A DNA stretch of 64,000 nt from Solimonas sp. K1W22B-7 (lineage in GTDB: Bacteria; Pseudomonadota; Gammaproteobacteria; Nevskiales; Nevskiaceae), in contig NZ_CP031704.1 of NCBI RefSeq assembly GCF_003428335.1, positions 1,612,001-1,676,000 of the forward strand, written 5' to 3'. This document shows, in pieces, positions 1 through 64,000 of this stretch. The notes under the pieces are model-generated. The model saw only the letters and a program-made list of their open reading frames with translations, ran no database searches and was not told the origin of the DNA. The stretch's first letter is position 1. Every line of letters begins with the position of its first letter. A program made the position numbers and the translations under genes.

Positions 1-1
1 G

Positions 2-484
2 CCCAGCCTGTATGGCGTCCAGATGGACGACGAAGGCAACGCCTGGGTGGTTGGCGAACTGGGCTTGGTCATGACGTCTGCAGATGGCGGGACAAGCTGG
101 GCGGTCCGCCGGGCTGGCGGCAACGACGATCTCGGCGTGGATCCCACGGTCTCGGGTATTCACATGCAGAAGAACGGCGTGGGTTACGCCGTTGGCCAGC
201 AGGGCCTACTGCTGCGCACGGGAGACCACGGCGTCAGCTGGGCCGAGTTGCCTCGGCCCTCGCACGCCAACCTCCTGGGAGTCGTCGGCTCCGAGCGGGG
301 GGCGGTGTTAATCACCGGCATGCGTGACATGCGCGTCAGCCGGGACGGGGGAAAGACTTTCCAGATGGTTGAAGGGGATGACGTCTCGACGGGCTGGTAC
401 CACGGGGCAGTTTTGGCGCCTGGCGGAGATGCGGCGCTGACAGTCGGTATTGCCGGTCACGTCCTGAGCGTTCGTTGGCAGTAA
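2..484 (+). CDS. YCF48/BNR-like repeat protein, 5'-truncated by window edge
   Basis: The frame is open from base 2, so the gene begins outside the window; about 160 C-terminal residues are visible. They contain three successive beta-propeller-like blades, each with a GxxG turn followed by a DGG/DHG-xxW or DGGKTF element (near VVGELG, YAVGQQG and LITGMRD). This is the pattern of YCF48/photosystem-II-assembly-like and BNR repeat proteins, which are usually exported beta-propellers. In many gamma- and betaproteobacteria such a gene stands beside a DUF1302 gene and RND-type exporters. Here the DUF1302 gene follows after 30 bases on the same strand, so they are probably co-transcribed. The exact function of this family is not established. 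Confidence 0.75.
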   Translation, partial: PSLYGVQMDDEGNAWVVGELGLVMTSADGGTSWAVRRAGGNDDLGVDPTVSGIHMQKNGVGYAVGQQGLLLRTGDHGVSWAELPRPSHANLLGVVGSERGAVLITGMRDMRVSRDGGKTFQMVEGDDVSTGWYHGAVLAPGGDAALTVGIAGHVLSVRWQ

Positions 485-514
485 GAGACAAATAGACAAA
501 TGAGGAGAGCTGGC

Positions 515-2691
515 GTGACGAAGAAGAGGGGTTCGGCGACGCTACGAACGGGGAAGGTCTTTGCGCTCGGGGCGTTGATGGGCGCGAGCATCCAGCCCGT
601 AGCTGCATTCGATATTGATGCGAGCTTTGGCGGCTTTGTTCGGTTGGAAGGGGCTGCCAGTACCGGATACGAGAACCCGAACAATCAGGGAGGAAACGTC
701 TACAACGACGTGACCGTTCATCGAACGGCCTATCTACCGCCGGCGTTGACCTCCAACCTTCTGAGCGGGATTGTGCCTTGGGGCGCAGTACCGCTGGGAG
801 ATCCCACCGCGGCGTTGGGCAGCATCCCTGTGCTTGGGGGATACTGGAGCCTATCCTGTCGCCCGTCGTCGGCCCGGTCGTCGGTGGACTGCTCGGCACT
901 CTTGTGGGCACGGACGACCACATACGCCGCGGTGATCGAATCCAGACGACATCGAACGATTTCAACTACACAGTCGCTCGCGCCGAGGCGGAGTTGAGCC
1001 TGAGGTTCGGCGAACACGTACGTTTCATCACCCGCGCCCGTGGCGTCTTCGATCCCTCGATCTACGAGGAATTTGACCAGCGCAATCTGGATCGTCCGAG
1101 ACAGGGTGGCGTCGATAGCGGCCCCTGGGCAGACCCGGGAATCTACGAGGGGCGACCGGACTACTTCAGTTACAAGGTTGCAGACGGCAAGGGCGGTTTC
1201 GTCCAAGCCAACCCGCTGGAGTGGGCAGGCCGTGACTATTTGGTCTATCTGCCTGCCGCAATCGTGGAGCTGACCGCCGGTGACCTGAATCTGCGCCTGG
1301 GGAACCAGCAGATTGCCTGGGGCCAGTCCTTGTTCTTTCAGGTCTTTGATATGCCGAACGGCCTGGACCTGCGTCGCCACAGCATCCTGGATCGCGCCTT
1401 GGAGGAGTTCTCCGACAAGCGCGTTCCGATGCTGTCGGCTCGCCTGAGCTATCAGCTGACGGATGGAATCCTGTTCGACGGCTATGTCGGAAAATTCCAG
1501 CCGACGGTTCTGGGGAATCCGAACACTCCGTACAACATCATTCCGACGCAGTTCACCGTGCAGGATCAGTATGTGATCGGTGGCTATGACGAGAAGGTTG
1601 TCGGTGGCTTTCGCCTAAAAGGCGACTACGGACAATGGGGGTTCCAGGCGGCTTACTTCAATCGATACAACCCCCTTGGCGTCTTCCGGTGGACGGCGAC
1701 GGGAGTCGACCGCCAACTGGATGGCAGGATCAACTCCGTCGGTTCGTTGGTAAACCTCCTGTATTCCCTCAAGCTGCCTGGTTGTTCAGAAGCCGCCTAT
1801 GACCCGCTTCTGTGCCGTCGTTATGCCGACACGGGCGATGCATTGGCCAACGCGCCGTTTCATGCCGGCGACGGCGGCGTGTACTCCGCGGATGAGTGGT
1901 TCCACTACGCCGCGGAGGTTCGACTGGACGGTGTGGGCGGTCTTAATGCTGCCATTAACGAGTTTCCAGGCGCCCAGGATGTGTATGCCACGCCGGTTGA
2001 TAACGTGCGGCAGGCCGCAGCGGAGTTGAATACCTTCTTCATAGCTGCGGGTGGCAGCCTACGAGGTCATATCGCCAGGGAGTACTTCCAGGAAGACATA
2101 TTTGCCCTCGGTGCCAGCTATGTACTCGAGAGTGACAACGACTTCCTCAATCAGTTGATCTTCAACCTCGAAGCTCAGTACACCCCGGAACGCACCTTCA
2201 CCAATCCGACTCTCTCCAGGAACTACATCAGGCAGGATGAATACATGGTGTCGCTGGTGGTGGATAAGTGGCACCGATTCTTCAAGGAGTTCCCGGGCAC
2301 TTACATCGTATTCCAGGCCCTCACAAAGAACCGCAGCGACTTGGTGGGTCGGCACCTCTCGGGATATGGCGGCAAGGACCTGGATGAGCTTGATCCGCGT
2401 GCAACCAGCGGGGTGACTGGCAAGAAGGGAAATGCTAACTACGTGGTGTTGGGGTTCACCCAGCCCTGGCCCAACAAGCTCTATGAGCTGGAGTTTGCCT
2501 CCCTCTGGGATATTGATGGTGGTGTCTTCATGCAGCCGGGGCTTCGCTGGAATCCGGGACATGGAGTCACCGTCGAAGGGTTCTACAACTACATTGATGG
2601 GTCACTCTTCGGGGCTGACCGCTCCAAGAACCTTATCTCTACGCTCGACTTTGCTGAGGAATTCACCCTGCGTCTGACGTACCAGTTCTAA
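515..2691 (+). pseudogene. DUF1302 family outer-membrane-type protein, broken by a -1 frameshift
   Basis: The first part reads in one frame from a signal peptide (hydrophobic core about FALGALMGASIQPVAA, cleavage before FDID). It then leaves frame at a run of five G at 836-840, and the rest of the protein continues in the neighbouring frame to the TAA at 2689. One extra G would restore a protein of about 725 residues, matching DUF1302 length. The C-terminal part ends in LRLTYQF, with the terminal Phe usual for outer-membrane beta-barrels. I prefer GTG 515 as start because AGGAGA lies 6 bases before it; ATG 500 is the alternative. It could be a true inactivating mutation, phase variation in the G tract, or a sequencing error. 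DUF1302 proteins are often found near hydrophobic-compound catabolism genes, role unproven. Confidence 0.75.
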
Positions 2692-2797
2692 GGACGACGC
2701 CGTGATCGGACAAGACATTAGCGCAATGGTGAGGTGTCCTGTCCTCGATATTGGATGGGTGAATTTGCCAATTCCCTGAAAGGACTGAGAGGGATTG

Positions 2798-3208
2798 ATG
2801 ACATTGATTGAATTTCAGGTATCTGCAAGCGATAAGGTCTATCCGCTGCTTGGGGCGCAAGGTCGCGGGGGCCATGGAGACTTCAAGGAAGTTGTTCCGC
2901 AGCTTGCCTTGCGAACGGACGGTACCATCGCCCCTCTGGGAGAGGTAGCTGAGAGGCTCTGCGTTTCTGCGCGGACGCTTAAGCGGCGTCTGCGGCAGGA
3001 CGGATTGACGTACAGAGCTGTGGTGGACGCCATTCGCCTGAAGCGGAGTCTGGAATTCCTGCGTCATCGGGGGCTTTCAGTGGAATACATCGCTGAGAAA
3101 CTTGGCTACAGCTCGGCGGCCAACTTCACTCGTGCATTTCGCCGTTGGACTGGATCGCCTCCTCACACCTATCGGTGCGAGGTCCTATGTGTGCCGCGAA
3201 GCGTTTGA
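2798..3208 (+). CDS. Truncated AraC-type regulator (DNA-binding domain only)
   Basis: A 136-residue protein whose residues about 45-128 form the double helix-turn-helix of AraC regulators. The first helix-turn-helix is near EVAERLCVSARTLKRRL and the second near IAEKLGYSSAANFTRAF, ending in the usual RWTGxxPxxYR-like tail. Full AraC proteins with an Arabinose_bd sensor domain are about 340 residues; here only about 45 unrelated residues precede the DNA-binding domain, so the sensor is missing. ATG 2798 follows a purine-rich GAGAGGG; a TTG one codon upstream is possible. It may be a gene remnant or an unliganded stand-alone DNA binder. The surrounding DNA is less GC-rich than the bulk of the window. 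Confidence 0.7.
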   Translation: MTLIEFQVSASDKVYPLLGAQGRGGHGDFKEVVPQLALRTDGTIAPLGEVAERLCVSARTLKRRLRQDGLTYRAVVDAIRLKRSLEFLRHRGLSVEYIAEKLGYSSAANFTRAFRRWTGSPPHTYRCEVLCVPRSV

Positions 3209-3405
3209 TTCATGGACTGCGCTGGATTGCCAATTTCTTGAACTCTTGAATGAAGTTCTCGGGGGCACCCTTGGATGTGCGCTGTCGGCTGGCGGGCTCT
3301 TGGCGCAGCGATCTACCTGTTCTCCCTTCCGGCTCTATCGGGGGATAGAGCGGTCTTCTTCTGGGCCTGTGGTCTCCTTCGCTGACGTCTCCCAGGGGAA
3401 GTTTT

Positions 3406-3434
3406 GAGCCTGCTTTTAGCGGGCTCTCTTTTTA
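3406..3434 (+). terminator. Rho-independent terminator-like hairpin
   Basis: GAGCCTGC and GCGGGCTC pair (one G-T wobble) around a TTTTA loop and are followed by TCTTTTT. It lies about 200 bases after the AraC-like gene with no convincing gene between. The interval 3209-3405 shows no supported coding sequence. Confidence 0.65.
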
Positions 3435-3523
3435 TGCGATTTTTTCGCTAGTTGCGCCGATTTCGAGACCCAAGTTCCACTGAGTAGAGGCCGCGCCTCA
3501 AAATTGCTCCTAGGAGAATGCGC

Positions 3524-3757
3524 ATGACAGGTATCAGATATAGACCCAGCCCCGATTTGATCGAGCGGCTGACAAAGCGTGAACTCGAGGTCTTGGACTA
3601 TCTATCCCAAGGCCGTAATAGCTCGGAGATTGCCGCGGGAACAGGGGTGACGGTGCATACCGTCAAGCATCACCTCAGAAACATATATGCAAAGCTTGGA
3701 GTAGGCACTAGGCTCCAGGCAGTTATCCGTTACCGCGATCTTCTGGGCCGCATGTAG
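3524..3757 (+). CDS. Small LuxR/GerE-type helix-turn-helix protein
   Basis: A 77-residue protein that is almost entirely a GerE domain: LTKRELEVLDYLSQG, then IAAGTGVTVHTVKHHLRNIYAKLGV (in two stretches), with the recognition helix TVKHHLRNIYAKL. There is no receiver or autoinducer-binding domain. The start is set at ATG 3524 because AGGAG (3512-3516) lies 7 bases upstream, whereas ATG 3518 is only one base from it. Such minimal LuxR proteins can act as DNA-binding regulators on their own or be leftovers of larger ones. It stands alone between a terminator and a non-coding gap, so its target is unknown. Confidence 0.7.
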   Translation: MTGIRYRPSPDLIERLTKRELEVLDYLSQGRNSSEIAAGTGVTVHTVKHHLRNIYAKLGVGTRLQAVIRYRDLLGRM

Positions 3758-4140
3758 CCAGCGCGTTGGCTCAGTTGGAGATGGCTTTACGGGTGGAAAG
3801 CGACGGAGCGGTTTCTATCCGGAAGACGTTATGTCCCCTGAGGAGCAGGCACGAAGAAGCTGGGGTGCGTCTGGGACCTGCAGAAGAAATACGGAATTCC
3901 GTTATGGATTTCGCGCATGCCCGCGTAAAATATCCATCATGAGCTGAAGCCACCGCACGTCATCGACGAAAGCAGGCCAGCGGCGTACCGGGAGCGGCGA
4001 TGCCACCCGGCCCATGCCTTTCGATCAGCTCTGTTTGCGCAGCGACAACGACCGGGTTTCCCACGTCTGTCAGCGCAAGCTGTTGCGCAGCGTACACAGA
4101 CTTTTTCCGATGCACCGCTCTTTCACAAGCTAGCGTGACT
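3758..4140. other. Gap without a supported gene
   Basis: About 380 bases with no frame that has recognisable protein features. A 60-codon - strand frame (3771-3953) has no homology I recognise and no good ribosome site. Base composition changes across this gap from the less GC-rich left segment to the GC-rich bulk, so it may mark a junction. I see no transposon ends or tRNA. Confidence 0.5.
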
Positions 4141-4164
4141 GCCTGCCGGGATCGCCCGGCAGGC
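4141..4164 (-). terminator. Perfect GC hairpin after the Mo-hydroxylase operon
   Basis: GCCTGCCGGG and CCCGGCAGGC form a perfect 10-base stem with an ATCG loop, 14 bases beyond the stop codon of the - strand molybdenum subunit gene. There is no strong T run, so it may act as an mRNA 3' end stabiliser rather than a classical intrinsic terminator. Confidence 0.5.
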
Positions 4165-4177
4165 GGCAGGCAGGAAG

Positions 4178-6898
4178 CTAGGCGGGCTGGCGTTCGCCGG
4201 TCAGCTTGGCCGTGCCGAAGATGCCCATCTTGCACTTGCCGATCAGCTTGTCGCCCTCGATCGTGGCCTCGTACTTGAGCGTGATCGACATCGGCTTGGT
4301 CACCCTCAGGTCCCACTTCAGGTGATTGCCGGTGACGGTGCCGGTGAAGTGCGCCTCGTCCATGTTCATGATGAACACGCCGGTGAGCGCGTTGCCATCG
4401 GTGCTCATCCGGCCGGCGAAGGCCTGCGGGCCCATCGGGGTGGACAGCACGAACTTCCAGTTGCCATCGATCTGCACCGCCGCATTGCTGGCGATCTTCT
4501 CCTGCGGCGCCGGGGACGTCGGCAGCTTGTGCACGGGCGCTGCGACGATGGTCGGCGGGGGCGCGGACTTTTCGGCGATGGGACGGCCTTCGATGTGGCC
4601 CAGCAGGCGCGACGGCGTCAGCGGGAACTCCAGCTTGAGTTCGCCGAAGGGAGCCAGGGCATCGGCAATGGCGTTCACCAGCGTCGGCGGGCCGACGATG
4701 CAGCCGCCTTCGCCCACGCCGCGGAAGCCGCCCTCGGCCTTGGAAGGCTGAGACGCTTCGTGGTGGTATTCGAAATCCGGGATGTCGAAGATCGTCGGCA
4801 GCATGTAGTCCTTGTAGGTGACGGCCGTCGGGTTGCCCCGCGCGTCGAAGGACACTTCTTCCATCAGCACGCTGCCGATGGCCTGCGCCAGGCCGCCGGC
4901 GATCTGTCCTTCGACCACCGACGGATTGATCATCACGCCGCAGTCTTCGCTGGTGACCCAGCGCTTGATCTTGACGAAGCCGGTTTCCGCGTCCACCTCG
5001 ACGATGCAGGCATGCGCCGCGCTGGTCATGGTGATCGGTGGCGGGCGGTAGCGGTACTGCACTTCCAGGCCTGCATCCATGCCCGCCGGCAAGCGGTCCG
5101 GGTCGCCGTAGGCGATGTCGGCGAGGTCGCGCAGGCTGACGGTCTTCTCGTTGCCGTCCAGCACGTGGATGACGCCTTCGCGCAGCATGATCTGCTCCGG
5201 CTTGACGCCGAGCAGGTGCGACGCCGCGAGCCGGACCTTCTCCAGCAGCAGGTCGGCCGCGCGGATGCAGGCGCCGCCGCCGGCCACGGCCTGGCGGCTG
5301 CCATAGGCGCCGGAGCCGTAGCCGCCGCGCGAGCTGTCGTCCTCGTAGACGCTGACGTCGTCGAAGCGCACGCCGAGGCGCTCGGCGATGACCTGGGCCA
5401 TCGTGGTCTGCGTGCCATGGCCCTGCGAATGCGTGGAGACCACGGCGGTGACCGTGCCGGTGGGCTCGATGCGGATGTGCGCCGACTCGCTCATCAGCAC
5501 GGCCACGCCGGTACTGCCGGCGGTGGGCTCGATGTAGGTCGCAAAGCCCAGGCCCAGGTAGCGGCCCTGCTTGCGCGCCTCGGCCTGCTCGACCCGGAAG
5601 GCGGCGACGTCGACCTTCTGCAGCAGCACGTCGAGGCATTCGGCCGGGCTGATGTCTTCCAGTTCCAGGCCCATCGGCGTGGTGCAGGGCTGGTCGCTGC
5701 GGCGGATCAGGTTGCGGCGGCGCAACTCGATGGCGTCCATGCCCATCTGGCGCGCGGCGCGGTCGAGCAGCACCTCGCGGGCCAGGGATTCGATCGCCCA
5801 GGGGCCGCGGTAGGCGGACAGGCCCACGGTATTGGTGAACCAGCCACGCGAGTGGAAGGAGAACACCGGCATCTTGTGGGCGCCCCACAGGAACATCATG
5901 ACCGCGATGTTGCTGTCCGCACCCTGCGGGTAGGCGCCGTTGTTGAGTCCGTAGTCGGCATGCGAGGCCAGCATGTGGCCCTCGCCGTCGAAGGCCGCAC
6001 GCAGCCTGATCTCCTGTTCGCGCGCCTGGTTGGCGGCGGTCAGGTTCTCGAGGCGATCCTCGATCCACTTGAGCGGACGCTTGAGCAGCATCGCGGCCAG
6101 CACCGTGGCCACTTCCTCGCGCCAGGGCTGGCCCTTGAGACCGAAGGAGCCGCCCACGTCCTTGGAGATGACGCGGATCGCGGTCTGCGGCATGCCGAAG
6201 GCCTGCGCGAACCAGCGTGCGTTCAGCTGCGGGCCCTGGCAGGACAGGTAGATCGTCAGCTCGCCGGAGCCCTGCGGCGCCACCACCACGCCGCGCGTCT
6301 CCATGGGCGACTGCGAGATGCGCTGGTGATCGAACTCGATCGTGACCAGGTGCGGCGCGGCCTTGAGCTGTGCTTCCAGGTCTTCGTCGATTTCTTCCGA
6401 GCCGGTGGCCGCGGCGACGTTGGAGTCGGTGTCCGGGTGCACCAGGGAGCCGGTCTTGGCGTCCCTGATGGTGACCACGGGGTCTTCCTCGTCGTATTCG
6501 ACGGTGATGAGCCCGGCGGCGTCCTCGGCGATGTAGCGGTCCTGCGCGATCACCATCGCGATGGGATCGCCGACATAGGTCACGCGGTCCGTCGCCAGCA
6601 CCGGCACCGGTACCACCGGCGGCGCCAGGAAGAAGCTCAGCATGTCGACCTTGAAGCCCTTCAGGTCCTCGGCGGTCAGCACGGCATGCACGCCGGGCAA
6701 CTGGCGCGCCACCGAGAGATCCATCGACTTGATGCGGCCGCGCGCGATGGGGCTGCGGTGGAAGGCCACCTGCAGCATGCCGGGCAGGCCCACGTCGTCG
6801 ACGTAGGTGCCGCGCCCGGTCAGCAGGCGCGTGTCTTCCTTGCGCGGCACGCGCTGGCCGATGTAGGTCCCGGCGGTGGGAGTCTCCGGCGCGTTCAC
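4178..6898 (-). CDS. Molybdopterin-binding subunit of a xanthine dehydrogenase/CoxL-family hydroxylase with C-terminal extension
   Basis: 906 residues from GTG 6898, which overlaps the stop of the 2Fe-2S subunit by GTGA. It shows the large-subunit fold of the Mo hydroxylases: GGSFG near residue 249, AYRGPW near 362, and the GVGEGG loop with the presumed catalytic Glu near 730. The CO dehydrogenase signature AYRCSFR is absent, so it is a hydroxylase of an organic (probably aromatic, heterocyclic or carbonyl) substrate, not form I CODH. After residue about 777 comes a Pro-rich linker and a beta-rich domain of about 95 residues (starting DGNWKF, with TPMGPQ and KPMSITL). This is not part of the standard subunit. 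It would form a heterotrimer with the next two genes. Confidence 0.85.
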   Translation of the reverse strand: MNAPETPTAGTYIGQRVPRKEDTRLLTGRGTYVDDVGLPGMLQVAFHRSPIARGRIKSMDLSVARQLPGVHAVLTAEDLKGFKVDMLSFFLAPPVVPVPVLATDRVTYVGDPIAMVIAQDRYIAEDAAGLITVEYDEEDPVVTIRDAKTGSLVHPDTDSNVAAATGSEEIDEDLEAQLKAAPHLVTIEFDHQRISQSPMETRGVVVAPQGSGELTIYLSCQGPQLNARWFAQAFGMPQTAIRVISKDVGGSFGLKGQPWREEVATVLAAMLLKRPLKWIEDRLENLTAANQAREQEIRLRAAFDGEGHMLASHADYGLNNGAYPQGADSNIAVMMFLWGAHKMPVFSFHSRGWFTNTVGLSAYRGPWAIESLAREVLLDRAARQMGMDAIELRRRNLIRRSDQPCTTPMGLELEDISPAECLDVLLQKVDVAAFRVEQAEARKQGRYLGLGFATYIEPTAGSTGVAVLMSESAHIRIEPTGTVTAVVSTHSQGHGTQTTMAQVIAERLGVRFDDVSVYEDDSSRGGYGSGAYGSRQAVAGGGACIRAADLLLEKVRLAASHLLGVKPEQIMLREGVIHVLDGNEKTVSLRDLADIAYGDPDRLPAGMDAGLEVQYRYRPPPITMTSAAHACIVEVDAETGFVKIKRWVTSEDCGVMINPSVVEGQIAGGLAQAIGSVLMEEVSFDARGNPTAVTYKDYMLPTIFDIPDFEYHHEASQPSKAEGGFRGVGEGGCIVGPPTLVNAIADALAPFGELKLEFPLTPSRLLGHIEGRPIAEKSAPPPTIVAAPVHKLPTSPAPQEKIASNAAVQIDGNWKFVLSTPMGPQAFAGRMSTDGNALTGVFIMNMDEAHFTGTVTGNHLKWDLRVTKPMSITLKYEATIEGDKLIGKCKMGIFGTAKLTGERQPA

Positions 6899-7380
6899 TG
6901 CGGCGCCTCCGCCGTCAGGCCGCAGAGTTTCTGCGCCGCGCGCCGGATGCCCTGGTAGCCGGTGCAGCGGCAGATATGGCCGGAGAGCGAGTTCATCACC
7001 TGGTCCGCGTCCGGCTGGTCGGGGCCGGCGGTGAGCGAGGCCAGGGTCATGACGATGCCCGGCGTGCAGAAGCCGCACTGCAGTCCGTATTCGTCGCGCA
7101 GCGCCTGCTGCACCGGGTGCAGCGTGCCGTCCTCGGCCGCGAGGCCTTCGACCGTGGTGATGCGGCTGCCGTCGGCCTGCACCGCGAGCATCAGGCAGGA
7201 GCGCACGGCCTTGCCGTCGACGATCACCGTGCAGGCGCCGCAGACGCCGTGCTCGCAGCCGACATGCACGCCGGTGTAGCCGGCATCGCCGCGCAGGAAG
7301 TCGCAAAGCGTCAGGCGGCCTTCGACCTTCGACAACTGCGGCTTTCCATTGATGGTAAGTGCGATCTGGTGCTCGCTCAT
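6895..7380 (-). CDS. 2Fe-2S subunit of the Mo hydroxylase (CoxS-like)
   Basis: 161 residues carrying both iron-sulfur centres of the family: a plant-type ferredoxin cluster with Cys 42, 47, 50 and 62, and the second cluster with Cys 102, 105, 137 and 139 (CGFC and CRC motifs). It passes electrons from the molybdenum centre to the FAD subunit. ATG 7380 overlaps the stop of the FAD subunit (ATGA), and its own stop overlaps the start of the large subunit (GTGA), showing tight translational coupling. Confidence 0.92.
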   Translation of the reverse strand: MSEHQIALTINGKPQLSKVEGRLTLCDFLRGDAGYTGVHVGCEHGVCGACTVIVDGKAVRSCLMLAVQADGSRITTVEGLAAEDGTLHPVQQALRDEYGLQCGFCTPGIVMTLASLTAGPDQPDADQVMNSLSGHICRCTGYQGIRRAAQKLCGLTAEAPQ

Positions 7381-8246
7381 GCCGCTGCCCTCAGGTTCAG
7401 GGTTTCGCTCAGGGCGCGTGCGAAGACGCGCTTGCCGACCGTGCGCCGGTATTCGGCGCTGGCGTGGGAATCGTCGAAGGGCGCGGTGTCGGCGATGGCC
7501 AGTTCGGCCAGCGCGCGCGGATCGAGCGTGTCGATGGCCTGCCCCAGCAGCGCCGCCTCGACCTGCCGCGCCTTGATCGGCGTCGGGCCCATGCCGAACC
7601 AGGCGATGCCGGCGCGCTCGATGCGGCCGTCCTTCAGCGCCAGCGCACCGGTGAGACCGACCAGGCCGAAATCGCCGGGGCGCTGCGCGATCTCGCGGAA
7701 CAGCCAGACCGTGCCGGCGGGCCACTCGGGCACGTGGATCGCGGTCAGCAGTTCGTCGGGCTCCAGCGCGGTGGCGTAGGGGCCGAAATAGAGCTCCTCG
7801 GCGGCGATGCGGCGGCTGCCGCGCGTGGAGCGCACCTCCACCGATGCGCCCAGCGCCACCGCCGTGGCCGGCAGCTCGGCTGCCGGTTCCCCCAGCGCGA
7901 TCGAGCCGCCGATGGTGCCACGGTTGCGGGTCTGGTGGTGGCCGACGTGGCGCGTGGCGGTGACGAGCAGCGGCTGCGCCTGCGCCAGCACCGGGTCGGC
8001 GATCACCTCGTTCTGGCGCATCATCGGGCCGATGCGCGTGACGCCGTCGGCGCGCGTCACGCCCTTGAGCGCGGCGATGCGGTTGATGTCGATCAGGATG
8101 AAGGGCTGGCTCATGCGCAGCGCCAGCAGCGGCATCAGCGTCTGGCCGCCGGCCAGGAGGGTGGCGCCGCCGCCGGCTTCCGTCAGCAGGCGGCAGACCT
8201 CGTCGACCGACTCCGGCGCGAAGTAGTCGAACGGGGCCGGCTTCAC
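7377..8246 (-). CDS. FAD-binding medium subunit of the Mo hydroxylase (CoxM-like)
   Basis: 289 residues with the two FAD signatures of the family, AGGQTLMP near residue 32 and TIGGS near residue 111. It belongs to the CoxM/xanthine dehydrogenase medium-subunit family and receives electrons from the 2Fe-2S subunit. The start is GTG 8246, overlapping the TGA of the upstream CoxG-like gene; the end overlaps the ATG of the next gene. The gene order (CoxG-like, M, S, L) indicates a single operon read leftward. Confidence 0.92.
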   Translation of the reverse strand: MKPAPFDYFAPESVDEVCRLLTEAGGGATLLAGGQTLMPLLALRMSQPFILIDINRIAALKGVTRADGVTRIGPMMRQNEVIADPVLAQAQPLLVTATRHVGHHQTRNRGTIGGSIALGEPAAELPATAVALGASVEVRSTRGSRRIAAEELYFGPYATALEPDELLTAIHVPEWPAGTVWLFREIAQRPGDFGLVGLTGALALKDGRIERAGIAWFGMGPTPIKARQVEAALLGQAIDTLDPRALAELAIADTAPFDDSHASAEYRRTVGKRVFARALSETLNLRAAA

Positions 8247-9001
8247 GGCTTGTCCTCGCGGAGCAGCCGGGCGAGCAGGGCAGGGTCCAGCGTCACCACC
8301 GGCGCCGCGGCGCGCCGGCCGTACTCGAAGCCGGCCACGCCGACCACGAACAGCAGCAGGCCGATGGACAGGCCCATCCAGTCCGAGGCGCCGCCGGCCG
8401 CCGAGCCGTGGCCCACGAGATAACCGACCAGGGCGGCGACGACCATGCCCAGCAGCCACAGCATCGGCGAACCGCCGGCGGAGGGCGTGCCTGCCGCACG
8501 CGGTGCCCGGCCCGTGGCGATGCCTGCCGCAGCCGCTTCGCCGGCCGCGGCAGGTGCCGGTCCGGTGATGACATTGCCGAACTGCCCGAAGAAGCGCGCC
8601 GCGAGCTGCTTGGCGGTGGCGTCCATGATCGGTCCGCCGAGCTGCGCCAGGCGGCCGCCCACCTGGGCGTCGACCTCGTAGGACAGCACCGTGATGCCGT
8701 TGCCGCCGTCGCTGAGCTTGACCTTGGCGATGCTCTTGACGAAGCCCACCGTGCCGCCCTGGCCCTCGATGATCAGGGTGTAGGAGTCCGGCGCGGCGAT
8801 GTCCGCCAGTTCCACCGAGCCGTTGAAGCGCGCGCCGATGGGCCCGATCTTGATCTCGACCACGGCGACCATGCGCGTGTCGGATTCCTTGCTCAGGGAC
8901 TGGCAGCCCGGGATGCAGCGCTTGAGCACGTCGGGGTCGTTCAGCGCGTTCCAGACCTGCTCGCGCGTGGCAGCGATCTGCTGCCCTCCGGACATCTTCA
9001 T
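8243..9001 (-). CDS. CoxG/SRPBCC family protein with C-terminal membrane anchor
   Basis: 252 residues. Residues 1-145 are a CoxG-type SRPBCC domain (starts MKMSGG, with CIPGC near residue 29). Residues about 180-198 and 209-226 are strongly hydrophobic and likely anchor it in the inner membrane, separated from the domain by an Ala/Gly-rich linker. In carboxydotrophs CoxG recruits CO dehydrogenase to the membrane. By analogy this protein may tether the downstream hydroxylase near the quinone pool. AGGAGG stands 8 bases before ATG 9001. First gene of the operon. Confidence 0.85.
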   Translation of the reverse strand: MKMSGGQQIAATREQVWNALNDPDVLKRCIPGCQSLSKESDTRMVAVVEIKIGPIGARFNGSVELADIAAPDSYTLIIEGQGGTVGFVKSIAKVKLSDGGNGITVLSYEVDAQVGGRLAQLGGPIMDATAKQLAARFFGQFGNVITGPAPAAAGEAAAAGIATGRAPRAAGTPSAGGSPMLWLLGMVVAALVGYLVGHGSAAGGASDWMGLSIGLLLFVVGVAGFEYGRRAAAPVVTLDPALLARLLREDKP

Positions 9002-9100
9002 CGGTACATCCTCCTGGTATTCCGCGCCGGGTATGTGCCTGGCTGCGGTTGCCGCGCCGTGTTGCTCCGGTGTCGGGGCCCACGGCGGATTTAAATGGTG

Positions 9101-9116
9101 TCAGTCTACTGACAGT
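9101..9116 (-). promoter_or_regulatory. Perfect palindrome upstream of the Mo-hydroxylase operon (candidate TetR-type operator)
   Basis: TGTCAGTCTACTGACA is a perfect 7+2+7 inverted repeat. It lies 100 bases upstream of the CoxG-like start, in the 193-base gap after the SDR gene, beside an AT-rich ATTTAAAT. Size and symmetry fit a TetR-family operator. No TetR gene is adjacent. Confidence 0.5.
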
Positions 9117-9194
9117 TTATCCCTGATCGGGCCCGGGACAAGGCGCTTGCGCGAACTGTCGACAGACCCGGCAGCTTCTGTGCAAACGGCGGCT

Positions 9195-10106
9195 TCAGCC
9201 CTTCTTGGCCATCTCGAAGCTGCGCAGGATGTGGTCCACCTGGCCCCTGGGCACCGGCGCCAGCGCCCAGGGCGTGCCGCCCTCGCGGATCGCCGCCAGC
9301 CGCTCGCCGACCTGCTCGACGGTCCAGGAGGGCTGGTAGACCCCCTCGCTCTCGGCGATGTACATGCGCGATACGCGGCCGGCCATGGAACTGAAGATCT
9401 CGCCGGTGACCGAGCAGGACTCGTGCGACAGCCAGCCCACCACCGGCGCCACCAGCTCGGGGCCCATCGGCGGGTAGGCCGAGGTGTCCAGCCCCTCGGC
9501 CATGCGCGTGACCGCGCCGGGCGCGATGATGTTGCACTTCACGCCCTCGGCCGCGCCCTCCAGCGCCGCGACATTGCACAGCCCGACCATGCCGGTCTTG
9601 GACATGGCGTAGTTCACGACGTTGTGGTTGCCGTAGAGGCCGCTGACCGAGGAGGTCAGCACGATGCGGCCATAGCCCTGCTTGCACATCAGCGGGAAGG
9701 CGGGGCGCACGACATGGAAGGCGCCGCGCAGGTGTACGTCGAGGACCGCGTTGAAGTCCTCGTAGCTCATCTCCTTGAGGCTGCCACGGCGGACATTGCC
9801 GGCGTTGTGGACCAGGATGTCGATGCGGCCGAAGTGGTCCAGCGCCGCCTGGATGATGGCCTTGCCGCCTTTCTCGGTCGCCACGGACTCGGTGCAGGCG
9901 ACGGCGGTACCGCCCGCAGCCCTGATCTCGTTCACCACCTCCTGCGCAGGATCGTCCGCCGTGCCGTCGCCCTTGAGGCTGCCGCCGTTGTCGTTGATCA
10001 CGACCCTGGCCCCGCGCGAGGCCAGCAGCAGGGCATAGGCCCGCCCCAGGCCGCGGCCGGAGCCGGTGATGACGGCGACGCGCTTGTCGAATCTCAGCTC
10101 GCTCAT
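9195..10106 (-). CDS. Short-chain dehydrogenase, (3R)-hydroxyacyl-CoA dehydrogenase/MFE-2-like
   Basis: 303 residues, longer than a minimal SDR. The cofactor loop TGSGRGLG is at residues 14-21, NAG at 101-103, and the catalytic Y166-xxx-K170 (YAMSK) is intact with an upstream TSS serine. The N-terminal pattern and the NDNGG element near residue 38 resemble the dehydrogenase part of peroxisomal multifunctional enzyme type 2, suggesting oxidation of a hydroxyacyl-CoA or related hydroxy-acid intermediate. It lies in the catabolic block between the aldehyde dehydrogenase and the Mo hydroxylase genes, same strand. Substrate not determinable. Confidence 0.8.
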   Translation of the reverse strand: MSELRFDKRVAVITGSGRGLGRAYALLLASRGARVVINDNGGSLKGDGTADDPAQEVVNEIRAAGGTAVACTESVATEKGGKAIIQAALDHFGRIDILVHNAGNVRRGSLKEMSYEDFNAVLDVHLRGAFHVVRPAFPLMCKQGYGRIVLTSSVSGLYGNHNVVNYAMSKTGMVGLCNVAALEGAAEGVKCNIIAPGAVTRMAEGLDTSAYPPMGPELVAPVVGWLSHESCSVTGEIFSSMAGRVSRMYIAESEGVYQPSWTVEQVGERLAAIREGGTPWALAPVPRGQVDHILRSFEMAKKG

Positions 10107-10130
10107 GAGGTACCTCGTCTCTTTTTTAAG

Positions 10131-10158
10131 TCCCCTCTCCCGCTTGCGGGAGAGGGGT
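10131..10158. repeat. REP-like palindrome, copy 1
   Basis: CCCCTCTCCCGC followed by TT and its exact complement GCGGGAGAGGGG makes a 12-base stem. It is followed by a G-rich tail (tgggggagaggg). The pattern resembles repetitive extragenic palindromes widespread in proteobacteria. It pairs with copy 2 about 130 bases away in opposite orientation. Confidence 0.65.
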
Positions 10159-10283
10159 GGGGGAGAGGGTTTCTGTAACTCTTCCCGGGGTTAGCCATGG
10201 CAAGATTTACAGCAACCCTCTCTCGGTAACTGCTCCATGCGTTTCCCTACCTCGGGCATCCATGCCCTCGCCGCCCTTTGGGC

Positions 10284-10311
10284 ACCCTCTCCCGCAAGCG
10301 GGAGAGGGGAC
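10284..10311. repeat. REP-like palindrome, copy 2 (inverted relative to copy 1)
   Basis: CCCTCTCCCGC, AA, GCGGGAGAGGG. Read on the - strand it repeats copy 1 including the flanking AGTCC. The two copies frame the SDR/aldehyde-dehydrogenase intergenic region (10107-10323), as in BIME-type REP doublets, and could limit read-through or mRNA decay between the two genes. Confidence 0.65.
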
Positions 10312-10323
10312 TGAATCGACTGC

Positions 10324-11760
10324 TTACTGCTGCGGCGCTGCGGGCACGAAGCCCAGCAGCGACTTGGTTTCCAGGTATTCATGGAAACCGAACTCGCCCC
10401 ACTCGCGACCGTTGCCGCTTTTCTTGATGCCGCCGAAGGGTGCGTTGAAGTCGAAACCGCCGTTGATCGAGATCCAGCCGGTGCGCATGCGGCGCGCCAC
10501 GGCATTGCAGGCTTCCGGGTCGGCACCGTTGACGTAGCCGGCCAGGCCGAACTCGGAATCGTTGGCGATCTCGATGGCGTGGTCGATGTCGTCGTAGCCG
10601 ATGATGCAGAGCACCGGCCCGAAGACCTCCTCGCGGCCGATCTTCATGTCGTTGCGCACGTTGGCGAAAACCGTGGGCTTCACGTACCAGCCCTTGCTCA
10701 GTCCCGCCGGGCGATCCGTGCCGCCCGCGACCAGCGTGGCGCCCTCGTCGATGCCGATCTGGATGTAGCGCTGGATTTCGTTGTACTGGCTCTTGGAGAC
10801 CACCGGGCCCATGACGAAATTGCCGCCGGGGTCGCCCACCGTGACATCGGCGGCGGCCTTGCGTGCGGCCTCGATGGCCTCGGCCATGCGCGCCTTGGGC
10901 ACCAGCAGGCGCGAGCCGGCGCTGCAGGTCTGGCCGGAGTTGATCATCATGCCGCTGGTGGCGCCGGCCACGTTCGCCGCCATCGCCGCGTCATCGAGCA
11001 CGATGAAGGCGCTCTTGCCGCCCAGTTCCTGGCAGACGCGCTTGACCGAAGGCGCGGAATTCTTCGCGATCTCCACGCCGGCGAACTCGGAGCCGGTGAA
11101 GGACACCATGTCCACCTCCGGGTGGCCCGACAGCGCCGTGCCCACGACCGAGCCGCTGCCCTGGACCATGTTGAACACGCCGGCCGGAACGCCGGCGGCA
11201 TGCAGCACCTCGGCGAAGAGCTGCGCCGAGTAGGGCGCCAGCTGGGGCGGCTTGAGGATCATCGTGCAGCCGGTCGCCAGCGCCGGGAACACCTTTACGG
11301 CGATCTGGTTCATCGGCCAGTTCCAGGGCGTGATCAGCGCGCAGACGCCGATCGGGTCCCTGGTCAGCAGCGTGTTGCCGCGCAGTTCCTCGAACTTGAA
11401 GTCCTTGAGGATCTCGATCGCCGTGGCCAGGTGGCCGGCGCCGAGCTGCACGTGGAAGCCGCCGCCCAGCGCCGCGGGTGCGCCCATCTCCTCGGTGATC
11501 GCCGCGCCGATTTCGGCCTGGCGCCGGTCGTACTCGGCCTGGATCGCCTGCATCAGCTCCAGGCGCTCCTTGCGGCTGCTCTGCGACCAGCGGGTGAAGG
11601 CCTTGCGCGCGGCCTTCACCGCCAGGTCCGCATCCGCGGCGGAGCCCATGGCGATGCGGCCCGAGACCTGCTCGGTCGCCGGGTTGATGACTTCCGAGGT
11701 TTTCGGCTCCAGCGGGTTGACCCACTTTCCGTCGATGTAGAACTTCAGGTACTCGCGCAT
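10324..11760 (-). CDS. NAD(P)+-dependent aldehyde dehydrogenase
   Basis: 478 residues, full length for the ALDH superfamily. All key residues are visible: Asn147 (WNW), Lys170, the general base Glu245 in ELGGK, and nucleophile Cys279 in GQTCSAGSR. It should oxidise an aldehyde to a carboxylic acid (or semialdehyde to diacid). GGAG lies 7 bases before ATG 11760. It follows the ThDP enzyme by 29 bases on the same strand, so it may oxidise the aldehyde released by that lyase/decarboxylase; this is inference from position. Confidence 0.9.
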   Translation of the reverse strand: MREYLKFYIDGKWVNPLEPKTSEVINPATEQVSGRIAMGSAADADLAVKAARKAFTRWSQSSRKERLELMQAIQAEYDRRQAEIGAAITEEMGAPAALGGGFHVQLGAGHLATAIEILKDFKFEELRGNTLLTRDPIGVCALITPWNWPMNQIAVKVFPALATGCTMILKPPQLAPYSAQLFAEVLHAAGVPAGVFNMVQGSGSVVGTALSGHPEVDMVSFTGSEFAGVEIAKNSAPSVKRVCQELGGKSAFIVLDDAAMAANVAGATSGMMINSGQTCSAGSRLLVPKARMAEAIEAARKAAADVTVGDPGGNFVMGPVVSKSQYNEIQRYIQIGIDEGATLVAGGTDRPAGLSKGWYVKPTVFANVRNDMKIGREEVFGPVLCIIGYDDIDHAIEIANDSEFGLAGYVNGADPEACNAVARRMRTGWISINGGFDFNAPFGGIKKSGNGREWGEFGFHEYLETKSLLGFVPAAPQQ

Positions 11761-11789
11761 GTCGGGCTCCGGCTACGGGTTATTGGGTC

Positions 11790-13517
11790 TTACTGCTGAC
11801 CTTCGGCATACCAGGTGCGGAACCGGGCGTAGTTCGGCGTGTCCAGGTTCTGGTTGCCGCCGTGGTTGATGACCGGGTCGATCGGCACGTGGATGACGGT
11901 CGGCTTGCCGCTTGCGAATGCCGCGGTCACCGCTGCGCCCAGGTCTTCGCCCTTGTCGACGTAGACGCCTTCGCAGCCGAGGCCCTTGGCGATCTGGTCG
12001 AAGCGCACGTTCTTGCTCCAGTGCACGCCCGGCTCGGTGCTGTTGCCGTGGCCGAAGGTGCGCTTGTAGACGCCGACTTCCAGGCCCCAGGCGTTGTCCA
12101 CGGCAACGACGATGACCATCGGCAGCTTGAAGCGCTGGACCACTTCCAGGTCACCGATGTGGTACAGGAACGAGGAATCGCTGGTGGTCAGCAGGACCGG
12201 ACGCTTGCCGCCGTCCGCGATCGAGGCGCCGATGGCGTAGCCGAGACCGGTACCCAGGCAGCCGAAGTTCTGGTTCCAGACCACGTCGTGCGGCTTCGCC
12301 TGCAGGTAGGTCCAGGTGAAGACCACGGTGCAACCGCCGTCGCGCGCGTGGATCGCGTTCTTCGGCATGGCCCTGGTGGCCTCGACGACCCACTGGCCGG
12401 TGTGGACGCGGCCGCTGTCGGTCTTGAAGTCCTGCTGGGCCAGCGCCTGCAGGCGCTCCTTGTCTTCCTTGATCCAGCGCTGCAGGTCCGGGTGCTCCTG
12501 GCGCGGGGTGGCCTTCAGCGCAGCCGAGAGCTGCGGCACGACGGTGCGCAGGTCGCCCACCAGCGGCACGTCGATCGGACGGTTCTGGCCGATCGCTTCC
12601 GGGTCCAGCTCGACATAGATCCACTTGCGATCGGTCTTGCCCTTGGCCCACAGGTGGCCACGGCCATAATGCAGCGGCTCGCCGATTTCGGTGCCGATGG
12701 CGACGACGACGTCGGACTTGGCGACGATGTCGTCACCCACCTCGGAGAACAGATACGGGAAGGTGCGATCCTCGACGCCCTCGATGAAGGCGGTACCACC
12801 GGAGGTCTGCAGGATCGGGCAGCCCATCAGCTCGGCCAGCTCCTTCACCTTCTGGCCGGCGCGGGTGCACTGCACCGCGTGGCCGACCAGCAGCACCGGG
12901 CACTCGGCGTTCCTGATCAGCTCAGCGGCCTTGGCCACCATGATGCCGTCCGCACCCGGTTCGACCAGGCGGTAGGACGACGGCGGCAGCGCCGGAGGCA
13001 CTTCCAGCTCCTGCTGGATGATGTGCGACGGATACTCGATGTAGACCGGGCCCGGCGTGCCGGACTGGCAGACGCGCAGGGCGTGGCGAATGATTTCGTC
13101 GGTCTGGTCGGCGTACTCGATGCTGGCGCTCCACTTCACCGAGTTCTCGAACAGGGCCTCCTGCTGGATGAACTGGATGCGGCCACGGCGTACGCGCTGC
13201 TCCGTGATACGGGCACGCTGGCCGCCGATGTAGATGACCGGGGTGTTTTCGACCAGCGACGTCATCATCGAGCCGGAGGCCAGGGCGACGCCCGGGCCCA
13301 GCGTGGCAATGCACAGCGCCGGCTTGCCGGTCATGCGGGCGTAGCCTTCCGCCATGAAGCCGGCGGAGAGTTCGTGGTGCGGGGTGACGACATTCCAGCC
13401 GCGCTTTTCGGCCGCGACGAACAGATGAACGAAGTTGGGATCCGGGATGCCGAAGACGGTGTTGATGCCTTCGGCCTCGAAGAGGTCGAGGATTCGCTCG
13501 TAGACTTTGACACCCAT
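11790..13517 (-). CDS. Thiamine-diphosphate-dependent enzyme (acetolactate synthase/oxalyl-CoA decarboxylase-like superfamily)
   Basis: 575 residues with the three domains of the family: N-terminal PYR domain with the activating Glu49 (HHELSAGF), a central domain, and a C-terminal ThDP-binding domain. The usual GDG...NN motif is altered to TSDSSF...VDN: the metal-binding Asp and the second Asn are kept, but both glycines around the Asp are Ser. It could be a decarboxylase, a C-C lyase (benzaldehyde-lyase or oxalyl-CoA type) or a carboligase. Between a Rieske oxygenase and an aldehyde dehydrogenase, cleavage of a 2-keto or acyloin intermediate to an aldehyde is plausible. Confidence 0.8.
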   Translation of the reverse strand: MGVKVYERILDLFEAEGINTVFGIPDPNFVHLFVAAEKRGWNVVTPHHELSAGFMAEGYARMTGKPALCIATLGPGVALASGSMMTSLVENTPVIYIGGQRARITEQRVRRGRIQFIQQEALFENSVKWSASIEYADQTDEIIRHALRVCQSGTPGPVYIEYPSHIIQQELEVPPALPPSSYRLVEPGADGIMVAKAAELIRNAECPVLLVGHAVQCTRAGQKVKELAELMGCPILQTSGGTAFIEGVEDRTFPYLFSEVGDDIVAKSDVVVAIGTEIGEPLHYGRGHLWAKGKTDRKWIYVELDPEAIGQNRPIDVPLVGDLRTVVPQLSAALKATPRQEHPDLQRWIKEDKERLQALAQQDFKTDSGRVHTGQWVVEATRAMPKNAIHARDGGCTVVFTWTYLQAKPHDVVWNQNFGCLGTGLGYAIGASIADGGKRPVLLTTSDSSFLYHIGDLEVVQRFKLPMVIVVAVDNAWGLEVGVYKRTFGHGNSTEPGVHWSKNVRFDQIAKGLGCEGVYVDKGEDLGAAVTAAFASGKPTVIHVPIDPVINHGGNQNLDTPNYARFRTWYAEGQQ

Positions 13518-13565
13518 GTTCGTTTCTCTTTGCTATGTCTGATGTGTTGGTGGTTCGGATGAGGG

Positions 13566-14930
13566 CTACTTGAGCAGCGTCAGGTAGCCGGCACCCATGT
13601 ATTCGACGAGATTGCGGTGGAAGTTCGTGACCTTCCGTTCCTGGTGCGGATTGGGCAGCGTGCCGCGGAAGGCGCGGGACTTCATGCCGCGCTGCACCGC
13701 CGCCATGTTCGAGAAGTCCTGTGCCAGCACCTTGCCCCACTGCTCTCCGGTGGGCTCGGCGTAGACCCACTCGGTCTTCGGCTCCTGGCCTTCCGGGTAG
13801 CGCTCGATGGCATAGGACTCGAACACGCATTTGTTCGGGTCGTCGCCCCAGGGGCGGGCGCGGTAGCACAGGGCGAAGGTGATGCCCTGCAGGATCGACA
13901 TGTTCGGGAACACGCTCCAGGCCAGGCCGGCCTCGGACATCTGGTCCGGGGTGATGGTCGGCCAGTCCACGCCGCGCCTGGCGTCGTCGGCCTTCGCCGA
14001 GGCCAGCCAGTGCTTGATGACCTCGGCCGGCGGCGTGCCCTCGGGCAATTCGTCCACCAGGCGCCGGGCGGCGTTCACCAGCGTCTCGGTGGTGCTGGCC
14101 TTGTTGACCGTGGTGTAGATCTCGTTCTGCAGCTCGTAGGTGGAGACGCGCGCGTCGGCGCCGAGGCCGGCACGGGTGATCGTGCTGCTCTCCTTCATCT
14201 TCATCTTGGAGTCGCGCTCGTCGAAGCCGCTGACGCCGTGACGGCCATGGGCCTTGCTGTAGGCGTAGTACTGGCCGTACTTGAGCAACTGGGTGTGCGT
14301 GCCCTCGACGTGGTAGGGCTCCATGAAGGCTTCGATCGCGGTCTTCCAGTTGCAGTCGAAGATCACCCACTGGCGCCACTTGTAGCGCATCTTCCCGAAC
14401 GAGAACGGATCGAGCTTGCCGGCCATCGGTTCCAGGAACTCGCGCAAGGGCATGCAGTCCGGGTCCATGTTGATGAACAGCCAGCCGCCCCAGGTATCGA
14501 CCTTGACCTCGGTGAGCTGGGTGCGCTCCGCGGTCAGCTTGCCCTTCCAGTCGTTCTCGTCGAGCTTGAAAGTGCATTGGCCGTCGAGGTCGTAGCGCCA
14601 GGCATGGAAGCCGCAGACGAATTGCTTGCGCGTGCCGCAGGCGCTGTGCGCTTCCGGCGGCGTGTCGACCAGCTGGCGGCCGCGGTGCGAGCAGACGTTG
14701 TGGTAGGCTTTGATCTTGTCGGTGGCGGTGCGAATGATGATGATCGACTCGACACCGACGTTGTAGGTGATGAAGCTGCCGACGTTGGGGATTTCCTCGA
14801 CGCGGCCGGTGTGTTGCCAGGCCTTGGCCCAGAGTCGGTCGTTCTCGGCCTGGGCATACTCCCGGGAGAGGTAGGCCTCCACCGGGAAGCTCAGCGGTTC
14901 CGCCAGATCCTCGACTCTGAACTTGCTCAT
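13566..14930 (-). CDS. Rieske non-heme iron oxygenase alpha subunit (I)
   Basis: 454 residues. The Rieske cluster ligands are C80-x-H82 and C106-xx-H109, with 23 residues between H82 and C106, longer than the usual 15-17. The mononuclear iron site has H207-x4-H212 after NWK, and the bridging position three residues before the first His is Glu204, as in CntA-type enzymes, not the Asp of naphthalene dioxygenase. It needs a reductase/ferredoxin, and none is encoded nearby. ATG 14930 lies 11 bases after the monooxygenase gene. Similar throughout to the Rieske protein at 19000-20373. Confidence 0.9.
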   Translation of the reverse strand: MSKFRVEDLAEPLSFPVEAYLSREYAQAENDRLWAKAWQHTGRVEEIPNVGSFITYNVGVESIIIIRTATDKIKAYHNVCSHRGRQLVDTPPEAHSACGTRKQFVCGFHAWRYDLDGQCTFKLDENDWKGKLTAERTQLTEVKVDTWGGWLFINMDPDCMPLREFLEPMAGKLDPFSFGKMRYKWRQWVIFDCNWKTAIEAFMEPYHVEGTHTQLLKYGQYYAYSKAHGRHGVSGFDERDSKMKMKESSTITRAGLGADARVSTYELQNEIYTTVNKASTTETLVNAARRLVDELPEGTPPAEVIKHWLASAKADDARRGVDWPTITPDQMSEAGLAWSVFPNMSILQGITFALCYRARPWGDDPNKCVFESYAIERYPEGQEPKTEWVYAEPTGEQWGKVLAQDFSNMAAVQRGMKSRAFRGTLPNPHQERKVTNFHRNLVEYMGAGYLTLLK

Positions 14931-14941
14931 GGGGTTCTCCT

Positions 14942-16804
14942 TCAGCCTGCCTTGCGGGTGGGCGTGATGCCGCGATCGAGTTCCATGCCTTCGAAGGCGC
15001 CCTGACCGCGCCAGTCCTGCAGCAGCTGCTCGAAGGCGGTGAAGCCGGCCAGATAGAACTCGCCCAGGTAGTAGCGGAACTTGCCGGATTCGTTGTTCAG
15101 GTAGCTCGGCGGGCACTCGCTCTGCATGTACTGCGAGAAGGCCGTGGAGGGCGCCATGACCTGCACCCAGGCGTCCTGGGCCTGCTGCGTCGGCTCCACC
15201 GCCGAGATGCCTTGCTTCAGGGCCTCGCTGATGATGTGGGCGATGTGATGGCCCTGGCGGTTGAACTGTTCCACCGTCGTGGCGTATAGGCCGCCCTGGA
15301 TGTAGCCGGTGAAGAACTGGTTGGGGAAGCCGCGCGCGACCACGCCATGCAGGGTCTTGTAGCCGTCGGCCCAGTAGTCGTAGAGCGACTGCTGGTCGCG
15401 CCCTTGGATCTCGTCGATGCCCCAGCGCAGGTCGAGGTCGCTGGTGACCTCGAAACCGCTGGCGCAGATCAGCAGGTCGATCGGATATTCCTTGCCCTCG
15501 TGCACGAAGCCGTGCTCCGTAAGGCGCTCGACGCCCTTGGTCGCGGACACGTCGATCAGGTGGACGTTGGGACGGTTGAAGGTCGGGTAGTAGCTGTCGC
15601 TGGACAGCGGACGCTTGCAGTGGAAGCGGAACCAGGGCTTGAGCAGCTCCGCGGTGGCCTTGTCCTGCACGATTTCGTCGATGCGCCGGCGGAAGCGTTC
15701 CATGACATGGAAGTCCTCGTCCTCGCGCATCGCCATGAAGGTTTCCGGCGTGATCGCCGGCCAGCCCTGCGCCGCCAGCTTCGCGGCGACGTTGCGGTTG
15801 ATCTCGGTCCAGAAATCGCAGACCAGGTCGCTGTCGCCGGGGTGGAAGCCTTCCATCGCGCCGCGATGGAAGTTCTCCTGGCGCTGCTTCTGCCAGCCCG
15901 GCTGCAGGGTCTTCACCCAATCCGGATCGGTGGGCGGATTCGGCCGCGCATCGACGCTCGGCGGCGTGCGCTGCAGCACGTAGACTTCCCTGGCGTACTT
16001 GCCGAGGTAGGGCACGATCTGGATCGCGGTCGCGCCGGTGCCGACCACCGCCACACGCTTGTCGGTCAGCTTGTCGAGTACCGGGCTTTCCCAGCTGCCG
16101 CCGGTGGTGCCGTAGTCCCAGCGCGCCGAGTGGAACACCTGGCCCTTGAAGTCCTGCAGGCCCGGGATGCCCGGCAGCTTCGGCCGGTTGAGCGGGCCGC
16201 CGGCCATGATGACGAAGCGCGCGCGAATCTCGTCGCCGCGGTCCGTGGAGACATGCCAGCGCTTGATCGACTCGTCCCAGCGCAGCGACTTGACCTGGGT
16301 ATGGAACAGCGCGCCGTCGTAGAGGCCGAACTGCCTGGCGATGCGGACGCAGTGCCCCTGGATCTCGGTGCCGTCGGAGAAGCGCTTGCTCGGGACAAAG
16401 CCGGTCTCCTCCAGCAGCGGCAGGTAGCAATAGGACTCGTTGTCGCACTGGATGCCGGGATAGCGGTTCCAGTACCAGACCCCGCCGAAGTCGCCGGCCT
16501 GCTCGATGTTGCGGAAGCGGGTGACGCCGGCCTTCCTCAGCTGTACCGAGGCGAGGATGCCGGTGAAGCCGCCCCCCAGCACCGCGACGTCGATCTCCTC
16601 GGAGATCGCTGCGCGCGGCAGGACCGGCTTGTAGGGATCGGCCAGCTGCTCCGCCAATACGCCTGACTTGGGCCGGAAGTACTGTTTCTGCCCCTCGCTG
16701 CGGAAGCGCTTTTCGCGCTCTTCGCGGTATTTCTCGCGCAAGGCCGGGATGTCGATGTTCCCGGGCGTCTGCGTCGGCGGGCACTTGGAGGGGGTGCGGG
16801 TCAT
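14942..16804 (-). CDS. FAD/NADPH Baeyer-Villiger-type monooxygenase
   Basis: 620 residues with an N-terminal extension of about 70 residues, as in the longer class I BVMOs. FAD-binding GGGFTG is at residues 77-82, NADPH-binding GTGATA at 255-260, and between them the BVMO fingerprint F-x-G-x3-H-x3-W-D at 219-230. It should insert oxygen next to a ketone, giving an ester or lactone. Its position in an oxygenase-rich operon suggests ring opening of a cyclic ketone or trimming of a side chain. ATG 16804 is the only sensible start. Confidence 0.9.
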   Translation of the reverse strand: MTRTPSKCPPTQTPGNIDIPALREKYREEREKRFRSEGQKQYFRPKSGVLAEQLADPYKPVLPRAAISEEIDVAVLGGGFTGILASVQLRKAGVTRFRNIEQAGDFGGVWYWNRYPGIQCDNESYCYLPLLEETGFVPSKRFSDGTEIQGHCVRIARQFGLYDGALFHTQVKSLRWDESIKRWHVSTDRGDEIRARFVIMAGGPLNRPKLPGIPGLQDFKGQVFHSARWDYGTTGGSWESPVLDKLTDKRVAVVGTGATAIQIVPYLGKYAREVYVLQRTPPSVDARPNPPTDPDWVKTLQPGWQKQRQENFHRGAMEGFHPGDSDLVCDFWTEINRNVAAKLAAQGWPAITPETFMAMREDEDFHVMERFRRRIDEIVQDKATAELLKPWFRFHCKRPLSSDSYYPTFNRPNVHLIDVSATKGVERLTEHGFVHEGKEYPIDLLICASGFEVTSDLDLRWGIDEIQGRDQQSLYDYWADGYKTLHGVVARGFPNQFFTGYIQGGLYATTVEQFNRQGHHIAHIISEALKQGISAVEPTQQAQDAWVQVMAPSTAFSQYMQSECPPSYLNNESGKFRYYLGEFYLAGFTAFEQLLQDWRGQGAFEGMELDRGITPTRKAG

Positions 16805-16835
16805 GGGGTCGTTGTTCGGTGTGGGGTGCAGGCCT

Positions 16836-18083
16836 TCAGGCCGCCGCTACCGGCTGGGCTGCCGGCTGCGGCGCGGCCCCCAGGCTGAGGAGCGCGATCG
16901 CGCTCACCGTCAGCAGGCCTGTGATCAGCAGCAGGAAAGGCGTGTAGCTGCCGGAGTTGTCGAAGATGATGCCGGCCGTGAGCGGCCCGAAGGACGTGCC
17001 CAGGGACAAGGCCATCACCATGGCGCCGTAGAGGCCGCCGAAGTTCTTAAGGCCGAAATGCCGGGCTGCGAGATAGGCGATGACGTCGACCTCCGCGCCC
17101 ACGGTCAGGCCGAAGCAGGCGGCGGCCATGGCCTGGCTCAGCGGGTTGCTGCCGCTGCCCAGCAGCAGGGCGCAACCGACGATCGGCAGCATGAAGGCGA
17201 TCGCGCCGACCTTGTGCGCCGCGAAACGGTCCAGCAGCAGGCCGGTGCCGAGCCGACCGACGATCGAGAACACCCCGATCAGGGAGGCGATGCCGGCGGC
17301 CGCCATCGGCGTCGCGCCGCGGTCGGTGAGGATCGGCACGAAGTGCACCAGTCCGCCGATGGTGGTGAAGGAGAACAGGCCGGCCGCGAGCAGCAGCTTG
17401 TACAGCTTCGGCGAGCGCAGGCCTTCTGCGAGGCTCATGCCGGTCGATGCCCTGGCCGCCACTGGCGCGGCCAGCGCCGCGCCGCGCGGGTCGCGGGCAC
17501 CGCGGAAGAACAGGAACAGGGCAGGGAAGACGATGGCGATCCAGATGCCGCCCTGCGCGGCGAAGGCATTGCGCCAGCCGTAGGCCCCGATCAGCCAGGT
17601 TGCGAGGACCGGGAACAGCGCCGCGCTGAGCGAGGCCCCCGACAGCGTGATCGCCAGCGCCAGGCCGCGCGATTTCTCGAAGCGGCTGTTGACGGCACTG
17701 GTCCAGACCGTGGCCTGCACCCACAGGGTGCCGAGCGCGATGGCCACCCACAGCAGGGCCCAGTTCAGCATGCTGCCGGTAGCGGTGCCGAGCAGGGCAT
17801 AGCTGCCGGTCATCAGGAGCACGCCGACCAGGCCGATGCGGCGCGGGCCGATGCGGTCCACCAGCATGCCCACCGGGATGCAGAACACCGCGCTGACGAA
17901 GCTGGCGATGGTGAGTCCGAGCGCGATCTGCCCGCGCGACCAGCCGAACTCCGCATGCAGCGGTGCGATGAACGGGCCGATCGAGTAGACATGGATGACG
18001 GACGTCGCGTAGCCGAGCGCGGCCACGAACGGCAGATACCAGTAGCCCCGCCATTCCGACGCAGTTCCGTTATGGATGTTCAT
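16836..18083 (-). CDS. Major facilitator superfamily transporter (MCT/OFA-like)
   Basis: 415 residues, about 12 hydrophobic segments, with the loop 2-3 signature as GMLVDRIGPRR near residue 72. The helix pattern, the first-helix YSIGPFIAPL element and the central loop near residue 205 are like monocarboxylate/oxalate-formate-type MFS carriers. It probably imports the organic acid catabolised by the operon, or exports a product. It sits in the middle of the operon, 31 bases upstream of the BVMO gene and 36 after the TauD-like gene. Confidence 0.85.
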   Translation of the reverse strand: MNIHNGTASEWRGYWYLPFVAALGYATSVIHVYSIGPFIAPLHAEFGWSRGQIALGLTIASFVSAVFCIPVGMLVDRIGPRRIGLVGVLLMTGSYALLGTATGSMLNWALLWVAIALGTLWVQATVWTSAVNSRFEKSRGLALAITLSGASLSAALFPVLATWLIGAYGWRNAFAAQGGIWIAIVFPALFLFFRGARDPRGAALAAPVAARASTGMSLAEGLRSPKLYKLLLAAGLFSFTTIGGLVHFVPILTDRGATPMAAAGIASLIGVFSIVGRLGTGLLLDRFAAHKVGAIAFMLPIVGCALLLGSGSNPLSQAMAAACFGLTVGAEVDVIAYLAARHFGLKNFGGLYGAMVMALSLGTSFGPLTAGIIFDNSGSYTPFLLLITGLLTVSAIALLSLGAAPQPAAQPVAAA

Positions 18084-18119
18084 GCCTGCTCCCCTGCCTG
18101 GCTTGTCGCCGAATGAGCA

Positions 18120-18935
18120 TCAGGAGAAGGCTTCTTCGCCCTGCAGCTTGGTCCGGTGCAGGCGGCGGCCGGCGTTGGGGTCGTAGGGGGTGGCGCGGTG
18201 CATCGTGCCGGTGTTGTCCCAGATCACGGTGTCGCCCACCGTCCACTTGTGCCGGTACGAGAACTGCGGCTGCGTCGCCCAGTCGCGCAGGCGCACCAGC
18301 AGCTCGCAGCTCTTCTTGTCTTCCATGCCGATGACATGGCGCGCGGTGGCGCCGATGACCAGCGACTTGCGGCCGGAGCGGTGCTTCCACACCAGCGGCA
18401 GTTCCTGGTCGCCGATCGCCATCATGCCGCGCAGCAGGCGCGGATCCGGCTCCGGGTCGTAGTAGAACAGGGTGTTCCAGGCCGAGTGCATCACGCGCAA
18501 GGTCTCGATCTCGGCCTTGCCCTCGTCGGACAGGTCGTCGTAGGCGGCGTAGGTGTTGCAGAAGTCGGTATCGCCACCGGTCGGCGACAGCACCTTGGCC
18601 GACAGGATCGAGGCGAGGATCGGCACCTTGTTCATGGTCCCGTCGATGTGCCAGTACCAGGAGCCCCTGAGGTAGTCGGCCTTGGCATTGACCTTGGTGT
18701 CGAGCGTGACCTTGTAGATGATCTCGCCGTCATGCTCGGGGGCGAAAGTGCCGAGCGTATTGGTGAAGGCGACCTGCTCCTCGTCGGTGAAGTTCACCTG
18801 CGGAAAGACCAGCACGCCGCGCTGCTCGAGCAGTTCGCGGATCTTCGCGGCATGTTCGCCGCTCAGCAGGGCCTGCTTGTCGGCGAGGATTTCGGTGCCG
18901 ATGCGCGGGGTGAGGTCGTTGGTCTTCAGTGTCAT
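18120..18935 (-). CDS. TauD/TfdA-family Fe(II)/2-oxoglutarate dioxygenase
   Basis: 271 residues. The iron-binding facial triad is visible as H96-x-D98 (WYWHIDG) and H246 (GTMHRA), with an Arg-rich segment about ten residues later for 2-oxoglutarate binding. TfdA-type enzymes hydroxylate an activated carbon next to an ether, sulfonate or carboxylate, often releasing a small aldehyde. It lies between Rieske oxygenase II and the MFS gene on the same strand. Substrate unknown. Confidence 0.9.
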   Translation of the reverse strand: MTLKTNDLTPRIGTEILADKQALLSGEHAAKIRELLEQRGVLVFPQVNFTDEEQVAFTNTLGTFAPEHDGEIIYKVTLDTKVNAKADYLRGSWYWHIDGTMNKVPILASILSAKVLSPTGGDTDFCNTYAAYDDLSDEGKAEIETLRVMHSAWNTLFYYDPEPDPRLLRGMMAIGDQELPLVWKHRSGRKSLVIGATARHVIGMEDKKSCELLVRLRDWATQPQFSYRHKWTVGDTVIWDNTGTMHRATPYDPNAGRRLHRTKLQGEEAFS

Positions 18936-18999
18936 CGAAAATCTCCGAGTATTCTTTCGGGGTGTTCTGTCGTTCGTGTGTTGCCTGGCGTTGCCGCGC

Positions 19000-20373
19000 T
19001 CATTTGAGCGGTCGCGGCTCGCCGGTACCCATGTAGGCCGCCAGGTTGTGGTGCAGGTTGGCGGTGCTGCGTTCCATGTAGGGATTGGGCTTGGTGCCGC
19101 GGAAGCCGGCGGACTTCATGCCCTTCTGCACTGCAGCCATGTTCGAGAAGTCCTGGCCCAGGACATAGCACCAGGCTTCTTCGGTCGCCGGCGAGAAGAC
19201 CCATTCGGTCCTAGGCTCCTGTCCCTTCGGGAAGAGCTCGTAGACCGCGGCTTCGAAGATGCACTTGTCGGGATCGTCGCCGTAGGGACGGGCGCTGTAG
19301 CACAGGGCGTTGTTGACCGCGTGCCCGATCTGGAAATTGGGGAAGATCTGCCAGGCCGTGCCGCTCTTGCCGACATGCGCCGGATCGACCGTCGGCCAGA
19401 CCACGCCGCGGGCCTCGTCGTCGCGGCGGGCGGAGGCCAGCCAGTGCTGCAGCACCTCACCGGCCGGCGTGCCCTCCGGCAGTTCGTCCGCCAGGCGCAG
19501 CGCGGCATCGACCAGCGTCTGCGTGGTGTTGGTGTTGGCTTTTTCCCAGGTGTAGAGCTGCATCTCTGCCGTCGAAAGACGCGGGTCCGCATGGGTGCTC
19601 ACGCGCAGCTTTGCCGACTGGTTGGCGTCCATGTTCCTGGGCGCCTCGTAGCCGATGTTGCTGTGCTTGCCCTGTACCCGCGCCCAGCCGCGGAACTCGC
19701 CGTACTTGTTGAATTCCGGATGCGTGGTCTGGACGTGGTAGGTCTCGTTGAAGGCCTCCATGGCGACCTTCCAGTTGCAGTCGAAGATGCCCCACTTGCG
19801 CCAGCGGTAGCGCATGTTCTGCAGCTCGAAGGGATCGAGCAGGCCAGCGGCCGGTTCGAGGTAGTCGCGCAGCGGTTCGCAGCCCGGGTCCATGTTGATC
19901 CAGACCCACCCGCCCCAGGTGTCGACGCTGACTTCGCCCAGCTGCGTGTTCTCCGCCGTCAGGGCGCCTTGCCAGTCGTCCTTGTGCAGCACATGCGTGT
20001 TCTCGCCTTCCAGGTTGAAGCGCCAGCCGTGGAAGCCGCAGACGAACATCTTCCTGTGGCCGCAGCCCTGCTTGGCGCCTTCCGGCACGTCCACCAGCCG
20101 GCGGCCGCGATGCGGGCAGACGTTGTGGTAGGCCTTGATCCGGTCCGCCGCCGTGCGCACGACGATGATCGAATCGTCGAGGATCTCGTAGGTGAGATAG
20201 TTGCCCACCTCGGGGATTTCCTCGATGCGTCCGACCTGCTGCCACACCTTGCGCCACAGCTTGTCGCGCTCGGCGCGGGCGTAGGCCTGGGAGGTATAGG
20301 CCTCGGCACCGATCGTGACCGGCTCGGCCAGATCGGCTGCGGACCTTGTCGCCATGCCTTCAGCTTTGTTCAT
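19000..20373 (-). CDS. Rieske non-heme iron oxygenase alpha subunit (II)
   Basis: 457 residues, paralogous to the Rieske protein at 13566-14930. Ligands are C86-x-H88 and C112-xx-H115 with the same enlarged spacing, and the iron site is H213-x4-H218 with Glu210 at the bridging position. The shared order of motifs (CGFH, DTWGGW, FDCNWK, then the AQDFSNMAAVQ-type tail) shows duplication followed by divergence. No ferredoxin, reductase or beta subunit is encoded in the window. GGAGG stands 5 bases before ATG 20373, and the SDR at the head of the block ends 19 bases upstream. Confidence 0.9.
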   Translation of the reverse strand: MNKAEGMATRSAADLAEPVTIGAEAYTSQAYARAERDKLWRKVWQQVGRIEEIPEVGNYLTYEILDDSIIVVRTAADRIKAYHNVCPHRGRRLVDVPEGAKQGCGHRKMFVCGFHGWRFNLEGENTHVLHKDDWQGALTAENTQLGEVSVDTWGGWVWINMDPGCEPLRDYLEPAAGLLDPFELQNMRYRWRKWGIFDCNWKVAMEAFNETYHVQTTHPEFNKYGEFRGWARVQGKHSNIGYEAPRNMDANQSAKLRVSTHADPRLSTAEMQLYTWEKANTNTTQTLVDAALRLADELPEGTPAGEVLQHWLASARRDDEARGVVWPTVDPAHVGKSGTAWQIFPNFQIGHAVNNALCYSARPYGDDPDKCIFEAAVYELFPKGQEPRTEWVFSPATEEAWCYVLGQDFSNMAAVQKGMKSAGFRGTKPNPYMERSTANLHHNLAAYMGTGEPRPLK

Positions 20374-20392
20374 GACGTCCTCCGGTCCTGGC

Positions 20393-21235
20393 TCAGCGCT
20401 TGATCGCGGCGCGGAAGGACTCGTCCTTGAGGAAGAGCGAGGTATTGTCGGCGCCCAGGTGGGTCCACTTCAGGTTCAGGCCGCCGTCTACCAGGATGGT
20501 CTGGCCGGTGACATAGCTTGAAAGGTCCGACAGCAGGAACATGATGGTGCCCGCCTGCTCTTCGGGGCGGCCGCGGCGGCCCATGGCGATGGCGCGGCGG
20601 TCGCGTTCCTCGTCCTTGTCGATATAGGCCGCCGAGGCCGGCGTCTCGGTCGGGCCGGGGGCAATGGCGTTGACGCGGATGTTGTCCTGCGCCAGTTCGG
20701 CCGCCATCGTGCGGGTCACCGCGACCACGGCCGCCTTGGCCGCGCCGTAGGCGACGTGGAAGGGCGCCGTGTTCATGCCGCTGATCGAGGAGATCGAGAC
20801 GATCGAACCCGGCCGGCCCTGGGACTTCAGCTCCGCGGCAACGGCCTGGCTCATGAAGAACATCGTTTCCAGGTTCTGTGAAAACAGCGCTCGCCAGTCG
20901 GAGCGGTTCACGCGGGTGGAACTCATCCAGGTTGCCGGAGCAGCGCCACCGGCGACGTTGACCAGGCCGTGCAGCTGGCCCTTGGCGCGGCGCACCTGTT
21001 CCATGGTGGCGGTAACGCCCTCGTCGGTCGCGGCATCCGCCGCCAGGGGCACTACCTTGAGACCCTGCGCCGTCATGGGCGCCAGGTACTTGTCGATGTT
21101 GGCCTGCGAGCGGCTGACGCCGATCACCGTCGCGCCCGCCTCGGCGAGCATGCGCGTCAGGGTCGTGCCGATGCCGCCGCCCGCCGCGCCGGATACCACG
21201 ACGATGCGGCCATCAAAATCCAGGCTTTGATTCAT
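20393..21235 (-). CDS. Short-chain dehydrogenase/reductase at the head of the catabolic block
   Basis: 280 residues from ATG 21235, chosen because GAAGG lies 5 bases upstream; a TTG at 21247 has no ribosome site. The cofactor loop is SGAAGGGIG near residue 15 and the catalytic YGAAK is present with an upstream SSIS serine, so it is a classical NAD(P)-dependent SDR acting on an alcohol/ketone. It is the first gene of the leftward block and is divergent from an IclR regulator, which is the usual arrangement for a substrate-induced catabolic operon. Confidence 0.85.
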   Translation of the reverse strand: MNQSLDFDGRIVVVSGAAGGGIGTTLTRMLAEAGATVIGVSRSQANIDKYLAPMTAQGLKVVPLAADAATDEGVTATMEQVRRAKGQLHGLVNVAGGAAPATWMSSTRVNRSDWRALFSQNLETMFFMSQAVAAELKSQGRPGSIVSISSISGMNTAPFHVAYGAAKAAVVAVTRTMAAELAQDNIRVNAIAPGPTETPASAAYIDKDEERDRRAIAMGRRGRPEEQAGTIMFLLSDLSSYVTGQTILVDGGLNLKWTHLGADNTSLFLKDESFRAAIKR

Positions 21236-21547
21236 GAATGCCTTCAACCGACTTCGTGGGATCTGCGCGCAGCTTTCCGGACCCGATCGGAAGCCGCCCC
21301 TAAATTCTCCGCAGACCTTATCCCGGCGAGACGCTACTAGTCAACAACGCTGTACAATTCCACTCGAGGGAAACCCTGCGGGATGCAGTTTTCAGGCTGC
21401 GGCACAACGGCGCCGCGGAAGAGAATCGCCCGCCCGAAACCAGGCCTGCGGGAGCGGGGCGGGCAAAGGCAAAAAAACCCGATCGCCACCGGTATGGCAG
21501 GCCGATTGGCCATATCATTGGCGCACCCGGTCATATTCCGACGAGCC
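21236..21547. promoter_or_regulatory. Divergent promoter region between SDR and iclR-type gene
   Basis: 312 bases with no supported gene; the upstream in-frame extension of the regulator has no family features. It must hold the promoters of both divergent units. A direct repeat ATTGGC occurs at 21505-21510 and 21517-21522, 12 bases apart. I found no long perfect palindrome, so the IclR operator is not assigned. Confidence 0.45.
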
Positions 21548-22366
21548 ATGGCGGCAAAGCCCAAGAATTCAAACGCAAAAAGTGCCCATGCCGTGGCGCT
21601 GGACACTGCATTGGAACGCAGCACGGTGCCGGCGGTATCCCGCGCTGCAGCAATTCTCCGGCTGCTCGGCCGCTCCTCCGAACAGGTCGGCGTGCAGTTC
21701 ATCGCGCGCTCCCTGAACATCGTGCCCAGCACCTGCCTGCATATCCTGCGGACCCTGGTGGCGGAGGAGTTCGTCAGTTTCGACCCCGTCACCAAGCTCT
21801 ACTCGCTCAACGCCGGGGTGCTGACGCTGGCGCGCCAGTGGCTGGGCCAGAACCGCTTCTCCGATATCGTGCAGCCGGCACTGGACCGCATCACCCGGGA
21901 CTACGGCGTCACGGCCATCGGTGTCCAGGTCGTCGGCCTGGAGCACATGATCGTCGTCGCCATGGCGCGCTCGGAAACCATGATCCAGCTCCACACGCAG
22001 ATCGGCAGCCGCTTCCCGGCGACGATCAGCGCGAGCGGCCGCTGCATCGCCGCCTTCGGCGAGTACGACCGCGATGAATTGCGTCGCCGGTTCAAGGGTT
22101 TGAGGTGGGCCAACGCGCCCTCGCTGTCCGAATGGGAGGCGCAGGTGGCCGAAACCCGCGTCAACGGCTACGCCATCGACCAGGGCAACTACATGGCCGG
22201 TGTCACTGTGGCGGCGGCACCGGTCTTCGGCGTGGGCGGTCAGCTGGCCCACTGCCTGGTGGTGGTGGGTATCAGCGAGCAACTGCAGGACCAGACCCTG
22301 GCCAGGATCGGCCGCGACCTGCGCGAGAGCGCAGCGAAGGTTTCGCGGCAGCTCGGTTCGGCCTAG
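21548..22366 (+). CDS. IclR-family transcriptional regulator
   Basis: 272 residues. A winged helix-turn-helix (VSRAAAILRLLG, then IARSLNIVPSTCLHILRTL) is followed by an IclR effector-binding domain with the typical TISASGRCIAAFG and late GVTVAAAPVFG segments. ATG 21548 is preferred over an upstream in-frame ATG at 21383 because the domain begins about 25 residues after it and the extra 55 residues are not family-like. Divergent from the catabolic block at 4178-21235, it is the most likely local regulator of that block. It converges with the COX4-like gene, only 2 bases apart. Confidence 0.85.
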   Translation: MAAKPKNSNAKSAHAVALDTALERSTVPAVSRAAAILRLLGRSSEQVGVQFIARSLNIVPSTCLHILRTLVAEEFVSFDPVTKLYSLNAGVLTLARQWLGQNRFSDIVQPALDRITRDYGVTAIGVQVVGLEHMIVVAMARSETMIQLHTQIGSRFPATISASGRCIAAFGEYDRDELRRRFKGLRWANAPSLSEWEAQVAETRVNGYAIDQGNYMAGVTVAAAPVFGVGGQLAHCLVVVGISEQLQDQTLARIGRDLRESAAKVSRQLGSA

Positions 22367-22368
22367 GC

Positions 22369-22662
22369 CTAGAACGGAACCCGCGAGCCGAGGAAATAGA
22401 GGCCCAGCAGTACGACCAGCAGCGCCGCCAGCCAGGTGTCGGCGATGCGCCGCATGCGGCGGGGCGCATGCCGGAGTTCCATGAACTCCCAGGCGATCAC
22501 CCGCACCTTGAGTGCCGCGATCAGCAGCACCCCGAAGGTAATTCCGGCATCGAGCGAAAACGCATGCCGCCCGTCGCCGGCGCCGAGCCACCAGGACAGC
22601 AGGGTGACGCCGCTGAGCGCCAAGCATACGGCTGTCATCCTGGTGTCGGTCGTCGTGCTCAT
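22369..22662 (-). CDS. Cytochrome c oxidase subunit IV-like small membrane protein
   Basis: 97 residues with three predicted transmembrane segments (about 10-26, 38-58 and 75-92) and the conserved KVRVIAWEFMELRHAP loop of the prokaryotic COX4/NorF group. Such proteins accompany heme-copper oxidase or NO reductase subunits. It starts 3 bases after the stop of the COX3-like gene, so the two are coupled. No catalytic subunit I or II lies in the window. Confidence 0.75.
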   Translation of the reverse strand: MSTTTDTRMTAVCLALSGVTLLSWWLGAGDGRHAFSLDAGITFGVLLIAALKVRVIAWEFMELRHAPRRMRRIADTWLAALLVVLLGLYFLGSRVPF

Positions 22663-22665
22663 GGC

Positions 22666-23268
22666 TCACCTCATGACGTACAGCAGCGCGAAGATGATCA
22701 CCCACAGAAAGTCGACCATGTGCCAGTAGATGGCCCCGGCTTCGATGACCGTCCGCGAGCGCCGCAGCGGGCTGTGGATCTGGTAGGCCACGACCCCGAG
22801 GAAGATGAAGCCCATGAGGACGTGGAGGATGTGGATGCCGGTCAGGAAGTAGTAGAAGGTGAAGAACGGGTTCGTGGAGAACTCGAAACCTTCCCGGATC
22901 TTCATGGACCATTCGAGCAGCTTCGAGCCCACGAACAGCAGGCCGCAGGAGAGGGTCATGAAGACCTGCCGCTGCGCGGCGGCATACTGGTTTTCGCGCG
23001 TCGACTGGACGGCCCGCGCGATGAGCCAGGAGCTGACCAGCAGGATCACGGTGTTCACCACCCCGAAGTTCTGGCTCAGCTGCTGCTGCGATTGCAGGAA
23101 GATCTCGGGATTCCAGCTCCGGTACAGCATGTAGACGATGAAGTAGCTGCTGAAGACCAGCACTTCGAAGCCCACGAAGAGCCAGATGTCCAGCTCTCCG
23201 GGAATGGATTTTCCCGCTTCGCTGTCTTCGCTGGCAGGGACAGCCACGGCGGCTGAGGCGTTGGCCAT
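22666..23268 (-). CDS. Cytochrome c oxidase subunit III family protein (NorE-like)
   Basis: 200 residues with five hydrophobic segments, shorter than seven-helix COX3 and like NorE. Recognisable elements are GELDIWLFVGFEVLVF, FFTFYYFLTGIHILHVLMG (second half), and the terminal HMVDFLWVIIFALLY. Subunit III-like proteins stabilise heme-copper oxidases. Here it follows two paralogous membrane proteins of unknown function and a TonB receptor on the same strand, with the COX4-like gene next, but without an oxidase core. Confidence 0.8.
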   Translation of the reverse strand: MANASAAVAVPASEDSEAGKSIPGELDIWLFVGFEVLVFSSYFIVYMLYRSWNPEIFLQSQQQLSQNFGVVNTVILLVSSWLIARAVQSTRENQYAAAQRQVFMTLSCGLLFVGSKLLEWSMKIREGFEFSTNPFFTFYYFLTGIHILHVLMGFIFLGVVAYQIHSPLRRSRTVIEAGAIYWHMVDFLWVIIFALLYVMR

Positions 23269-23280
23269 GGGCGGTTCCTT

Positions 23281-24087
23281 CTATGCGCGCGCGGCGGATG
23301 CGGCAGGCAGGTCGGGCAGGGGCCCTTCGCCCAGGTCGTCCCGCAGGATCATGCGTCGCAACAGGGTGATGAACGCCGCGGTGTACGCCACGAACACCAG
23401 CGTATCGACCCAGAAGGTGATGACGCCGTTCCAGGAGAACGGGCCTTCGCGGAAGATCCACACCGGGGCCACCACGACCTCGGTCAGCAGGTTGCAGATG
23501 TTCATGTAGCCGAACCAGCGGGGGAACACGCGGTTCCTGTCCAGCAGGATGGCGAGCATCCATACCGCCGTGCCGACCAGGAACACGCCCATGGTGCCGA
23601 CGAAGGTCATGAAGGCGGCGTCGTAGAGCCAGCTGAGTATTGCCGGGTCGCGGTCCGGGCGCATCGCGCCCACCGTCAGGAAGATGGCGGCGAGCAGCAT
23701 GCCCGGCAGCGTGCTGAGGGAGTAGATCGCGATGTACGCATGGGCGAACACGGGGCTGACGGACATGCGCCGCATGGAGTAGCCGATCAGCGCATTGCAG
23801 GACGCGACCATGCCGGAGATCAGGAAGATGATGCCGAATCCCCAGAGGATGCCGTCGTGGTTGTCGCCGAACCATTGGGCGATCCGGGCGTGATCCCACC
23901 AGGGCTTCGGCGGCGGCATGACCTTCGTCATCAGGCAGAAGACCACGCCGAACAGCTGGTAGAAGCAGAACATCGCCCACCACATGATCCACAGCTCGAT
24001 CTTGGGATCGTGGTGCCAGTGCCAGGCCACCCGGCCCCAGGTGCCGCCGGGGCGGGGCGGTGCAAGCCCGCTTGCCACCGCGCTCAT
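23281..24087 (-). CDS. Multi-pass membrane protein of unknown function (paralogue of the next gene upstream)
   Basis: 268 residues with about six or seven hydrophobic helices. I do not recognise a characterised family. Residues 143-148 read RPDRDP and 182-184 LDR. The gene at 24084-24797 has RPERDP and LDR at the same 39-residue spacing, followed in both by a conserved Trp and a GPxxWxGxxxFWV element, so the two are duplicates. The N-terminal half carries several His/Trp residues (WHWHHD near 22). The start ATG overlaps the stop of that paralogue (ATGA). An electron-transfer or oxidase-partner role is only a guess from the adjacent COX3/COX4-like genes. Confidence 0.65.
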   Translation of the reverse strand: MSAVASGLAPPRPGGTWGRVAWHWHHDPKIELWIMWWAMFCFYQLFGVVFCLMTKVMPPPKPWWDHARIAQWFGDNHDGILWGFGIIFLISGMVASCNALIGYSMRRMSVSPVFAHAYIAIYSLSTLPGMLLAAIFLTVGAMRPDRDPAILSWLYDAAFMTFVGTMGVFLVGTAVWMLAILLDRNRVFPRWFGYMNICNLLTEVVVAPVWIFREGPFSWNGVITFWVDTLVFVAYTAAFITLLRRMILRDDLGEGPLPDLPAASAARA

Positions 24088-24797
24088 GCCGCAGCCACCG
24101 CTTCGTTGCGCTGGCGATGGATGTTCTTGCCGATCACTACCGTCATGACCACCAGCCACAGGGCGATGGCGCCGTTGCGCACCCAAAAGGACAGCAGGCC
24201 GTCCCAGGCCAATGGCCCGGTCAGGGTGGTGGCGACGAAGGCGGCCGGGGCGATGGCGGTCGCGATGGCCAGGTTGAAGTGCGCGACCCACTTCTGGAAG
24301 ATCGGCCGGGGCTGGCGGTCGAGGAAGATCGCCAGGGCCAGGAACACGCATTGGCCCACCATGAAGCCGACCTGCCCGGTGAACGAGATCCAGGCCAGGT
24401 CGTTGAACAGCAGCGTCAGCTGGGGATCGCGTTCCGGGCGGAATGCAGCCAGCAGCCAGAACAGGTCGGCCAGGAAGAACAGGACCGGGCCGCCCGTGGA
24501 GCAGCCCAGGTAGCAGTACGCGAGGATCGGCGTGCGATGTGCCATCCGCTGCATCTGCATCATGATCAGCGACAGGAAGGCCACGATGCCGACGCCGAAC
24601 CAGTTGAACACGATCAGGCTGTAGCGGATCAGCGGCTGGTTCTGCGGATCGCGGTAGAACGCCGCGACCTCTTCCGCCGACATCGTCGGCGACATCGGCG
24701 GAGAGAATCCCGGGAAGAAAAGGAACACCAGGATCCAGCTCAGGGCCAGTGCGGGCAGCGCCCAGAACAGGATGATTTCGCCATCGACTCTACGCAT
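24084..24797 (-). CDS. Multi-pass membrane protein of unknown function (paralogue of its downstream neighbour)
   Basis: 237 residues with about six hydrophobic segments; RPERDP is at 120-125 and LDR at 159-161, as in the neighbouring gene. ATG 24797 has GGAG 7 bases upstream. A GTG at 24818 overlapping the TonB receptor stop is an alternative that adds 7 residues. A short periplasmic or cytoplasmic loop after the first helix (about 30-55) resembles no domain I know. Tight coupling to its paralogue suggests a heterodimer. Confidence 0.65.
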   Translation of the reverse strand: MRRVDGEIILFWALPALALSWILVFLFFPGFSPPMSPTMSAEEVAAFYRDPQNQPLIRYSLIVFNWFGVGIVAFLSLIMMQMQRMAHRTPILAYCYLGCSTGGPVLFFLADLFWLLAAFRPERDPQLTLLFNDLAWISFTGQVGFMVGQCVFLALAIFLDRQPRPIFQKWVAHFNLAIATAIAPAAFVATTLTGPLAWDGLLSFWVRNGAIALWLVVMTVVIGKNIHRQRNEAVAAA

Positions 24798-24814
24798 TGC
24801 CTTGTCTCCGGTAT

Positions 24815-27469
24815 TCACCAGTCATAGCTCAGGTTGAGGCCGATGACCCGGGGTTCGGAGTAGATCGAGCTCTGGAAGTAGGTCAGGTTCCACTGGTTGC
24901 TGTTGGAGATGCGGTACAGCTCGTTGGTGAGGTTGGTGCCGAACAGCTGGGCACTGAGGGCCGTGCCGAAGACGCGGCTCCAGCTCAGGCTGGCATTCCA
25001 CAGGCCGACCGCCGGCAGGTAGGCGCCGGGTTCGGCCTCGGGCGGAGACGACTGTCCGCTGTATTTGCGCGAGGTGTAGGCATAGGTCATGGAAGCCTCG
25101 ACCTCGCCGATCTCCGGGTCCAGCGGCAACAGGTAGCGTCCGGACAGGCTGAACTGCTGCTTCGGGATGTCCTGGAAGGGGATGCAGCTGAAGTCGACGG
25201 TGCCGCCGCTGGAGATTTCCTGTCCGGTACAGTCGAGCTGCGGCGTCGCCCCGTTGTAACCGAAGCTGAACTCCTCGTACTCCGCTTCCGTGTAGCCGTA
25301 GGTGCCCAGGAAGGTGAAGCCGGGGAAGGGCTGGATCGTCAGGTCCATCTCGAAACCGGCGACCCAGGCGCTGCCGACGTTGAAGATCGCCTGGCCCAGC
25401 TGTGGCACCGGGCTGGGATTGCCGGGATCGACAAAGGCGTCGATTCCGGCCTTCTGCAGACCCGTGTAGTCGGTGTAGTAGACCGCCGCGTTGAGGCGGA
25501 CCGGCATGTCGCCGATCTCGAAGTCGGCTTTCTGGCCCAGTTCGTAGTTGGTGACGTATTCCGGCTTGAAGGTGTAGTGATCCGGATTCACGGCGATGGG
25601 GGCGACGCCGCCGGTCTTGTAACCGCGGCTGACCTTGCCGTAGACCAGCTGGGTGCCGAACTTGTAGTCCAGCCCCGCGGTATAGGTCCACTCGGTGTTC
25701 TCGACCTCGGCATCGAATGCCTTGTCGACCAGGGGCACCAGCCCCAGGGCCAGCTGGCTGATCGAGGCGCTGACCTGGGTCTTGTCGGTGGTGCGCCGCG
25801 CGCCCACGGTCAGGTTGAGCCCGGACAGCGATTCGGCGAGTCCGCCGAGATCGTAGGTCCCCTGGGCGAAGGGGGCGAAGGAGGTCTTGCGCTGGTCGTA
25901 CTGCTGGTCCACGTCGACGAAAATCAGTGACTTGGCGACGATGCGGCCGGAGGCATCGGTCGATTCGTAGTAGCCGCCGACCACGAAGTCCAGCTTGTCG
26001 TCGAAGGCCTTGCCCTGCAGCTGCAGTTCCTCCGTCGTGGTCGTCACGTCGGCCTGGGGGATGTTGTCCGGGTTGATGAACTCGTTGAGCGCGGCGCGCG
26101 AACCGTCGAGGTCCCAGCGGTAGGAGTGCTTCAGCGTGGCGTGGCTGGCGATGTTGACCAGCGTCAGTTGGTCGTTGAGTTCGAAGCTGAACTTGTCGAC
26201 CAGCGCGCCGGTTTCGAGGCTGTCGTGAGGATCGCCGCTGAGCTGGACGTGGCGCACGTCGCGCGCGGCCTGTTCATCGACGATGTCCTGCCCGCAGTTG
26301 CTCGAGGGCCCGAAGAAGTTCAGCGCCAGGCAGCCCAGGTTCGCCACCTGGGTGATGTCCAGGCCCGGGATGATCGTGGCCAGCACGCCGAGCCCGACCG
26401 CTCCTGGGATCGCCCGGTTGAGACCCTGCCGGTTGATCCTTTCGATCACGGTGGCGGTGCCGTTGTCGTCGCTGTCGGCGTAGTACCCCATCAGGTAGTT
26501 GTCGATGCGCTCGGTCGGACGCCACAGCAGGCCCAGGCGCGCCGTCCAGTAGTTCTTGTTGTCGTAGTCCTTGCCGGTGACGACGTCCTGGGTGAAGCCA
26601 TCGCGCTGGTAGACCTGTCCACCGACGCGGGCGAGCAGCTTGTCCTCGATGATCGGTGTATTGAGCACCATCTCGTAGGAGTGGCCCATTAGATTGCCGT
26701 CGCCCGCCAGCGACATGACGCCCGCCCGCAACGAGGCCGAGAACTCGTCCTGGGGCTTCTGCGGTTCCAGCAGCAGGGCGCCGCCGGTGGTGTTGCGGCC
26801 GAACAGCGTGCCCTGTGAGCCCTTGAGGATCTGGACGTTGGACAGGTCGAAGAACTTGCCGGCGCCGCCCTGGTAGGAGGCCACCGGATCGGCGGGCAGG
26901 GGCACCTCGCCCAGGTAGACCACGACACCTGCGCTGGCCCCGAACTGCGCGCCCTGTCCGCGAATGGTGGGCGTCTCGGTATTGCGCATCTGGCTGCCGG
27001 AGCCGACCAGCAGTGAGGGCACGCGGCCCTGCAGGTCCTGCGGGCTGTTGATCTGGTCGCGGCGCAGGTCGTCGGCGCTCATCGCCGAGATCGCGATCGG
27101 CACGTCCTGCTGGCTCTCCGCGGTACGCCGGGCGGTGACGACGATTTCTTCCAGCACCGGGCGCGAGGGCGCGCGTTTCGCTGCCGCGGGGGGTGCCGGT
27201 TCCTGCGGCGCGGCGGGAACGGGGATGACCTCGGAGTAGGGCTGGGCGGCGGCCTGCGGCTTCACGTCGCCACTCCCGGGCGCATCGGCGGCCGCCACGG
27301 GTTCCAGCAGCAGTGCGTCGAGTTCGTCCGCGGCCAATGCGCCGGCTGCCGGAGCGGCGGGTTCCTGCGGCTTCTGCGCGCTCGCGGGCAGCGGCAACAT
27401 CAGGGCCGGACACAGGACGAAGGGCATCGCTCCGGCCAGCATGCCTGTCTTCGTGCTGCGTCTGCTCAC
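24815..27469 (-). CDS. TonB-dependent outer-membrane receptor
   Basis: About 884 residues. A signal peptide ending ASAQ is followed by an unusual Ala/Pro-rich stretch of about 75 residues and then the plug domain, starting at VLEEIVVTARR with DVPIAIS. The plug has the QGTLFGRNTTGG motif and the protein ends in an NLSYDW-type beta strand. It belongs to the large iron-complex/sterol-type receptor group seen in polycyclic degraders, so the ligand may be an organic substrate. GTG 27469 has AGGGGGAG just upstream; a TTG 24 bases further is also possible. First gene of the leftward unit containing the membrane pair and the COX3/COX4-like genes. Confidence 0.88.
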   Translation of the reverse strand: MSRRSTKTGMLAGAMPFVLCPALMLPLPASAQKPQEPAAPAAGALAADELDALLLEPVAAADAPGSGDVKPQAAAQPYSEVIPVPAAPQEPAPPAAAKRAPSRPVLEEIVVTARRTAESQQDVPIAISAMSADDLRRDQINSPQDLQGRVPSLLVGSGSQMRNTETPTIRGQGAQFGASAGVVVYLGEVPLPADPVASYQGGAGKFFDLSNVQILKGSQGTLFGRNTTGGALLLEPQKPQDEFSASLRAGVMSLAGDGNLMGHSYEMVLNTPIIEDKLLARVGGQVYQRDGFTQDVVTGKDYDNKNYWTARLGLLWRPTERIDNYLMGYYADSDDNGTATVIERINRQGLNRAIPGAVGLGVLATIIPGLDITQVANLGCLALNFFGPSSNCGQDIVDEQAARDVRHVQLSGDPHDSLETGALVDKFSFELNDQLTLVNIASHATLKHSYRWDLDGSRAALNEFINPDNIPQADVTTTTEELQLQGKAFDDKLDFVVGGYYESTDASGRIVAKSLIFVDVDQQYDQRKTSFAPFAQGTYDLGGLAESLSGLNLTVGARRTTDKTQVSASISQLALGLVPLVDKAFDAEVENTEWTYTAGLDYKFGTQLVYGKVSRGYKTGGVAPIAVNPDHYTFKPEYVTNYELGQKADFEIGDMPVRLNAAVYYTDYTGLQKAGIDAFVDPGNPSPVPQLGQAIFNVGSAWVAGFEMDLTIQPFPGFTFLGTYGYTEAEYEEFSFGYNGATPQLDCTGQEISSGGTVDFSCIPFQDIPKQQFSLSGRYLLPLDPEIGEVEASMTYAYTSRKYSGQSSPPEAEPGAYLPAVGLWNASLSWSRVFGTALSAQLFGTNLTNELYRISNSNQWNLTYFQSSIYSEPRVIGLNLSYDW

Positions 27470-27617
27470 GGTCTCCCCCTTCTGTCGAAGCAACGGCTCC
27501 GGGCCGGCTTTCGCATTGGTTTCGACAAGCTAGTTCGGGGGGCTGCGGCCGTCTACGCTGGCATCCGGCCCGCGCGTTGAAATCGGGACATCGTGAGGCC
27601 GGAGTGGGGAATCCCGG

Positions 27618-27959
27618 CTATTTCCGCGTGAGGAAGTAGAGCGACGCCGCCAGCAGGCACAGGTAGAGCAGCGTCGCCACCCAGTAACTGCGCCGGATCA
27701 GGTCCCCGACTTCCTCGTCGGTGGTGCCTTCATAGCTGCCCACGCGCAGCAGCAGGAGCAGCGCCATGCCGCTGAAGAACACGGCCAGGCCCCACACATA
27801 TCGCAGGTAAGGGCCGGCGGGATCCGGGACGAACAGCGTCAGCGCCAGCACCGCGGCCGAGTGCAGGAGATGCACGGTTGCAGAGACGGCCATGCGGGCA
27901 TTCCATCGCATGGCCCCTGCCTGCTTGCCATCGGGTGTCTTCGCCATCCGCTCCGCCAT
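27618..27959 (-). CDS. Small membrane protein of unknown function
   Basis: 113 residues with three predicted transmembrane helices (about 24-43, 54-72 and 92-109) and a charged loop SYEGTTDEEVGDLIRR between the second and third. I do not recognise the family. ATG 27959 is one of two close in-frame starts (MAERMAK). It is divergent from alaA and is followed by the TonB receptor unit after 148 bases. Confidence 0.5.
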   Translation of the reverse strand: MAERMAKTPDGKQAGAMRWNARMAVSATVHLLHSAAVLALTLFVPDPAGPYLRYVWGLAVFFSGMALLLLLRVGSYEGTTDEEVGDLIRRSYWVATLLYLCLLAASLYFLTRK

Positions 27960-28119
27960 CGCTTCCCTGGGCGATTATGGCTGTTTCCCGGGCGCGGCAG
28001 CCGATCGCGACAGCTTGCTTTCCGGCCAAGCCGGTCGGCCGCGCTGGAGGGATGCGGCGGGCAAGGTACGCCGGGCTTTGGCTGCTTTATGATGACCGCC
28101 ATTTGACGGAAGATCGCCC

Positions 28120-29346
28120 ATGAAATCCATAAGAAAATCGAGCAAGCTGGCCAACGTCCTCTACGACATCCGCGGCCCCATCATGGATCGGGCCAAGCAG
28201 TTGGAGGATGAAGGCCACAAGCTCATCAAGCTCAACATCGGCAACCTGGCCGTGTTCGGGTTCGACGCCCCCGAGGAAGTCCAGCAGGACATGATCCGCA
28301 ACCTGCCCAATTCGGCAGGGTATTCGGACAGCAAGGGAATCTTCGGCGCCCGCAAGGCGGTCATGCACTACACCCAGGTGCAGGGGATCCAGGGAGTGAC
28401 GCTGGAGGACATCTACCTGGGCAATGGTGCATCCGAGTTGATTGCGATGGCGACCAACGCCCTGCTCGACGACGGCGACGAACTGCTGCTGCCCGCCCCG
28501 GACTACCCGTTGTGGACGGCGGTTGCGAGCCTGTCGGGCGGCAGGCCCGTGCACTACCTCTGCGACGAGGCCAGGGGCTGGCTGCCCAATCTGGATGATA
28601 TCCGCGCCAGGATCACGCCGCGCACCAAGGGTATCGTGGTCATCAACCCGAACAATCCGACGGGCGTGGTCTACTCCGACGAGGTGCTGCGAGAGATCGT
28701 GGCGATCGCGCGCGAGCATGGCCTGGTGATCCTGGCCGACGAGGTCTATGACAAGGTGCTGTACGACGGCGTGCGCCATACCGCGCTGGGCAGCCTGTCG
28801 ACCGACGTGCTGACGCTGACCTTCAACTCGCTGTCCAAGAGCTACCGGGCCTGCGGCTACCGCGCGGGCTGGATGGTGGTTTCGGGAGACAAGGCCGGCG
28901 CCACGGACTACATCGAGGGCCTGAACATGCTGTCCAACATGAAGCTGTGCGCCAATGTGCCCGGCCAGTGGGCGATCCAGACGGCGCTGGGCGGCTACCA
29001 GAGCATCAAGGACCTGGTGGGCGAGGGCGGACGCCTGCGCTGCCAGCGCGACCTGGCCTACGAGCTGATCACCGCCATCCCGGGCGTGACCTGCGTCAAG
29101 CCCGAGGCGGCGCTCTACATGTTCCCGCGGCTCGACCCCGAGGTCTACCCGATCAAGGACGACCGCCAGTTCTTCCTGCAGATGCTGGAGGCCACAAGGG
29201 TGATGCTGGTACAGGGCACCGGCTTCAACTGGCCCAAGCCCGATCACTTCCGCATCGTCTTCCTGCCGCACGAACCCGACCTGCGCGAGGCGATCGGGCG
29301 CATCGCCAGGTTCCTCGCCGACTACCGCGCCAGGCATCACAAGTAG
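28120..29346 (+). CDS. alaA: Glutamate-pyruvate (alanine) aminotransferase AlaA
   Basis: 408 residues, the normal length for the AlaA/YfbQ aminotransferase. It contains KLNIGN near the N-terminus, the NPNNPTG loop, the DEVYDK Asp, and the PLP lysine in SLSKSYRACGYRAGW. It transfers an amino group between glutamate and pyruvate in the cytosol. The high similarity of the motif regions to E. coli AlaA makes this one of the firmest calls in the window. It appears to be a single-gene unit between a divergent small membrane protein and a convergent hydrolase. Confidence 0.92.
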   Translation: MKSIRKSSKLANVLYDIRGPIMDRAKQLEDEGHKLIKLNIGNLAVFGFDAPEEVQQDMIRNLPNSAGYSDSKGIFGARKAVMHYTQVQGIQGVTLEDIYLGNGASELIAMATNALLDDGDELLLPAPDYPLWTAVASLSGGRPVHYLCDEARGWLPNLDDIRARITPRTKGIVVINPNNPTGVVYSDEVLREIVAIAREHGLVILADEVYDKVLYDGVRHTALGSLSTDVLTLTFNSLSKSYRACGYRAGWMVVSGDKAGATDYIEGLNMLSNMKLCANVPGQWAIQTALGGYQSIKDLVGEGGRLRCQRDLAYELITAIPGVTCVKPEAALYMFPRLDPEVYPIKDDRQFFLQMLEATRVMLVQGTGFNWPKPDHFRIVFLPHEPDLREAIGRIARFLADYRARHHK

Positions 29347-29380
29347 CCGTGGGTGGTCCGATCCGGCAGGCTCGACCGGC

Positions 29381-30877
29381 TCAGTCGAGATAGTTGCCCA
29401 CCGCCGTCAGCACGGCTTCCCATTCCTTCTGCACGATGGTGTCGATCGGGTCATTCCCGAAACGGACACCGACCATGTGCAGGGATGGCGCCACGCTGAC
29501 GAGCTGGTGCCCGTAACCCTCCGCCGTGTAGTTGCCGGACTCGACACCGCCCCAGTGAGGCCACATGTAGCCGCGTGGGCCGCCGCCGGTCGCCTTGTCG
29601 TAGTGGTGCGAAGCCCTCACCCAGGCCGCGGGGATGATCTGCCTGCCATCGACGCTGCGTCCCCCGTTGCGGTGGAGCTCCCCGAAGCGGAGCATGTCCC
29701 TCGGCGTCGCGTGCAGCCCCATCGAAGCGAAGGTGTTCCCCAGGCGGTCCACCATCACCAGCGCATCGTCCTGCATGCCCGCGGGCTGCCAGATCTTCTC
29801 CGAGAGGAGTTCCGCGTAGGGCTTGTGGTAGACCCGTTCCAGCAGCCACGCCAGCATCTGCGCGTCGCCGCTGTTGTAGCGATAGAACTCGCCCGGGTTT
29901 GAGACGCGCGTCAGCCTCAGCAGGTACTCGTCGCGGGTCATCCCGGCAAGGCCGTTCGAGTGGTAGTCGGCACCCATGAGGACGAGCTCCTCGGGCTGGT
30001 GTATCGGCACGTCCACCCAGTAGGTGCCCGACTCCATTTGCAGGAGGTCTTCGATGCTGACCCCCTCCCAGACGGTGCCGGCGGCTTCGGCGATGTACTT
30101 GGTGATGGGGTCGTGAATCGAGTGGACGAGCCCCTCCGCCACGGCGATTCCCACCAGCGAGGTGGTGACCGACTTCGTCACCGACCACATATGGTGCCGG
30201 GTCTTGGTGTTGAACCCGTTCTGATAGTCGTCGTAGATGAACCGGCCCTTGTGCATGAACGCGATCGCATTCGTGGACCCGCTCTGCATGAATTGCTCGA
30301 CGGTGCGCGTGCGGCCGTTCACCTCGTAGGTGACCTGGCTGAGGTCCACTTTCGCCTCGGGGAGCGCCGCGGCGTCAGCCCTGGCCCGGACAACCCGGGT
30401 CGGGAGAATCACGATGGCCGTCGTTGCCTCCACCGGCAGCAACAGGATCGAGAATTCGAAATCCGCCGTATCCTGCAGAATCCTCGTGGCCTGCCCCCCG
30501 CTCAGCAACAACTCCGCGCGCGCCTGCAGCAGATCCACCAGCGGTCCGAAGCCGGGGATGAACTCGTTCGGCGTCGGGTAGAGCCGGCCGAGATGCATCG
30601 CGATGACATTGCCCAGCTGGTCGGGAAACGTCAGCAGCGCCGCGAGCGCCGCAACGGGGTCGGTCGGGAGCGAGTACAGGCCTGCGCGTTCGACCACATG
30701 CAGCAGTTCCCCGGCGAGGATCACCCCTTCGTTCGGCGGAGCGGCCGGCGTGTCCTCCACGTCCTGACGCCCAGGCTGATTCGCGCTCTGCTCCGGACTT
30801 GTGGATGAGCCACAGGCTACCAGCGCGAGTGCCGTGACCACTGCGCCCGCAAGACGAGGCCAGACGGATGGTTCCAT
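29381..30877 (-). CDS. Serine hydrolase lipoprotein (beta-lactamase/EstB family)
   Basis: 498 residues. A lipoprotein signal with lipobox LVAC (Cys22) is followed by about 200 residues without a recognised domain, then a class C beta-lactamase-type serine hydrolase: S232-V-T-K235, the Tyr334 motif in YRYNSGD, and a late GYGHQLV. Proteins of this kind are esterases, amidases or D-amino peptidases rather than true beta-lactamases. It would be anchored in the periplasm or outer membrane. The long N-terminal region is unusual. It converges with alaA, 34 bases apart. Confidence 0.85.
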   Translation of the reverse strand: MEPSVWPRLAGAVVTALALVACGSSTSPEQSANQPGRQDVEDTPAAPPNEGVILAGELLHVVERAGLYSLPTDPVAALAALLTFPDQLGNVIAMHLGRLYPTPNEFIPGFGPLVDLLQARAELLLSGGQATRILQDTADFEFSILLLPVEATTAIVILPTRVVRARADAAALPEAKVDLSQVTYEVNGRTRTVEQFMQSGSTNAIAFMHKGRFIYDDYQNGFNTKTRHHMWSVTKSVTTSLVGIAVAEGLVHSIHDPITKYIAEAAGTVWEGVSIEDLLQMESGTYWVDVPIHQPEELVLMGADYHSNGLAGMTRDEYLLRLTRVSNPGEFYRYNSGDAQMLAWLLERVYHKPYAELLSEKIWQPAGMQDDALVMVDRLGNTFASMGLHATPRDMLRFGELHRNGGRSVDGRQIIPAAWVRASHHYDKATGGGPRGYMWPHWGGVESGNYTAEGYGHQLVSVAPSLHMVGVRFGNDPIDTIVQKEWEAVLTAVGNYLD

Positions 30878-31038
30878 GGTTCCCAGACTCCCCTGATATT
30901 GTGTTTTTTATCCCCGCTGATGATCCTGCTCATGCCAGAATCGTCCAATAGCAAAAAGCGCTCAGCCGCTGATACCGAAGGCTCCCAGGGTGGGTCAAGG
31001 CCCGCCCTGCAGGACCCACACTGACCAGGAGGGCAACC

Positions 31039-31857
31039 ATGGTACAAACGAAGTCCACCATCCCGATCGATTTCGATGACGTGGGGGCAGGAGACCCCGC
31101 ACTGCTCTGCCTGCCGGGCTGGTGCGTGGACCGCGGGCCCTTCGATGGCCTCGTATCGGCATGCAGCCGTACGCGCCGCGTGCTCTCGATGGACTGGCGC
31201 GGGCATGGACGCTCGGGACCCTCTCCGGGGGATTTCGGCGAATCCGCCCTGGTCGAAGATGCCGAGGCCGTGATCCGCGAGAGCGGTGCCGAGCGGGTGG
31301 TTCCGGTCGCCATGTCCCACTCGGGTTGGGTGGCCATCGAACTGCGCCGCCGCTTGGGGGGGCGGATTCCGGCCATCGTCCTGCTGGACTGGCTGGTGCT
31401 CGATCCGCCTCCACCCTTTCTCGGGGCGCTGGCCGCGCTGCAGGACCCGGCGACCTGGCAGGCGACGCGCGATCAGCTCTTCGGCATGTGGCTGCATGGC
31501 GTGGACCAGCCGGAAATCATCCGCCTGGTGCGCGAGGGGATGGGTGCGTACGGCGCCGGGATGTGGGCGCGGGCCGGGCGCGAGATCGGGAATGCCTATC
31601 GGCGCGAAGGGAATCCCCTGAAGGCGCTGGCGGCGCTGGACCCGCCCCTGCCGGCGCTGCACCTCTACGCCCAGCCCGAGGATCCCGGGTTTCTCCAGGC
31701 GCAGGAATCCTTCGCGGCAACGCATCCGTGGTTCACGGTCCGCAGGCTCAAGGCGAGATCGCACTTCCCGACGATGGAGGTGCCTGAAGACATGGCCCGC
31801 GCCATCGAGTCGTTCCTTGGCAGGGGTGGTTTCGCGGCACAGGGCGGCAGGTCCTGA
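31039..31857 (+). CDS. Alpha/beta-hydrolase-fold cofactor-independent 2,4-dioxygenase-like protein (HOD/QDO family)
   Basis: 272 residues. Beyond the hydrolase fold, long stretches match the family of 1H-3-hydroxy-4-oxoquin(ald)ine 2,4-dioxygenases, known from memory of that family: the LLDWLVLDPPPPF block, LFGMWLHG, a Trp-rich middle, HPWF and SHFP. The triad would be Ser95 (in SHSGW, preceded by His94), Asp117 and His242. In HOD a His follows the oxyanion-loop Trp by two; here the segment is GWCVD, with Val. These enzymes cleave quinolones with release of CO without any cofactor. A plain esterase is the alternative. The gene stands alone; no quinolone pathway genes are seen. Confidence 0.7.
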   Translation: MVQTKSTIPIDFDDVGAGDPALLCLPGWCVDRGPFDGLVSACSRTRRVLSMDWRGHGRSGPSPGDFGESALVEDAEAVIRESGAERVVPVAMSHSGWVAIELRRRLGGRIPAIVLLDWLVLDPPPPFLGALAALQDPATWQATRDQLFGMWLHGVDQPEIIRLVREGMGAYGAGMWARAGREIGNAYRREGNPLKALAALDPPLPALHLYAQPEDPGFLQAQESFAATHPWFTVRRLKARSHFPTMEVPEDMARAIESFLGRGGFAAQGGRS

Positions 31858-31871
31858 TTCAATAGGACCAA

Positions 31872-31917
31872 GGCGGGTCATTGCCCCGCCTGTCGCGAAA
31901 GGCGGATCAATGATCCG
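31872..31917. terminator. Two short hairpins between convergent genes
   Basis: GGCGGG/CCCGCC (31872-31890, 7-base loop) and CGGATC/GATCCG (31903-31917, 3-base loop) lie between the stops of the HOD-like gene and the CHAT gene. Their position suits a bidirectional terminator, though T runs are weak. Confidence 0.4.
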
Positions 31918-31925
31918 ACCTTGAA

Positions 31926-33749
31926 CTAATTTCTTCGCCTTAGCCGCCCATCTGGCGTGAAGGTTCTCTCGACGGCACGCCGCTCTTCAAGCATCAGTTC
32001 GCGATGTCGAGCGAAATTGTGGCGCAGATCCGCTGGCAGTTCCTCAGTGAGTCGAGCGTCAATCTCGCGAATGCTAGCCGTTAGTTCACGATGAAGATGG
32101 GGGGGTGAATTGACCCGATTACGCTGCACGCGGCAGAACGGAAGGCCAATGAGTAGATAAGGTCGGCGAGTGCCGTCTCCGTACACCGCGTGCTGCGCAC
32201 GCCAGAGGGCGTGACTTAACGGTTGGCCCAACTCGCGATCCAGTAGATGTCCAGCGACTTCTTGGGCTTCCGGGTCGGTGACGGGGAACATCGTGCCGAT
32301 ATAGGCTCGTGCGCCGGCGTACACGAATAGGCCACTCATCTGGTGCCAAGACGAGCAGGCGTTCACCACTACCAGAGGTGATGCCCCAGGCGCGAGGGCA
32401 TGTATGGCCGGGAACCACACGTGGTCATGCAGCTTGATCGCCATTGCATTTCGAACCCGCGGAAGACGAATAGATTCGACTCGAGCGGCCCTACGCTGAT
32501 CGACATCAAGTCGATGGAAGGCGTGAAGAGCACTCCCCACCGGAAGTTCGGCTAGAGCGGCTTTATCGGACCATGACACACCGTCCAACTCCTGATAATT
32601 GAAAAAAAACTTGACCGGAATATCCTCTTGATGCGGATCGACTCCGATAGAGACTGCTTGCTCAACAATGAGACGGCGTTCCCGACCCTCATCATCGACA
32701 TAGACGTAAGTGTCACGTGAGCCAGGAGCATCGCCCGCATGGCTTGAAAATACGACGAGGTCCCACGGTACCGCTTGCAGTAGCAGATCGACCCGATGAA
32801 CCGATGCTCCCGGGCCTTCCAGCACACGCGTAAGTGTGCGGTTACGACTTAGGGCGTCAGCGATCACCGTGATTTCGGATCCGACAACTTGGCCCGGTTG
32901 AACCAACAGTGCGGTGCGCGCGCTGAGATCGGCGTTCTGAGTCGCCCAAAGAGACTGGACGATAGTGCGCCCGAGGTCGGGATAAGCAAATAGATGGGAA
33001 CTAGGACGCTCTGGTATCCCAATTCCGTAGGGAAAACGATGTGTAACGAATAGAACCTCTGTGAATCGATCCGCCCTTACCTCCGCGGGCAATAACGCAC
33101 GTACACGAGCTGATAGATCTTCAAAACGCGCTGCTCCGGCTCCACCCCCAACTTGATACAGGGCCTCAATCAGCTCGTCGGCTTCTACATCAGGAAGTGG
33201 ATCAAACACGACCAGGCTGCCACCGATGGCATGGGTGAGATTGCTAGCGATGATCTGACTCATCTCGTTGCCTGATTCGCAGGCGATGAGTACGTGTTGC
33301 CCGGCTTCAACAAAATTTATGTTGGATGGATCGACCGTAGGATCCACTCGCAGCATGGCGCCGGTCTGACGCGCCAGCATCAAGCCGATACCAAGATTGC
33401 GCTCGCCCCACGCGAATTCTGTGTCGCGAGCGCGCACAACGCCCAGGAGGGCCAACTTGGCCTCATCTCTGGTGCTGATGCGCGAGACCAACGTCGCTGG
33501 TATGTGCTGGGACAGGGCTTCCGCGGCGGCGTCCGTGAGATCGGTAAAGAGCACCTTTCGAGGTTGGACGTGTGCAACTAAGTTACTTCGGCGTGTCACT
33601 TCATTCGTCCAGTCGATCCGGGCCATCCGAGGCCCATCGCTGACCGATAGGTAACGACGCTCCCGTCTAAAGAGCGACGAAACCTCTGCGATTAGATGCG
33701 TGTTGTCGCCGATTAAAACGACAGGCTCAAAGTCAGGTATTTGAATCAT
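31926..33749 (-). CDS. CHAT-domain (caspase/separase-like) cysteine protease
   Basis: 607 residues. The C-terminal half has the CHAT pattern: a catalytic His337 in VVFSSHAGD and a catalytic Cys465 in VVNACSSW, followed by GARAYIGTMFPVTD and a final SHALWRAQH helix. The N-terminal 300 residues are alpha/beta in character, have no motif I recognise, and may be a sensor or binding domain. CHAT proteases are often effectors in bacterial immunity or cell-death systems. The gene is clearly AT-richer than its surroundings (for example 26 G/C of 60 at 32581-32640), suggesting acquisition by transfer. No partner gene is evident beside it, so a defence role is inference. Confidence 0.75.
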   Translation of the reverse strand: MIQIPDFEPVVLIGDNTHLIAEVSSLFRRERRYLSVSDGPRMARIDWTNEVTRRSNLVAHVQPRKVLFTDLTDAAAEALSQHIPATLVSRISTRDEAKLALLGVVRARDTEFAWGERNLGIGLMLARQTGAMLRVDPTVDPSNINFVEAGQHVLIACESGNEMSQIIASNLTHAIGGSLVVFDPLPDVEADELIEALYQVGGGAGAARFEDLSARVRALLPAEVRADRFTEVLFVTHRFPYGIGIPERPSSHLFAYPDLGRTIVQSLWATQNADLSARTALLVQPGQVVGSEITVIADALSRNRTLTRVLEGPGASVHRVDLLLQAVPWDLVVFSSHAGDAPGSRDTYVYVDDEGRERRLIVEQAVSIGVDPHQEDIPVKFFFNYQELDGVSWSDKAALAELPVGSALHAFHRLDVDQRRAARVESIRLPRVRNAMAIKLHDHVWFPAIHALAPGASPLVVVNACSSWHQMSGLFVYAGARAYIGTMFPVTDPEAQEVAGHLLDRELGQPLSHALWRAQHAVYGDGTRRPYLLIGLPFCRVQRNRVNSPPHLHRELTASIREIDARLTEELPADLRHNFARHRELMLEERRAVERTFTPDGRLRRRN

Positions 33750-33843
33750 CGACGACCTTTGTGGCCTCCCTGCACAAATTTGGATTCGTCGAAATTAGCA
33801 GGTCCCAGAAGTTCAGGGATGCAAGCGGCGCCAAGCGCCGGCT

Positions 33844-34755
33844 TCAGGCCCTGGCCAGTGCTTCCGGCCGCGCCGGGCGCACGTGCTGGATCGCCCGGAA
33901 GGAGGGCAGGGACTGGCGGTACTGGCCGGGGGTCAGGCCGGTGGCGCGGCGGAAGGCGTAGCAGAAGTTGGAGGAGGACGAGAATCCCAGCGTGCCGGCG
34001 ATCGAGGCCACGCTTTCTTCGGCCGCGAGCAGGCGCTTGGCATGGCCGATCTGGCGGTCGGCGACGTGTTCGCCCACCGAGCAGCCGCGCGCGATGCGGA
34101 AGCTGCGCGTCAGCTGGCGCACGGAGAAGCCGCAGAGCCCGGCCAACTCCTGCAGGCTCGGGGCCTCGCGCACCTCGTAGAGGCGTTCCTCGATGCGGCG
34201 CAGCTGCCAGGGCGAGAGCCCGCCCTGCACGCTGCGCTCGGGCAGGGCCAGGCCGTAGCGCAGCAGGTCCACGCTGACCTGCGAGGCGATGGACTCCACC
34301 AGGATCTGGCTGGCGAAGCCGGGGTGACGCGCTTCGTCGGCCAGGCGCAACATGCCGTGGCGCACGTTGTCGTCGCGCACATCGAGGCCCAGCAGCAGGA
34401 AGCGCTCGCTCATCTCCGGCAGGCGGTCGAACAGGGCCAGCACCGGCGCCAGCTCCAGCAGGCAGATCACCGATTCCAGCGAGCGGTCTTCGTCGCTGCG
34501 GGCGGCCATCTCGATGGTGGGCGGCACCACGAAGACTTCGCCGATGCGCTCGAAGCGGCTGCTGCGCCAGCCGGCGAAACAGGCGCGCGCGCTGTGGTGC
34601 CGGGTATTGAGGCACAGCTCGACGCGGATATGGGAGTCCAGGCGCACCACGCTCTCGGGCGGCTCGTTGAAACGGTACTGCACGAGTTGCACCTGCGCGC
34701 TGGGAGCGCTCAGCTCTGCCTCAACGTTCATCGTTGCCTGAACGTGCCGCTTCAT
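33844..34755 (-). CDS. AraC-family transcriptional regulator
   Basis: 303 residues from ATG 34755 (ATG 34731 is possible; neither has a strong ribosome site). The C-terminal 100 residues hold the two helix-turn-helix units of AraC proteins (LAGLCGFSVRQLTRSF and IAGTLGFSSSSNFCYAF) and the RRATGLTPGQYR tail. The N-terminal 190 residues are a cupin-like or unknown sensor region. Divergent from the acyl-CoA ligase/hydratase unit at 34950, which it most probably controls. Confidence 0.85.
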   Translation of the reverse strand: MKRHVQATMNVEAELSAPSAQVQLVQYRFNEPPESVVRLDSHIRVELCLNTRHHSARACFAGWRSSRFERIGEVFVVPPTIEMAARSDEDRSLESVICLLELAPVLALFDRLPEMSERFLLLGLDVRDDNVRHGMLRLADEARHPGFASQILVESIASQVSVDLLRYGLALPERSVQGGLSPWQLRRIEERLYEVREAPSLQELAGLCGFSVRQLTRSFRIARGCSVGEHVADRQIGHAKRLLAAEESVASIAGTLGFSSSSNFCYAFRRATGLTPGQYRQSLPSFRAIQHVRPARPEALARA

Positions 34756-34846
34756 CGTCGAGTGCTGCCGGTGCCGTGATGGAGTCGAAGCATTATGCAC
34801 CCCGGTGCCGATCCGGCAACGCCGGAGTCGTGTATCGATTGTTGCA

Positions 34847-34875
34847 CTAATAGAACATATATTGCATATTGACAA
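34847..34875 (-). promoter_or_regulatory. Predicted sigma-70 promoter for the AraC gene
   Basis: Read on the - strand, TTGTCA (34875-34870) and TATTAG (34852-34847) are separated by 17 bases, close to the -35/-10 consensus. The region 34835-34875 is unusually AT-rich for this window. On the + strand TTGACA (34869-34874) could serve as a -35 for the ligase operon, but its -10 is weak. Confidence 0.4.
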
Positions 34876-34949
34876 CAACTGCTGCGGTCTGGTCTCATGA
34901 ATAAGCACCGGGCCGGGTCGTCGCCTGGAACGGAATTCAAGGGAGTTGG

Positions 34950-36509
34950 ATGGGCAAGCTGACGGACTACACGAGCCATGCCGATGCACAGCGGCATTTC
35001 TCGACGCAGGCGCTCTGGGCCCTGTTCGACGGGACCCCGGAGTCCTTCAACATCGCGCACGAGTGCGTCGACCGGCATGCCGGCGACCCCGCGCGGATCG
35101 CGGTGCGGGTGGCGCATGCCGACGGGCGCGACGAGATCATCGGCTTCCGCGAACTGTCGGGCTGGTCCAGCCGCTTCGCCCACTGGCTGCTGGCGCAGGG
35201 CGTGAAGCCGGGCGACCGCGTCGCCTTCATGCTCGACCCCTCGCTGGCCTTCTACACCGCGATGTTCGGTGCGATGAAGACCGGCGCCATCAGCGTGCCG
35301 CTGTTCACCCTGTTCGGGCCCGAGGGCCTGCAGTTGCGCGTGGCGGACTGCACGCCGGTGATCCTGGTGACCAACACCGAGAAGGCCGGGATGGCGCGCG
35401 CCGCGGCGAACACGCGGGTGGTGGTGGCCGACGACAGCCTGTTCGAGGAACTCAAGGCCTACCCGGATACCTTTACGGTGAACACGAAGGGCGATGACCT
35501 CGCCGCCTTCCAGTACACCTCGGGCACGACGCGCGAACTGCCCGCCGCGGTCAAGCACACGCACCGCTCCATCGTGGTGCTGGCCCTGGCGGCGTTGTAC
35601 GGCACCGGCGTGCGCCCGGACGACGATTTCTTCTGCCCGTCCTCCCCGGCCTGGGGCCATGGCATGTGGCATGGCACGCTGGCGCCGCTGTCGCTGGGCG
35701 TGACCACCGGCACCCTGTCCGGCAAGTTCGCTGCGCTGCGCCTGCTGCAGGCCCTGCAGGACTATGGCATCACCAACCTGTCCGCGGCGGCGACGCACTA
35801 CCGCATGATGAAGGCCACCGGCGAAGCGGAGAAATTCCGCTTCCGCCTGCAGAAGCTGTCCTATACCGGCGAGCCGATCGACCCGGCGACGCTGGAGTTC
35901 ACGGAAAAGCTGTTCGGGCGCCCGGTGTGCAGCATGTACGGCACCACCGAGGTCGGCGTGGTGCTGGTGAACTACCCAGGCGCGCCGGATTTCCAGGTCA
36001 AGCCGGGCTCACTCGGCAAGGCCATCCCCGGCCAGACCGTGGAAGTGCAGGACCCCGGCGGCAAGCCCTGCGCGCCGCGCCAGGTCGGCGAGCTGAAGCT
36101 GCTGCGCCGCGGCCTGTGGGTACCGACCAAGGACCTGGGCTGGATCGACGAGGACGGCCACTTCTACCACGGCGGCCGCGCCGACGACGTGATCATCTCC
36201 GCCGGCTGGACCATGAGCGCCGTGGAGATCGAGAACGTCCTGCTCAAGCATCCGGACGTGCGCGAGGCTGCCGTCATCGGCGTGAAGGACCCGCTGCGCG
36301 GGCAGGTGGTGAAGGCCTTCGTCGTCAGCCCCCGCCCGGAGGACGACCGCTTTGTCCGCGAGCTGCAGGACTTCACCCGTGAGCGCCTCAGCCAGCATGA
36401 GTACCCGAGGGTGATCGTCGTCGTCGACGAACTGCCCAAGACCCCGGCCGGAAAGGTCAACCGAAAGGTGCTGCGCGACCGCGAGAACGCCGCAGCTGCC
36501 GCTACCTGA
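34950..36509 (+). CDS. AMP-forming acyl-CoA synthetase with atypical P-loop
   Basis: 519 residues of the ANL superfamily. The phosphate loop near residue 189 reads YTSGTTRELP, where most members have YTSGTTGxPK. The later motifs YGTTEVG, KDLGWIDEDGHFYHGGRADD (in part) and the catalytic Lys in TPAGKVNRK are normal. It would activate a carboxylic acid to its CoA thioester via an adenylate. GGGAG precedes ATG 34950. It is followed after 23 bases by a MaoC-like hydratase, so the acid is probably processed by a beta-oxidation-like route. Confidence 0.85.
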   Translation: MGKLTDYTSHADAQRHFSTQALWALFDGTPESFNIAHECVDRHAGDPARIAVRVAHADGRDEIIGFRELSGWSSRFAHWLLAQGVKPGDRVAFMLDPSLAFYTAMFGAMKTGAISVPLFTLFGPEGLQLRVADCTPVILVTNTEKAGMARAAANTRVVVADDSLFEELKAYPDTFTVNTKGDDLAAFQYTSGTTRELPAAVKHTHRSIVVLALAALYGTGVRPDDDFFCPSSPAWGHGMWHGTLAPLSLGVTTGTLSGKFAALRLLQALQDYGITNLSAAATHYRMMKATGEAEKFRFRLQKLSYTGEPIDPATLEFTEKLFGRPVCSMYGTTEVGVVLVNYPGAPDFQVKPGSLGKAIPGQTVEVQDPGGKPCAPRQVGELKLLRRGLWVPTKDLGWIDEDGHFYHGGRADDVIISAGWTMSAVEIENVLLKHPDVREAAVIGVKDPLRGQVVKAFVVSPRPEDDRFVRELQDFTRERLSQHEYPRVIVVVDELPKTPAGKVNRKVLRDRENAAAAAT

Positions 36510-36532
36510 ACTTCGCATTCAAGGAGAACCAC

Positions 36533-37663
36533 ATGTCTTACGATACTGCCGCCGCATTTCCCAAGATCACCGAGAAGGGCCTGGACGAACTGCGCCAGCG
36601 CATCGGCGTCGCGATCACCGACACCGTCGAGCCCTGGAACTACGAGGCGACCCGCGACGCGATCCGTCACTACTCCCACGGCATCGGTGACGACAACCCG
36701 CTGTGGTGCGATCCGGAATACGCGGCCAGGTCGCGCTTCGGCGGCATCACGGCGCTGCCGAGCTTCCTGTTCACCACCAGCCGCATCATCTCCGGCTACG
36801 TCGGCGGCCTGTCGGGCGTGCATGCCATGTGGGCGGGCGCCAACTGGCAGTGGCACAAGCCGGTGCTGCGCAACGACACCATCCGCACCGAGGCCAAGCT
36901 CAAGGACCTGATCGAGCACCAGACCCGCTTCGCCGGTCGCTCGTTCCAGCAGATCTACAACGTGCGTTTCTACAACCAGCATGGTGACTTCGTCGCCGAG
37001 GCCGACAGCTGGTGTTTCCGCACCGATCGCGACGTGGCGCGCGAGCAGGGCACCAAGTACACCGAGGTGAAGGCCCGCGAGCCGAAGAAGTACACCGAGG
37101 ACGAACTGGCCAAGATCTTCGAGCTGTATGCCAAGGAGCCGGTGCAGGGTGCGACCCCGCGCAACTGGAACGAGGTGCAGGTCGGCGACAAGCTGCCGAC
37201 CATGGTCAAGGGGCCGATGACCGTCACCGGCTTCATCTGCTACGCGCAGGGCTGGGGCGGCCTCTACATCCGCGCCAACAAGCTGGCCTGGCAGCAGCAC
37301 CACAAGCATCCGGGCCTGGGCATCAAGAACCGCTTCAACATCCCCGACTGCCCGGAGCGCGTGCACTGGGAAGAAGAGTTCGCGCTCAAGGTCGGCACCC
37401 CGGGCGCCTATGACTACGGCCCGGAGCGCTGCTCCTGGCTGACGCACCACCTGACCAACTGGCAGGGCGATGCAGGCTTCCTGCGCAGCAGCCATTGCCA
37501 GATCCGTCGCCACAACCCGGAAGGCGACACCGTGTTCATCAACGGTGAGGTGATCCGCAAGTTCGAGGACGGCGGCCGCAAGCTGGTGGAGATCAAGCAG
37601 CACGCCGTGACGCAGACCGGCGAAGTCTCCGCGTTCGGCGGCGGCGTGGTCGAGCTGAGCTGA
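36533..37663 (+). CDS. MaoC/FAS1-like double-hotdog hydratase
   Basis: 376 residues, the size of a tandem hotdog (two MaoC-type domains). The first domain begins about residue 30 with EATRDAIRHYSHGIGDDNPLW (catalytic-type D/H region) and FGGITALPSF. The second starts near 215 with WNEVQVGDKLP. It should hydrate an enoyl-CoA or act as a dehydratase on a hydroxyacyl-CoA. It has AAGGAG upstream and is co-transcribed with the acyl-CoA ligase; a strong hairpin follows the stop. Family members of this layout are common in steroid and aromatic-acid degraders. Confidence 0.75.
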   Translation: MSYDTAAAFPKITEKGLDELRQRIGVAITDTVEPWNYEATRDAIRHYSHGIGDDNPLWCDPEYAARSRFGGITALPSFLFTTSRIISGYVGGLSGVHAMWAGANWQWHKPVLRNDTIRTEAKLKDLIEHQTRFAGRSFQQIYNVRFYNQHGDFVAEADSWCFRTDRDVAREQGTKYTEVKAREPKKYTEDELAKIFELYAKEPVQGATPRNWNEVQVGDKLPTMVKGPMTVTGFICYAQGWGGLYIRANKLAWQQHHKHPGLGIKNRFNIPDCPERVHWEEEFALKVGTPGAYDYGPERCSWLTHHLTNWQGDAGFLRSSHCQIRRHNPEGDTVFINGEVIRKFEDGGRKLVEIKQHAVTQTGEVSAFGGGVVELS

Positions 37664-37676
37664 AGTCTTGTGGGCA

Positions 37677-37728
37677 GGCATGCCGCTGCAGGGTCACCTG
37701 CGGCGGCATGCCCCGGCCTAAGCTTTTT
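37677..37728 (+). terminator. Long hairpin after the ligase/hydratase operon
   Basis: GGCATGCCGC pairs with GCGGCATGCC and the stem continues inward through GCAGG/CCTGC to a GTCA loop (37677-37712). A T5 run comes 11 bases later. This is a strong intrinsic-terminator-like structure 14 bases after the hydratase stop. Confidence 0.65.
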
Positions 37729-37869
37729 CGGGCAGGAATTCCTGCCGGACCCCGCGGCAAGCTGTCGATGTGTCCGGGTCGACTCCGGAGTCAAAAAAAG
37801 GCGTGGGCACCGCTCAGCCGGGACAGCATTCAGGGGATGCCTTGCATTGCCGCCCCCCTTGTCGTGCAT

Positions 37870-37904
37870 GGTCAAGAAGTAGGTCGTGCCGGGTCAAGAA
37901 GTAG
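37870..37904. repeat. 13-base direct repeat upstream of the TonB receptor
   Basis: GGTCAAGAAGTAG occurs at 37870-37882 and again at 37892-37904, 22 bases apart (about two helical turns), 140 bases upstream of the receptor start. It could be a paired activator site. The rest of the gap 37729-38046 has no supported gene. Confidence 0.4.
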
Positions 37905-38046
37905 AGCGCCTGCACCGCTAGCCTGTGTCCTATGCCATGGCCCTCGATGGGCGCGTGCGCGTGAGCCTGGTGGATGTACAGAATTTCGTGCTTACCGATC
38001 CGGCAGTCCGCCGGACGATCAACAATAGAAGAGTGAGAGGAGATCC

Positions 38047-40863
38047 ATGAAGAAAGTTATCGCAGCCATGGCCGCGAGTCTGGTCACCGGGCTGGGTGCC
38101 GGATACTCCTTCACCGCGTCGGCGCAAGAGGCCGATGCGGCGGATGCTCCCGCTCCGCAGCAGGCCAGGAGCGAAGCGCCGCAGGGCGCCGCGCCGGCCC
38201 AGCCGGCTGCGGCGGAGTCGGACCCGGGCATGGATGCGGTGCTCGACGCCCTTTCGGAGGATCTCCCGGAGTTGCCTCCGGCACCGGCGGCTGCGTCTGC
38301 CGCCGGCTCCGCCACCCCGCCGGCCGCCGCCGCGCCCGCCGCTGCAGCCGATGCTGCTCCCGCCGCCGCGCCTGCCGCCCCCGTGGCCGAGACCGAGTTG
38401 CCGCTGGACCTGATCCCGGTTCCGCAGAAGGCCGCCGCAGCGACCCCGGCCGCGGCACCCGCGCCGCGGGCCAAGGTGATCGAGGAGATCATCGTCACCG
38501 CCCAGCGTCGCGAAGAAAGCATGCAGGAAGTGCCGATCTCCATCACGGTGTTCGACGGCAAGCAGCTGGCCAACGCCAACATCACCAATTCCGCCGACCT
38601 GGCGGCCTACACGCCGTCGCTGTCGACCAACAACCGCTTCGGCGCCGACAACGCCACCTTCTCGATCCGCGGCTTCACCCAGGAGTTGCGCACGACGGCC
38701 TCGGTCGCCACCTACATGGCCGAAGTCGTGGCCCCGCGCGGCCAGAGTTCGCAGACCTCCGGCGACGGCGCCGGCCCGGGTGCGATGTTCGACCTGGCCA
38801 ACGTCCAGGTCCTCAAGGGCCCGCAGGGCACGCTGTTCGGACGCAACACCACGGGCGGCGCGGTGCTGCTGGTGCCCAACCGACCGAAGGACGAGTTCGA
38901 AGGCTACGTCGAACTGTCGGGCGGCGAGTGGGGCATGCTGCGCCAGCAGGGCGTGCTCAACGTGCCGGTGTCCGAGGACTTCAAGTTCCGGCTCGGCATC
39001 GACCGCAACGAGCGCGACGGTCACCTGAACAACATCACCGGCATCGGCACCGATGCGCTGGGCAGCGTCGATTACCTTTCCGGGCGTCTCAGCACGGTCT
39101 GGAACATCACCGACGACGTCGAGAACTACACCATCCTGTCCTACATCGATTCGGAGAGCACCGGCTACAGCTCGCAGCTCTATGCCTGCAATCCCAACTT
39201 TGTCGGTACGGACTTCTTCCTGCTGTTCTCCGGCCTGCTGCAGTCCAAGTCCTGCCAGCAACAGCTCGCTCGTCAGGCGGACGCGGGTCAGAACGGCTTC
39301 TACGACGTGGTCAGCACGATCAAGAGCCCGATGACGAACATCGAGGAGAAGCGCCTGATCAATACGCTGACCTGGGATCTGGCCGAGAACGTCACGCTCA
39401 AGAACATCCTGGCCTATGCCCATCTCCATACGGAGAACGGCTCGGACATCTTCGGGACGCAGTTCCGGTACAGCGTGGGCCTTCCCGTTCCTGGTCTTCC
39501 CCCCATACCGATCGATCCGGACGCGAGCCGTGAGTTCAAGACCGGCGTTTCGGTGCGCAACCCGGACATCCCGGTCACCAGCCAGGAAACCTACGTCGGC
39601 GAACTGCAGCTGCAGGGCACGTCCTTCGAGGGCGCACTGGACTGGCAGGGCGGTGTCTACTTCGAGAACAGCCGCCCGGATGGCTTCTCCGGCAACAACT
39701 CCGCCGGCCTGATCTCCTGCGAGATGGCTACCCTCGAGGGCCCTGCCTCGGGGTTCAACTGCTTCGACCCGCTGGGCGGCGTGGTCGGTGGCGTGCTGGT
39801 GCAGGAGTACAAGACCGAGTACCTGAACCGTGCCGCGTATACCCAGGGGACCTGGCACTTCAACGAGGAGTTCAGCTTCACCGGCGGTCTGCGCTACACC
39901 TGGGACCATACCGAGGGCTATGGCATCAAGACCCGCTACGCCTGGCTCCTCGCGATCCCGCAGGCGCCGACCGAGACGATCACCACGCCGCAAACCAGCA
40001 GCAAGGCGCCGACCGGCCTGATCGAGTTCGACTGGAAGCCCTTCGAAGGGCAGATGATCTATGCCAAGTACCTGCGCGGCTACCGCCAGGGCAGCGTCAT
40101 CCTCGCCGCGGATTCGGGTGTCGACACCTTCAGGCCCGAGAAGGTGGACACCTATGAGCTGGGCCTGAAGACCCAGTTCGGCGGACCGATCCCGGGCCGC
40201 TTCAACCTGGCGGTGTTCTACAACGACTTCACCGACCAGCAGCTGCAGCTGGGCTATGTCTCGGCGCCGTCGCTGCAGACCACGACGATCGTCAACGCCG
40301 GCAAGTCGCGCATCCAGGGCATCGAGGGCGACGCCTATTTCCAGCTGCTCGACAGCCTGTCGTTCGCGTTGTCCTTCTCCCTGCTCGATACGGAACTGCT
40401 GGAGCAGGAAGACCAGACCGACCGCGTGGGCGATGCCGGTGGTGCCATTGCCAGGGCTTCGGTGACACCAATCGCGGAGGTCGGCGACGAACTGCCGTAC
40501 GCACCGAAGCAGAGCTACGTGGCCGCGCTGAACTGGGAACTGCCGGTGTCGCCGGAATGGGGCCAGATCTATGCCGGCCTGACCTACTCCTACATCGGCG
40601 AGCAGCGCTCGGCGGCGAGCAGCTCGGGTCCCTTCGGGATGCTGCCGGCCTTCGACCTGCTGAACCTCAACCTCGGCTGGACCAGGATCCTCGGTTCGCC
40701 GGTGGACCTGACCGCCTTCGCGACGAACGTGCTCGATGAGGAGTACACGACCTACACCAGCGGTACCTACAACCTGCTGGCCTACGAATCGCGCGCCGTG
40801 GGTACGCCGCGCATGATCGGTGCACGACTGAAGTACAACTTCGGGGCGGCGGCCAACCAGTGA
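38047..40863 (+). CDS. TonB-dependent outer-membrane receptor
   Basis: 938 residues. The signal peptide (MKKVIAAMAASLVTGLGAGY, cleavage after ASAQ) is followed by an Ala/Pro-rich region of about 110 residues before the plug begins at VIEEIIVTAQRREES. The plug motif QGTLFGRNTTGG and the terminal LKYNF beta strand are present. It has the same architecture as the receptor at 24815-27469, including the long low-complexity lead, so the two are paralogues. GAGAGGAG lies 4 bases before the ATG. Ligand unknown; an organic substrate of the flanking acyl-CoA genes is plausible. Confidence 0.9.
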   Translation: MKKVIAAMAASLVTGLGAGYSFTASAQEADAADAPAPQQARSEAPQGAAPAQPAAAESDPGMDAVLDALSEDLPELPPAPAAASAAGSATPPAAAAPAAAADAAPAAAPAAPVAETELPLDLIPVPQKAAAATPAAAPAPRAKVIEEIIVTAQRREESMQEVPISITVFDGKQLANANITNSADLAAYTPSLSTNNRFGADNATFSIRGFTQELRTTASVATYMAEVVAPRGQSSQTSGDGAGPGAMFDLANVQVLKGPQGTLFGRNTTGGAVLLVPNRPKDEFEGYVELSGGEWGMLRQQGVLNVPVSEDFKFRLGIDRNERDGHLNNITGIGTDALGSVDYLSGRLSTVWNITDDVENYTILSYIDSESTGYSSQLYACNPNFVGTDFFLLFSGLLQSKSCQQQLARQADAGQNGFYDVVSTIKSPMTNIEEKRLINTLTWDLAENVTLKNILAYAHLHTENGSDIFGTQFRYSVGLPVPGLPPIPIDPDASREFKTGVSVRNPDIPVTSQETYVGELQLQGTSFEGALDWQGGVYFENSRPDGFSGNNSAGLISCEMATLEGPASGFNCFDPLGGVVGGVLVQEYKTEYLNRAAYTQGTWHFNEEFSFTGGLRYTWDHTEGYGIKTRYAWLLAIPQAPTETITTPQTSSKAPTGLIEFDWKPFEGQMIYAKYLRGYRQGSVILAADSGVDTFRPEKVDTYELGLKTQFGGPIPGRFNLAVFYNDFTDQQLQLGYVSAPSLQTTTIVNAGKSRIQGIEGDAYFQLLDSLSFALSFSLLDTELLEQEDQTDRVGDAGGAIARASVTPIAEVGDELPYAPKQSYVAALNWELPVSPEWGQIYAGLTYSYIGEQRSAASSSGPFGMLPAFDLLNLNLGWTRILGSPVDLTAFATNVLDEEYTTYTSGTYNLLAYESRAVGTPRMIGARLKYNFGAAANQ

Positions 40864-40889
40864 TCGCGGTCAGATCCGTGTGATGCATC

Positions 40890-40932
40890 ATCGCCCTCCC
40901 GGCCTGGACAGGCCGGGAGGGCGATCTCTTTT
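40890..40932 (+). terminator. Rho-independent terminator after the TonB receptor
   Basis: A perfect 16-base stem (40890-40905 with 40910-40925) around a GGAC loop, followed by CTCTTTT. It begins 27 bases after the receptor stop. The strongest terminator in the window. Confidence 0.85.
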
Positions 40933-41025
40933 GGGACCCGGGAAAGGGTAGAGCCTGCCCGAAGTTCTCTTTGGGGGAATGGCTTGTCGGCAGCTTGCTG
41001 CCGACATCGATCATCCAGGTCCTGC

Positions 41026-42621
41026 TCAGGATTGCTTGAGCGCCAGCACGCTGCCATCGCCATCGGCGGACAGATAGAGCGTTCCATCCGGGCCGGCGGC
41101 GATGCCGGCGAACGGGCCCATCGGTCCCGAGAAGGGTGGGAATCCGCGCAGGGGCTTCGGAATGACGCCGGGCGGGGCGCCGACCGGCAGGTCGGCGGCG
41201 AGGGTGAGGCGCTCCTTCGTCTTCAGGTCGAAGGAGATCAGCGTCTGCGCGCCCGCATCGACGACGTAGAGTTTCCCGTCCCGCACCAGGATGCCCTGCG
41301 GCCGCTGCAGTCCGTCCAGCACGGTTTCGATACCGGAGCGGGCGAGCCGGACCACCCGCCCCGCAGCCGCCTCGGAGACCAGGCAGGCGCCGTCGGCGTC
41401 CAGCGCCACGCCTACCGGATCGCGCAGGCCGGAGGCGAGAACCTCGACCTTGCCCGCGCGGATGGACAGCACGCGACCCATGCCCAGCTCCGCAACCATC
41501 ACGCTGCCGTCGGGCGCCACGGCCAGGCCGTAAAGCTGGTCGAAGCCCTGGGCCAGGACCTCGCTTTGGTTCTGCGCCGGGCGATAGCGCGAAACCTGTC
41601 CGCCGGCGGTGGCGACGATCAGCTCGCCGTCGCCGACGGCAGCCAGGCCGCGGGCATACCCCGGGTAGCCGGGGCTGAACAGCATCCCGACCGACCTGAG
41701 TGCGCCGTCCGGCAACAGCACGAAGAGATTGGCGCCATCGGCGACGTAGACCTGGCCGCTGCTGTCCACCGCAAGGTCGAGCGGCCCGTTGAGGCCGCAG
41801 GGCAGCAGGTTGCGGGTGTCGCCGTTGCCGGCGATTTCGGTGATCTGCCCGTTGAAGTTGGAGACGAACAGGCGCTCGCCGACGAATGTCAGGTTATCCA
41901 GGCCGGGGTCCAGCCGCGCCAGCACGCTGCGCTCGCCGTTGCGCGGATCGATGCGCAGCACCTCGCCCGAGTGAACCTGGGTCGAAACGATGCAGCCGCT
42001 GGAATCGAACTTCACCGAATCGGGTACGCCGAGATCGGCCGCCACTTTCTCCGCGGGGCCGCCCTCGGGGTTGATCCGCCAGATCTCGTTGCTGCCCATC
42101 ACCGGGAAATACAGCATGCCGTCGGGGCCGACTTCCATGGCGTTGGGCATCGGCACGTCTGCGAGCAGCACCCGCGGCGCGCCGCCGTTGAGGTCCAGTT
42201 CCAGCAGGCGGCCACCGATGCGGCACTCGCCGATGAACAAACGGCCCTGGTGGACCGTGATGCCGTTGGCGCAGGGGATGTCGTCGCGCAGCACGCGCGT
42301 GCGGCCGTCGGCGCCGCGCATGCTGACCCGACCGTCCATCACCTCGGTGGCGTACAGGTTCCCGGCCGCATCGAAGGCCAGGTCGTCGGGCGCGATGATG
42401 TCGCCGCCCTTGGCGCTGATGGTCTCGATCTGGCCCGTGCGGACATCCAGGGCGCTGATCTGGCTGCCGGATACCTGGGCCACGTAGATGCGGCCGTCGG
42501 GGCCGGTGCGCAGGCCATTGGCACCGAACAGGCGGCTGGGCGGGGTGAGGTGCTTCAGGTTCCAGCCCGCGGCGAGGCGGGGCGATCGGGTGGCGGCGTA
42601 GCGCCCGGCGTGCAGCGACAT
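41026..42621 (-). CDS. SMP-30/NHL-type beta-propeller protein
   Basis: 531 residues built almost wholly of repeated six-bladed-propeller elements (GPDGRIYVA, DAAGNLYATE, GPDGMLYFPV, DSSGQVYVADG, APDGSVMVAE, GPDGTLYLSADGDG). This is the SMP-30/gluconolactonase/strictosidine-synthase type of fold. The length suggests two propellers. There is no signal peptide, so it is cytosolic. Many relatives are lactonases, which would suit opening of a lactone made by a Baeyer-Villiger step, but no catalytic set can be assigned here. It is downstream of the AraC gene at 42643, 21 bases apart, same strand. Confidence 0.75.
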   Translation of the reverse strand: MSLHAGRYAATRSPRLAAGWNLKHLTPPSRLFGANGLRTGPDGRIYVAQVSGSQISALDVRTGQIETISAKGGDIIAPDDLAFDAAGNLYATEVMDGRVSMRGADGRTRVLRDDIPCANGITVHQGRLFIGECRIGGRLLELDLNGGAPRVLLADVPMPNAMEVGPDGMLYFPVMGSNEIWRINPEGGPAEKVAADLGVPDSVKFDSSGCIVSTQVHSGEVLRIDPRNGERSVLARLDPGLDNLTFVGERLFVSNFNGQITEIAGNGDTRNLLPCGLNGPLDLAVDSSGQVYVADGANLFVLLPDGALRSVGMLFSPGYPGYARGLAAVGDGELIVATAGGQVSRYRPAQNQSEVLAQGFDQLYGLAVAPDGSVMVAELGMGRVLSIRAGKVEVLASGLRDPVGVALDADGACLVSEAAAGRVVRLARSGIETVLDGLQRPQGILVRDGKLYVVDAGAQTLISFDLKTKERLTLAADLPVGAPPGVIPKPLRGFPPFSGPMGPFAGIAAGPDGTLYLSADGDGSVLALKQS

Positions 42622-42642
42622 CCTGGGGAGTCTCCTTGCGGG

Positions 42643-43827
42643 TTACCTGATCGACTCGCGCGGGCCCGGAGAGGCTGCGCCGGCGTTGGCCGACTGCTCC
42701 TTGCGCAACTGGCGCGGCGAGGCGGAGAACCAGCGGTGGCAGCTGCGTGACAGCACCGAGGTTTCGGAGTAGCCGAGAATCTCCGTCATCCGCACCAGCG
42801 AGACGTTGGCCTGGCCGAGATGGCGCAGCGCGACCTCGCGCCTGACCTGGTCCTTGATCGACTCGAAGGATTCGCCCTCGTCGCGCAGCCGGCGCTGCAG
42901 CGTGCGCGGGTGCAGGCTGAGCCTTGCCGCGACGTGCTCGTGGGTGCAGCTGCCTTCCGCGAGCAGGTGCGTGATGATGACGCGCACCCGCGTGGCCAGG
43001 CCCCTGGGAATGGCGGGAAAGCGCTGGTCGACATAGCTGGTGGCGATCTCGTAGAGCTGCGCGTCGCGCTCCGGCAGCGGCAGGTCGAGATCGCGATCCT
43101 CGAAGAACAGGCCGTTCATGCTCTGCCCGAAGCGCACCGTGGCGTTGAAGTTGGCGCGATACACCGACAGCGGCGCGCGCGGCTCGTGGCTGAACCAGAT
43201 TTCCGGGGAGCGGATGCGCCCCTTGCTGATCGCATTGACCAGGTGGTGCATCAGGGCCAGGGCATGCTCCGTGGCCTGCACCTGGATCGCCGGGGTGGCG
43301 GGGACGTTCTCGAACAGCATGAAGATCCTGCCGTCGTCCGGCAGCTGTTCCATGCACAGGCGCGCGGCGCTGCTGTACGCGTGTACGTGGTCGGAGAAGT
43401 ACTGCAGCGCCTCGCGCAGCGTCGGGGCGTTGCGGATGGCGATGCCGATCGGCCCCAGGGTCTTTGCCGGCCCCTGCATGGCCTGGGCCGCGGCGAGCCG
43501 CATGCCGAAATCCGGGCAGGCGAGCTCGGTTGCCGCGTGCTCCAAAAGCTGCGCCACGTCGAGGAAGGGCAGGGCGCCGTTCTCGTCCTGCAGTGCCGTG
43601 GCGTCGATCGGGGATTCCCGCAGGAGGGCGCTGGCGTTTGCGCCGAGGCCCGTCACCACGTCTTCGAACTTGCCGAAAGTGCGTGCCCGCACCATGCCGG
43701 CCTGGTCGATCGACCACTGGGCGCCCGCGGGCGATGGCGTGCCGCGCCGTACCGGAGTCGCGCGCTCCTTGCGCGCAAATCCCCGGCCCGGATCGGACAG
43801 GCTTGCCGTGGAATCGACCGGACTCAT
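42643..43827 (-). CDS. AraC-family regulator with Arabinose_bd sensor domain (1 of 2)
   Basis: 394 residues. The N-terminal half matches the AraC 'Arabinose_bd' sensor (a CPDFGMRLAAAQ element and the TLREALQYFSDHVHAYS segment). The C-terminal helix-turn-helix region runs from about residue 280 to RWFSASPRQLR. GAGGAGAG is 7 bases before ATG 43827. It is a close paralogue of the next regulator, sharing HPRTLQRRL and ETSVLSRSC/ETSALSRSC motifs. It is probably co-transcribed with the propeller protein downstream. Confidence 0.88.
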   Translation of the reverse strand: MSPVDSTASLSDPGRGFARKERATPVRRGTPSPAGAQWSIDQAGMVRARTFGKFEDVVTGLGANASALLRESPIDATALQDENGALPFLDVAQLLEHAATELACPDFGMRLAAAQAMQGPAKTLGPIGIAIRNAPTLREALQYFSDHVHAYSSAARLCMEQLPDDGRIFMLFENVPATPAIQVQATEHALALMHHLVNAISKGRIRSPEIWFSHEPRAPLSVYRANFNATVRFGQSMNGLFFEDRDLDLPLPERDAQLYEIATSYVDQRFPAIPRGLATRVRVIITHLLAEGSCTHEHVAARLSLHPRTLQRRLRDEGESFESIKDQVRREVALRHLGQANVSLVRMTEILGYSETSVLSRSCHRWFSASPRQLRKEQSANAGAASPGPRESIR

Positions 43828-43851
43828 GCGCTCTCTCCTCGCATCGTACCC

Positions 43852-43866
43852 GTTGAATTATTCAAC
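43852..43866 (-). promoter_or_regulatory. 15-base perfect palindrome upstream of an AraC gene
   Basis: GTTGAAT-T-ATTCAAC, 25 bases upstream of the regulator start, in an AT-rich patch that also holds CAACA...TGTTG (43863-43883). Candidate operator, possibly for autoregulation. The 200-base gap 43828-44027 otherwise has no supported gene. Confidence 0.4.
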
Positions 43867-44027
43867 ACTGATGTTCATTGTTGCCCAGGGCCGGGCCGCT
43901 GTAAAGGCGGCCGGCAGGGACAGCCATCCGTCCGGAATTCGGGTGGCGGTCATGGCGAGCGGGGCAGGGCCGCGGTTGTTGCGATGCAGCATGCGGATGC
44001 GCGCCGGTGGCGCGGGCGATCGGCGCT

Positions 44028-45125
44028 TCAGGCGCTCTGGGCGCGTGCCCGGTCCTCGACATTCGCAGCGCCGTGCCGGAGCTGGCGCGGCGAGGCCGAG
44101 AACCAGCGATAGCAGCTGCGCGACAGGGCCGAGGTCTCGGCATAGCCCAGCATCCGGGCGACCTGGATCAGGGGCACGCTCGATTGCCGGAGATAGCGCA
44201 GGGCGATATCGCGGCGCACGCCGTCCTTGATCGCCTCGAAGGACTCGCCCTCGGCCTTCAGGCGACGCTGCAGCGTACGCGGATGCATGCCCAGCATCGA
44301 GGCCACGCCGTCGTAGCTGCAGCCGCCGTCGAGCAGCAGGCGTTCGACGATGCCGCGCATGCGGGCACTGAGCAGCGAATCCTTCGCCGGGAAGCGGCTG
44401 CTGATGAAGTCCGAGGCCAGCTCGTAGAGCTGCGGGTCCGCATCGGGAACCGGGGTATCCAGGTCCGGCTCGGCGAACAGCAGGCCGTCCATGGCTTGTC
44501 CGAACCGCACGGGGCTGCCGAAGTAATCGAGATAGCCCGAGGGCGGCGACAGGGGTTCGTGCATGAACCAGACCTCGCGTGCGCGCGTCTGGCCGCCGGT
44601 GACGTGCAGGGCCACGTGCTGGGCCAGCAGCAGGGCGCGTTCGATGGCCTGGCAGTGCCCGGACAGTTTCGGCAGCAGGATCTCGAAATGGAAGAACAGC
44701 TCGCTGTCCGCAGGCCCCGGCTGGGCATGCATCTGCGAGGCAGTGCTGTAGACCTGCAGATGCTGTGTGCAGTAGTGGAAGGCCTCGCGCAGCGTGCGCG
44801 AGTTGCGCATCGCGAATTCCAGCGGCCCCAGGACCTTCAGGCCATCCTGGGCGGCGGCCAGGCGCATGCCGAAGTCGGGGCAGTCCAGTTCGTCCGCGGC
44901 GCGCTCGAGCAGCTGCACCAGTGTGCGGTAGGGGATGAGCGCATGGCGGTTGTCCAGCACGCCAGGGTCGATGTTGGCCTTGGACAGCAGGGCGGCCGGG
45001 TTGCCGCCGAGCCCGGTGACCACCTCGCCGAACTTGCGCAGGGCATCCACGCGCACCAGTGCATGGGCCTCGTCGGCGGCCCCTGCTTCCGGGCCCGGAG
45101 AGTCTGTCGCGCATGCCCCTGCCAT
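44028..45125 (-). CDS. AraC-family regulator with Arabinose_bd sensor domain (2 of 2)
   Basis: 365 residues, the same two-part structure as the neighbouring regulator: the sensor domain contains CPDFGMRLAAAQ, and the DNA-binding part contains HPRTLQRRLKAEG and RWFSASPRQLR. GGAGG lies 8 bases upstream of ATG 45125. It follows the acyl-CoA ligase gene by 91 bases on the same strand and may control that gene or the catabolic genes on the other side. Tandem paralogues of this type usually arise by local duplication and respond to related acids. Confidence 0.88.
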   Translation of the reverse strand: MAGACATDSPGPEAGAADEAHALVRVDALRKFGEVVTGLGGNPAALLSKANIDPGVLDNRHALIPYRTLVQLLERAADELDCPDFGMRLAAAQDGLKVLGPLEFAMRNSRTLREAFHYCTQHLQVYSTASQMHAQPGPADSELFFHFEILLPKLSGHCQAIERALLLAQHVALHVTGGQTRAREVWFMHEPLSPPSGYLDYFGSPVRFGQAMDGLLFAEPDLDTPVPDADPQLYELASDFISSRFPAKDSLLSARMRGIVERLLLDGGCSYDGVASMLGMHPRTLQRRLKAEGESFEAIKDGVRRDIALRYLRQSSVPLIQVARMLGYAETSALSRSCYRWFSASPRQLRHGAANVEDRARAQSA

Positions 45126-45192
45126 TGAAAAATCCTCCGCCAGTACGGGGCGAGGATGGCCCAGCGCCGCAGTCAGCGCAAGGAATTTATAT

Positions 45193-45203
45193 CAACAATG
45201 TTG
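45193..45203 (-). promoter_or_regulatory. Small AT-rich palindrome upstream of the second AraC gene
   Basis: CAACA-A-TGTTG followed by TTTAATAAG, 68 bases upstream of the regulator start. It shares the CAAC/GTTG arms of the palindrome at 43852-43866, so both may be sites of one regulator. Confidence 0.35.
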
Positions 45204-45216
45204 TTTAATAAGCACT

Positions 45217-46854
45217 TTAAGCGGGCTGCAGGAGACTCGCGCGGAGCTGGTGCTTCAGGACCTTGCCGGCATCGTTCTTGGGCAGCGCCTCCAGCAGCAG
45301 CACCTGCTCGGGCGCCTTGAACAGGGCGACACCCTGCGCGTTGAGGAAACTGCGCAGGCTGGCCACGTCGGGGCCGGGCGCGCCCTTCGGGGGAACGATC
45401 ACCGCGCAGGCGCGTTCGCCGGTGCGTGCGTCGGGCAGCCCAACGATGGCGATCTCGGCGATCTGCGGATGGCCGATGAGGATGTCCTCGACTTCCTTGG
45501 GCGAGATGTTCTCGCCGTTGCGGATGATGATGTCCTTGGCGCGGCCGGTCACGACCAGGTAGCGGTCGTCATCGAATCGCGCCAGGTCGCCGGTGCGGAA
45601 ATAGCCCTGCGCATCGAACGACCCGGCCTCGTCTTCCGGATGCAGGTAGCCCACCAGCATCTGCGGGCCGCGGGCATGAATCTCGCCCTCGCCAGCAGGA
45701 GCGGAGCCGTGGTTCAGCAGTGTGATCTCGGCAAAGCCCGCGCGGCCATCGGTATCGGCAGCCTGCCGCGTCTCCTCCGGCCGCGTGGCGCCGACGGTGG
45801 TGATCGGTACTTCGGTGGAGCCATAGACGCGGGTGACGACGGCACGCTCGAAGTAGTCCGCCGCGTCGCGGATCAGCGAGGGCGGCACCGAGGCGCCGCC
45901 GCAGACGAAGACCTTGAGGCTGGGTAGCCGCGTGCCGGCGCGGCGGCTGGCGGCCAGCAGCTGTTCGAGAAACGGCGTGGCGCCGGCCATGTGGCTGCAG
46001 CCCTCCGCCTGCATGATCTGCACCGCCTCATCGGCATCCCAGCGTTCCATCAGCACGGCGGTGGTGCCGAGCAGCAGCGGGCTCTCGAAGGCATAGATCG
46101 AGCCGCCGATGTGGCCGATGGGCGAGGGCACCAGGAACCTGTCCCCCGGCTCCACCCGCCAGTGTTCGCCGACCTGTCGGATCAGCGCGTGCAAGCTGTT
46201 GTGCGTATGCAGCACGCCCTTGGGTCGTCCGGTGGTGCCCGAGGTGTAGAGCACCATGCGCACCGCGTCGGGATCGCGCGCGGGAAAGGCCGTGGCCGGC
46301 GGTTCCTGCCGCAGCAGGGAGTCGTAGGCCGTATGCGGACCCGGGTCGCCGCGCAGCACCACCACTTCGGGCGGATTTTCGATCTGCGCCGCCACGCGGC
46401 CCAGCATCGCGGCGTAGTCCTGCTGGCGGAAGCTCGCCGGCACGAACACCAGGCGGCTGTTCACGTCCTTCAGGATGAACTGCAGTTCGCGATCGCGCAG
46501 CGAGGGCAGGATGGGGTTGACCACCATGCCGGCCAGGGTCGCGGCGAGGTAGATCACCGCCGCCTCGTGCCAGTTGGGCAGCAGGAAGGACACCACGCTG
46601 CCGCCGGGCGCGCGGGCCAGCAGGGCCTGCGCGAGCCGCGTGGCCTGCGCATGCAGGGTCTGGCAGTCGATGCGCTGGGTGCCGTCGACCAGCAGCACGC
46701 GGCGCGGGGTCTGGTCCGCGGCCTGCTGCAGGGCATCGGCCAGGGTCTGGTGGATCCAGCGGCCTTCGGCATAGGCGCGGGCGGCGCGCGTCTCGTCCCA
46801 GCGGATCCAGCGCCCGGAGACCAGTTTTCGATCGGGGTTCAGCTCACTCGGCAT
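45217..46854 (-). CDS. AMP-forming acyl-CoA synthetase (cyclohexanecarboxylate-CoA ligase-like)
   Basis: 545 residues with a complete ANL motif set: P-loop YTSGTTGRPKG, YGSTEVP, TGDLARFDDDRYLVVTGRAKD (in part) and the C-terminal catalytic Lys in NDAGKVLKHQL. It activates a carboxylic acid. The closest type by motif is the AliA-like group acting on alicyclic or medium-chain acids; that is a soft assignment. It is divergent from the SDR gene at 47041, the first of the + strand catabolic genes, so both belong to one pathway. Confidence 0.85.
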   Translation of the reverse strand: MPSELNPDRKLVSGRWIRWDETRAARAYAEGRWIHQTLADALQQAADQTPRRVLLVDGTQRIDCQTLHAQATRLAQALLARAPGGSVVSFLLPNWHEAAVIYLAATLAGMVVNPILPSLRDRELQFILKDVNSRLVFVPASFRQQDYAAMLGRVAAQIENPPEVVVLRGDPGPHTAYDSLLRQEPPATAFPARDPDAVRMVLYTSGTTGRPKGVLHTHNSLHALIRQVGEHWRVEPGDRFLVPSPIGHIGGSIYAFESPLLLGTTAVLMERWDADEAVQIMQAEGCSHMAGATPFLEQLLAASRRAGTRLPSLKVFVCGGASVPPSLIRDAADYFERAVVTRVYGSTEVPITTVGATRPEETRQAADTDGRAGFAEITLLNHGSAPAGEGEIHARGPQMLVGYLHPEDEAGSFDAQGYFRTGDLARFDDDRYLVVTGRAKDIIIRNGENISPKEVEDILIGHPQIAEIAIVGLPDARTGERACAVIVPPKGAPGPDVASLRSFLNAQGVALFKAPEQVLLLEALPKNDAGKVLKHQLRASLLQPA

Positions 46855-46976
46855 CGCGGCAGCTCTTTGGGGAAGCCCAACCCTAGGGCTGCGCGCCCGG
46901 CGCGTCTTGATGAATCGCGACAGCCGGCTTGCCAGTGACGCCAGCCGGGCTGTCGCCCCGAGTCAAAGCGCTGTCC

Positions 46977-46986
46977 TGATCGATCA
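46977..46986. promoter_or_regulatory. Short palindrome in the divergent promoter region
   Basis: TGATCGATCA in the 186-base gap between the divergent ligase (-) and SDR (+) genes. Too short to assign; the gap itself must hold both promoters. Confidence 0.25.
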
Positions 46987-47040
46987 ATACGACGGCCGCA
47001 ATACTTCGTAGATTCGTGAGGATCAAGGTGAGCCAGTGAT

Positions 47041-47814
47041 ATGCAAGTAGCGATCGTTACAGGGGCGAGCAGCGGCATCGGCTTTGGCACGGCCGTCAAG
47101 CTGGCCGAGGCGGGGATGGCCGTGCTGGGTGTCGGCCGCGACGAGCGGCGCCTGGCCGACCTGGCCGCGGCCATCGGCGACCCCGCAAGAGTCGCCACCC
47201 TGGCGGTGGACCTGACCGCCGACACCGCGCCGCGGCAGGCGGTGGACCTGGCGCTGTCGCGCTGGGGGAGGATCGACTTTCTCGTCAACAATGCCGGCAT
47301 CGGCAGTCCCAAGCCGCTGCACGAGACCGACGACCAGACCCTGGATCACTTCCTGGGGCTGATGCTGCGCTCGCCGTTCCGCATGGCGCGCGAGGCGATC
47401 GTGCACATGAAGAAGGACGCCGCGATCATCAACGTCACCTCCACCTTCGCCATTCTCGGCGGCCTGCGCGGCGGCGCCTACTCGGCCGCCAAGGCCGGCC
47501 TGACCGGACTGACCCAGCACATCGCCTGCCAGTACGGTGCCGCCGGCATCCGCTGCAATGCCGTGGCGCCCGGGGTCACGGTCACGCCGATGACCGAAGG
47601 GCGCCTGCAGGACGAGCGCTTCCGGCGCATGAACGTCGAGATGACGCCGCACACGCGCCTCGGCACCGTCGAGGACGTGGCCAGCACGATCGCCTTCCTG
47701 TGCTCGCCCGGTGGCAGCTTCATCAACGGCCAGACCATCGTCGTCGATGGCGGCTGGAGCTCCACCAAGTACCTGTCGGACTTCGCGCTGACGTCGGAGT
47801 GGACGCCGCGCTAG
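47041..47814 (+). CDS. Short-chain dehydrogenase/reductase
   Basis: 257 residues, classical [11 protein letters not shown] near residue 7, NNAG near 88 and catalytic YSAAK near 146 with an upstream Ser in NVTS. The C-terminal [12 protein letters not shown] is typical. It oxidises or reduces a hydroxyl/keto group of a catabolic intermediate. It leads a + strand unit of six genes with short gaps or overlaps (47041-53778). Confidence 0.88.
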
Positions 47815-47852
47815 TCGGCGAAGTTTTTGAACAAGTCGGCGGAGAGCCACCA

Positions 47853-48485
47853 ATGCAGAATGACATCGCAGCGCGCGTCGAGCCCTTGCTGCCTCCCGAC
47901 TGGGATGCCCCGATCCTGGACGCGATGAGCGCCTTCCCGGGCGCCCGCGACTTCGTGCTGGCGAACTGGCAGGGCAAGGACCCCCGCGGCATGCATGGCC
48001 TGGGCGTGATGCTGCGCCACCCGGTGGCCACCAAGGCCTTCCTGACCTTCAACAACCACGTCGCGGTGGCCAGCACCGTGTCCAGGCGCATCCGTGAACT
48101 GCTGATCCTGCGCATCAGCTGGCTGCGCTGCTCGGAGTACGAGTTCGTGCAGCACACCGTGCTGGGCCTGCGTGCGGGCCTGAGCGAAGCGGAGATCGAG
48201 CGGCTGCAGGTCGGCCCCGATGCGCCGGGCTGGGACCCGGTGGACGCCGACCTGCTGCGGGCGGTGGATGAACTGAATGCCGACGCCTGCATCGGCGACG
48301 GCACCTGGGAGCGGCTGTCGCAGCACTTCAGCACCGAGCAGATCATCGACATCGTGTACGTGGTGGGCTGCTACGAAATCGCCGCGATGCTGTTCAAGAC
48401 CCTGGGGGCCCGGCTCGAGCCCGGCGTGCCGGCGCTGGACCCCGCCGTGCGGGTCCGCATGCATGCCGCGAGGACCTGCCGGTGA
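47853..48485 (+). CDS. Carboxymuconolactone-decarboxylase/AhpD-like protein
   Basis: 210 residues from ATG 47853 (GGAG about 10 bases upstream). The central helix pair [19 protein letters not shown]...[11 protein letters not shown] is the CMD/AhpD signature with the E-x-x-x-H pair, but the redox CxxC of AhpD is missing (only one Cys). It is therefore probably not a peroxidase. Similar proteins occur in steroid and aromatic catabolic clusters with unclear roles (lactone or hydroxy-acid processing). Its TGA overlaps the GTG of the next gene. Confidence 0.78.
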
Positions 48486-50149
48486 CCGACTCCAGCATTC
48501 GCGGCATCCCGCTCGCCGAAGAGCAACTGGGCGCGCTGACCCTGGGCGGATTCCTGCGCGAGGTCTGCGCGGCCAATGCCGGCCAGGAAGCCCTGGTCTT
48601 CCACCTGCCGGACGGCAGCATCTTGCGTCGCAGCTATGCCGAGGTCTGGGAGGAAGCGTTCACGGTGGCGCGCGCGCTGGTCGCCCGCGGCGTGACCAAG
48701 GACACGCGCGTGGGCCTGCTGGTCACCAACCGCCCGGAGTGGGTGAGCGGCATGTTCGGCATCGCGCTCGCCGGTGGCACCTGCGTGGCGCTGAGCACCT
48801 TCGCCAAGGGCCTGGAGCTGGAATACCAGCTGCGCGTCGCCGACGTCTCCCTGCTGATCTTCGAGCGCACGGTGCTGGGCCGCGATTTCGCCACCGAGCT
48901 GATCGCGCTTTGCCCGGACCTCGCCAGCGCACGGGGCGAGATGCAGTCGAATCATCTGCCTTACCTGCGGCGCACGGTCTGCATCGGCGATGCCTGCCCT
49001 GCCGGCGCCTTCGAGCGCTGGGATGATTTCCTGCACGCCGGGCCGCTGGCCCCGGCGCTGCTGGTCGAGGCCATGAGTGCGGAGGTCGCGCCGACGGACC
49101 GCGGCTTCGTGTTCTTCTCCTCGGGCTCCACGGCCAAGCCGAAGGCGATCCAGCACACGCACCGCGCCGCCGCGCTGCAGTGCTGGCGCTGGCGCGGCAT
49201 CTTCGGCCTCGATCCCGGCGTGCGCACCTGGACCGCCAACGGCTTCTTCTGGTCGGGCAACTTCGCGATGGCGCTCGGTGCCACCTTTGCTTCCGGCGGC
49301 TGCCTGGTGCTGCAAAGTGCCTTCCTGGCGGGCGAGGCCCTGCACCTGATGCAGGCCGAGCGCGTGACCCTGCCGATCGCCTGGCCGCACCAGTGGGTCA
49401 AGCTGGTCGATGACCCGGGCTGGAAGGACGCGGACCTCAGTTCACTGCGCTACGTCGGCGAGACCTCTGCGCTGCGCACGCACCCCACGGTGAACTGCGA
49501 CTGGCAGGAGCCGGTATCGGCCTACGGCAGCACCGAGACCTTCACGCTGGTCACCGTCTACCCGAACGGCACGCCGGCCGAGATCGCCAAGGGCAACAAC
49601 GGCCTGCCATTGCCGGGCAACACCCTGCGCGTCGTCGATCCCCTCACGGGGCAGGTGCTGCCGCGAGGCCAGGCCGGCGAGATCGCCGTGAAGGGCCCGA
49701 CGCTGATGCTCGGCTACCTGCGCATGACGGCAGAGGAGACCTTCGACGAGGAGGGCTACTTCCGTACCGGCGATGGCGGCTTCATCGACCCCGAGGGTCG
49801 CCTGCACTGGCAGGGGCGCCTCAACGACATCATCAAGACCGGTGGTGCCAACGTCTCGCCCCTGGAGATCGATGCGGCGCTGCTGCAGTGCCCAGGCGTC
49901 AAGATCACGGCCACCGTCGGCATCCCGCACGACACGCTGGGGGAAATGGTGGTGGCCTGCATCGTGCCGGAGGAGGGTGCGCAGGTGGACGAAGCGGCCG
50001 TGCGGGCCTTCGCCGCGCAGCGCCTGTCGAGCTACAAGGTGCCGCGTCGCGTGCTGTTCCTGGAGGAGGCGGACCTGGCGATGACCGCGTCCAACAAGAT
50101 CAAGACCGCCCAGCTGCGCGAGCTGGCGGCGCGCCGGCTGGCGGGCTGA
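48482..50149 (+). CDS. AMP-forming acyl/aryl-CoA synthetase, feruloyl-CoA-synthetase-like
   Basis: 555 residues, GTG start overlapping the previous stop. The P-loop is [12 protein letters not shown] and the later motifs [27 protein letters not shown] (in part) and [14 protein letters not shown] are intact. The final catalytic lysine region reads [12 protein letters not shown]. The FSSGST variant is usual in ligases acting on hydroxycinnamic or large ring acids. A second CoA ligase in the same cluster suggests two acid activation steps. Confidence 0.82.
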
Positions 50150-50195
50150 GCGCAGCGTCGGACTGTTGCAACCATTCATCTGATCGGGGCAAGCC

Positions 50196-51254
50196 ATGAG
50201 CGCAGGCGCAAGCCATTCGAAGCGGCGGTACCGGGTGGTGCAGTGGGCCACCGGCAATATCGGCACCCGGTCGCTGCGCTCGGTCATCGAGCATCCGGCC
50301 ATGAGCCTGGCGGGGCTGTACGTCCACTCCGAGGCCAAGCAGGGCCGCGACGCGGGCACGTTCTGCGGGCTTGGTCCCGTCGGCGTCAAGGCCACGCGCA
50401 GCATCGACGACATCCTCGCGCTCGACGCCGACTGCGTGCTGTACATGCAGCAGGGCTGCAACTTCGACGACGTCTGCCGCATCCTGGCCTCGGGCAAGAA
50501 CATCGTCACCACGCGGACCGAATTCAACAATCCCGCGAGCCTGGCTCCCGAGCTGCGCCAGCGCGTGGAAGCCGCCTGTGCCCAGGGCGGTGCCTCGATC
50601 CACTCCACTGGAGCGAGCCCCGGTTTCGTGACCGAGGCGCTGCCGCTGGTCCTGACCTCGCTGCTGCGGCGCCTCGATGGCTTCCGCATCAGCGAGTTTG
50701 CCAACCTCGCTCCACGCAACTCGCCGGAACTGCTGTTCCAGGTGATGGGCTTCGGGCAGGCGCCCGATCCGCGGCGCGATGCCGGCCGCGCGCATCATAT
50801 TCGCGAGGCCTTCGCGCCGTCATTGCAACTGGTGGCCGAGGCGCTGGGGCTCGGGTTCGACGCGGTGGAGGCGCATGGCGAAGTGGCGCTGGCCCGCCGC
50901 CGCACCGAAATCGCCGCGGGGGTCCTGGAGGCAGGCACCGTGGCGGCACAGCGCGCCACCGTCACCGGCCTGTACAAGGGCGAGAAGCTGATGAGCTTCG
51001 ACGCCAACTGGTATTGCGGCACCGACATCGATGCGGACTGGGATCTGCGCTCCGATGGCTGGCGCATCGAGATGGCCGGCGACGTGCCGATGGCCGTCGA
51101 TATCCGCTTCCCGGTATCCGTCGAGCAATGGCCGCTGGTATCGCCCGGGCTCACGGCCCACCGCGCCGTCAACGCCGTCCCCTGCGTCTGCGAGGCCGCG
51201 CCGGGGATCCGCACGACCGTCGACCTGCCGCAGATCATCAGCACCCTGGCCTAG
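50196..51254 (+). CDS. DapB-like NAD(P)H-dependent reductase/amine dehydrogenase family protein
   Basis: 352 residues. The N-terminal Rossmann fold begins YRVVQWATGNIG and has the DapB-like domain order; the rest matches the long dihydrodipicolinate-reductase-like group that includes 2,4-diaminopentanoate dehydrogenase. It is not a lysine biosynthesis DapB (length, context). Members are frequent in catabolic clusters of actinobacteria and gammaproteobacteria with unknown substrates. It follows the ligase by 46 bases and precedes the flavoprotein by 9. Confidence 0.75.
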   Translation: MSAGASHSKRRYRVVQWATGNIGTRSLRSVIEHPAMSLAGLYVHSEAKQGRDAGTFCGLGPVGVKATRSIDDILALDADCVLYMQQGCNFDDVCRILASGKNIVTTRTEFNNPASLAPELRQRVEAACAQGGASIHSTGASPGFVTEALPLVLTSLLRRLDGFRISEFANLAPRNSPELLFQVMGFGQAPDPRRDAGRAHHIREAFAPSLQLVAEALGLGFDAVEAHGEVALARRRTEIAAGVLEAGTVAAQRATVTGLYKGEKLMSFDANWYCGTDIDADWDLRSDGWRIEMAGDVPMAVDIRFPVSVEQWPLVSPGLTAHRAVNAVPCVCEAAPGIRTTVDLPQIISTLA

Positions 51255-51263
51255 GCCCGATTC

Positions 51264-52949
51264 GTGGCGACGGATTTCAACGAGACCTTCGACTTCGTCA
51301 TCGCCGGCAGCGGCGGCGGCTCCATGTGCGCGGCGCTGGTGCTGCGCGCGGCGGGCAAGAGCGTCCTGATCCTGGAGAAGACCGACCTGGTGGGCGGCAC
51401 CACCGCCCGCTCCGGTGGCGTGATGTGGCTACCGGACAATCCGTTCATGAAGCGCGACGGCGTCGCCGACAGCTACGAGCAGGCGGCCCGCTATCTCGAG
51501 GCACTGCTGGGCGGGCAGGGCGATGCACCGGGCTCCACGCCGGCCAGGCGCCGGCGCTACCTGGCCGAGTCGCCGCGCATGCTGGAATTCCTCGCCGGGC
51601 AGGGCGTCCGGCTGACGCGCGTCGCGGAATGGCCGGACTACTACGACGAACTGCCCGGGGGCTCCGCCGCCGGCCGCACCGTGGTCGCCGAGCTGTTCGA
51701 CATCAACGAGCTGGGCCCCTGGGCGAAAAAACTGCGACCGAGCTTTGTCCAGATTCCCCTGCCGGCTTCGCTGGAGGAGATGCTGGAACTTCCCGCCCTC
51801 AAGCGCTCCTGGCGGGTGAAATGGCTGGTGCTGAAGCTGGTGTGGCGTGCGCTGCTGGCGCGGCTCACCGGCAAGCGCTGGGTGGCCGGCGGCGCGGCGC
51901 TGCAGGGCCGCATGCTGCAGGCCGCGCTTCGCGCCGGCGTCGAGATTCGCACCGATTCCCCGGTGAGCGGGCTGGTCGCCGAGGACGGTGCCGTGAAAGG
52001 CGTGCAGACCACCAAGGACGGCCGCCCCTGGCGGGTTGCCGCGCGCCTGGGGGTGCTGGTCAATGCCGGCGGCTTTGCGCGCAACCAGCGGATGCGCGAC
52101 CGCTACATGCCGGGCACCTCGGTGCAGTGGAGCCTGGCGGCGCCCGGCGACACCGGAGAGATGATCGAGGAGATGATGCGCCACGGTGCCGCCGTCGCGC
52201 AGATGGACGAGCGCGTCGGCAACCAGTTGACGATTCCGCCCGGCACGGAAGACAGCGAGATCAAGCCCACCGCCCAGGCCATGACGGCGGCGCCGCATGC
52301 CATCCTGGTCGACCAGGATGGCATGCGCTACATGAATGAAGGCGGCTCCTACATGGCCTACGCCAAGGCCATGCTGGAACGTCACAAGAGCGTGCCTGCG
52401 GTGCCGAGCTGGGCGGTGTTCGACAGCCAGTACATGGCCAAGTACATGCTCGCCGGCACCCTGCCAGGCAGCAGCAAGCCGCAGCGCTGGTATGACGAAG
52501 GTTATCTGAAGCGGGCCGACAGCCTCGAGGAACTGGCGCGGCAACTGGGCATGGAGCCCGCCACGCTCAAGGCCACGGTCGAGCGCTTCAACGGCTTTGT
52601 CGCCGGCAATCGCGACGAGGATTTCCATCGCGGCGAACGCGCCTACGACCGCTGGCTGGGCGACTACCTGCAGCAGCCCAATCCGGCGCTGGGCAGCATC
52701 GAGCGGGCGCCGTTCCACGCCGTGCCGGTCTACCCGGGCGACGTCGGCACCTACGGCGGCGTCGTGACGGACGAGCAGGCCCGCGTGCTGCGCGAAGATG
52801 GCTCGATCATTCGGGGGCTCTACGCCACCGGTGTCTCGACCGCCTCGGTGATGGGGCGCTTCTATCCCGGGGCGGGCAGCAGCGTCGGCCCGTCCTTCGT
52901 CTGGGGTTATGTCGCGGCGCGCCATGCCGCGGGCCTTGCATCTTCGTGA
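51264..52949 (+). CDS. FAD-dependent 3-ketosteroid dehydrogenase-like flavoprotein (KstD family)
   Basis: 561 residues from GTG 51264. The FAD-binding motif is at the start (GSGGGSMCAAL) with the EKTDLVGGTTARSGG loop. The C-terminal ATGVSTASVMGRFYPGAG with Tyr534 and Gly536 matches the KstD active-site segment. It may introduce a ring double bond into a ketosteroid or similar alicyclic compound. The other KstD catalytic tyrosines cannot be assigned safely, so the fumarate-reductase-like group of unknown substrate remains possible. Confidence 0.8.
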   Translation: MATDFNETFDFVIAGSGGGSMCAALVLRAAGKSVLILEKTDLVGGTTARSGGVMWLPDNPFMKRDGVADSYEQAARYLEALLGGQGDAPGSTPARRRRYLAESPRMLEFLAGQGVRLTRVAEWPDYYDELPGGSAAGRTVVAELFDINELGPWAKKLRPSFVQIPLPASLEEMLELPALKRSWRVKWLVLKLVWRALLARLTGKRWVAGGAALQGRMLQAALRAGVEIRTDSPVSGLVAEDGAVKGVQTTKDGRPWRVAARLGVLVNAGGFARNQRMRDRYMPGTSVQWSLAAPGDTGEMIEEMMRHGAAVAQMDERVGNQLTIPPGTEDSEIKPTAQAMTAAPHAILVDQDGMRYMNEGGSYMAYAKAMLERHKSVPAVPSWAVFDSQYMAKYMLAGTLPGSSKPQRWYDEGYLKRADSLEELARQLGMEPATLKATVERFNGFVAGNRDEDFHRGERAYDRWLGDYLQQPNPALGSIERAPFHAVPVYPGDVGTYGGVVTDEQARVLREDGSIIRGLYATGVSTASVMGRFYPGAGSSVGPSFVWGYVAARHAAGLASS

Positions 52950-52971
52950 CCGCATTCCGGAAGGAGGCAGG

Positions 52972-53778
52972 ATGAACTTCGCCGAGCGCTACGGCCCCTG
53001 GGCCCTCATCGCGGGAGCGTCCGAGGGCACCGGCAGGTCCTTTGCGCAGCTGATCGCGTCCAGGGGCGTCAACTGCATCCTGCTGGGGCGGCGCGAGGAG
53101 CCCCTGCTGGAGTTGGCGCGGGAGATTCGTGAGCGGAGCCTGGTCGACTGCGTCACCGGCAGCGTCGACCTGGCCGCAGCCGATGCGATGGAGCGGATCG
53201 TGGCCCTGGTCGGGCCGCGCGAGGTCGGCCTGCTGGTGCTCAATGCCGGGGCCGATCCGAACGGCGCGCTGTTCCTCGATCGCGACATCGAATCCTGGCT
53301 GGGCCTGGCGCAGCGCAACGTCATGGCGACGATGCGCTGCTGTCATCACTTCGCGCGCAGCATGAAGCCGCGGGGCAGGGGTGGGCTGCTGCTGGTGAAC
53401 TCGGGTGCCTGCTATGGCGGCGCTCCCTACATGGCGGCCTACGCCGGCACCAAGGCCTTCGGACTGTGCTTCGGCGATGCGCTATGGGCCGAGCTTCAGC
53501 CCCAGGGCATCGATGTGCTCACCCTGGTCCTGGGCCAGACGGACACGCCGGCCTTCCGCAAGCTGCTGGCGGACAAGGGCCTGCCGGTGCCGGACAAGCT
53601 TGCCTCGCCCGACGATGTCGCGGCCACCGGGCTCGAGCGCCTGGCACAGGGCCCGGTCCATCACTGGGGACTGGCGGACGACGAAGCAGGTTATGCGCCC
53701 AGTTCCGCGGCTGCGCGGCGGACGCGCATCGGGATGGTCGCCCGCATGACGCGGCGGGTGTTCGGCGGCGGGACTTGA
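52972..53778 (+). CDS. Short-chain dehydrogenase/reductase
   Basis: 268 residues from ATG 52972, set by the strong AAGGAGG 9 bases upstream. GASEGTG is the cofactor loop near residue 15, NAGAD follows near 93, and the catalytic YAGTK is preceded by VNSGA. The loop is of the DltE/SDR-type variant rather than TGxxxGIG. Last gene of the + strand unit; it is followed by the convergent enoyl-CoA hydratase. Confidence 0.82.
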   Translation: MNFAERYGPWALIAGASEGTGRSFAQLIASRGVNCILLGRREEPLLELAREIRERSLVDCVTGSVDLAAADAMERIVALVGPREVGLLVLNAGADPNGALFLDRDIESWLGLAQRNVMATMRCCHHFARSMKPRGRGGLLLVNSGACYGGAPYMAAYAGTKAFGLCFGDALWAELQPQGIDVLTLVLGQTDTPAFRKLLADKGLPVPDKLASPDDVAATGLERLAQGPVHHWGLADDEAGYAPSSAAARRTRIGMVARMTRRVFGGGT

Positions 53779-53840
53779 GCCGGGGGATGCGATGAACAGC
53801 ACCGACCTCAGTTGTCCGACCGACAGGCCATTGCCAGGCC

Positions 53841-54644
53841 CTAGCGCCCGGTGAAAACCGGCGGGCGCTTCTCGACGAAGGCGTTGACCGCCTCGGTGTG
53901 GTCGGCGGTTTCATGGGCCAGGGCCTGGAAGGCCGCCGACAGCTGCAACACGTCGGACAGGCGCTGCTGCTGGCCCTCGCGCAGCAGGCGCTTGGACAGG
54001 CGCAGGGTTCTGGCCGGGTTGGCGGTGATGCGCCGGGCCAGTGACAGGGTTTCTTCCATCAGGCGATCGGCGGCGACGACGCGGGACACCAGGCCCATGG
54101 CCTTGGCCGCCGTGGTGTCGATGCTGTCGCCGGTCAGGATCAGTTCGGAGGCGGCCGACAGGCCGACGATGCGCGGCAGGATCCAGGCGCCGCCGTCGCC
54201 CGGCACCAGGCCCAGGCGGATGAAGCTGGAGGCGAACGTGGCGGTTTCCGAGGCGATGCGGATGTCGCAGAGGCAGGCCAGGTCCAGGCCCAGGCCCACG
54301 GCGGGGCCGTTGATCGCCGCCACCATCGGCAACTCGCATTCCCACAGCGCCTCGATCACCTTCTGCACGCCGCGGCGGTAGTTGGCGCGCGTGGCCGCCG
54401 GGCTGTCCAGCGCGGTGATGCCTTCGCGCTTCTGCATGGCCTGCACGCTGCCGCCGGCACAGAAGGCGCTGCCGGCACCGGTCAGCACGATGCAGCTGGC
54501 GTTGTCCTGCTGGGCCCGCTGCAGCGCGGCCGCCAGGTCCTCGCAGTCGGAGAGCTCGGCGATGGCGTTGCGGCGTTCCGGGCGGTCCAGCCGCAGGGTG
54601 ACGATGCGGTCTTCGAGGCTGTAGTGGACGAAAGGCTGGCTCAT
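53841..54644 (-). CDS. Enoyl-CoA hydratase/isomerase (crotonase) family protein
   Basis: 267 residues. The oxyanion-hole segment reads SAFCAGG near residue 60 and GPAVGLGLDLACLCD near 110; the second acidic position appears as GLVPGDGG with Asp. It sits directly downstream of a TetR gene (22 bases) and opposite liuA. It may be the methylglutaconyl-CoA hydratase (LiuC) missing from the liu operon, but that group usually has a different segment (GLIPATISP-like), so a general enoyl-CoA hydratase is equally likely. Confidence 0.8.
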   Translation of the reverse strand: MSQPFVHYSLEDRIVTLRLDRPERRNAIAELSDCEDLAAALQRAQQDNASCIVLTGAGSAFCAGGSVQAMQKREGITALDSPAATRANYRRGVQKVIEALWECELPMVAAINGPAVGLGLDLACLCDIRIASETATFASSFIRLGLVPGDGGAWILPRIVGLSAASELILTGDSIDTTAAKAMGLVSRVVAADRLMEETLSLARRITANPARTLRLSKRLLREGQQQRLSDVLQLSAAFQALAHETADHTEAVNAFVEKRPPVFTGR

Positions 54645-54666
54645 GGAAGTAGTCCTGGGTTGGGGA

Positions 54667-55275
54667 TCAGCGGCTGCCGGTGACGGCGCGCTCGCAGAAA
54701 TCGACGATGCCGCGCACCACGGCTTCGCCGGCCTTGCGCGGGGTGGCGGGTTCCACCGGGCGCACCAGCGCCTCGGTGAAGGCGCCGACGATGCAGGCGG
54801 CGCTGACATCCACCGACTGCCTGGGGAACTCGCCGGAGGCGACGCCCTCGCGCAGCACGCGCTTGAACACGTCGCCGAACTGGCGGCGGCACAGCAGGCG
54901 CGCGGCCTCCACCTCGGGGTCCGCCGGTTCTGCGATGAAGGCATAGGCGAGGGAGGGGCCCTTGAGGGCGCGCCGGGCAAAGGACTCCACCGCGGCGCGC
55001 AGGCGCAGTGTGGCGTTGCCCTGTCCGTCGACGATCGCGTCGAGGATCTCGCATTCGTGGGCCACCGCGGAATTCAGCACCTCGACGAACAGCGCCGCCT
55101 TGGAGGGGAAGTAGCGGTAGATCGCGCCGGTCGACAGGCCGGCGGCCTCGGCCACGGCCGTGATCGAGGCCAGGCGGAAGCCGCCCTCGGCCACCAGCTT
55201 TCTCGCGGACAGCAGGATGCGCTGGCGGTTTTCCGCCAGGCGTTCCTGCATCAGGGCGGAGCGCTGGTAGGCCAT
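54667..55275 (-). CDS. TetR-family transcriptional regulator
   Basis: 202 residues. The N-terminal TetR helix-turn-helix (ITAVAEAAGLSTGAIYRYF) is near residues 38-56; the rest is an all-helical ligand domain. Divergent from liuA, with 151 bases between. In other proteobacteria the liu genes are controlled by the MerR-type LiuR or a TetR-type LiuQ; this gene is placed as a LiuQ-like local repressor would be. The exact ligand is not known. Confidence 0.88.
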   Translation of the reverse strand: MAYQRSALMQERLAENRQRILLSARKLVAEGGFRLASITAVAEAAGLSTGAIYRYFPSKAALFVEVLNSAVAHECEILDAIVDGQGNATLRLRAAVESFARRALKGPSLAYAFIAEPADPEVEAARLLCRRQFGDVFKRVLREGVASGEFPRQSVDVSAACIVGAFTEALVRPVEPATPRKAGEAVVRGIVDFCERAVTGSR

Positions 55276-55297
55276 TTGTGAACCATATTTAGATTTA

Positions 55298-55311
55298 TGA
55301 AAGGCATTTCA
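55298..55311. promoter_or_regulatory. Candidate operator between tetR and liuA
   Basis: TGAAA-GGCA-TTTCA, an AT-rich inverted repeat in the 151-base divergent promoter region. The arms are short, so this is tentative. Confidence 0.3.
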
Positions 55312-55426
55312 CTTTTTACCAGATTGGGCATAGACTGCGCCATCCCCGGGAGGATTCTAGGCGGTCTCGCCTGTCCCCCGTACTTCCCGACCGCTGTCCG
55401 CTATTACGCTGGAGCCCGGAGCCGCC

Positions 55427-56590
55427 ATGAGCCATCTTTCCCTGAACTTCGCCCTCGGCGACGACATCGACCAGCTGCGCGACGCGGTGCAGGAGTTCGC
55501 CCGGCGCGAAGTGGCCCCGCTGGCCGAGAAGGCCGACCGCGACAACGCCTTCCCCAACCAACTCTGGCCCAAGCTGGGCGAGCTGGGCATCCTCGGCCTG
55601 ACGGTGGAGGAGGAGTACGGCGGCACCAACCTGGGCTACCTGGCGCATGTCGTCGCGATGGAGGAAATCTCCCGCGCCTGCTCGGCCATCGGCCTGTCCT
55701 ACGGCGCGCACTCCAACCTCTGCGTCAACCAGCTGCGCAAGAACGGCAGCGAGGCGCAGAAGCACAAGTACCTGCCCAAGCTGATCTCCGGCCAGCACAT
55801 CGGTGCGCTGGCCATGTCCGAGCCGGGTGCCGGTTCCGACGTGGTCAGCATGAAGCTGCGCGCCGAGAAGAAGGGCGATCGCTACGTCCTCAACGGCAAC
55901 AAGATGTGGATCACCAACGGTCCGGACGCCGACACGCTGATCGTCTACGCCAAGACCGACCCGGCGGCGAAGTCGCGCGGCATCACCGCCTTCATCATCG
56001 AGAAGGGCTTCAAGGGCTTCTCCACCGCACAGAAGCTGGACAAGCTGGGCATGCGTGGCTCCAACACCTGCGAACTGGTGTTCCAGGACTGCGAAGTGCC
56101 GGAGGAGAACGTGCTGGGCAGCGAGGGCCGCGGCGCCGCGGTGCTGATGTCGGGCCTGGACTACGAGCGCATCGTGCTGTCGGGCGGCCCGCTGGGCATC
56201 ATGGCGGCCTGCATGGACGTGGTGCAGCCCTATGTGCGCGACCGCAAGCAGTTCGGCCAGGCCATCGGCGAGTTCCAGCTGATGCAGGGCAAGCTCGCCG
56301 ACATGTACGTGGGTCTCAACGTCTGCCGCGCCTACGTCTACGCCGTGGCCCGCTCGGCCGACCGTGGCGAGACCACGCGCAAGGACGCGGCCGGCGCGAT
56401 CCTGTACTCCGCCGAGAAGGCCACCTGGATGGCCGGGCAGGCGATCCAGGCCCTGGGCGGCAACGGCTACATCAACGAATTTCCCACCGGCCGCCTGTGG
56501 CGCGACGCCAAGCTCTACGAGATCGGTGCCGGCACCTCGGAGATCCGCCGCATGCTGATCGGCCGCGAACTGTTCGTGGGCGGGCGCTGA
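55427..56590 (+). CDS. liuA: Isovaleryl-CoA dehydrogenase
   Basis: 387 residues, the normal length. The acyl-CoA dehydrogenase motifs are present (MSEPGAGSD near 130, GNKMWITNG near 157), and the catalytic glutamate is Glu247 in [12 protein letters not shown]. That is the distinctive position of isovaleryl-CoA dehydrogenases rather than the usual Glu late in the chain. It oxidises isovaleryl-CoA to 3-methylcrotonyl-CoA with FAD, passing electrons to ETF. First gene of the liuA-B-D-E/CoA-transferase operon. Confidence 0.93.
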
Positions 56591-56591
56591 C

Positions 56592-58202
<1,611 letters not shown>

Positions 58203-58215
58203 TCGCCCGGATGCC

Positions 58216-60207
58216 ATGACCATGTTCACGAAAATACTGATCGCAAACCGCGGCGAGATCGCCTGCCGCGTCATCGCCACCTGCCGCCGCCTGGGCATCC
58301 GCACCGTCGCGGTGTATTCCGAGGCCGATGCCGGCGCGCGCCATGTGCGCCTGGCCGACGAGGCGTACTGCGTGGGCCCCGCTGCCTCGCGCGAGAGCTA
58401 CCTGCGCGCCGAGCGCATCGTCGAGGTCGCACGCCGGAGCGGCGCCCAGGCGGTGCATCCGGGCTATGGCTTCCTGTCCGAGAACGAGGGCTTCGCCGAG
58501 GCCTGCGCCGCGGCCGGTATCGCCTTCATCGGCCCACCGGTGACGGCGATCCGCGCCATGGGCTCCAAGTCCGCCGCCAAGGCGCTGATGGAGAAGGCTG
58601 CGGTGCCGCTGGTGCCGGGCTACCACGGCGACGAGCAGGCACCGGCCTTCCTGCGCACGCAGGCCGACCGCATCGGCTACCCGGTGCTGATCAAGGCCTC
58701 GGCCGGCGGTGGCGGCAAGGGCATGCGCGTGGTCGAGAGCAGCGAGGCCTTCGAGGCCGCGCTGGCCTCCTGCCAGCGCGAGGCCCGCGCCAGCTTCGGC
58801 GACGACCGCGTGCTGGTGGAGAAGTACCTGCAGCGTCCGCGTCACATCGAGATCCAGGTGTTCGGCGACAGCCAGGGCAACATCGTCAGCCTCCACGAGC
58901 GCGACTGCTCGGCGCAGCGCCGCCACCAGAAGGTGGTGGAGGAAGCGCCGGCACCGCACATGACCGCAGAGCGTCGTGCCGCCATGGGCAAGGCCGCCTG
59001 CGATGCCGCGCGCGCGGTGGGCTATGTCGGCGCCGGTACCGTGGAGTTCATCGCCGATACCGGCGGCGAGTTCTACTTCATGGAAATGAACACGCGCCTG
59101 CAGGTCGAGCACCCGGTGACCGAGATGATCACCGGCCTGGACCTGGTGGAATGGCAGCTGCGCGTTGCCAGCGGCGAGCCGCTGCCGCTGCGCCAGGAGC
59201 AGGTGCCGCTGCGCGGGCATTCGATCGAGGTGCGCGTCTACGCCGAGGAGCCGGAGAAGGGCTTCCTGCCCTCGATCGGCCGGCTGGCGCATTTCGCGCC
59301 GCCGCAGGCCTCCGCCCATGTCCGTGTCGACAGCGGCGTGGAGCAGGGTGACGAGATCAGCCCGCACTACGACCCGATGATCGCCAAGCTGATCGTCTGG
59401 GACGAGAGCCGCGAGCGCGCCACCGAGCGCATGCTGCGCGCGCTGGCGGAGTTCCGCATCGCCGGCGTCGGCAACAACATCGCTTTCCTGTCGCGCCTGG
59501 TCGGCCACGCGGAGTTCCGCGCCGGCCAGGTCGATACCGGCCTGATCGAGCGCGAGCGGGAGACGCTGCTGGCGTCCGCCGCCGCGGCCCCGGTCACGGC
59601 GTTCGAGGCTGCGGCGCTGTGGCGCCTGCGCAGCGAGCAGGCCGAGGCGCGGGCACGGGGTGCGGCGACGCTGGACCCGCAGTCTCCCTGGGCCCAGGGA
59701 GACGGCTGGCGCCTCAACAGCACGCAGTCGCGTTCGCTGCGCTTCCGCCAGGGCGAACAGGAGACCGCCGTGGCCGTGGGCTATGCCGGTGGCGGCTTCA
59801 CCGTCGGCGGCGCCGCGGCGACGCTGGCGGGCGAGGGCGATGCCCTGTCCTGGGCGCTGGGCGAGCACCGCGCCGAAGCCCATGTCGTGGCGCTCGGCGA
59901 AGACCTGCACGTATTCCAGGGTGGCCTGCGCCATCTGCTCCAGGTGGTCGATCCGCTGGCGCATGCCGGCGAGGAACAGGAGGCCCACGGTGGCCTGACC
60001 GCGCCGATGCCGGGCAAGATCGTCGCCCTGCTGGTGGAAACGGGCGCCGTGGTGGAGAAGGGCGCGCCGCTGCTGGTGATGGAGGCGATGAAGATGGAGC
60101 ACACGCTCTGTGCGCCGGCACGCGGCACCGTGAAGGCCTTCCTCTGCACGGCCGGGGAGCAGGTCAAGGACGGCGTCGAACTGGTCGATTTCGAGGCGGC
60201 GGCATGA
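58216..60207 (+). CDS. liuD: Methylcrotonoyl-CoA carboxylase, biotin-carrying (alpha) subunit
   Basis: 663 residues. The biotin carboxylase domain comes first ([23 protein letters not shown], ENxxLQVEHP-type segment [13 protein letters not shown]). It is followed by a linker and a C-terminal biotinyl domain with the biotin lysine Lys626 in EAMKMEH. It carboxylates 3-methylcrotonyl-CoA together with LiuB. Start ATG 58216 (ATG 58222 also possible). The stop overlaps the liuE start (ATGA). liuC is absent between B and D, unlike the common order. Confidence 0.93.
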
Positions 60208-61121
60208 GTCCGCTGCCGCGGCAGGTCAAGCTCGTCGAGGTCGGCGCGCGTGACGGCCTGCAGAACGAGCCCGGCGTGGTGGCCACTGCCACCAAACTCG
60301 CGCTGATCGGCAAGCTGGCCGATGCCGGCCTGCGCTACATCGAGGCCACTGCCTTCGTGTCGCCCAAGTGGGTGCCGCAGATGGCGGACCAGGACACGGT
60401 GATGCGCGGCGCGCCGCGCCGCGAGGGCCTGCGCTACTCGGCGCTGACACCGAACCTCAAGGGTTTCGAGGCGGCGCTGGCGGCCGGCGCGCAGGAGGTG
60501 GCCGTGTTCGGCGCCGCTTCCGAGGCTTTTTCGCAGAAGAACATCAACTGTTCGATCACCGAGAGCCTGCGCCGCTTCGAGGATGTGATGGTGGCGGCGC
60601 GCGCGGCCAACATTCCGGTCCGCGCCTACGTGTCCTGTGCTCTCGGCTGCCCCTACCAGGGCGAGGTTTCACCGGAGCAGGTCGCGGATGTCGCCGGGCG
60701 GATCTACGACATGGGCTGCTACGAGATTTCGCTGGGTGACACGGTCGGTGTCGGCACGGCGGGAAAGACGCAGGCGATGATCGAGGCGGTGGCGCGGCGC
60801 GTGCCGCTGCAGCACCTCGCCGGGCATTTCCATGACACCTACGGCCAGGCCCTGGCCAATGTCTATGCCGCGCTGCAATGCGGTGTGGCGGTATTCGACA
60901 GCTCGGTTGCCGGGCTCGGCGGCTGCCCCTATGCGGCGGGTGCCTCGGGTAATGTCGCCAGTGAAGACCTGGTGTACCTGCTGCAGGGCCTGGGCATCGA
61001 AACCGGCGTCGATCTTGCGGCCCTGGCGGCAGCGGGTGATTTCATTTCGGGTGAACTCGGCCGGCCGACGCGCTCGCGCGTGGCGACGGCCATGGCAGGC
61101 AGGAAGGAGAAACAGGCATGA
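60204..61121 (+). CDS. liuE: Hydroxymethylglutaryl-CoA lyase
   Basis: 305 residues. [12 protein letters not shown] at the start contains the metal/substrate Arg-Asp of the family, [11 protein letters not shown] and GHFHDTYGQ carry the metal-binding His residues, and the catalytic Cys is in GLGGCPYA. It splits HMG-CoA to acetyl-CoA and acetoacetate, the last step of leucine degradation. It overlaps liuD by 4 bases and the CoA-transferase subunit A by 4 bases. Confidence 0.95.
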
Positions 61122-61816
61122 ACAAGCTATACCCCAGCGCCGCGGAGGCGCTCGCGGGACTGGTCAAGGACGGCATGACGCTGGCGGTGGGCGGCTTCGG
61201 CCTCTGCGGCATCCCGGAGGCCCTGATCGACGCCTTGCGCGACAGCGGTGCGCGCGAGCTGACGGTCATTTCCAACAATGCCGGCGTCGACGATTTCGGC
61301 CTCGGCAAGCTGCTGACCACGCGCCAGGTGCGCAAGATGATCTCGTCCTATGTCGGCGAGAACAAGGAATTCGAGCGCCAGTACCTCGCCGGCGAGCTGG
61401 AGCTGGAGTTCACGCCGCAGGGCACGCTGGCGGAGAAGCTGCGCGCCGGCGGCGCCGGCATCCCGGCGTTCTACACCCGCACCGGCTACGGCACCCTGGT
61501 GGCCGAGGGCAAGGAAACCCGCCAGTTCGACGGCCACTGGTACGTGATGGAGAAGAGCCTGCGTGCCGACATCTCGCTGGTGAAGGCCTGGAAGGCCGAC
61601 ACCGCCGGCAACCTGGTGTTCCGCAAGACGGCGCGCAACTTCAACCCGATGTGCGCGACCGCCAGCCGCATGTGCATCGCCGAGGTGGAGCAGATCGTCG
61701 AAGTCGGCGAACTGGACCCGGACCAGGTCCATACGCCGGGGATCTACGTCAAGCGCATGGTGCTCAACGCCACGCCCGAGAAGCGCATCGAGAAACGCAC
61801 CGTGAGGCAGAACTGA
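61118..61816 (+). CDS. 3-oxoacid CoA-transferase subunit A
   Basis: 232 residues, the alpha subunit of a two-gene SCOT/AtoDA-type CoA-transferase: [17 protein letters not shown] near residue 22, [22 protein letters not shown] (in part) and [13 protein letters not shown]. With subunit B it moves CoA from succinyl-CoA or another acyl-CoA to acetoacetate, so that the product of HMG-CoA lyase can be thiolysed. The ATGA overlap with liuE shows it is part of the leucine operon. Confidence 0.92.
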
Positions 61817-61817
61817 C

Positions 61818-62450
61818 ATGGCCTGGACACAGGAAGAGATGGCGCGCCGCGCGGCGCTGGAACTGCGCGACGGTTTCTACGTGAACCTCGGCATCGGCCT
61901 GCCGACGCTGGTGGCGAATCACATTCCCGAGGGCATGGACGTCTGGCTGCAGAGCGAGAACGGCTTGCTGGGCATCGGTCCGTTTCCGACGGACGCCCAG
62001 GTCGACCCCGACCTGATCAACGCCGGCAAGCAGACCGTCACCGATCTGCCGGGCAGCGCCTATTTCAGCAGCGCGGACTCCTTCGCGATGATCCGCGGCG
62101 GCCATATCGACCTGTCGATCCTCGGTGCCATGCAGGTGTCTGAGCAGGGCGACCTGGCCAACTGGATGATCCCCGGCAAGATGGTCAAGGGCATGGGCGG
62201 CGCCATGGACCTGGTGGCCGGTGTCGAGCGCGTGGTGATCCTGATGGAGCACACCGCAAAAGGCGATGCGAAGAAGATTCTCGAGCGCTGCGACCTGCCG
62301 CTGACCGGCGTCGGCGTGGTGGACCGCATCATCACCGACCTGGGCGTGATCGACGTGACGCCGGAAGGACTGCGCGTGCGCGAGCTGGCGCCCGGCGTGA
62401 CGATGGACGAGTTGCGCGCCAGGACCGGCTGCAAGCTGCTGGACGCCTGA
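61818..62450 (+). CDS. 3-oxoacid CoA-transferase subunit B
   Basis: 210 residues, beta subunit with the catalytic Glu47 in [10 protein letters not shown] and the conserved [14 protein letters not shown] and GGAMDLVAG segments. One base separates it from subunit A. Last gene of the operon; it converges with the regulator whose 3' end is at 62471, and I see no clear hairpin in the 20-base gap. Confidence 0.92.
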
Positions 62451-62470
62451 GCTCCGGGATCGCCGCGGCG

Positions 62471-64000
62471 TCAGGCCAGTATCCGGAGTTGCCGCGCCTT
62501 GGCCAGCGCGTCCTCGCGTGAAATGGCGCTGAGCTTGCCGTAGATGTTCTTCAGGTGCCATTTGACGGTGCCGGGCGACAAGCCCAGCGCGCGCGCGATG
62601 CTCTTGATCGACAGGGCCTTGGCGAGCAGGGCCAGCACCTCGTGTTCGCGCGCCGAGAGCAGCTCCACCTGGCCGCGCGGGGGGGCACCCTGCGTGGCAA
62701 GGGCGGCTGAAGCAGGGCTTGCCGCTGATGCGGTTCCGGACAGGCTGGGGTCGAGTTCGCGCTGCGCCGTTTCCAGCAGGCTGCGCCGGCGCGGATCGGC
62801 CTCGTCCTGCAGCAGGCGCACGATCAGCGGCAGCATGGCAGTGCCGGCATCGGGCAGCACGCGCATCATGCCGGTGTCGGCGGCGATGCCGACCATGCGC
62901 CGGCCTGTTTCCACGGCCTCATCCTCGCGTCCGTTGCGCAGCAGGACGACCGCACGCAGCAGGCCCAGGCTGGTGGATGGCAGCAGGCGCCCGTTGCGCT
63001 GTGAGGCCGCGTCCGCCGCGTCGATGGCCGCCAGGCAGGCAGGGTTGCCCGGGTCCTGGAGAAAGGCCACCATCACCCGCGCCAGCAGTACGGCCATGCC
63101 GATTTCGCTCCAGGCGCAGCCACGCGCATCGCGGTAGCGCTCGCCGAGGCGTTCGAGCCGGGCAAGCAGGTCGCGTGCCGGCACTTTCTGATCGGTTCGC
63201 AGCGACAAGGCCAGCTGTTCCCAGAGGCTCCAGGCGACGATGCGGTCCAGCCGTCTCTGGTAGCCCAACTCCTCCAGGCGCAGCATCGTTTCGCGTGCGC
63301 CTTCGAAATCGCCATCCATCTGCTGGATCCGTGCGCGCACGCGATAGGAGAACAGCAGGCCATCGGAGAGCCCGACCGCATCGATCAGGTCGAGGTAGCG
63401 ATCCAGGAACTGCCGGGCCTGGTCCACCTGGCCGGACTGGTAGAGGGCATCCACCAGGTAGCCGGAAAACAGTCCTGCGGCATCGACGCCCTGGGAGGTA
63501 CGCTGCAGGGCATGCTCGATGTAGGACTGCAGCGCCGGGGTGGCAAGGTTGATGTTGCCCTGGATCAGATGGCTGAAGCCGCTGACGATGTCGATCAGGG
63601 GGCGAGGGTGGTCAGGGCGTCGGGGAATGTCGAACTGGTGGCGCAGGCGCGCCACCTCGCGGGCCCTTTCGAACTGGTTGGCGTGCACCAGCGCCAGGCT
63701 GGCGACGGTACTCAGCAGCAGCGACAGGAAAGTGTTGAGCGGCGGAGGTTCGCGCATCATCGGCTCGAGTATCTGCAGGCAGGATGCCGTGTCGTCCTGC
63801 CGCATGAAGTGGTAGGCGCGCAGCATCTTCACCTCGATGGCGACCTCCGGACGGGCGACGTCCGGGTGCTGCGAGATGTCGGCCATGGTCCGCTCGAAGC
63901 TCTCGACGCGGCTGCCGGTCAGCTGCGCCCATGCGACGCAGAGCAGGACATTGAGACGGCCGAGCAGGCTTTCGCGCGGAACGGCGTCGCACCACTTGAG
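62471..64000 (-). CDS. MalT-type LuxR family regulator, C-terminal part (5' end outside window)
   Basis: The - strand frame is open to the right edge; at least 509 residues are visible and no start within them is convincing because the repeats continue upstream. Most is helical TPR-like repeat, and the last 65 residues form a GerE helix-turn-helix (LLSAREHEVLALLAK, then TVKWHLKNIYGKL). This is the layout of the large ATP-binding MalT/LAL regulators, whose ATPase domain would lie beyond the edge. It is placed opposite the leucine operon, but no regulatory link can be claimed. Confidence 0.85.
   Translation of the reverse strand, partial: LKWCDAVPRESLLGRLNVLLCVAWAQLTGSRVESFERTMADISQHPDVARPEVAIEVKMLRAYHFMRQDDTASCLQILEPMMREPPPLNTFLSLLLSTVASLALVHANQFERAREVARLRHQFDIPRRPDHPRPLIDIVSGFSHLIQGNINLATPALQSYIEHALQRTSQGVDAAGLFSGYLVDALYQSGQVDQARQFLDRYLDLIDAVGLSDGLLFSYRVRARIQQMDGDFEGARETMLRLEELGYQRRLDRIVAWSLWEQLALSLRTDQKVPARDLLARLERLGERYRDARGCAWSEIGMAVLLARVMVAFLQDPGNPACLAAIDAADAASQRNGRLLPSTSLGLLRAVVLLRNGREDEAVETGRRMVGIAADTGMMRVLPDAGTAMLPLIVRLLQDEADPRRRSLLETAQRELDPSLSGTASAASPASAALATQGAPPRGQVELLSAREHEVLALLAKALSIKSIARALGLSPGTVKWHLKNIYGKLSAISREDALAKARQLRILA

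What the first reader, a model, noticed from the sequence alone, without database searches (positions are those of the whole stretch)
22369..27469. TonB receptor linked to a duplicated unknown membrane pair and orphan COX3/COX4-like proteins
Two adjacent membrane proteins share RPxRDP and LDR at an identical 39-residue spacing and are coupled by ATGA, so they are diverged duplicates likely forming a heterodimer. They lie with subunit III- and IV-like proteins but without the catalytic heme-copper subunits. This could be an uncharacterised membrane complex linking substrate uptake or oxidation to respiration.
Basis: partly seen in the sequence, partly recalled or inferred. Interest (0 to 1): 0.6.

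Follow-up and report, generated by a model that had tools for sequence, protein, structure and literature searches.

The report
Undescribed membrane module with NorE-like subunits
Two sister membrane proteins of an unnamed family were found together with two relatives of nitric-oxide-reductase helper proteins in bacteria that carry genes for breaking down aromatic or steroid-like compounds, which points to an undescribed membrane complex whose job is still unknown.

Summary
Proteins A (24084-24818) and B (23281-24087) are homologous (29% identity, E 3e-19), overlap by ATGA, and carry RPxRDP...LDR 39 residues apart. With COX3-like and COX4-like genes and a TonB receptor upstream they form a tight gene row.

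In all 80 loci kept by a scan of bacterial species genomes (53 Mycobacteriaceae; 39 distinct after a redundancy cut), A, B, COX3-like and COX4-like follow one another on one strand. A and B are sister clades. Single relatives also sit near COX3/COX4-like genes (37 of 59 in the order).

One part of the interpretation changes. The COX3-like protein groups with NorE of nitric oxide reductase loci, not with this genome's oxidase subunits III. The genome has two oxidases elsewhere and no NorB was found. A/B lack conserved His or Cys, so a haem-carrying respiratory link is not supported.

Best reading: an inner-membrane complex handling hydrophobic substrates (uptake or delivery) for catabolic clusters, with NorE/NorF-type accessory subunits. 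The module is well supported; the mechanism is inferred (about 0.35).

The parts
24815..27493 (-). TonB-dependent receptor (start may be the GTG at 27469), first gene of the row
   Evidence: Plug domain 44.2 bits; homologues of 61-83% identity directly upstream of A in 7 relatives of the order
24084..24818 (-). A: membrane protein of an unnamed family, six membrane helices by my count on the model (protein P0002)
   Evidence: no Pfam or NCBIfam match at E<=1
23281..24087 (-). B: diverged sister of A (protein P0001), start overlaps the A stop (ATGA)
22666..23268 (-). COX3-superfamily protein of NorE type
   Evidence: Pfam COX3 54.6 bits; groups with NorE; Lys116 shared with NorE
22369..22662 (-). 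COX4_pro-family protein, placed like NorF next to the NorE-type gene
   Evidence: Pfam COX4_pro 51.4 bits
21383..22366 (+). IclR-family regulator, convergent with the row; a possible regulator of the cluster (inferred)
   Evidence: IclR_C 72.8 bits, HTH_IclR 30.7 bits on 21428-22366; homologues within the fetched stretches of L038 and L044

Best explanation
Shown: A, B and NorE-type and NorF-like proteins form a conserved four-gene module, found in several phyla, in or beside clusters with genes for catabolism of aromatic, steroid-like or other hydrophobic compounds. Inferred: the four proteins form one inner-membrane complex. A and B pair as the substrate-handling core; the NorE-type protein, by analogy with subunit III of oxidases, packs against the core and offers a lipid-lined side entrance for a membrane-soluble substrate; the COX4-like protein stabilises it. 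In the window the TonB receptor would bring a hydrophobic substrate over the outer membrane and the A/B complex would pass it over or out of the inner membrane to the cytosolic catabolic enzymes. The complex carries no haem or metal centre of its own. Confidence: module as a functional unit about 0.9; uptake or delivery mechanism about 0.35.
For: 80 of 80 kept genome-contig loci have A, B, COX3-like and COX4-like in order on one strand within 2.3-2.7 kb; A and B overlap by ATGA or GTGA in 79 of 80, and pairwise distances correlate (A-B r 0.97, A-COX3 0.95). A and B are sister clades, joint support 99/91. Window A is 47-65% identical to A of the Mycobacteriaceae loci. Paired modules lie near three unrelated kinds of envelope importer: TonB receptors (8 of 9 pair loci of the order; also Sphingobium L096 and Novosphingobium L095), a FadL/TodX-type porin (L141), and Mce-type genes (20 of 80). 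No gene outside the four was found constant: the largest neighbour cluster, a TetR, is in 39 of 80 loci (lower bounds, as the simple gene caller misses genes). No His or Cys column of A/B reaches 50%; the conserved residues are Arg/Asp/Trp/Gly/Pro. The A model has pLDDT 92.6, pTM 0.87. A TonB receptor deletion slows growth on estradiol in another bacterium (PMC7793797, passages).
Against: No substrate or transport activity is shown. Single family members are near a TonB receptor in only 7 of 37 (with COX3/4) and 4 of 22 (without), only modestly above what 23 receptor genes in 5.37 Mb would give. 52 of 80 paired loci show no such importer gene in the fetched stretch. Foldseek gives no PDB match at E<=0.001, so no transporter fold was recognised. 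The window already has an MFS transporter at 16836-18083.
Confidence: 0.35

Rival explanations
1. A quinone-linked electron-transfer complex: A/B form a haem-free heterodimer like the membrane anchors of some fumarate reductases, taking electrons from a soluble flavoprotein dehydrogenase of the cluster to the quinone pool.
For: Duplicated membrane pair with conserved Arg, Asp and Trp; a flavoprotein cluster whose representative matches FAD_binding_2 in 26 of 80 loci; acyl-CoA dehydrogenases among neighbours of the order's loci (7 of 109 proteins scanned); relation of COX3/COX4 to respiratory proteins.
Against: No soluble redox partner was found constant across loci; no conserved His/Cys column; six long helices rather than the shorter anchors of known examples (comparison recalled).
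Confidence: 0.2
2. An assembly or stabilising factor for a membrane-associated enzyme of the catabolic pathway, as has been supposed for NorE/NorF and nitric oxide reductase (recalled).
For: NorE-type relationship; [quoted passage not shown]
Against: No client enzyme was found constant among neighbours; NorE/NorF are reported to have no effect on heterologous NOR expression (PMC9976466, passage).
Confidence: 0.2
3. Oxygen supply to the oxygenases of the cluster through a COX3-like gas path.
For: Rieske and TauD genes in the window; P450 cluster in 30 of 80 loci; subunit III is discussed as an O2 path (recalled).
Against: In Azoarcus KH32C a family member with COX3/COX4-like genes lies beside 2-hydroxyacyl-CoA dehydratase/activase and ferredoxin genes, by my knowledge an oxygen-independent kind of pathway; the P450 cluster is absent from 50 of the 80 loci as called here, though other oxygenases were not all counted.
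Confidence: 0.07
4. The COX3/COX4-like genes serve one of the genome's oxidases and neighbour A/B by accident.
For: They pass Pfam's COX3 and COX4_pro cut-offs.
Against: Both oxidases carry their own subunit III; linkage to A/B in 80 of 80 loci; NorE-type placement.
Confidence: 0.02

Closest known systems
NorE/NorF of cytochrome c nitric oxide reductase loci
   Same: Window COX3-like protein and the module COX3s in the tree fall with NorE on one side of a split (97/91) that puts this genome's CtaE and CyoC on the other; same Lys116; nearly the same NCBIfam profile as Thioclava NorE; same NorE-NorF gene order.
   Different: No NorC, NorB, NorQ or NorD beside it in the window; the genome's only COX1-family matches are CtaD- and CyoB-like; partner is the A/B family instead.
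Cytochrome c / quinol oxidase subunits III and IV
   Same: Pfam COX3 and COX4_pro matches; shared Glu119, His146, His149 and the WHxxD stretch.
   Different: Gln or Glu, not Lys, at position 116 in the oxidase proteins compared (2 of this genome, 5 solved chains); no catalytic subunits; every NCBIfam oxidase model matched is below its cut-off.
Steroid/aromatic uptake by TonB receptors (EdcT) or Mce systems
   Same: The module lies near such importers in 28 of 80 loci.
   Different: A/B match no Pfam model of an importer component.

Membership tests
Heme-copper oxidase | catalytic subunit I in or linked to the gene row | tested here: not met
   Two COX1-family matches in the genome, at 593 kb and 5140 kb; the window module is at about 1635 kb
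Heme-copper oxidase | module COX3-like protein groups with oxidase subunit III | tested here: not met
   Split of 58 rows including NorE against own CtaE and CyoC, 97/91; only two oxidase rows, both long-branched, so weigh
Nitric oxide reductase (NOR) | NorB in the genome | tested here: not met
   Only two COX1-family matches; best NCBIfam hits CtaD (668.1, just under its cut-off 670.75) and CyoB (1143.1, over 1020.35)
NorE-type COX3 superfamily | Pfam COX3 above cut-off and grouping with NorE of nor loci | tested here: met
   54.6 bits over 23.8; tree; Lys116 in 52 of 52 rows outside nor loci and 6 of 6 NorE rows (the 52 include Azospirillum L208, which has no annotated A/B-like neighbour in view)
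NorF / COX4_pro | Pfam COX4_pro above cut-off, gene next to NorE-type | tested here: met
   51.4 over 28.9; NorF identity itself was not tested by a tree
Known Pfam/NCBIfam family for A and B | a curated model matches | tested here: not met
   None at E<=1 for A or B; of 28 family members no Pfam model matches more than one (best DUF4386, E 0.012)
Microbial rhodopsin or GPCR-like bundle | shared fold | tested here: inconclusive
   VIA Z 11.2 (Ste2, rmsd 4.7, 205 aligned), then about 8-9; the tool warns this is common for helical bundles
TonB-dependent receptor | Plug domain above cut-off | tested here: met
   44.2 over 23.9 bits

The most novel reading that the evidence does not exclude
A/B plus NorE/NorF-type subunits are a new class of inner-membrane machine that completes uptake of steroids and other hydrophobic compounds behind TonB receptors in Gram-negatives and Mce systems in mycobacteria, and NorE/NorF in denitrifiers are one specialised offshoot of this wider family of adaptors for membrane-soluble substrates.
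Probability: 0.25. Interest if true: 0.82.

Novelty: new variant of a known kind. Interest (0 to 1): 0.6.

Why it matters
[quoted passage not shown] Here their relatives occur repeatedly outside nitric oxide reductase loci, tied to an unnamed membrane family in bacteria with aromatic and steroid-like catabolic genes, including many mycobacteria. That gives a new handle on what this subunit type does. If the uptake reading holds, it would also offer a candidate for an inner-membrane step of steroid and aromatic uptake that I recall as largely unidentified in Gram-negatives.

Tried and rejected
Mycofactocin link: suggested by plasmid neighbours (MftR in N. pentaromativorans, mft genes in Streptomyces NBC_00080); rejected for this lineage because 0 of 85 genomes of the order pass the mycofactocin radical-SAM cut-off.

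Haem or metal site in A/B: no His or Cys column reaches 50%. The single-sequence model of B (pLDDT 53) was too poor and was not used. Foldseek found nothing at E<=0.001; that is no proof of a new fold. PDB sequence searches with B alone and with the A+B profile found nothing, and the wider family profile one weak match at E 0.5. Oxygen-supply reading: weakened by Azoarcus KH32C. Importer link for single members: weak. Spread beyond the order: 1 of 120 sampled Pseudomonadota genomes (the own one) has the family at E<=1e-10, so it is patchy; a matching survey of Actinomycetota could not be set up.

Literature: searches listed no paper that I recognised as describing this module; of these papers I saw listings, and passages of six. 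The library is open-access only, so absence there is weak evidence.

Full report
What is there. Five minus-strand genes lie in a tight row in the window: a TonB-dependent receptor (24815-27493, perhaps starting at 27469), A (24084-24818), B (23281-24087), a COX3-like gene (22666-23268) and a COX4-like gene (22369-22662). Receptor and A overlap by GTGA, A and B by ATGA; the remaining gaps are 12 and 3 nt (read). A and B are homologous: BLASTP 29% identity over 201 residues, E 3e-19. The shared RPxRDP and LDR motifs lie 39 residues apart in both. The window lies in one 5.37 Mb contig in which a search with B finds no other family member. Its nearest named relative found is Solimonas fluminis (A 86% identical).

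Known families. COX3, COX4_pro and the TonB plug pass Pfam's cut-offs; A and B match nothing in Pfam or NCBIfam at E<=1. Of 28 diverse family members, no Pfam model matches more than one. PDB sequence searches with B alone and with the A+B profile give nothing; the wider A2 profile gives one weak match to an 82-residue chain at E 0.5.

The module. A scan of one genome per species with a six-sequence A profile found 230 relatives and kept the best 80. By the titles, 53 of these 80 are Mycobacteriaceae; the others are Solimonas, Stenotrophobium, Sinimarinibacterium, Hydrocarboniphaga, Novosphingobium, Sphingobium, Nocardia, Frankia and relatives, Streptomyces, Actinomadura, an acidimicrobiian, a deltaproteobacterium and a few others. 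All 80 carry A, B, COX3-like and COX4-like genes in that order on one strand, within 2.3 to 2.7 kb (first seen). At an 82% identity cut, 39 distinct A sequences remain. A and B overlap by ATGA (60) or GTGA (19) in 79 of 80. Distances of A, B and COX3 correlate at 0.95-0.97; shared descent of the hosts contributes to this. The selection was made on A alone, so linkage to the other three was not selected for, but it is biased towards close A relatives; the other 150 relatives were not seen.

Wider family. In the window's order, 31 of 85 genomes have members, 77 in all. I took the surroundings of all 77 (the window): 55 have a COX3- or COX4-like gene within 3 kb, most with COX3 within about 300 bp or, for A of a pair, about 900 bp. 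One is counted by COX4 alone, one has COX3 at 2.8 kb, and some neighbours in L049 and L165 share one COX3. The 55 are 18 members in nine pair loci (9 of 9 with COX3 and COX4) and 37 of 59 single members; 22 single members have none. On plasmids, 12 records match A. Of 8 opened, 6 have COX3 directly after the family member, 1 has it 2.6 kb away on the other strand, and 1 (Streptomyces NBC_00080) has none in view. All 8 family members are annotated hypothetical protein. In a sample of 120 Pseudomonadota genomes only the own genome has the family, so its spread is patchy.

Duplication. In a maximum-likelihood tree of 67 family members, the A sequences of pairs form one clade (100/99) and the B sequences another (100/100), sisters with 99/91. 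Two members of L165 that my score labelled B-like fall elsewhere. The pair most likely arose by one duplication, and B changed faster. Heterodimer formation is inferred from this co-inheritance, not shown.

The COX3-like protein. A tree of 60 sequences puts module COX3s and NorE of six loci on one side of a split (97/91) and this genome's CtaE and CyoC on the other. Of the six, five show a gene annotated cbb3-type subunit I beside NorQ and NorD-type genes, which I read as NorB; one (Thiothrix) shows NorQ/NorD-type genes only. Only two oxidase rows were used and both are long-branched. Lys116 is present in 52 of 52 sequences from outside nor loci and 6 of 6 NorE; oxidase proteins have Gln or Glu there (own two; five solved chains). 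NCBIfam scores of the window protein and of Thioclava NorE are nearly alike, all far below oxidase cut-offs. Twelve of 450 plasmid records with a COX3 match were opened: 5 have a family member near COX3, 5 are nor loci, Thiothrix has NorQ/NorD-type and hemerythrin genes, and Azospirillum has neither. The genome has two COX1-family genes, assigned to aa3 (CtaD, just under its cut-off) and bo3 (CyoB) oxidases, each with its own subunit III. So the window genes are not missing oxidase parts, and no NOR was found for them to serve.

Structure. With 79 sequences AlphaFold2 gives A a confident model (pLDDT 92.6, pTM 0.87), with six membrane helices by my count. Foldseek finds no PDB match at E<=0.001. 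VIA-align's best is the receptor Ste2 at Z 11.2, then mostly rhodopsins at 8-9, which the tool marks as common for helical bundles. Residues conserved in at least 80% of rows of both alignments include P40, P41, P44, R91, R127, P128, R130, P132, D140, D167, W177, G201, W205, G207; no His or Cys column reaches 50%. By the positive-inside rule (inference) the PP, RPxRDP and GPxAWxG loops face outward.

Surroundings. The window module lies in a region with Rieske, TauD, SDR, MFS and thiamine-diphosphate enzyme genes. In the 80 paired loci, neighbour clusters, each named by one representative, include P450 (30), FAD_binding_2 flavoproteins (26), LigB ring-cleavage enzymes (21), CoA ligases (36) and TetR regulators (39); the TetR name rests on reading the sequence. 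These are lower bounds because the simple gene caller misses genes. No gene outside the four was found constant. Envelope importers: a TonB receptor lies near 8 of 9 pair loci of the order, and the ninth contig ends 752 bp beyond A. In the 80 loci, 20 have Mce-type genes, 7 TonB receptors and 1 a FadL/TodX porin in the fetched stretch, 28 in all. Of the nine loci titled as Gram-negatives, eight have an outer-membrane importer. For single members the link is weak: 7 of 37 with COX3/4 and 4 of 22 without, against 23 receptor genes in 5.37 Mb. Precedent: deletion of the TonB receptor EdcT slows growth on estradiol in Novosphingobium tardaugens (PMC7793797, passages).

Mechanism. I think most likely a haem-free inner-membrane complex in which A and B handle a hydrophobic substrate and the NorE-type protein, like oxidase subunit III, packs beside the core. 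The existence of the module as a unit is supported by linkage and co-inheritance; complex formation, stoichiometry, substrate and transport are inferred. Quinone-linked electron transfer and assembly of a pathway enzyme remain open rivals. Oxygen supply is made unlikely by the Azoarcus locus beside 2-hydroxyacyl-CoA dehydratase-type genes.

Novelty. NorE/NorF are a known kind whose function is called unknown or not well defined in recent papers (PMC13036017, PMC8139620, passages). Their partnership with this unnamed membrane family was not found in eight literature searches of an open-access library. I file it as a new variant of a known kind; the A/B core itself has no known relatives here.

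Noticed in passing
31926-33749 (-): CHAT-domain protein (32.0 bits over 24) in a stretch of lower G+C (about 0.58 against 0.64-0.69 around it), missed by a codon model trained on the window; perhaps recently acquired.
   Followed up: partly
L049 (G010:C2; another contig of G010 matches a Hydrocarboniphaga MAG record by length): Four members of the A/B family within 20 kb and 13 in the genome.
   Followed up: partly
L177, L180-L185, L187, L190, L194, L198: Single family members have a gene of about 175 aa directly upstream; five were read and look MarR-type, and 12 of 109 scanned neighbours match MarR. In mycobacteria a TetR-like gene is often divergent to the module. The module may carry its own regulator.
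   Followed up: partly
L161 (Rhodococcus sp. ZPP plasmid): Family member, COX3-like and COX4-like genes lie upstream of, and on the same strand as, two ABC permease genes and Mce/MlaD genes.
   Followed up: no
L208 (Azospirillum brasilense plasmid): NorE/NorF-type pair with neither nor genes nor an annotated A/B-like neighbour in view, beside CoA transferase and acyl-CoA dehydrogenase genes.
   Followed up: no
55427-62450 (+): Carboxyltransferase gene (56592-58202) among what look like acyl-CoA dehydrogenase and CoA-transferase genes; may be a leucine or isovalerate utilisation cluster (recalled, not tested).
   Followed up: no
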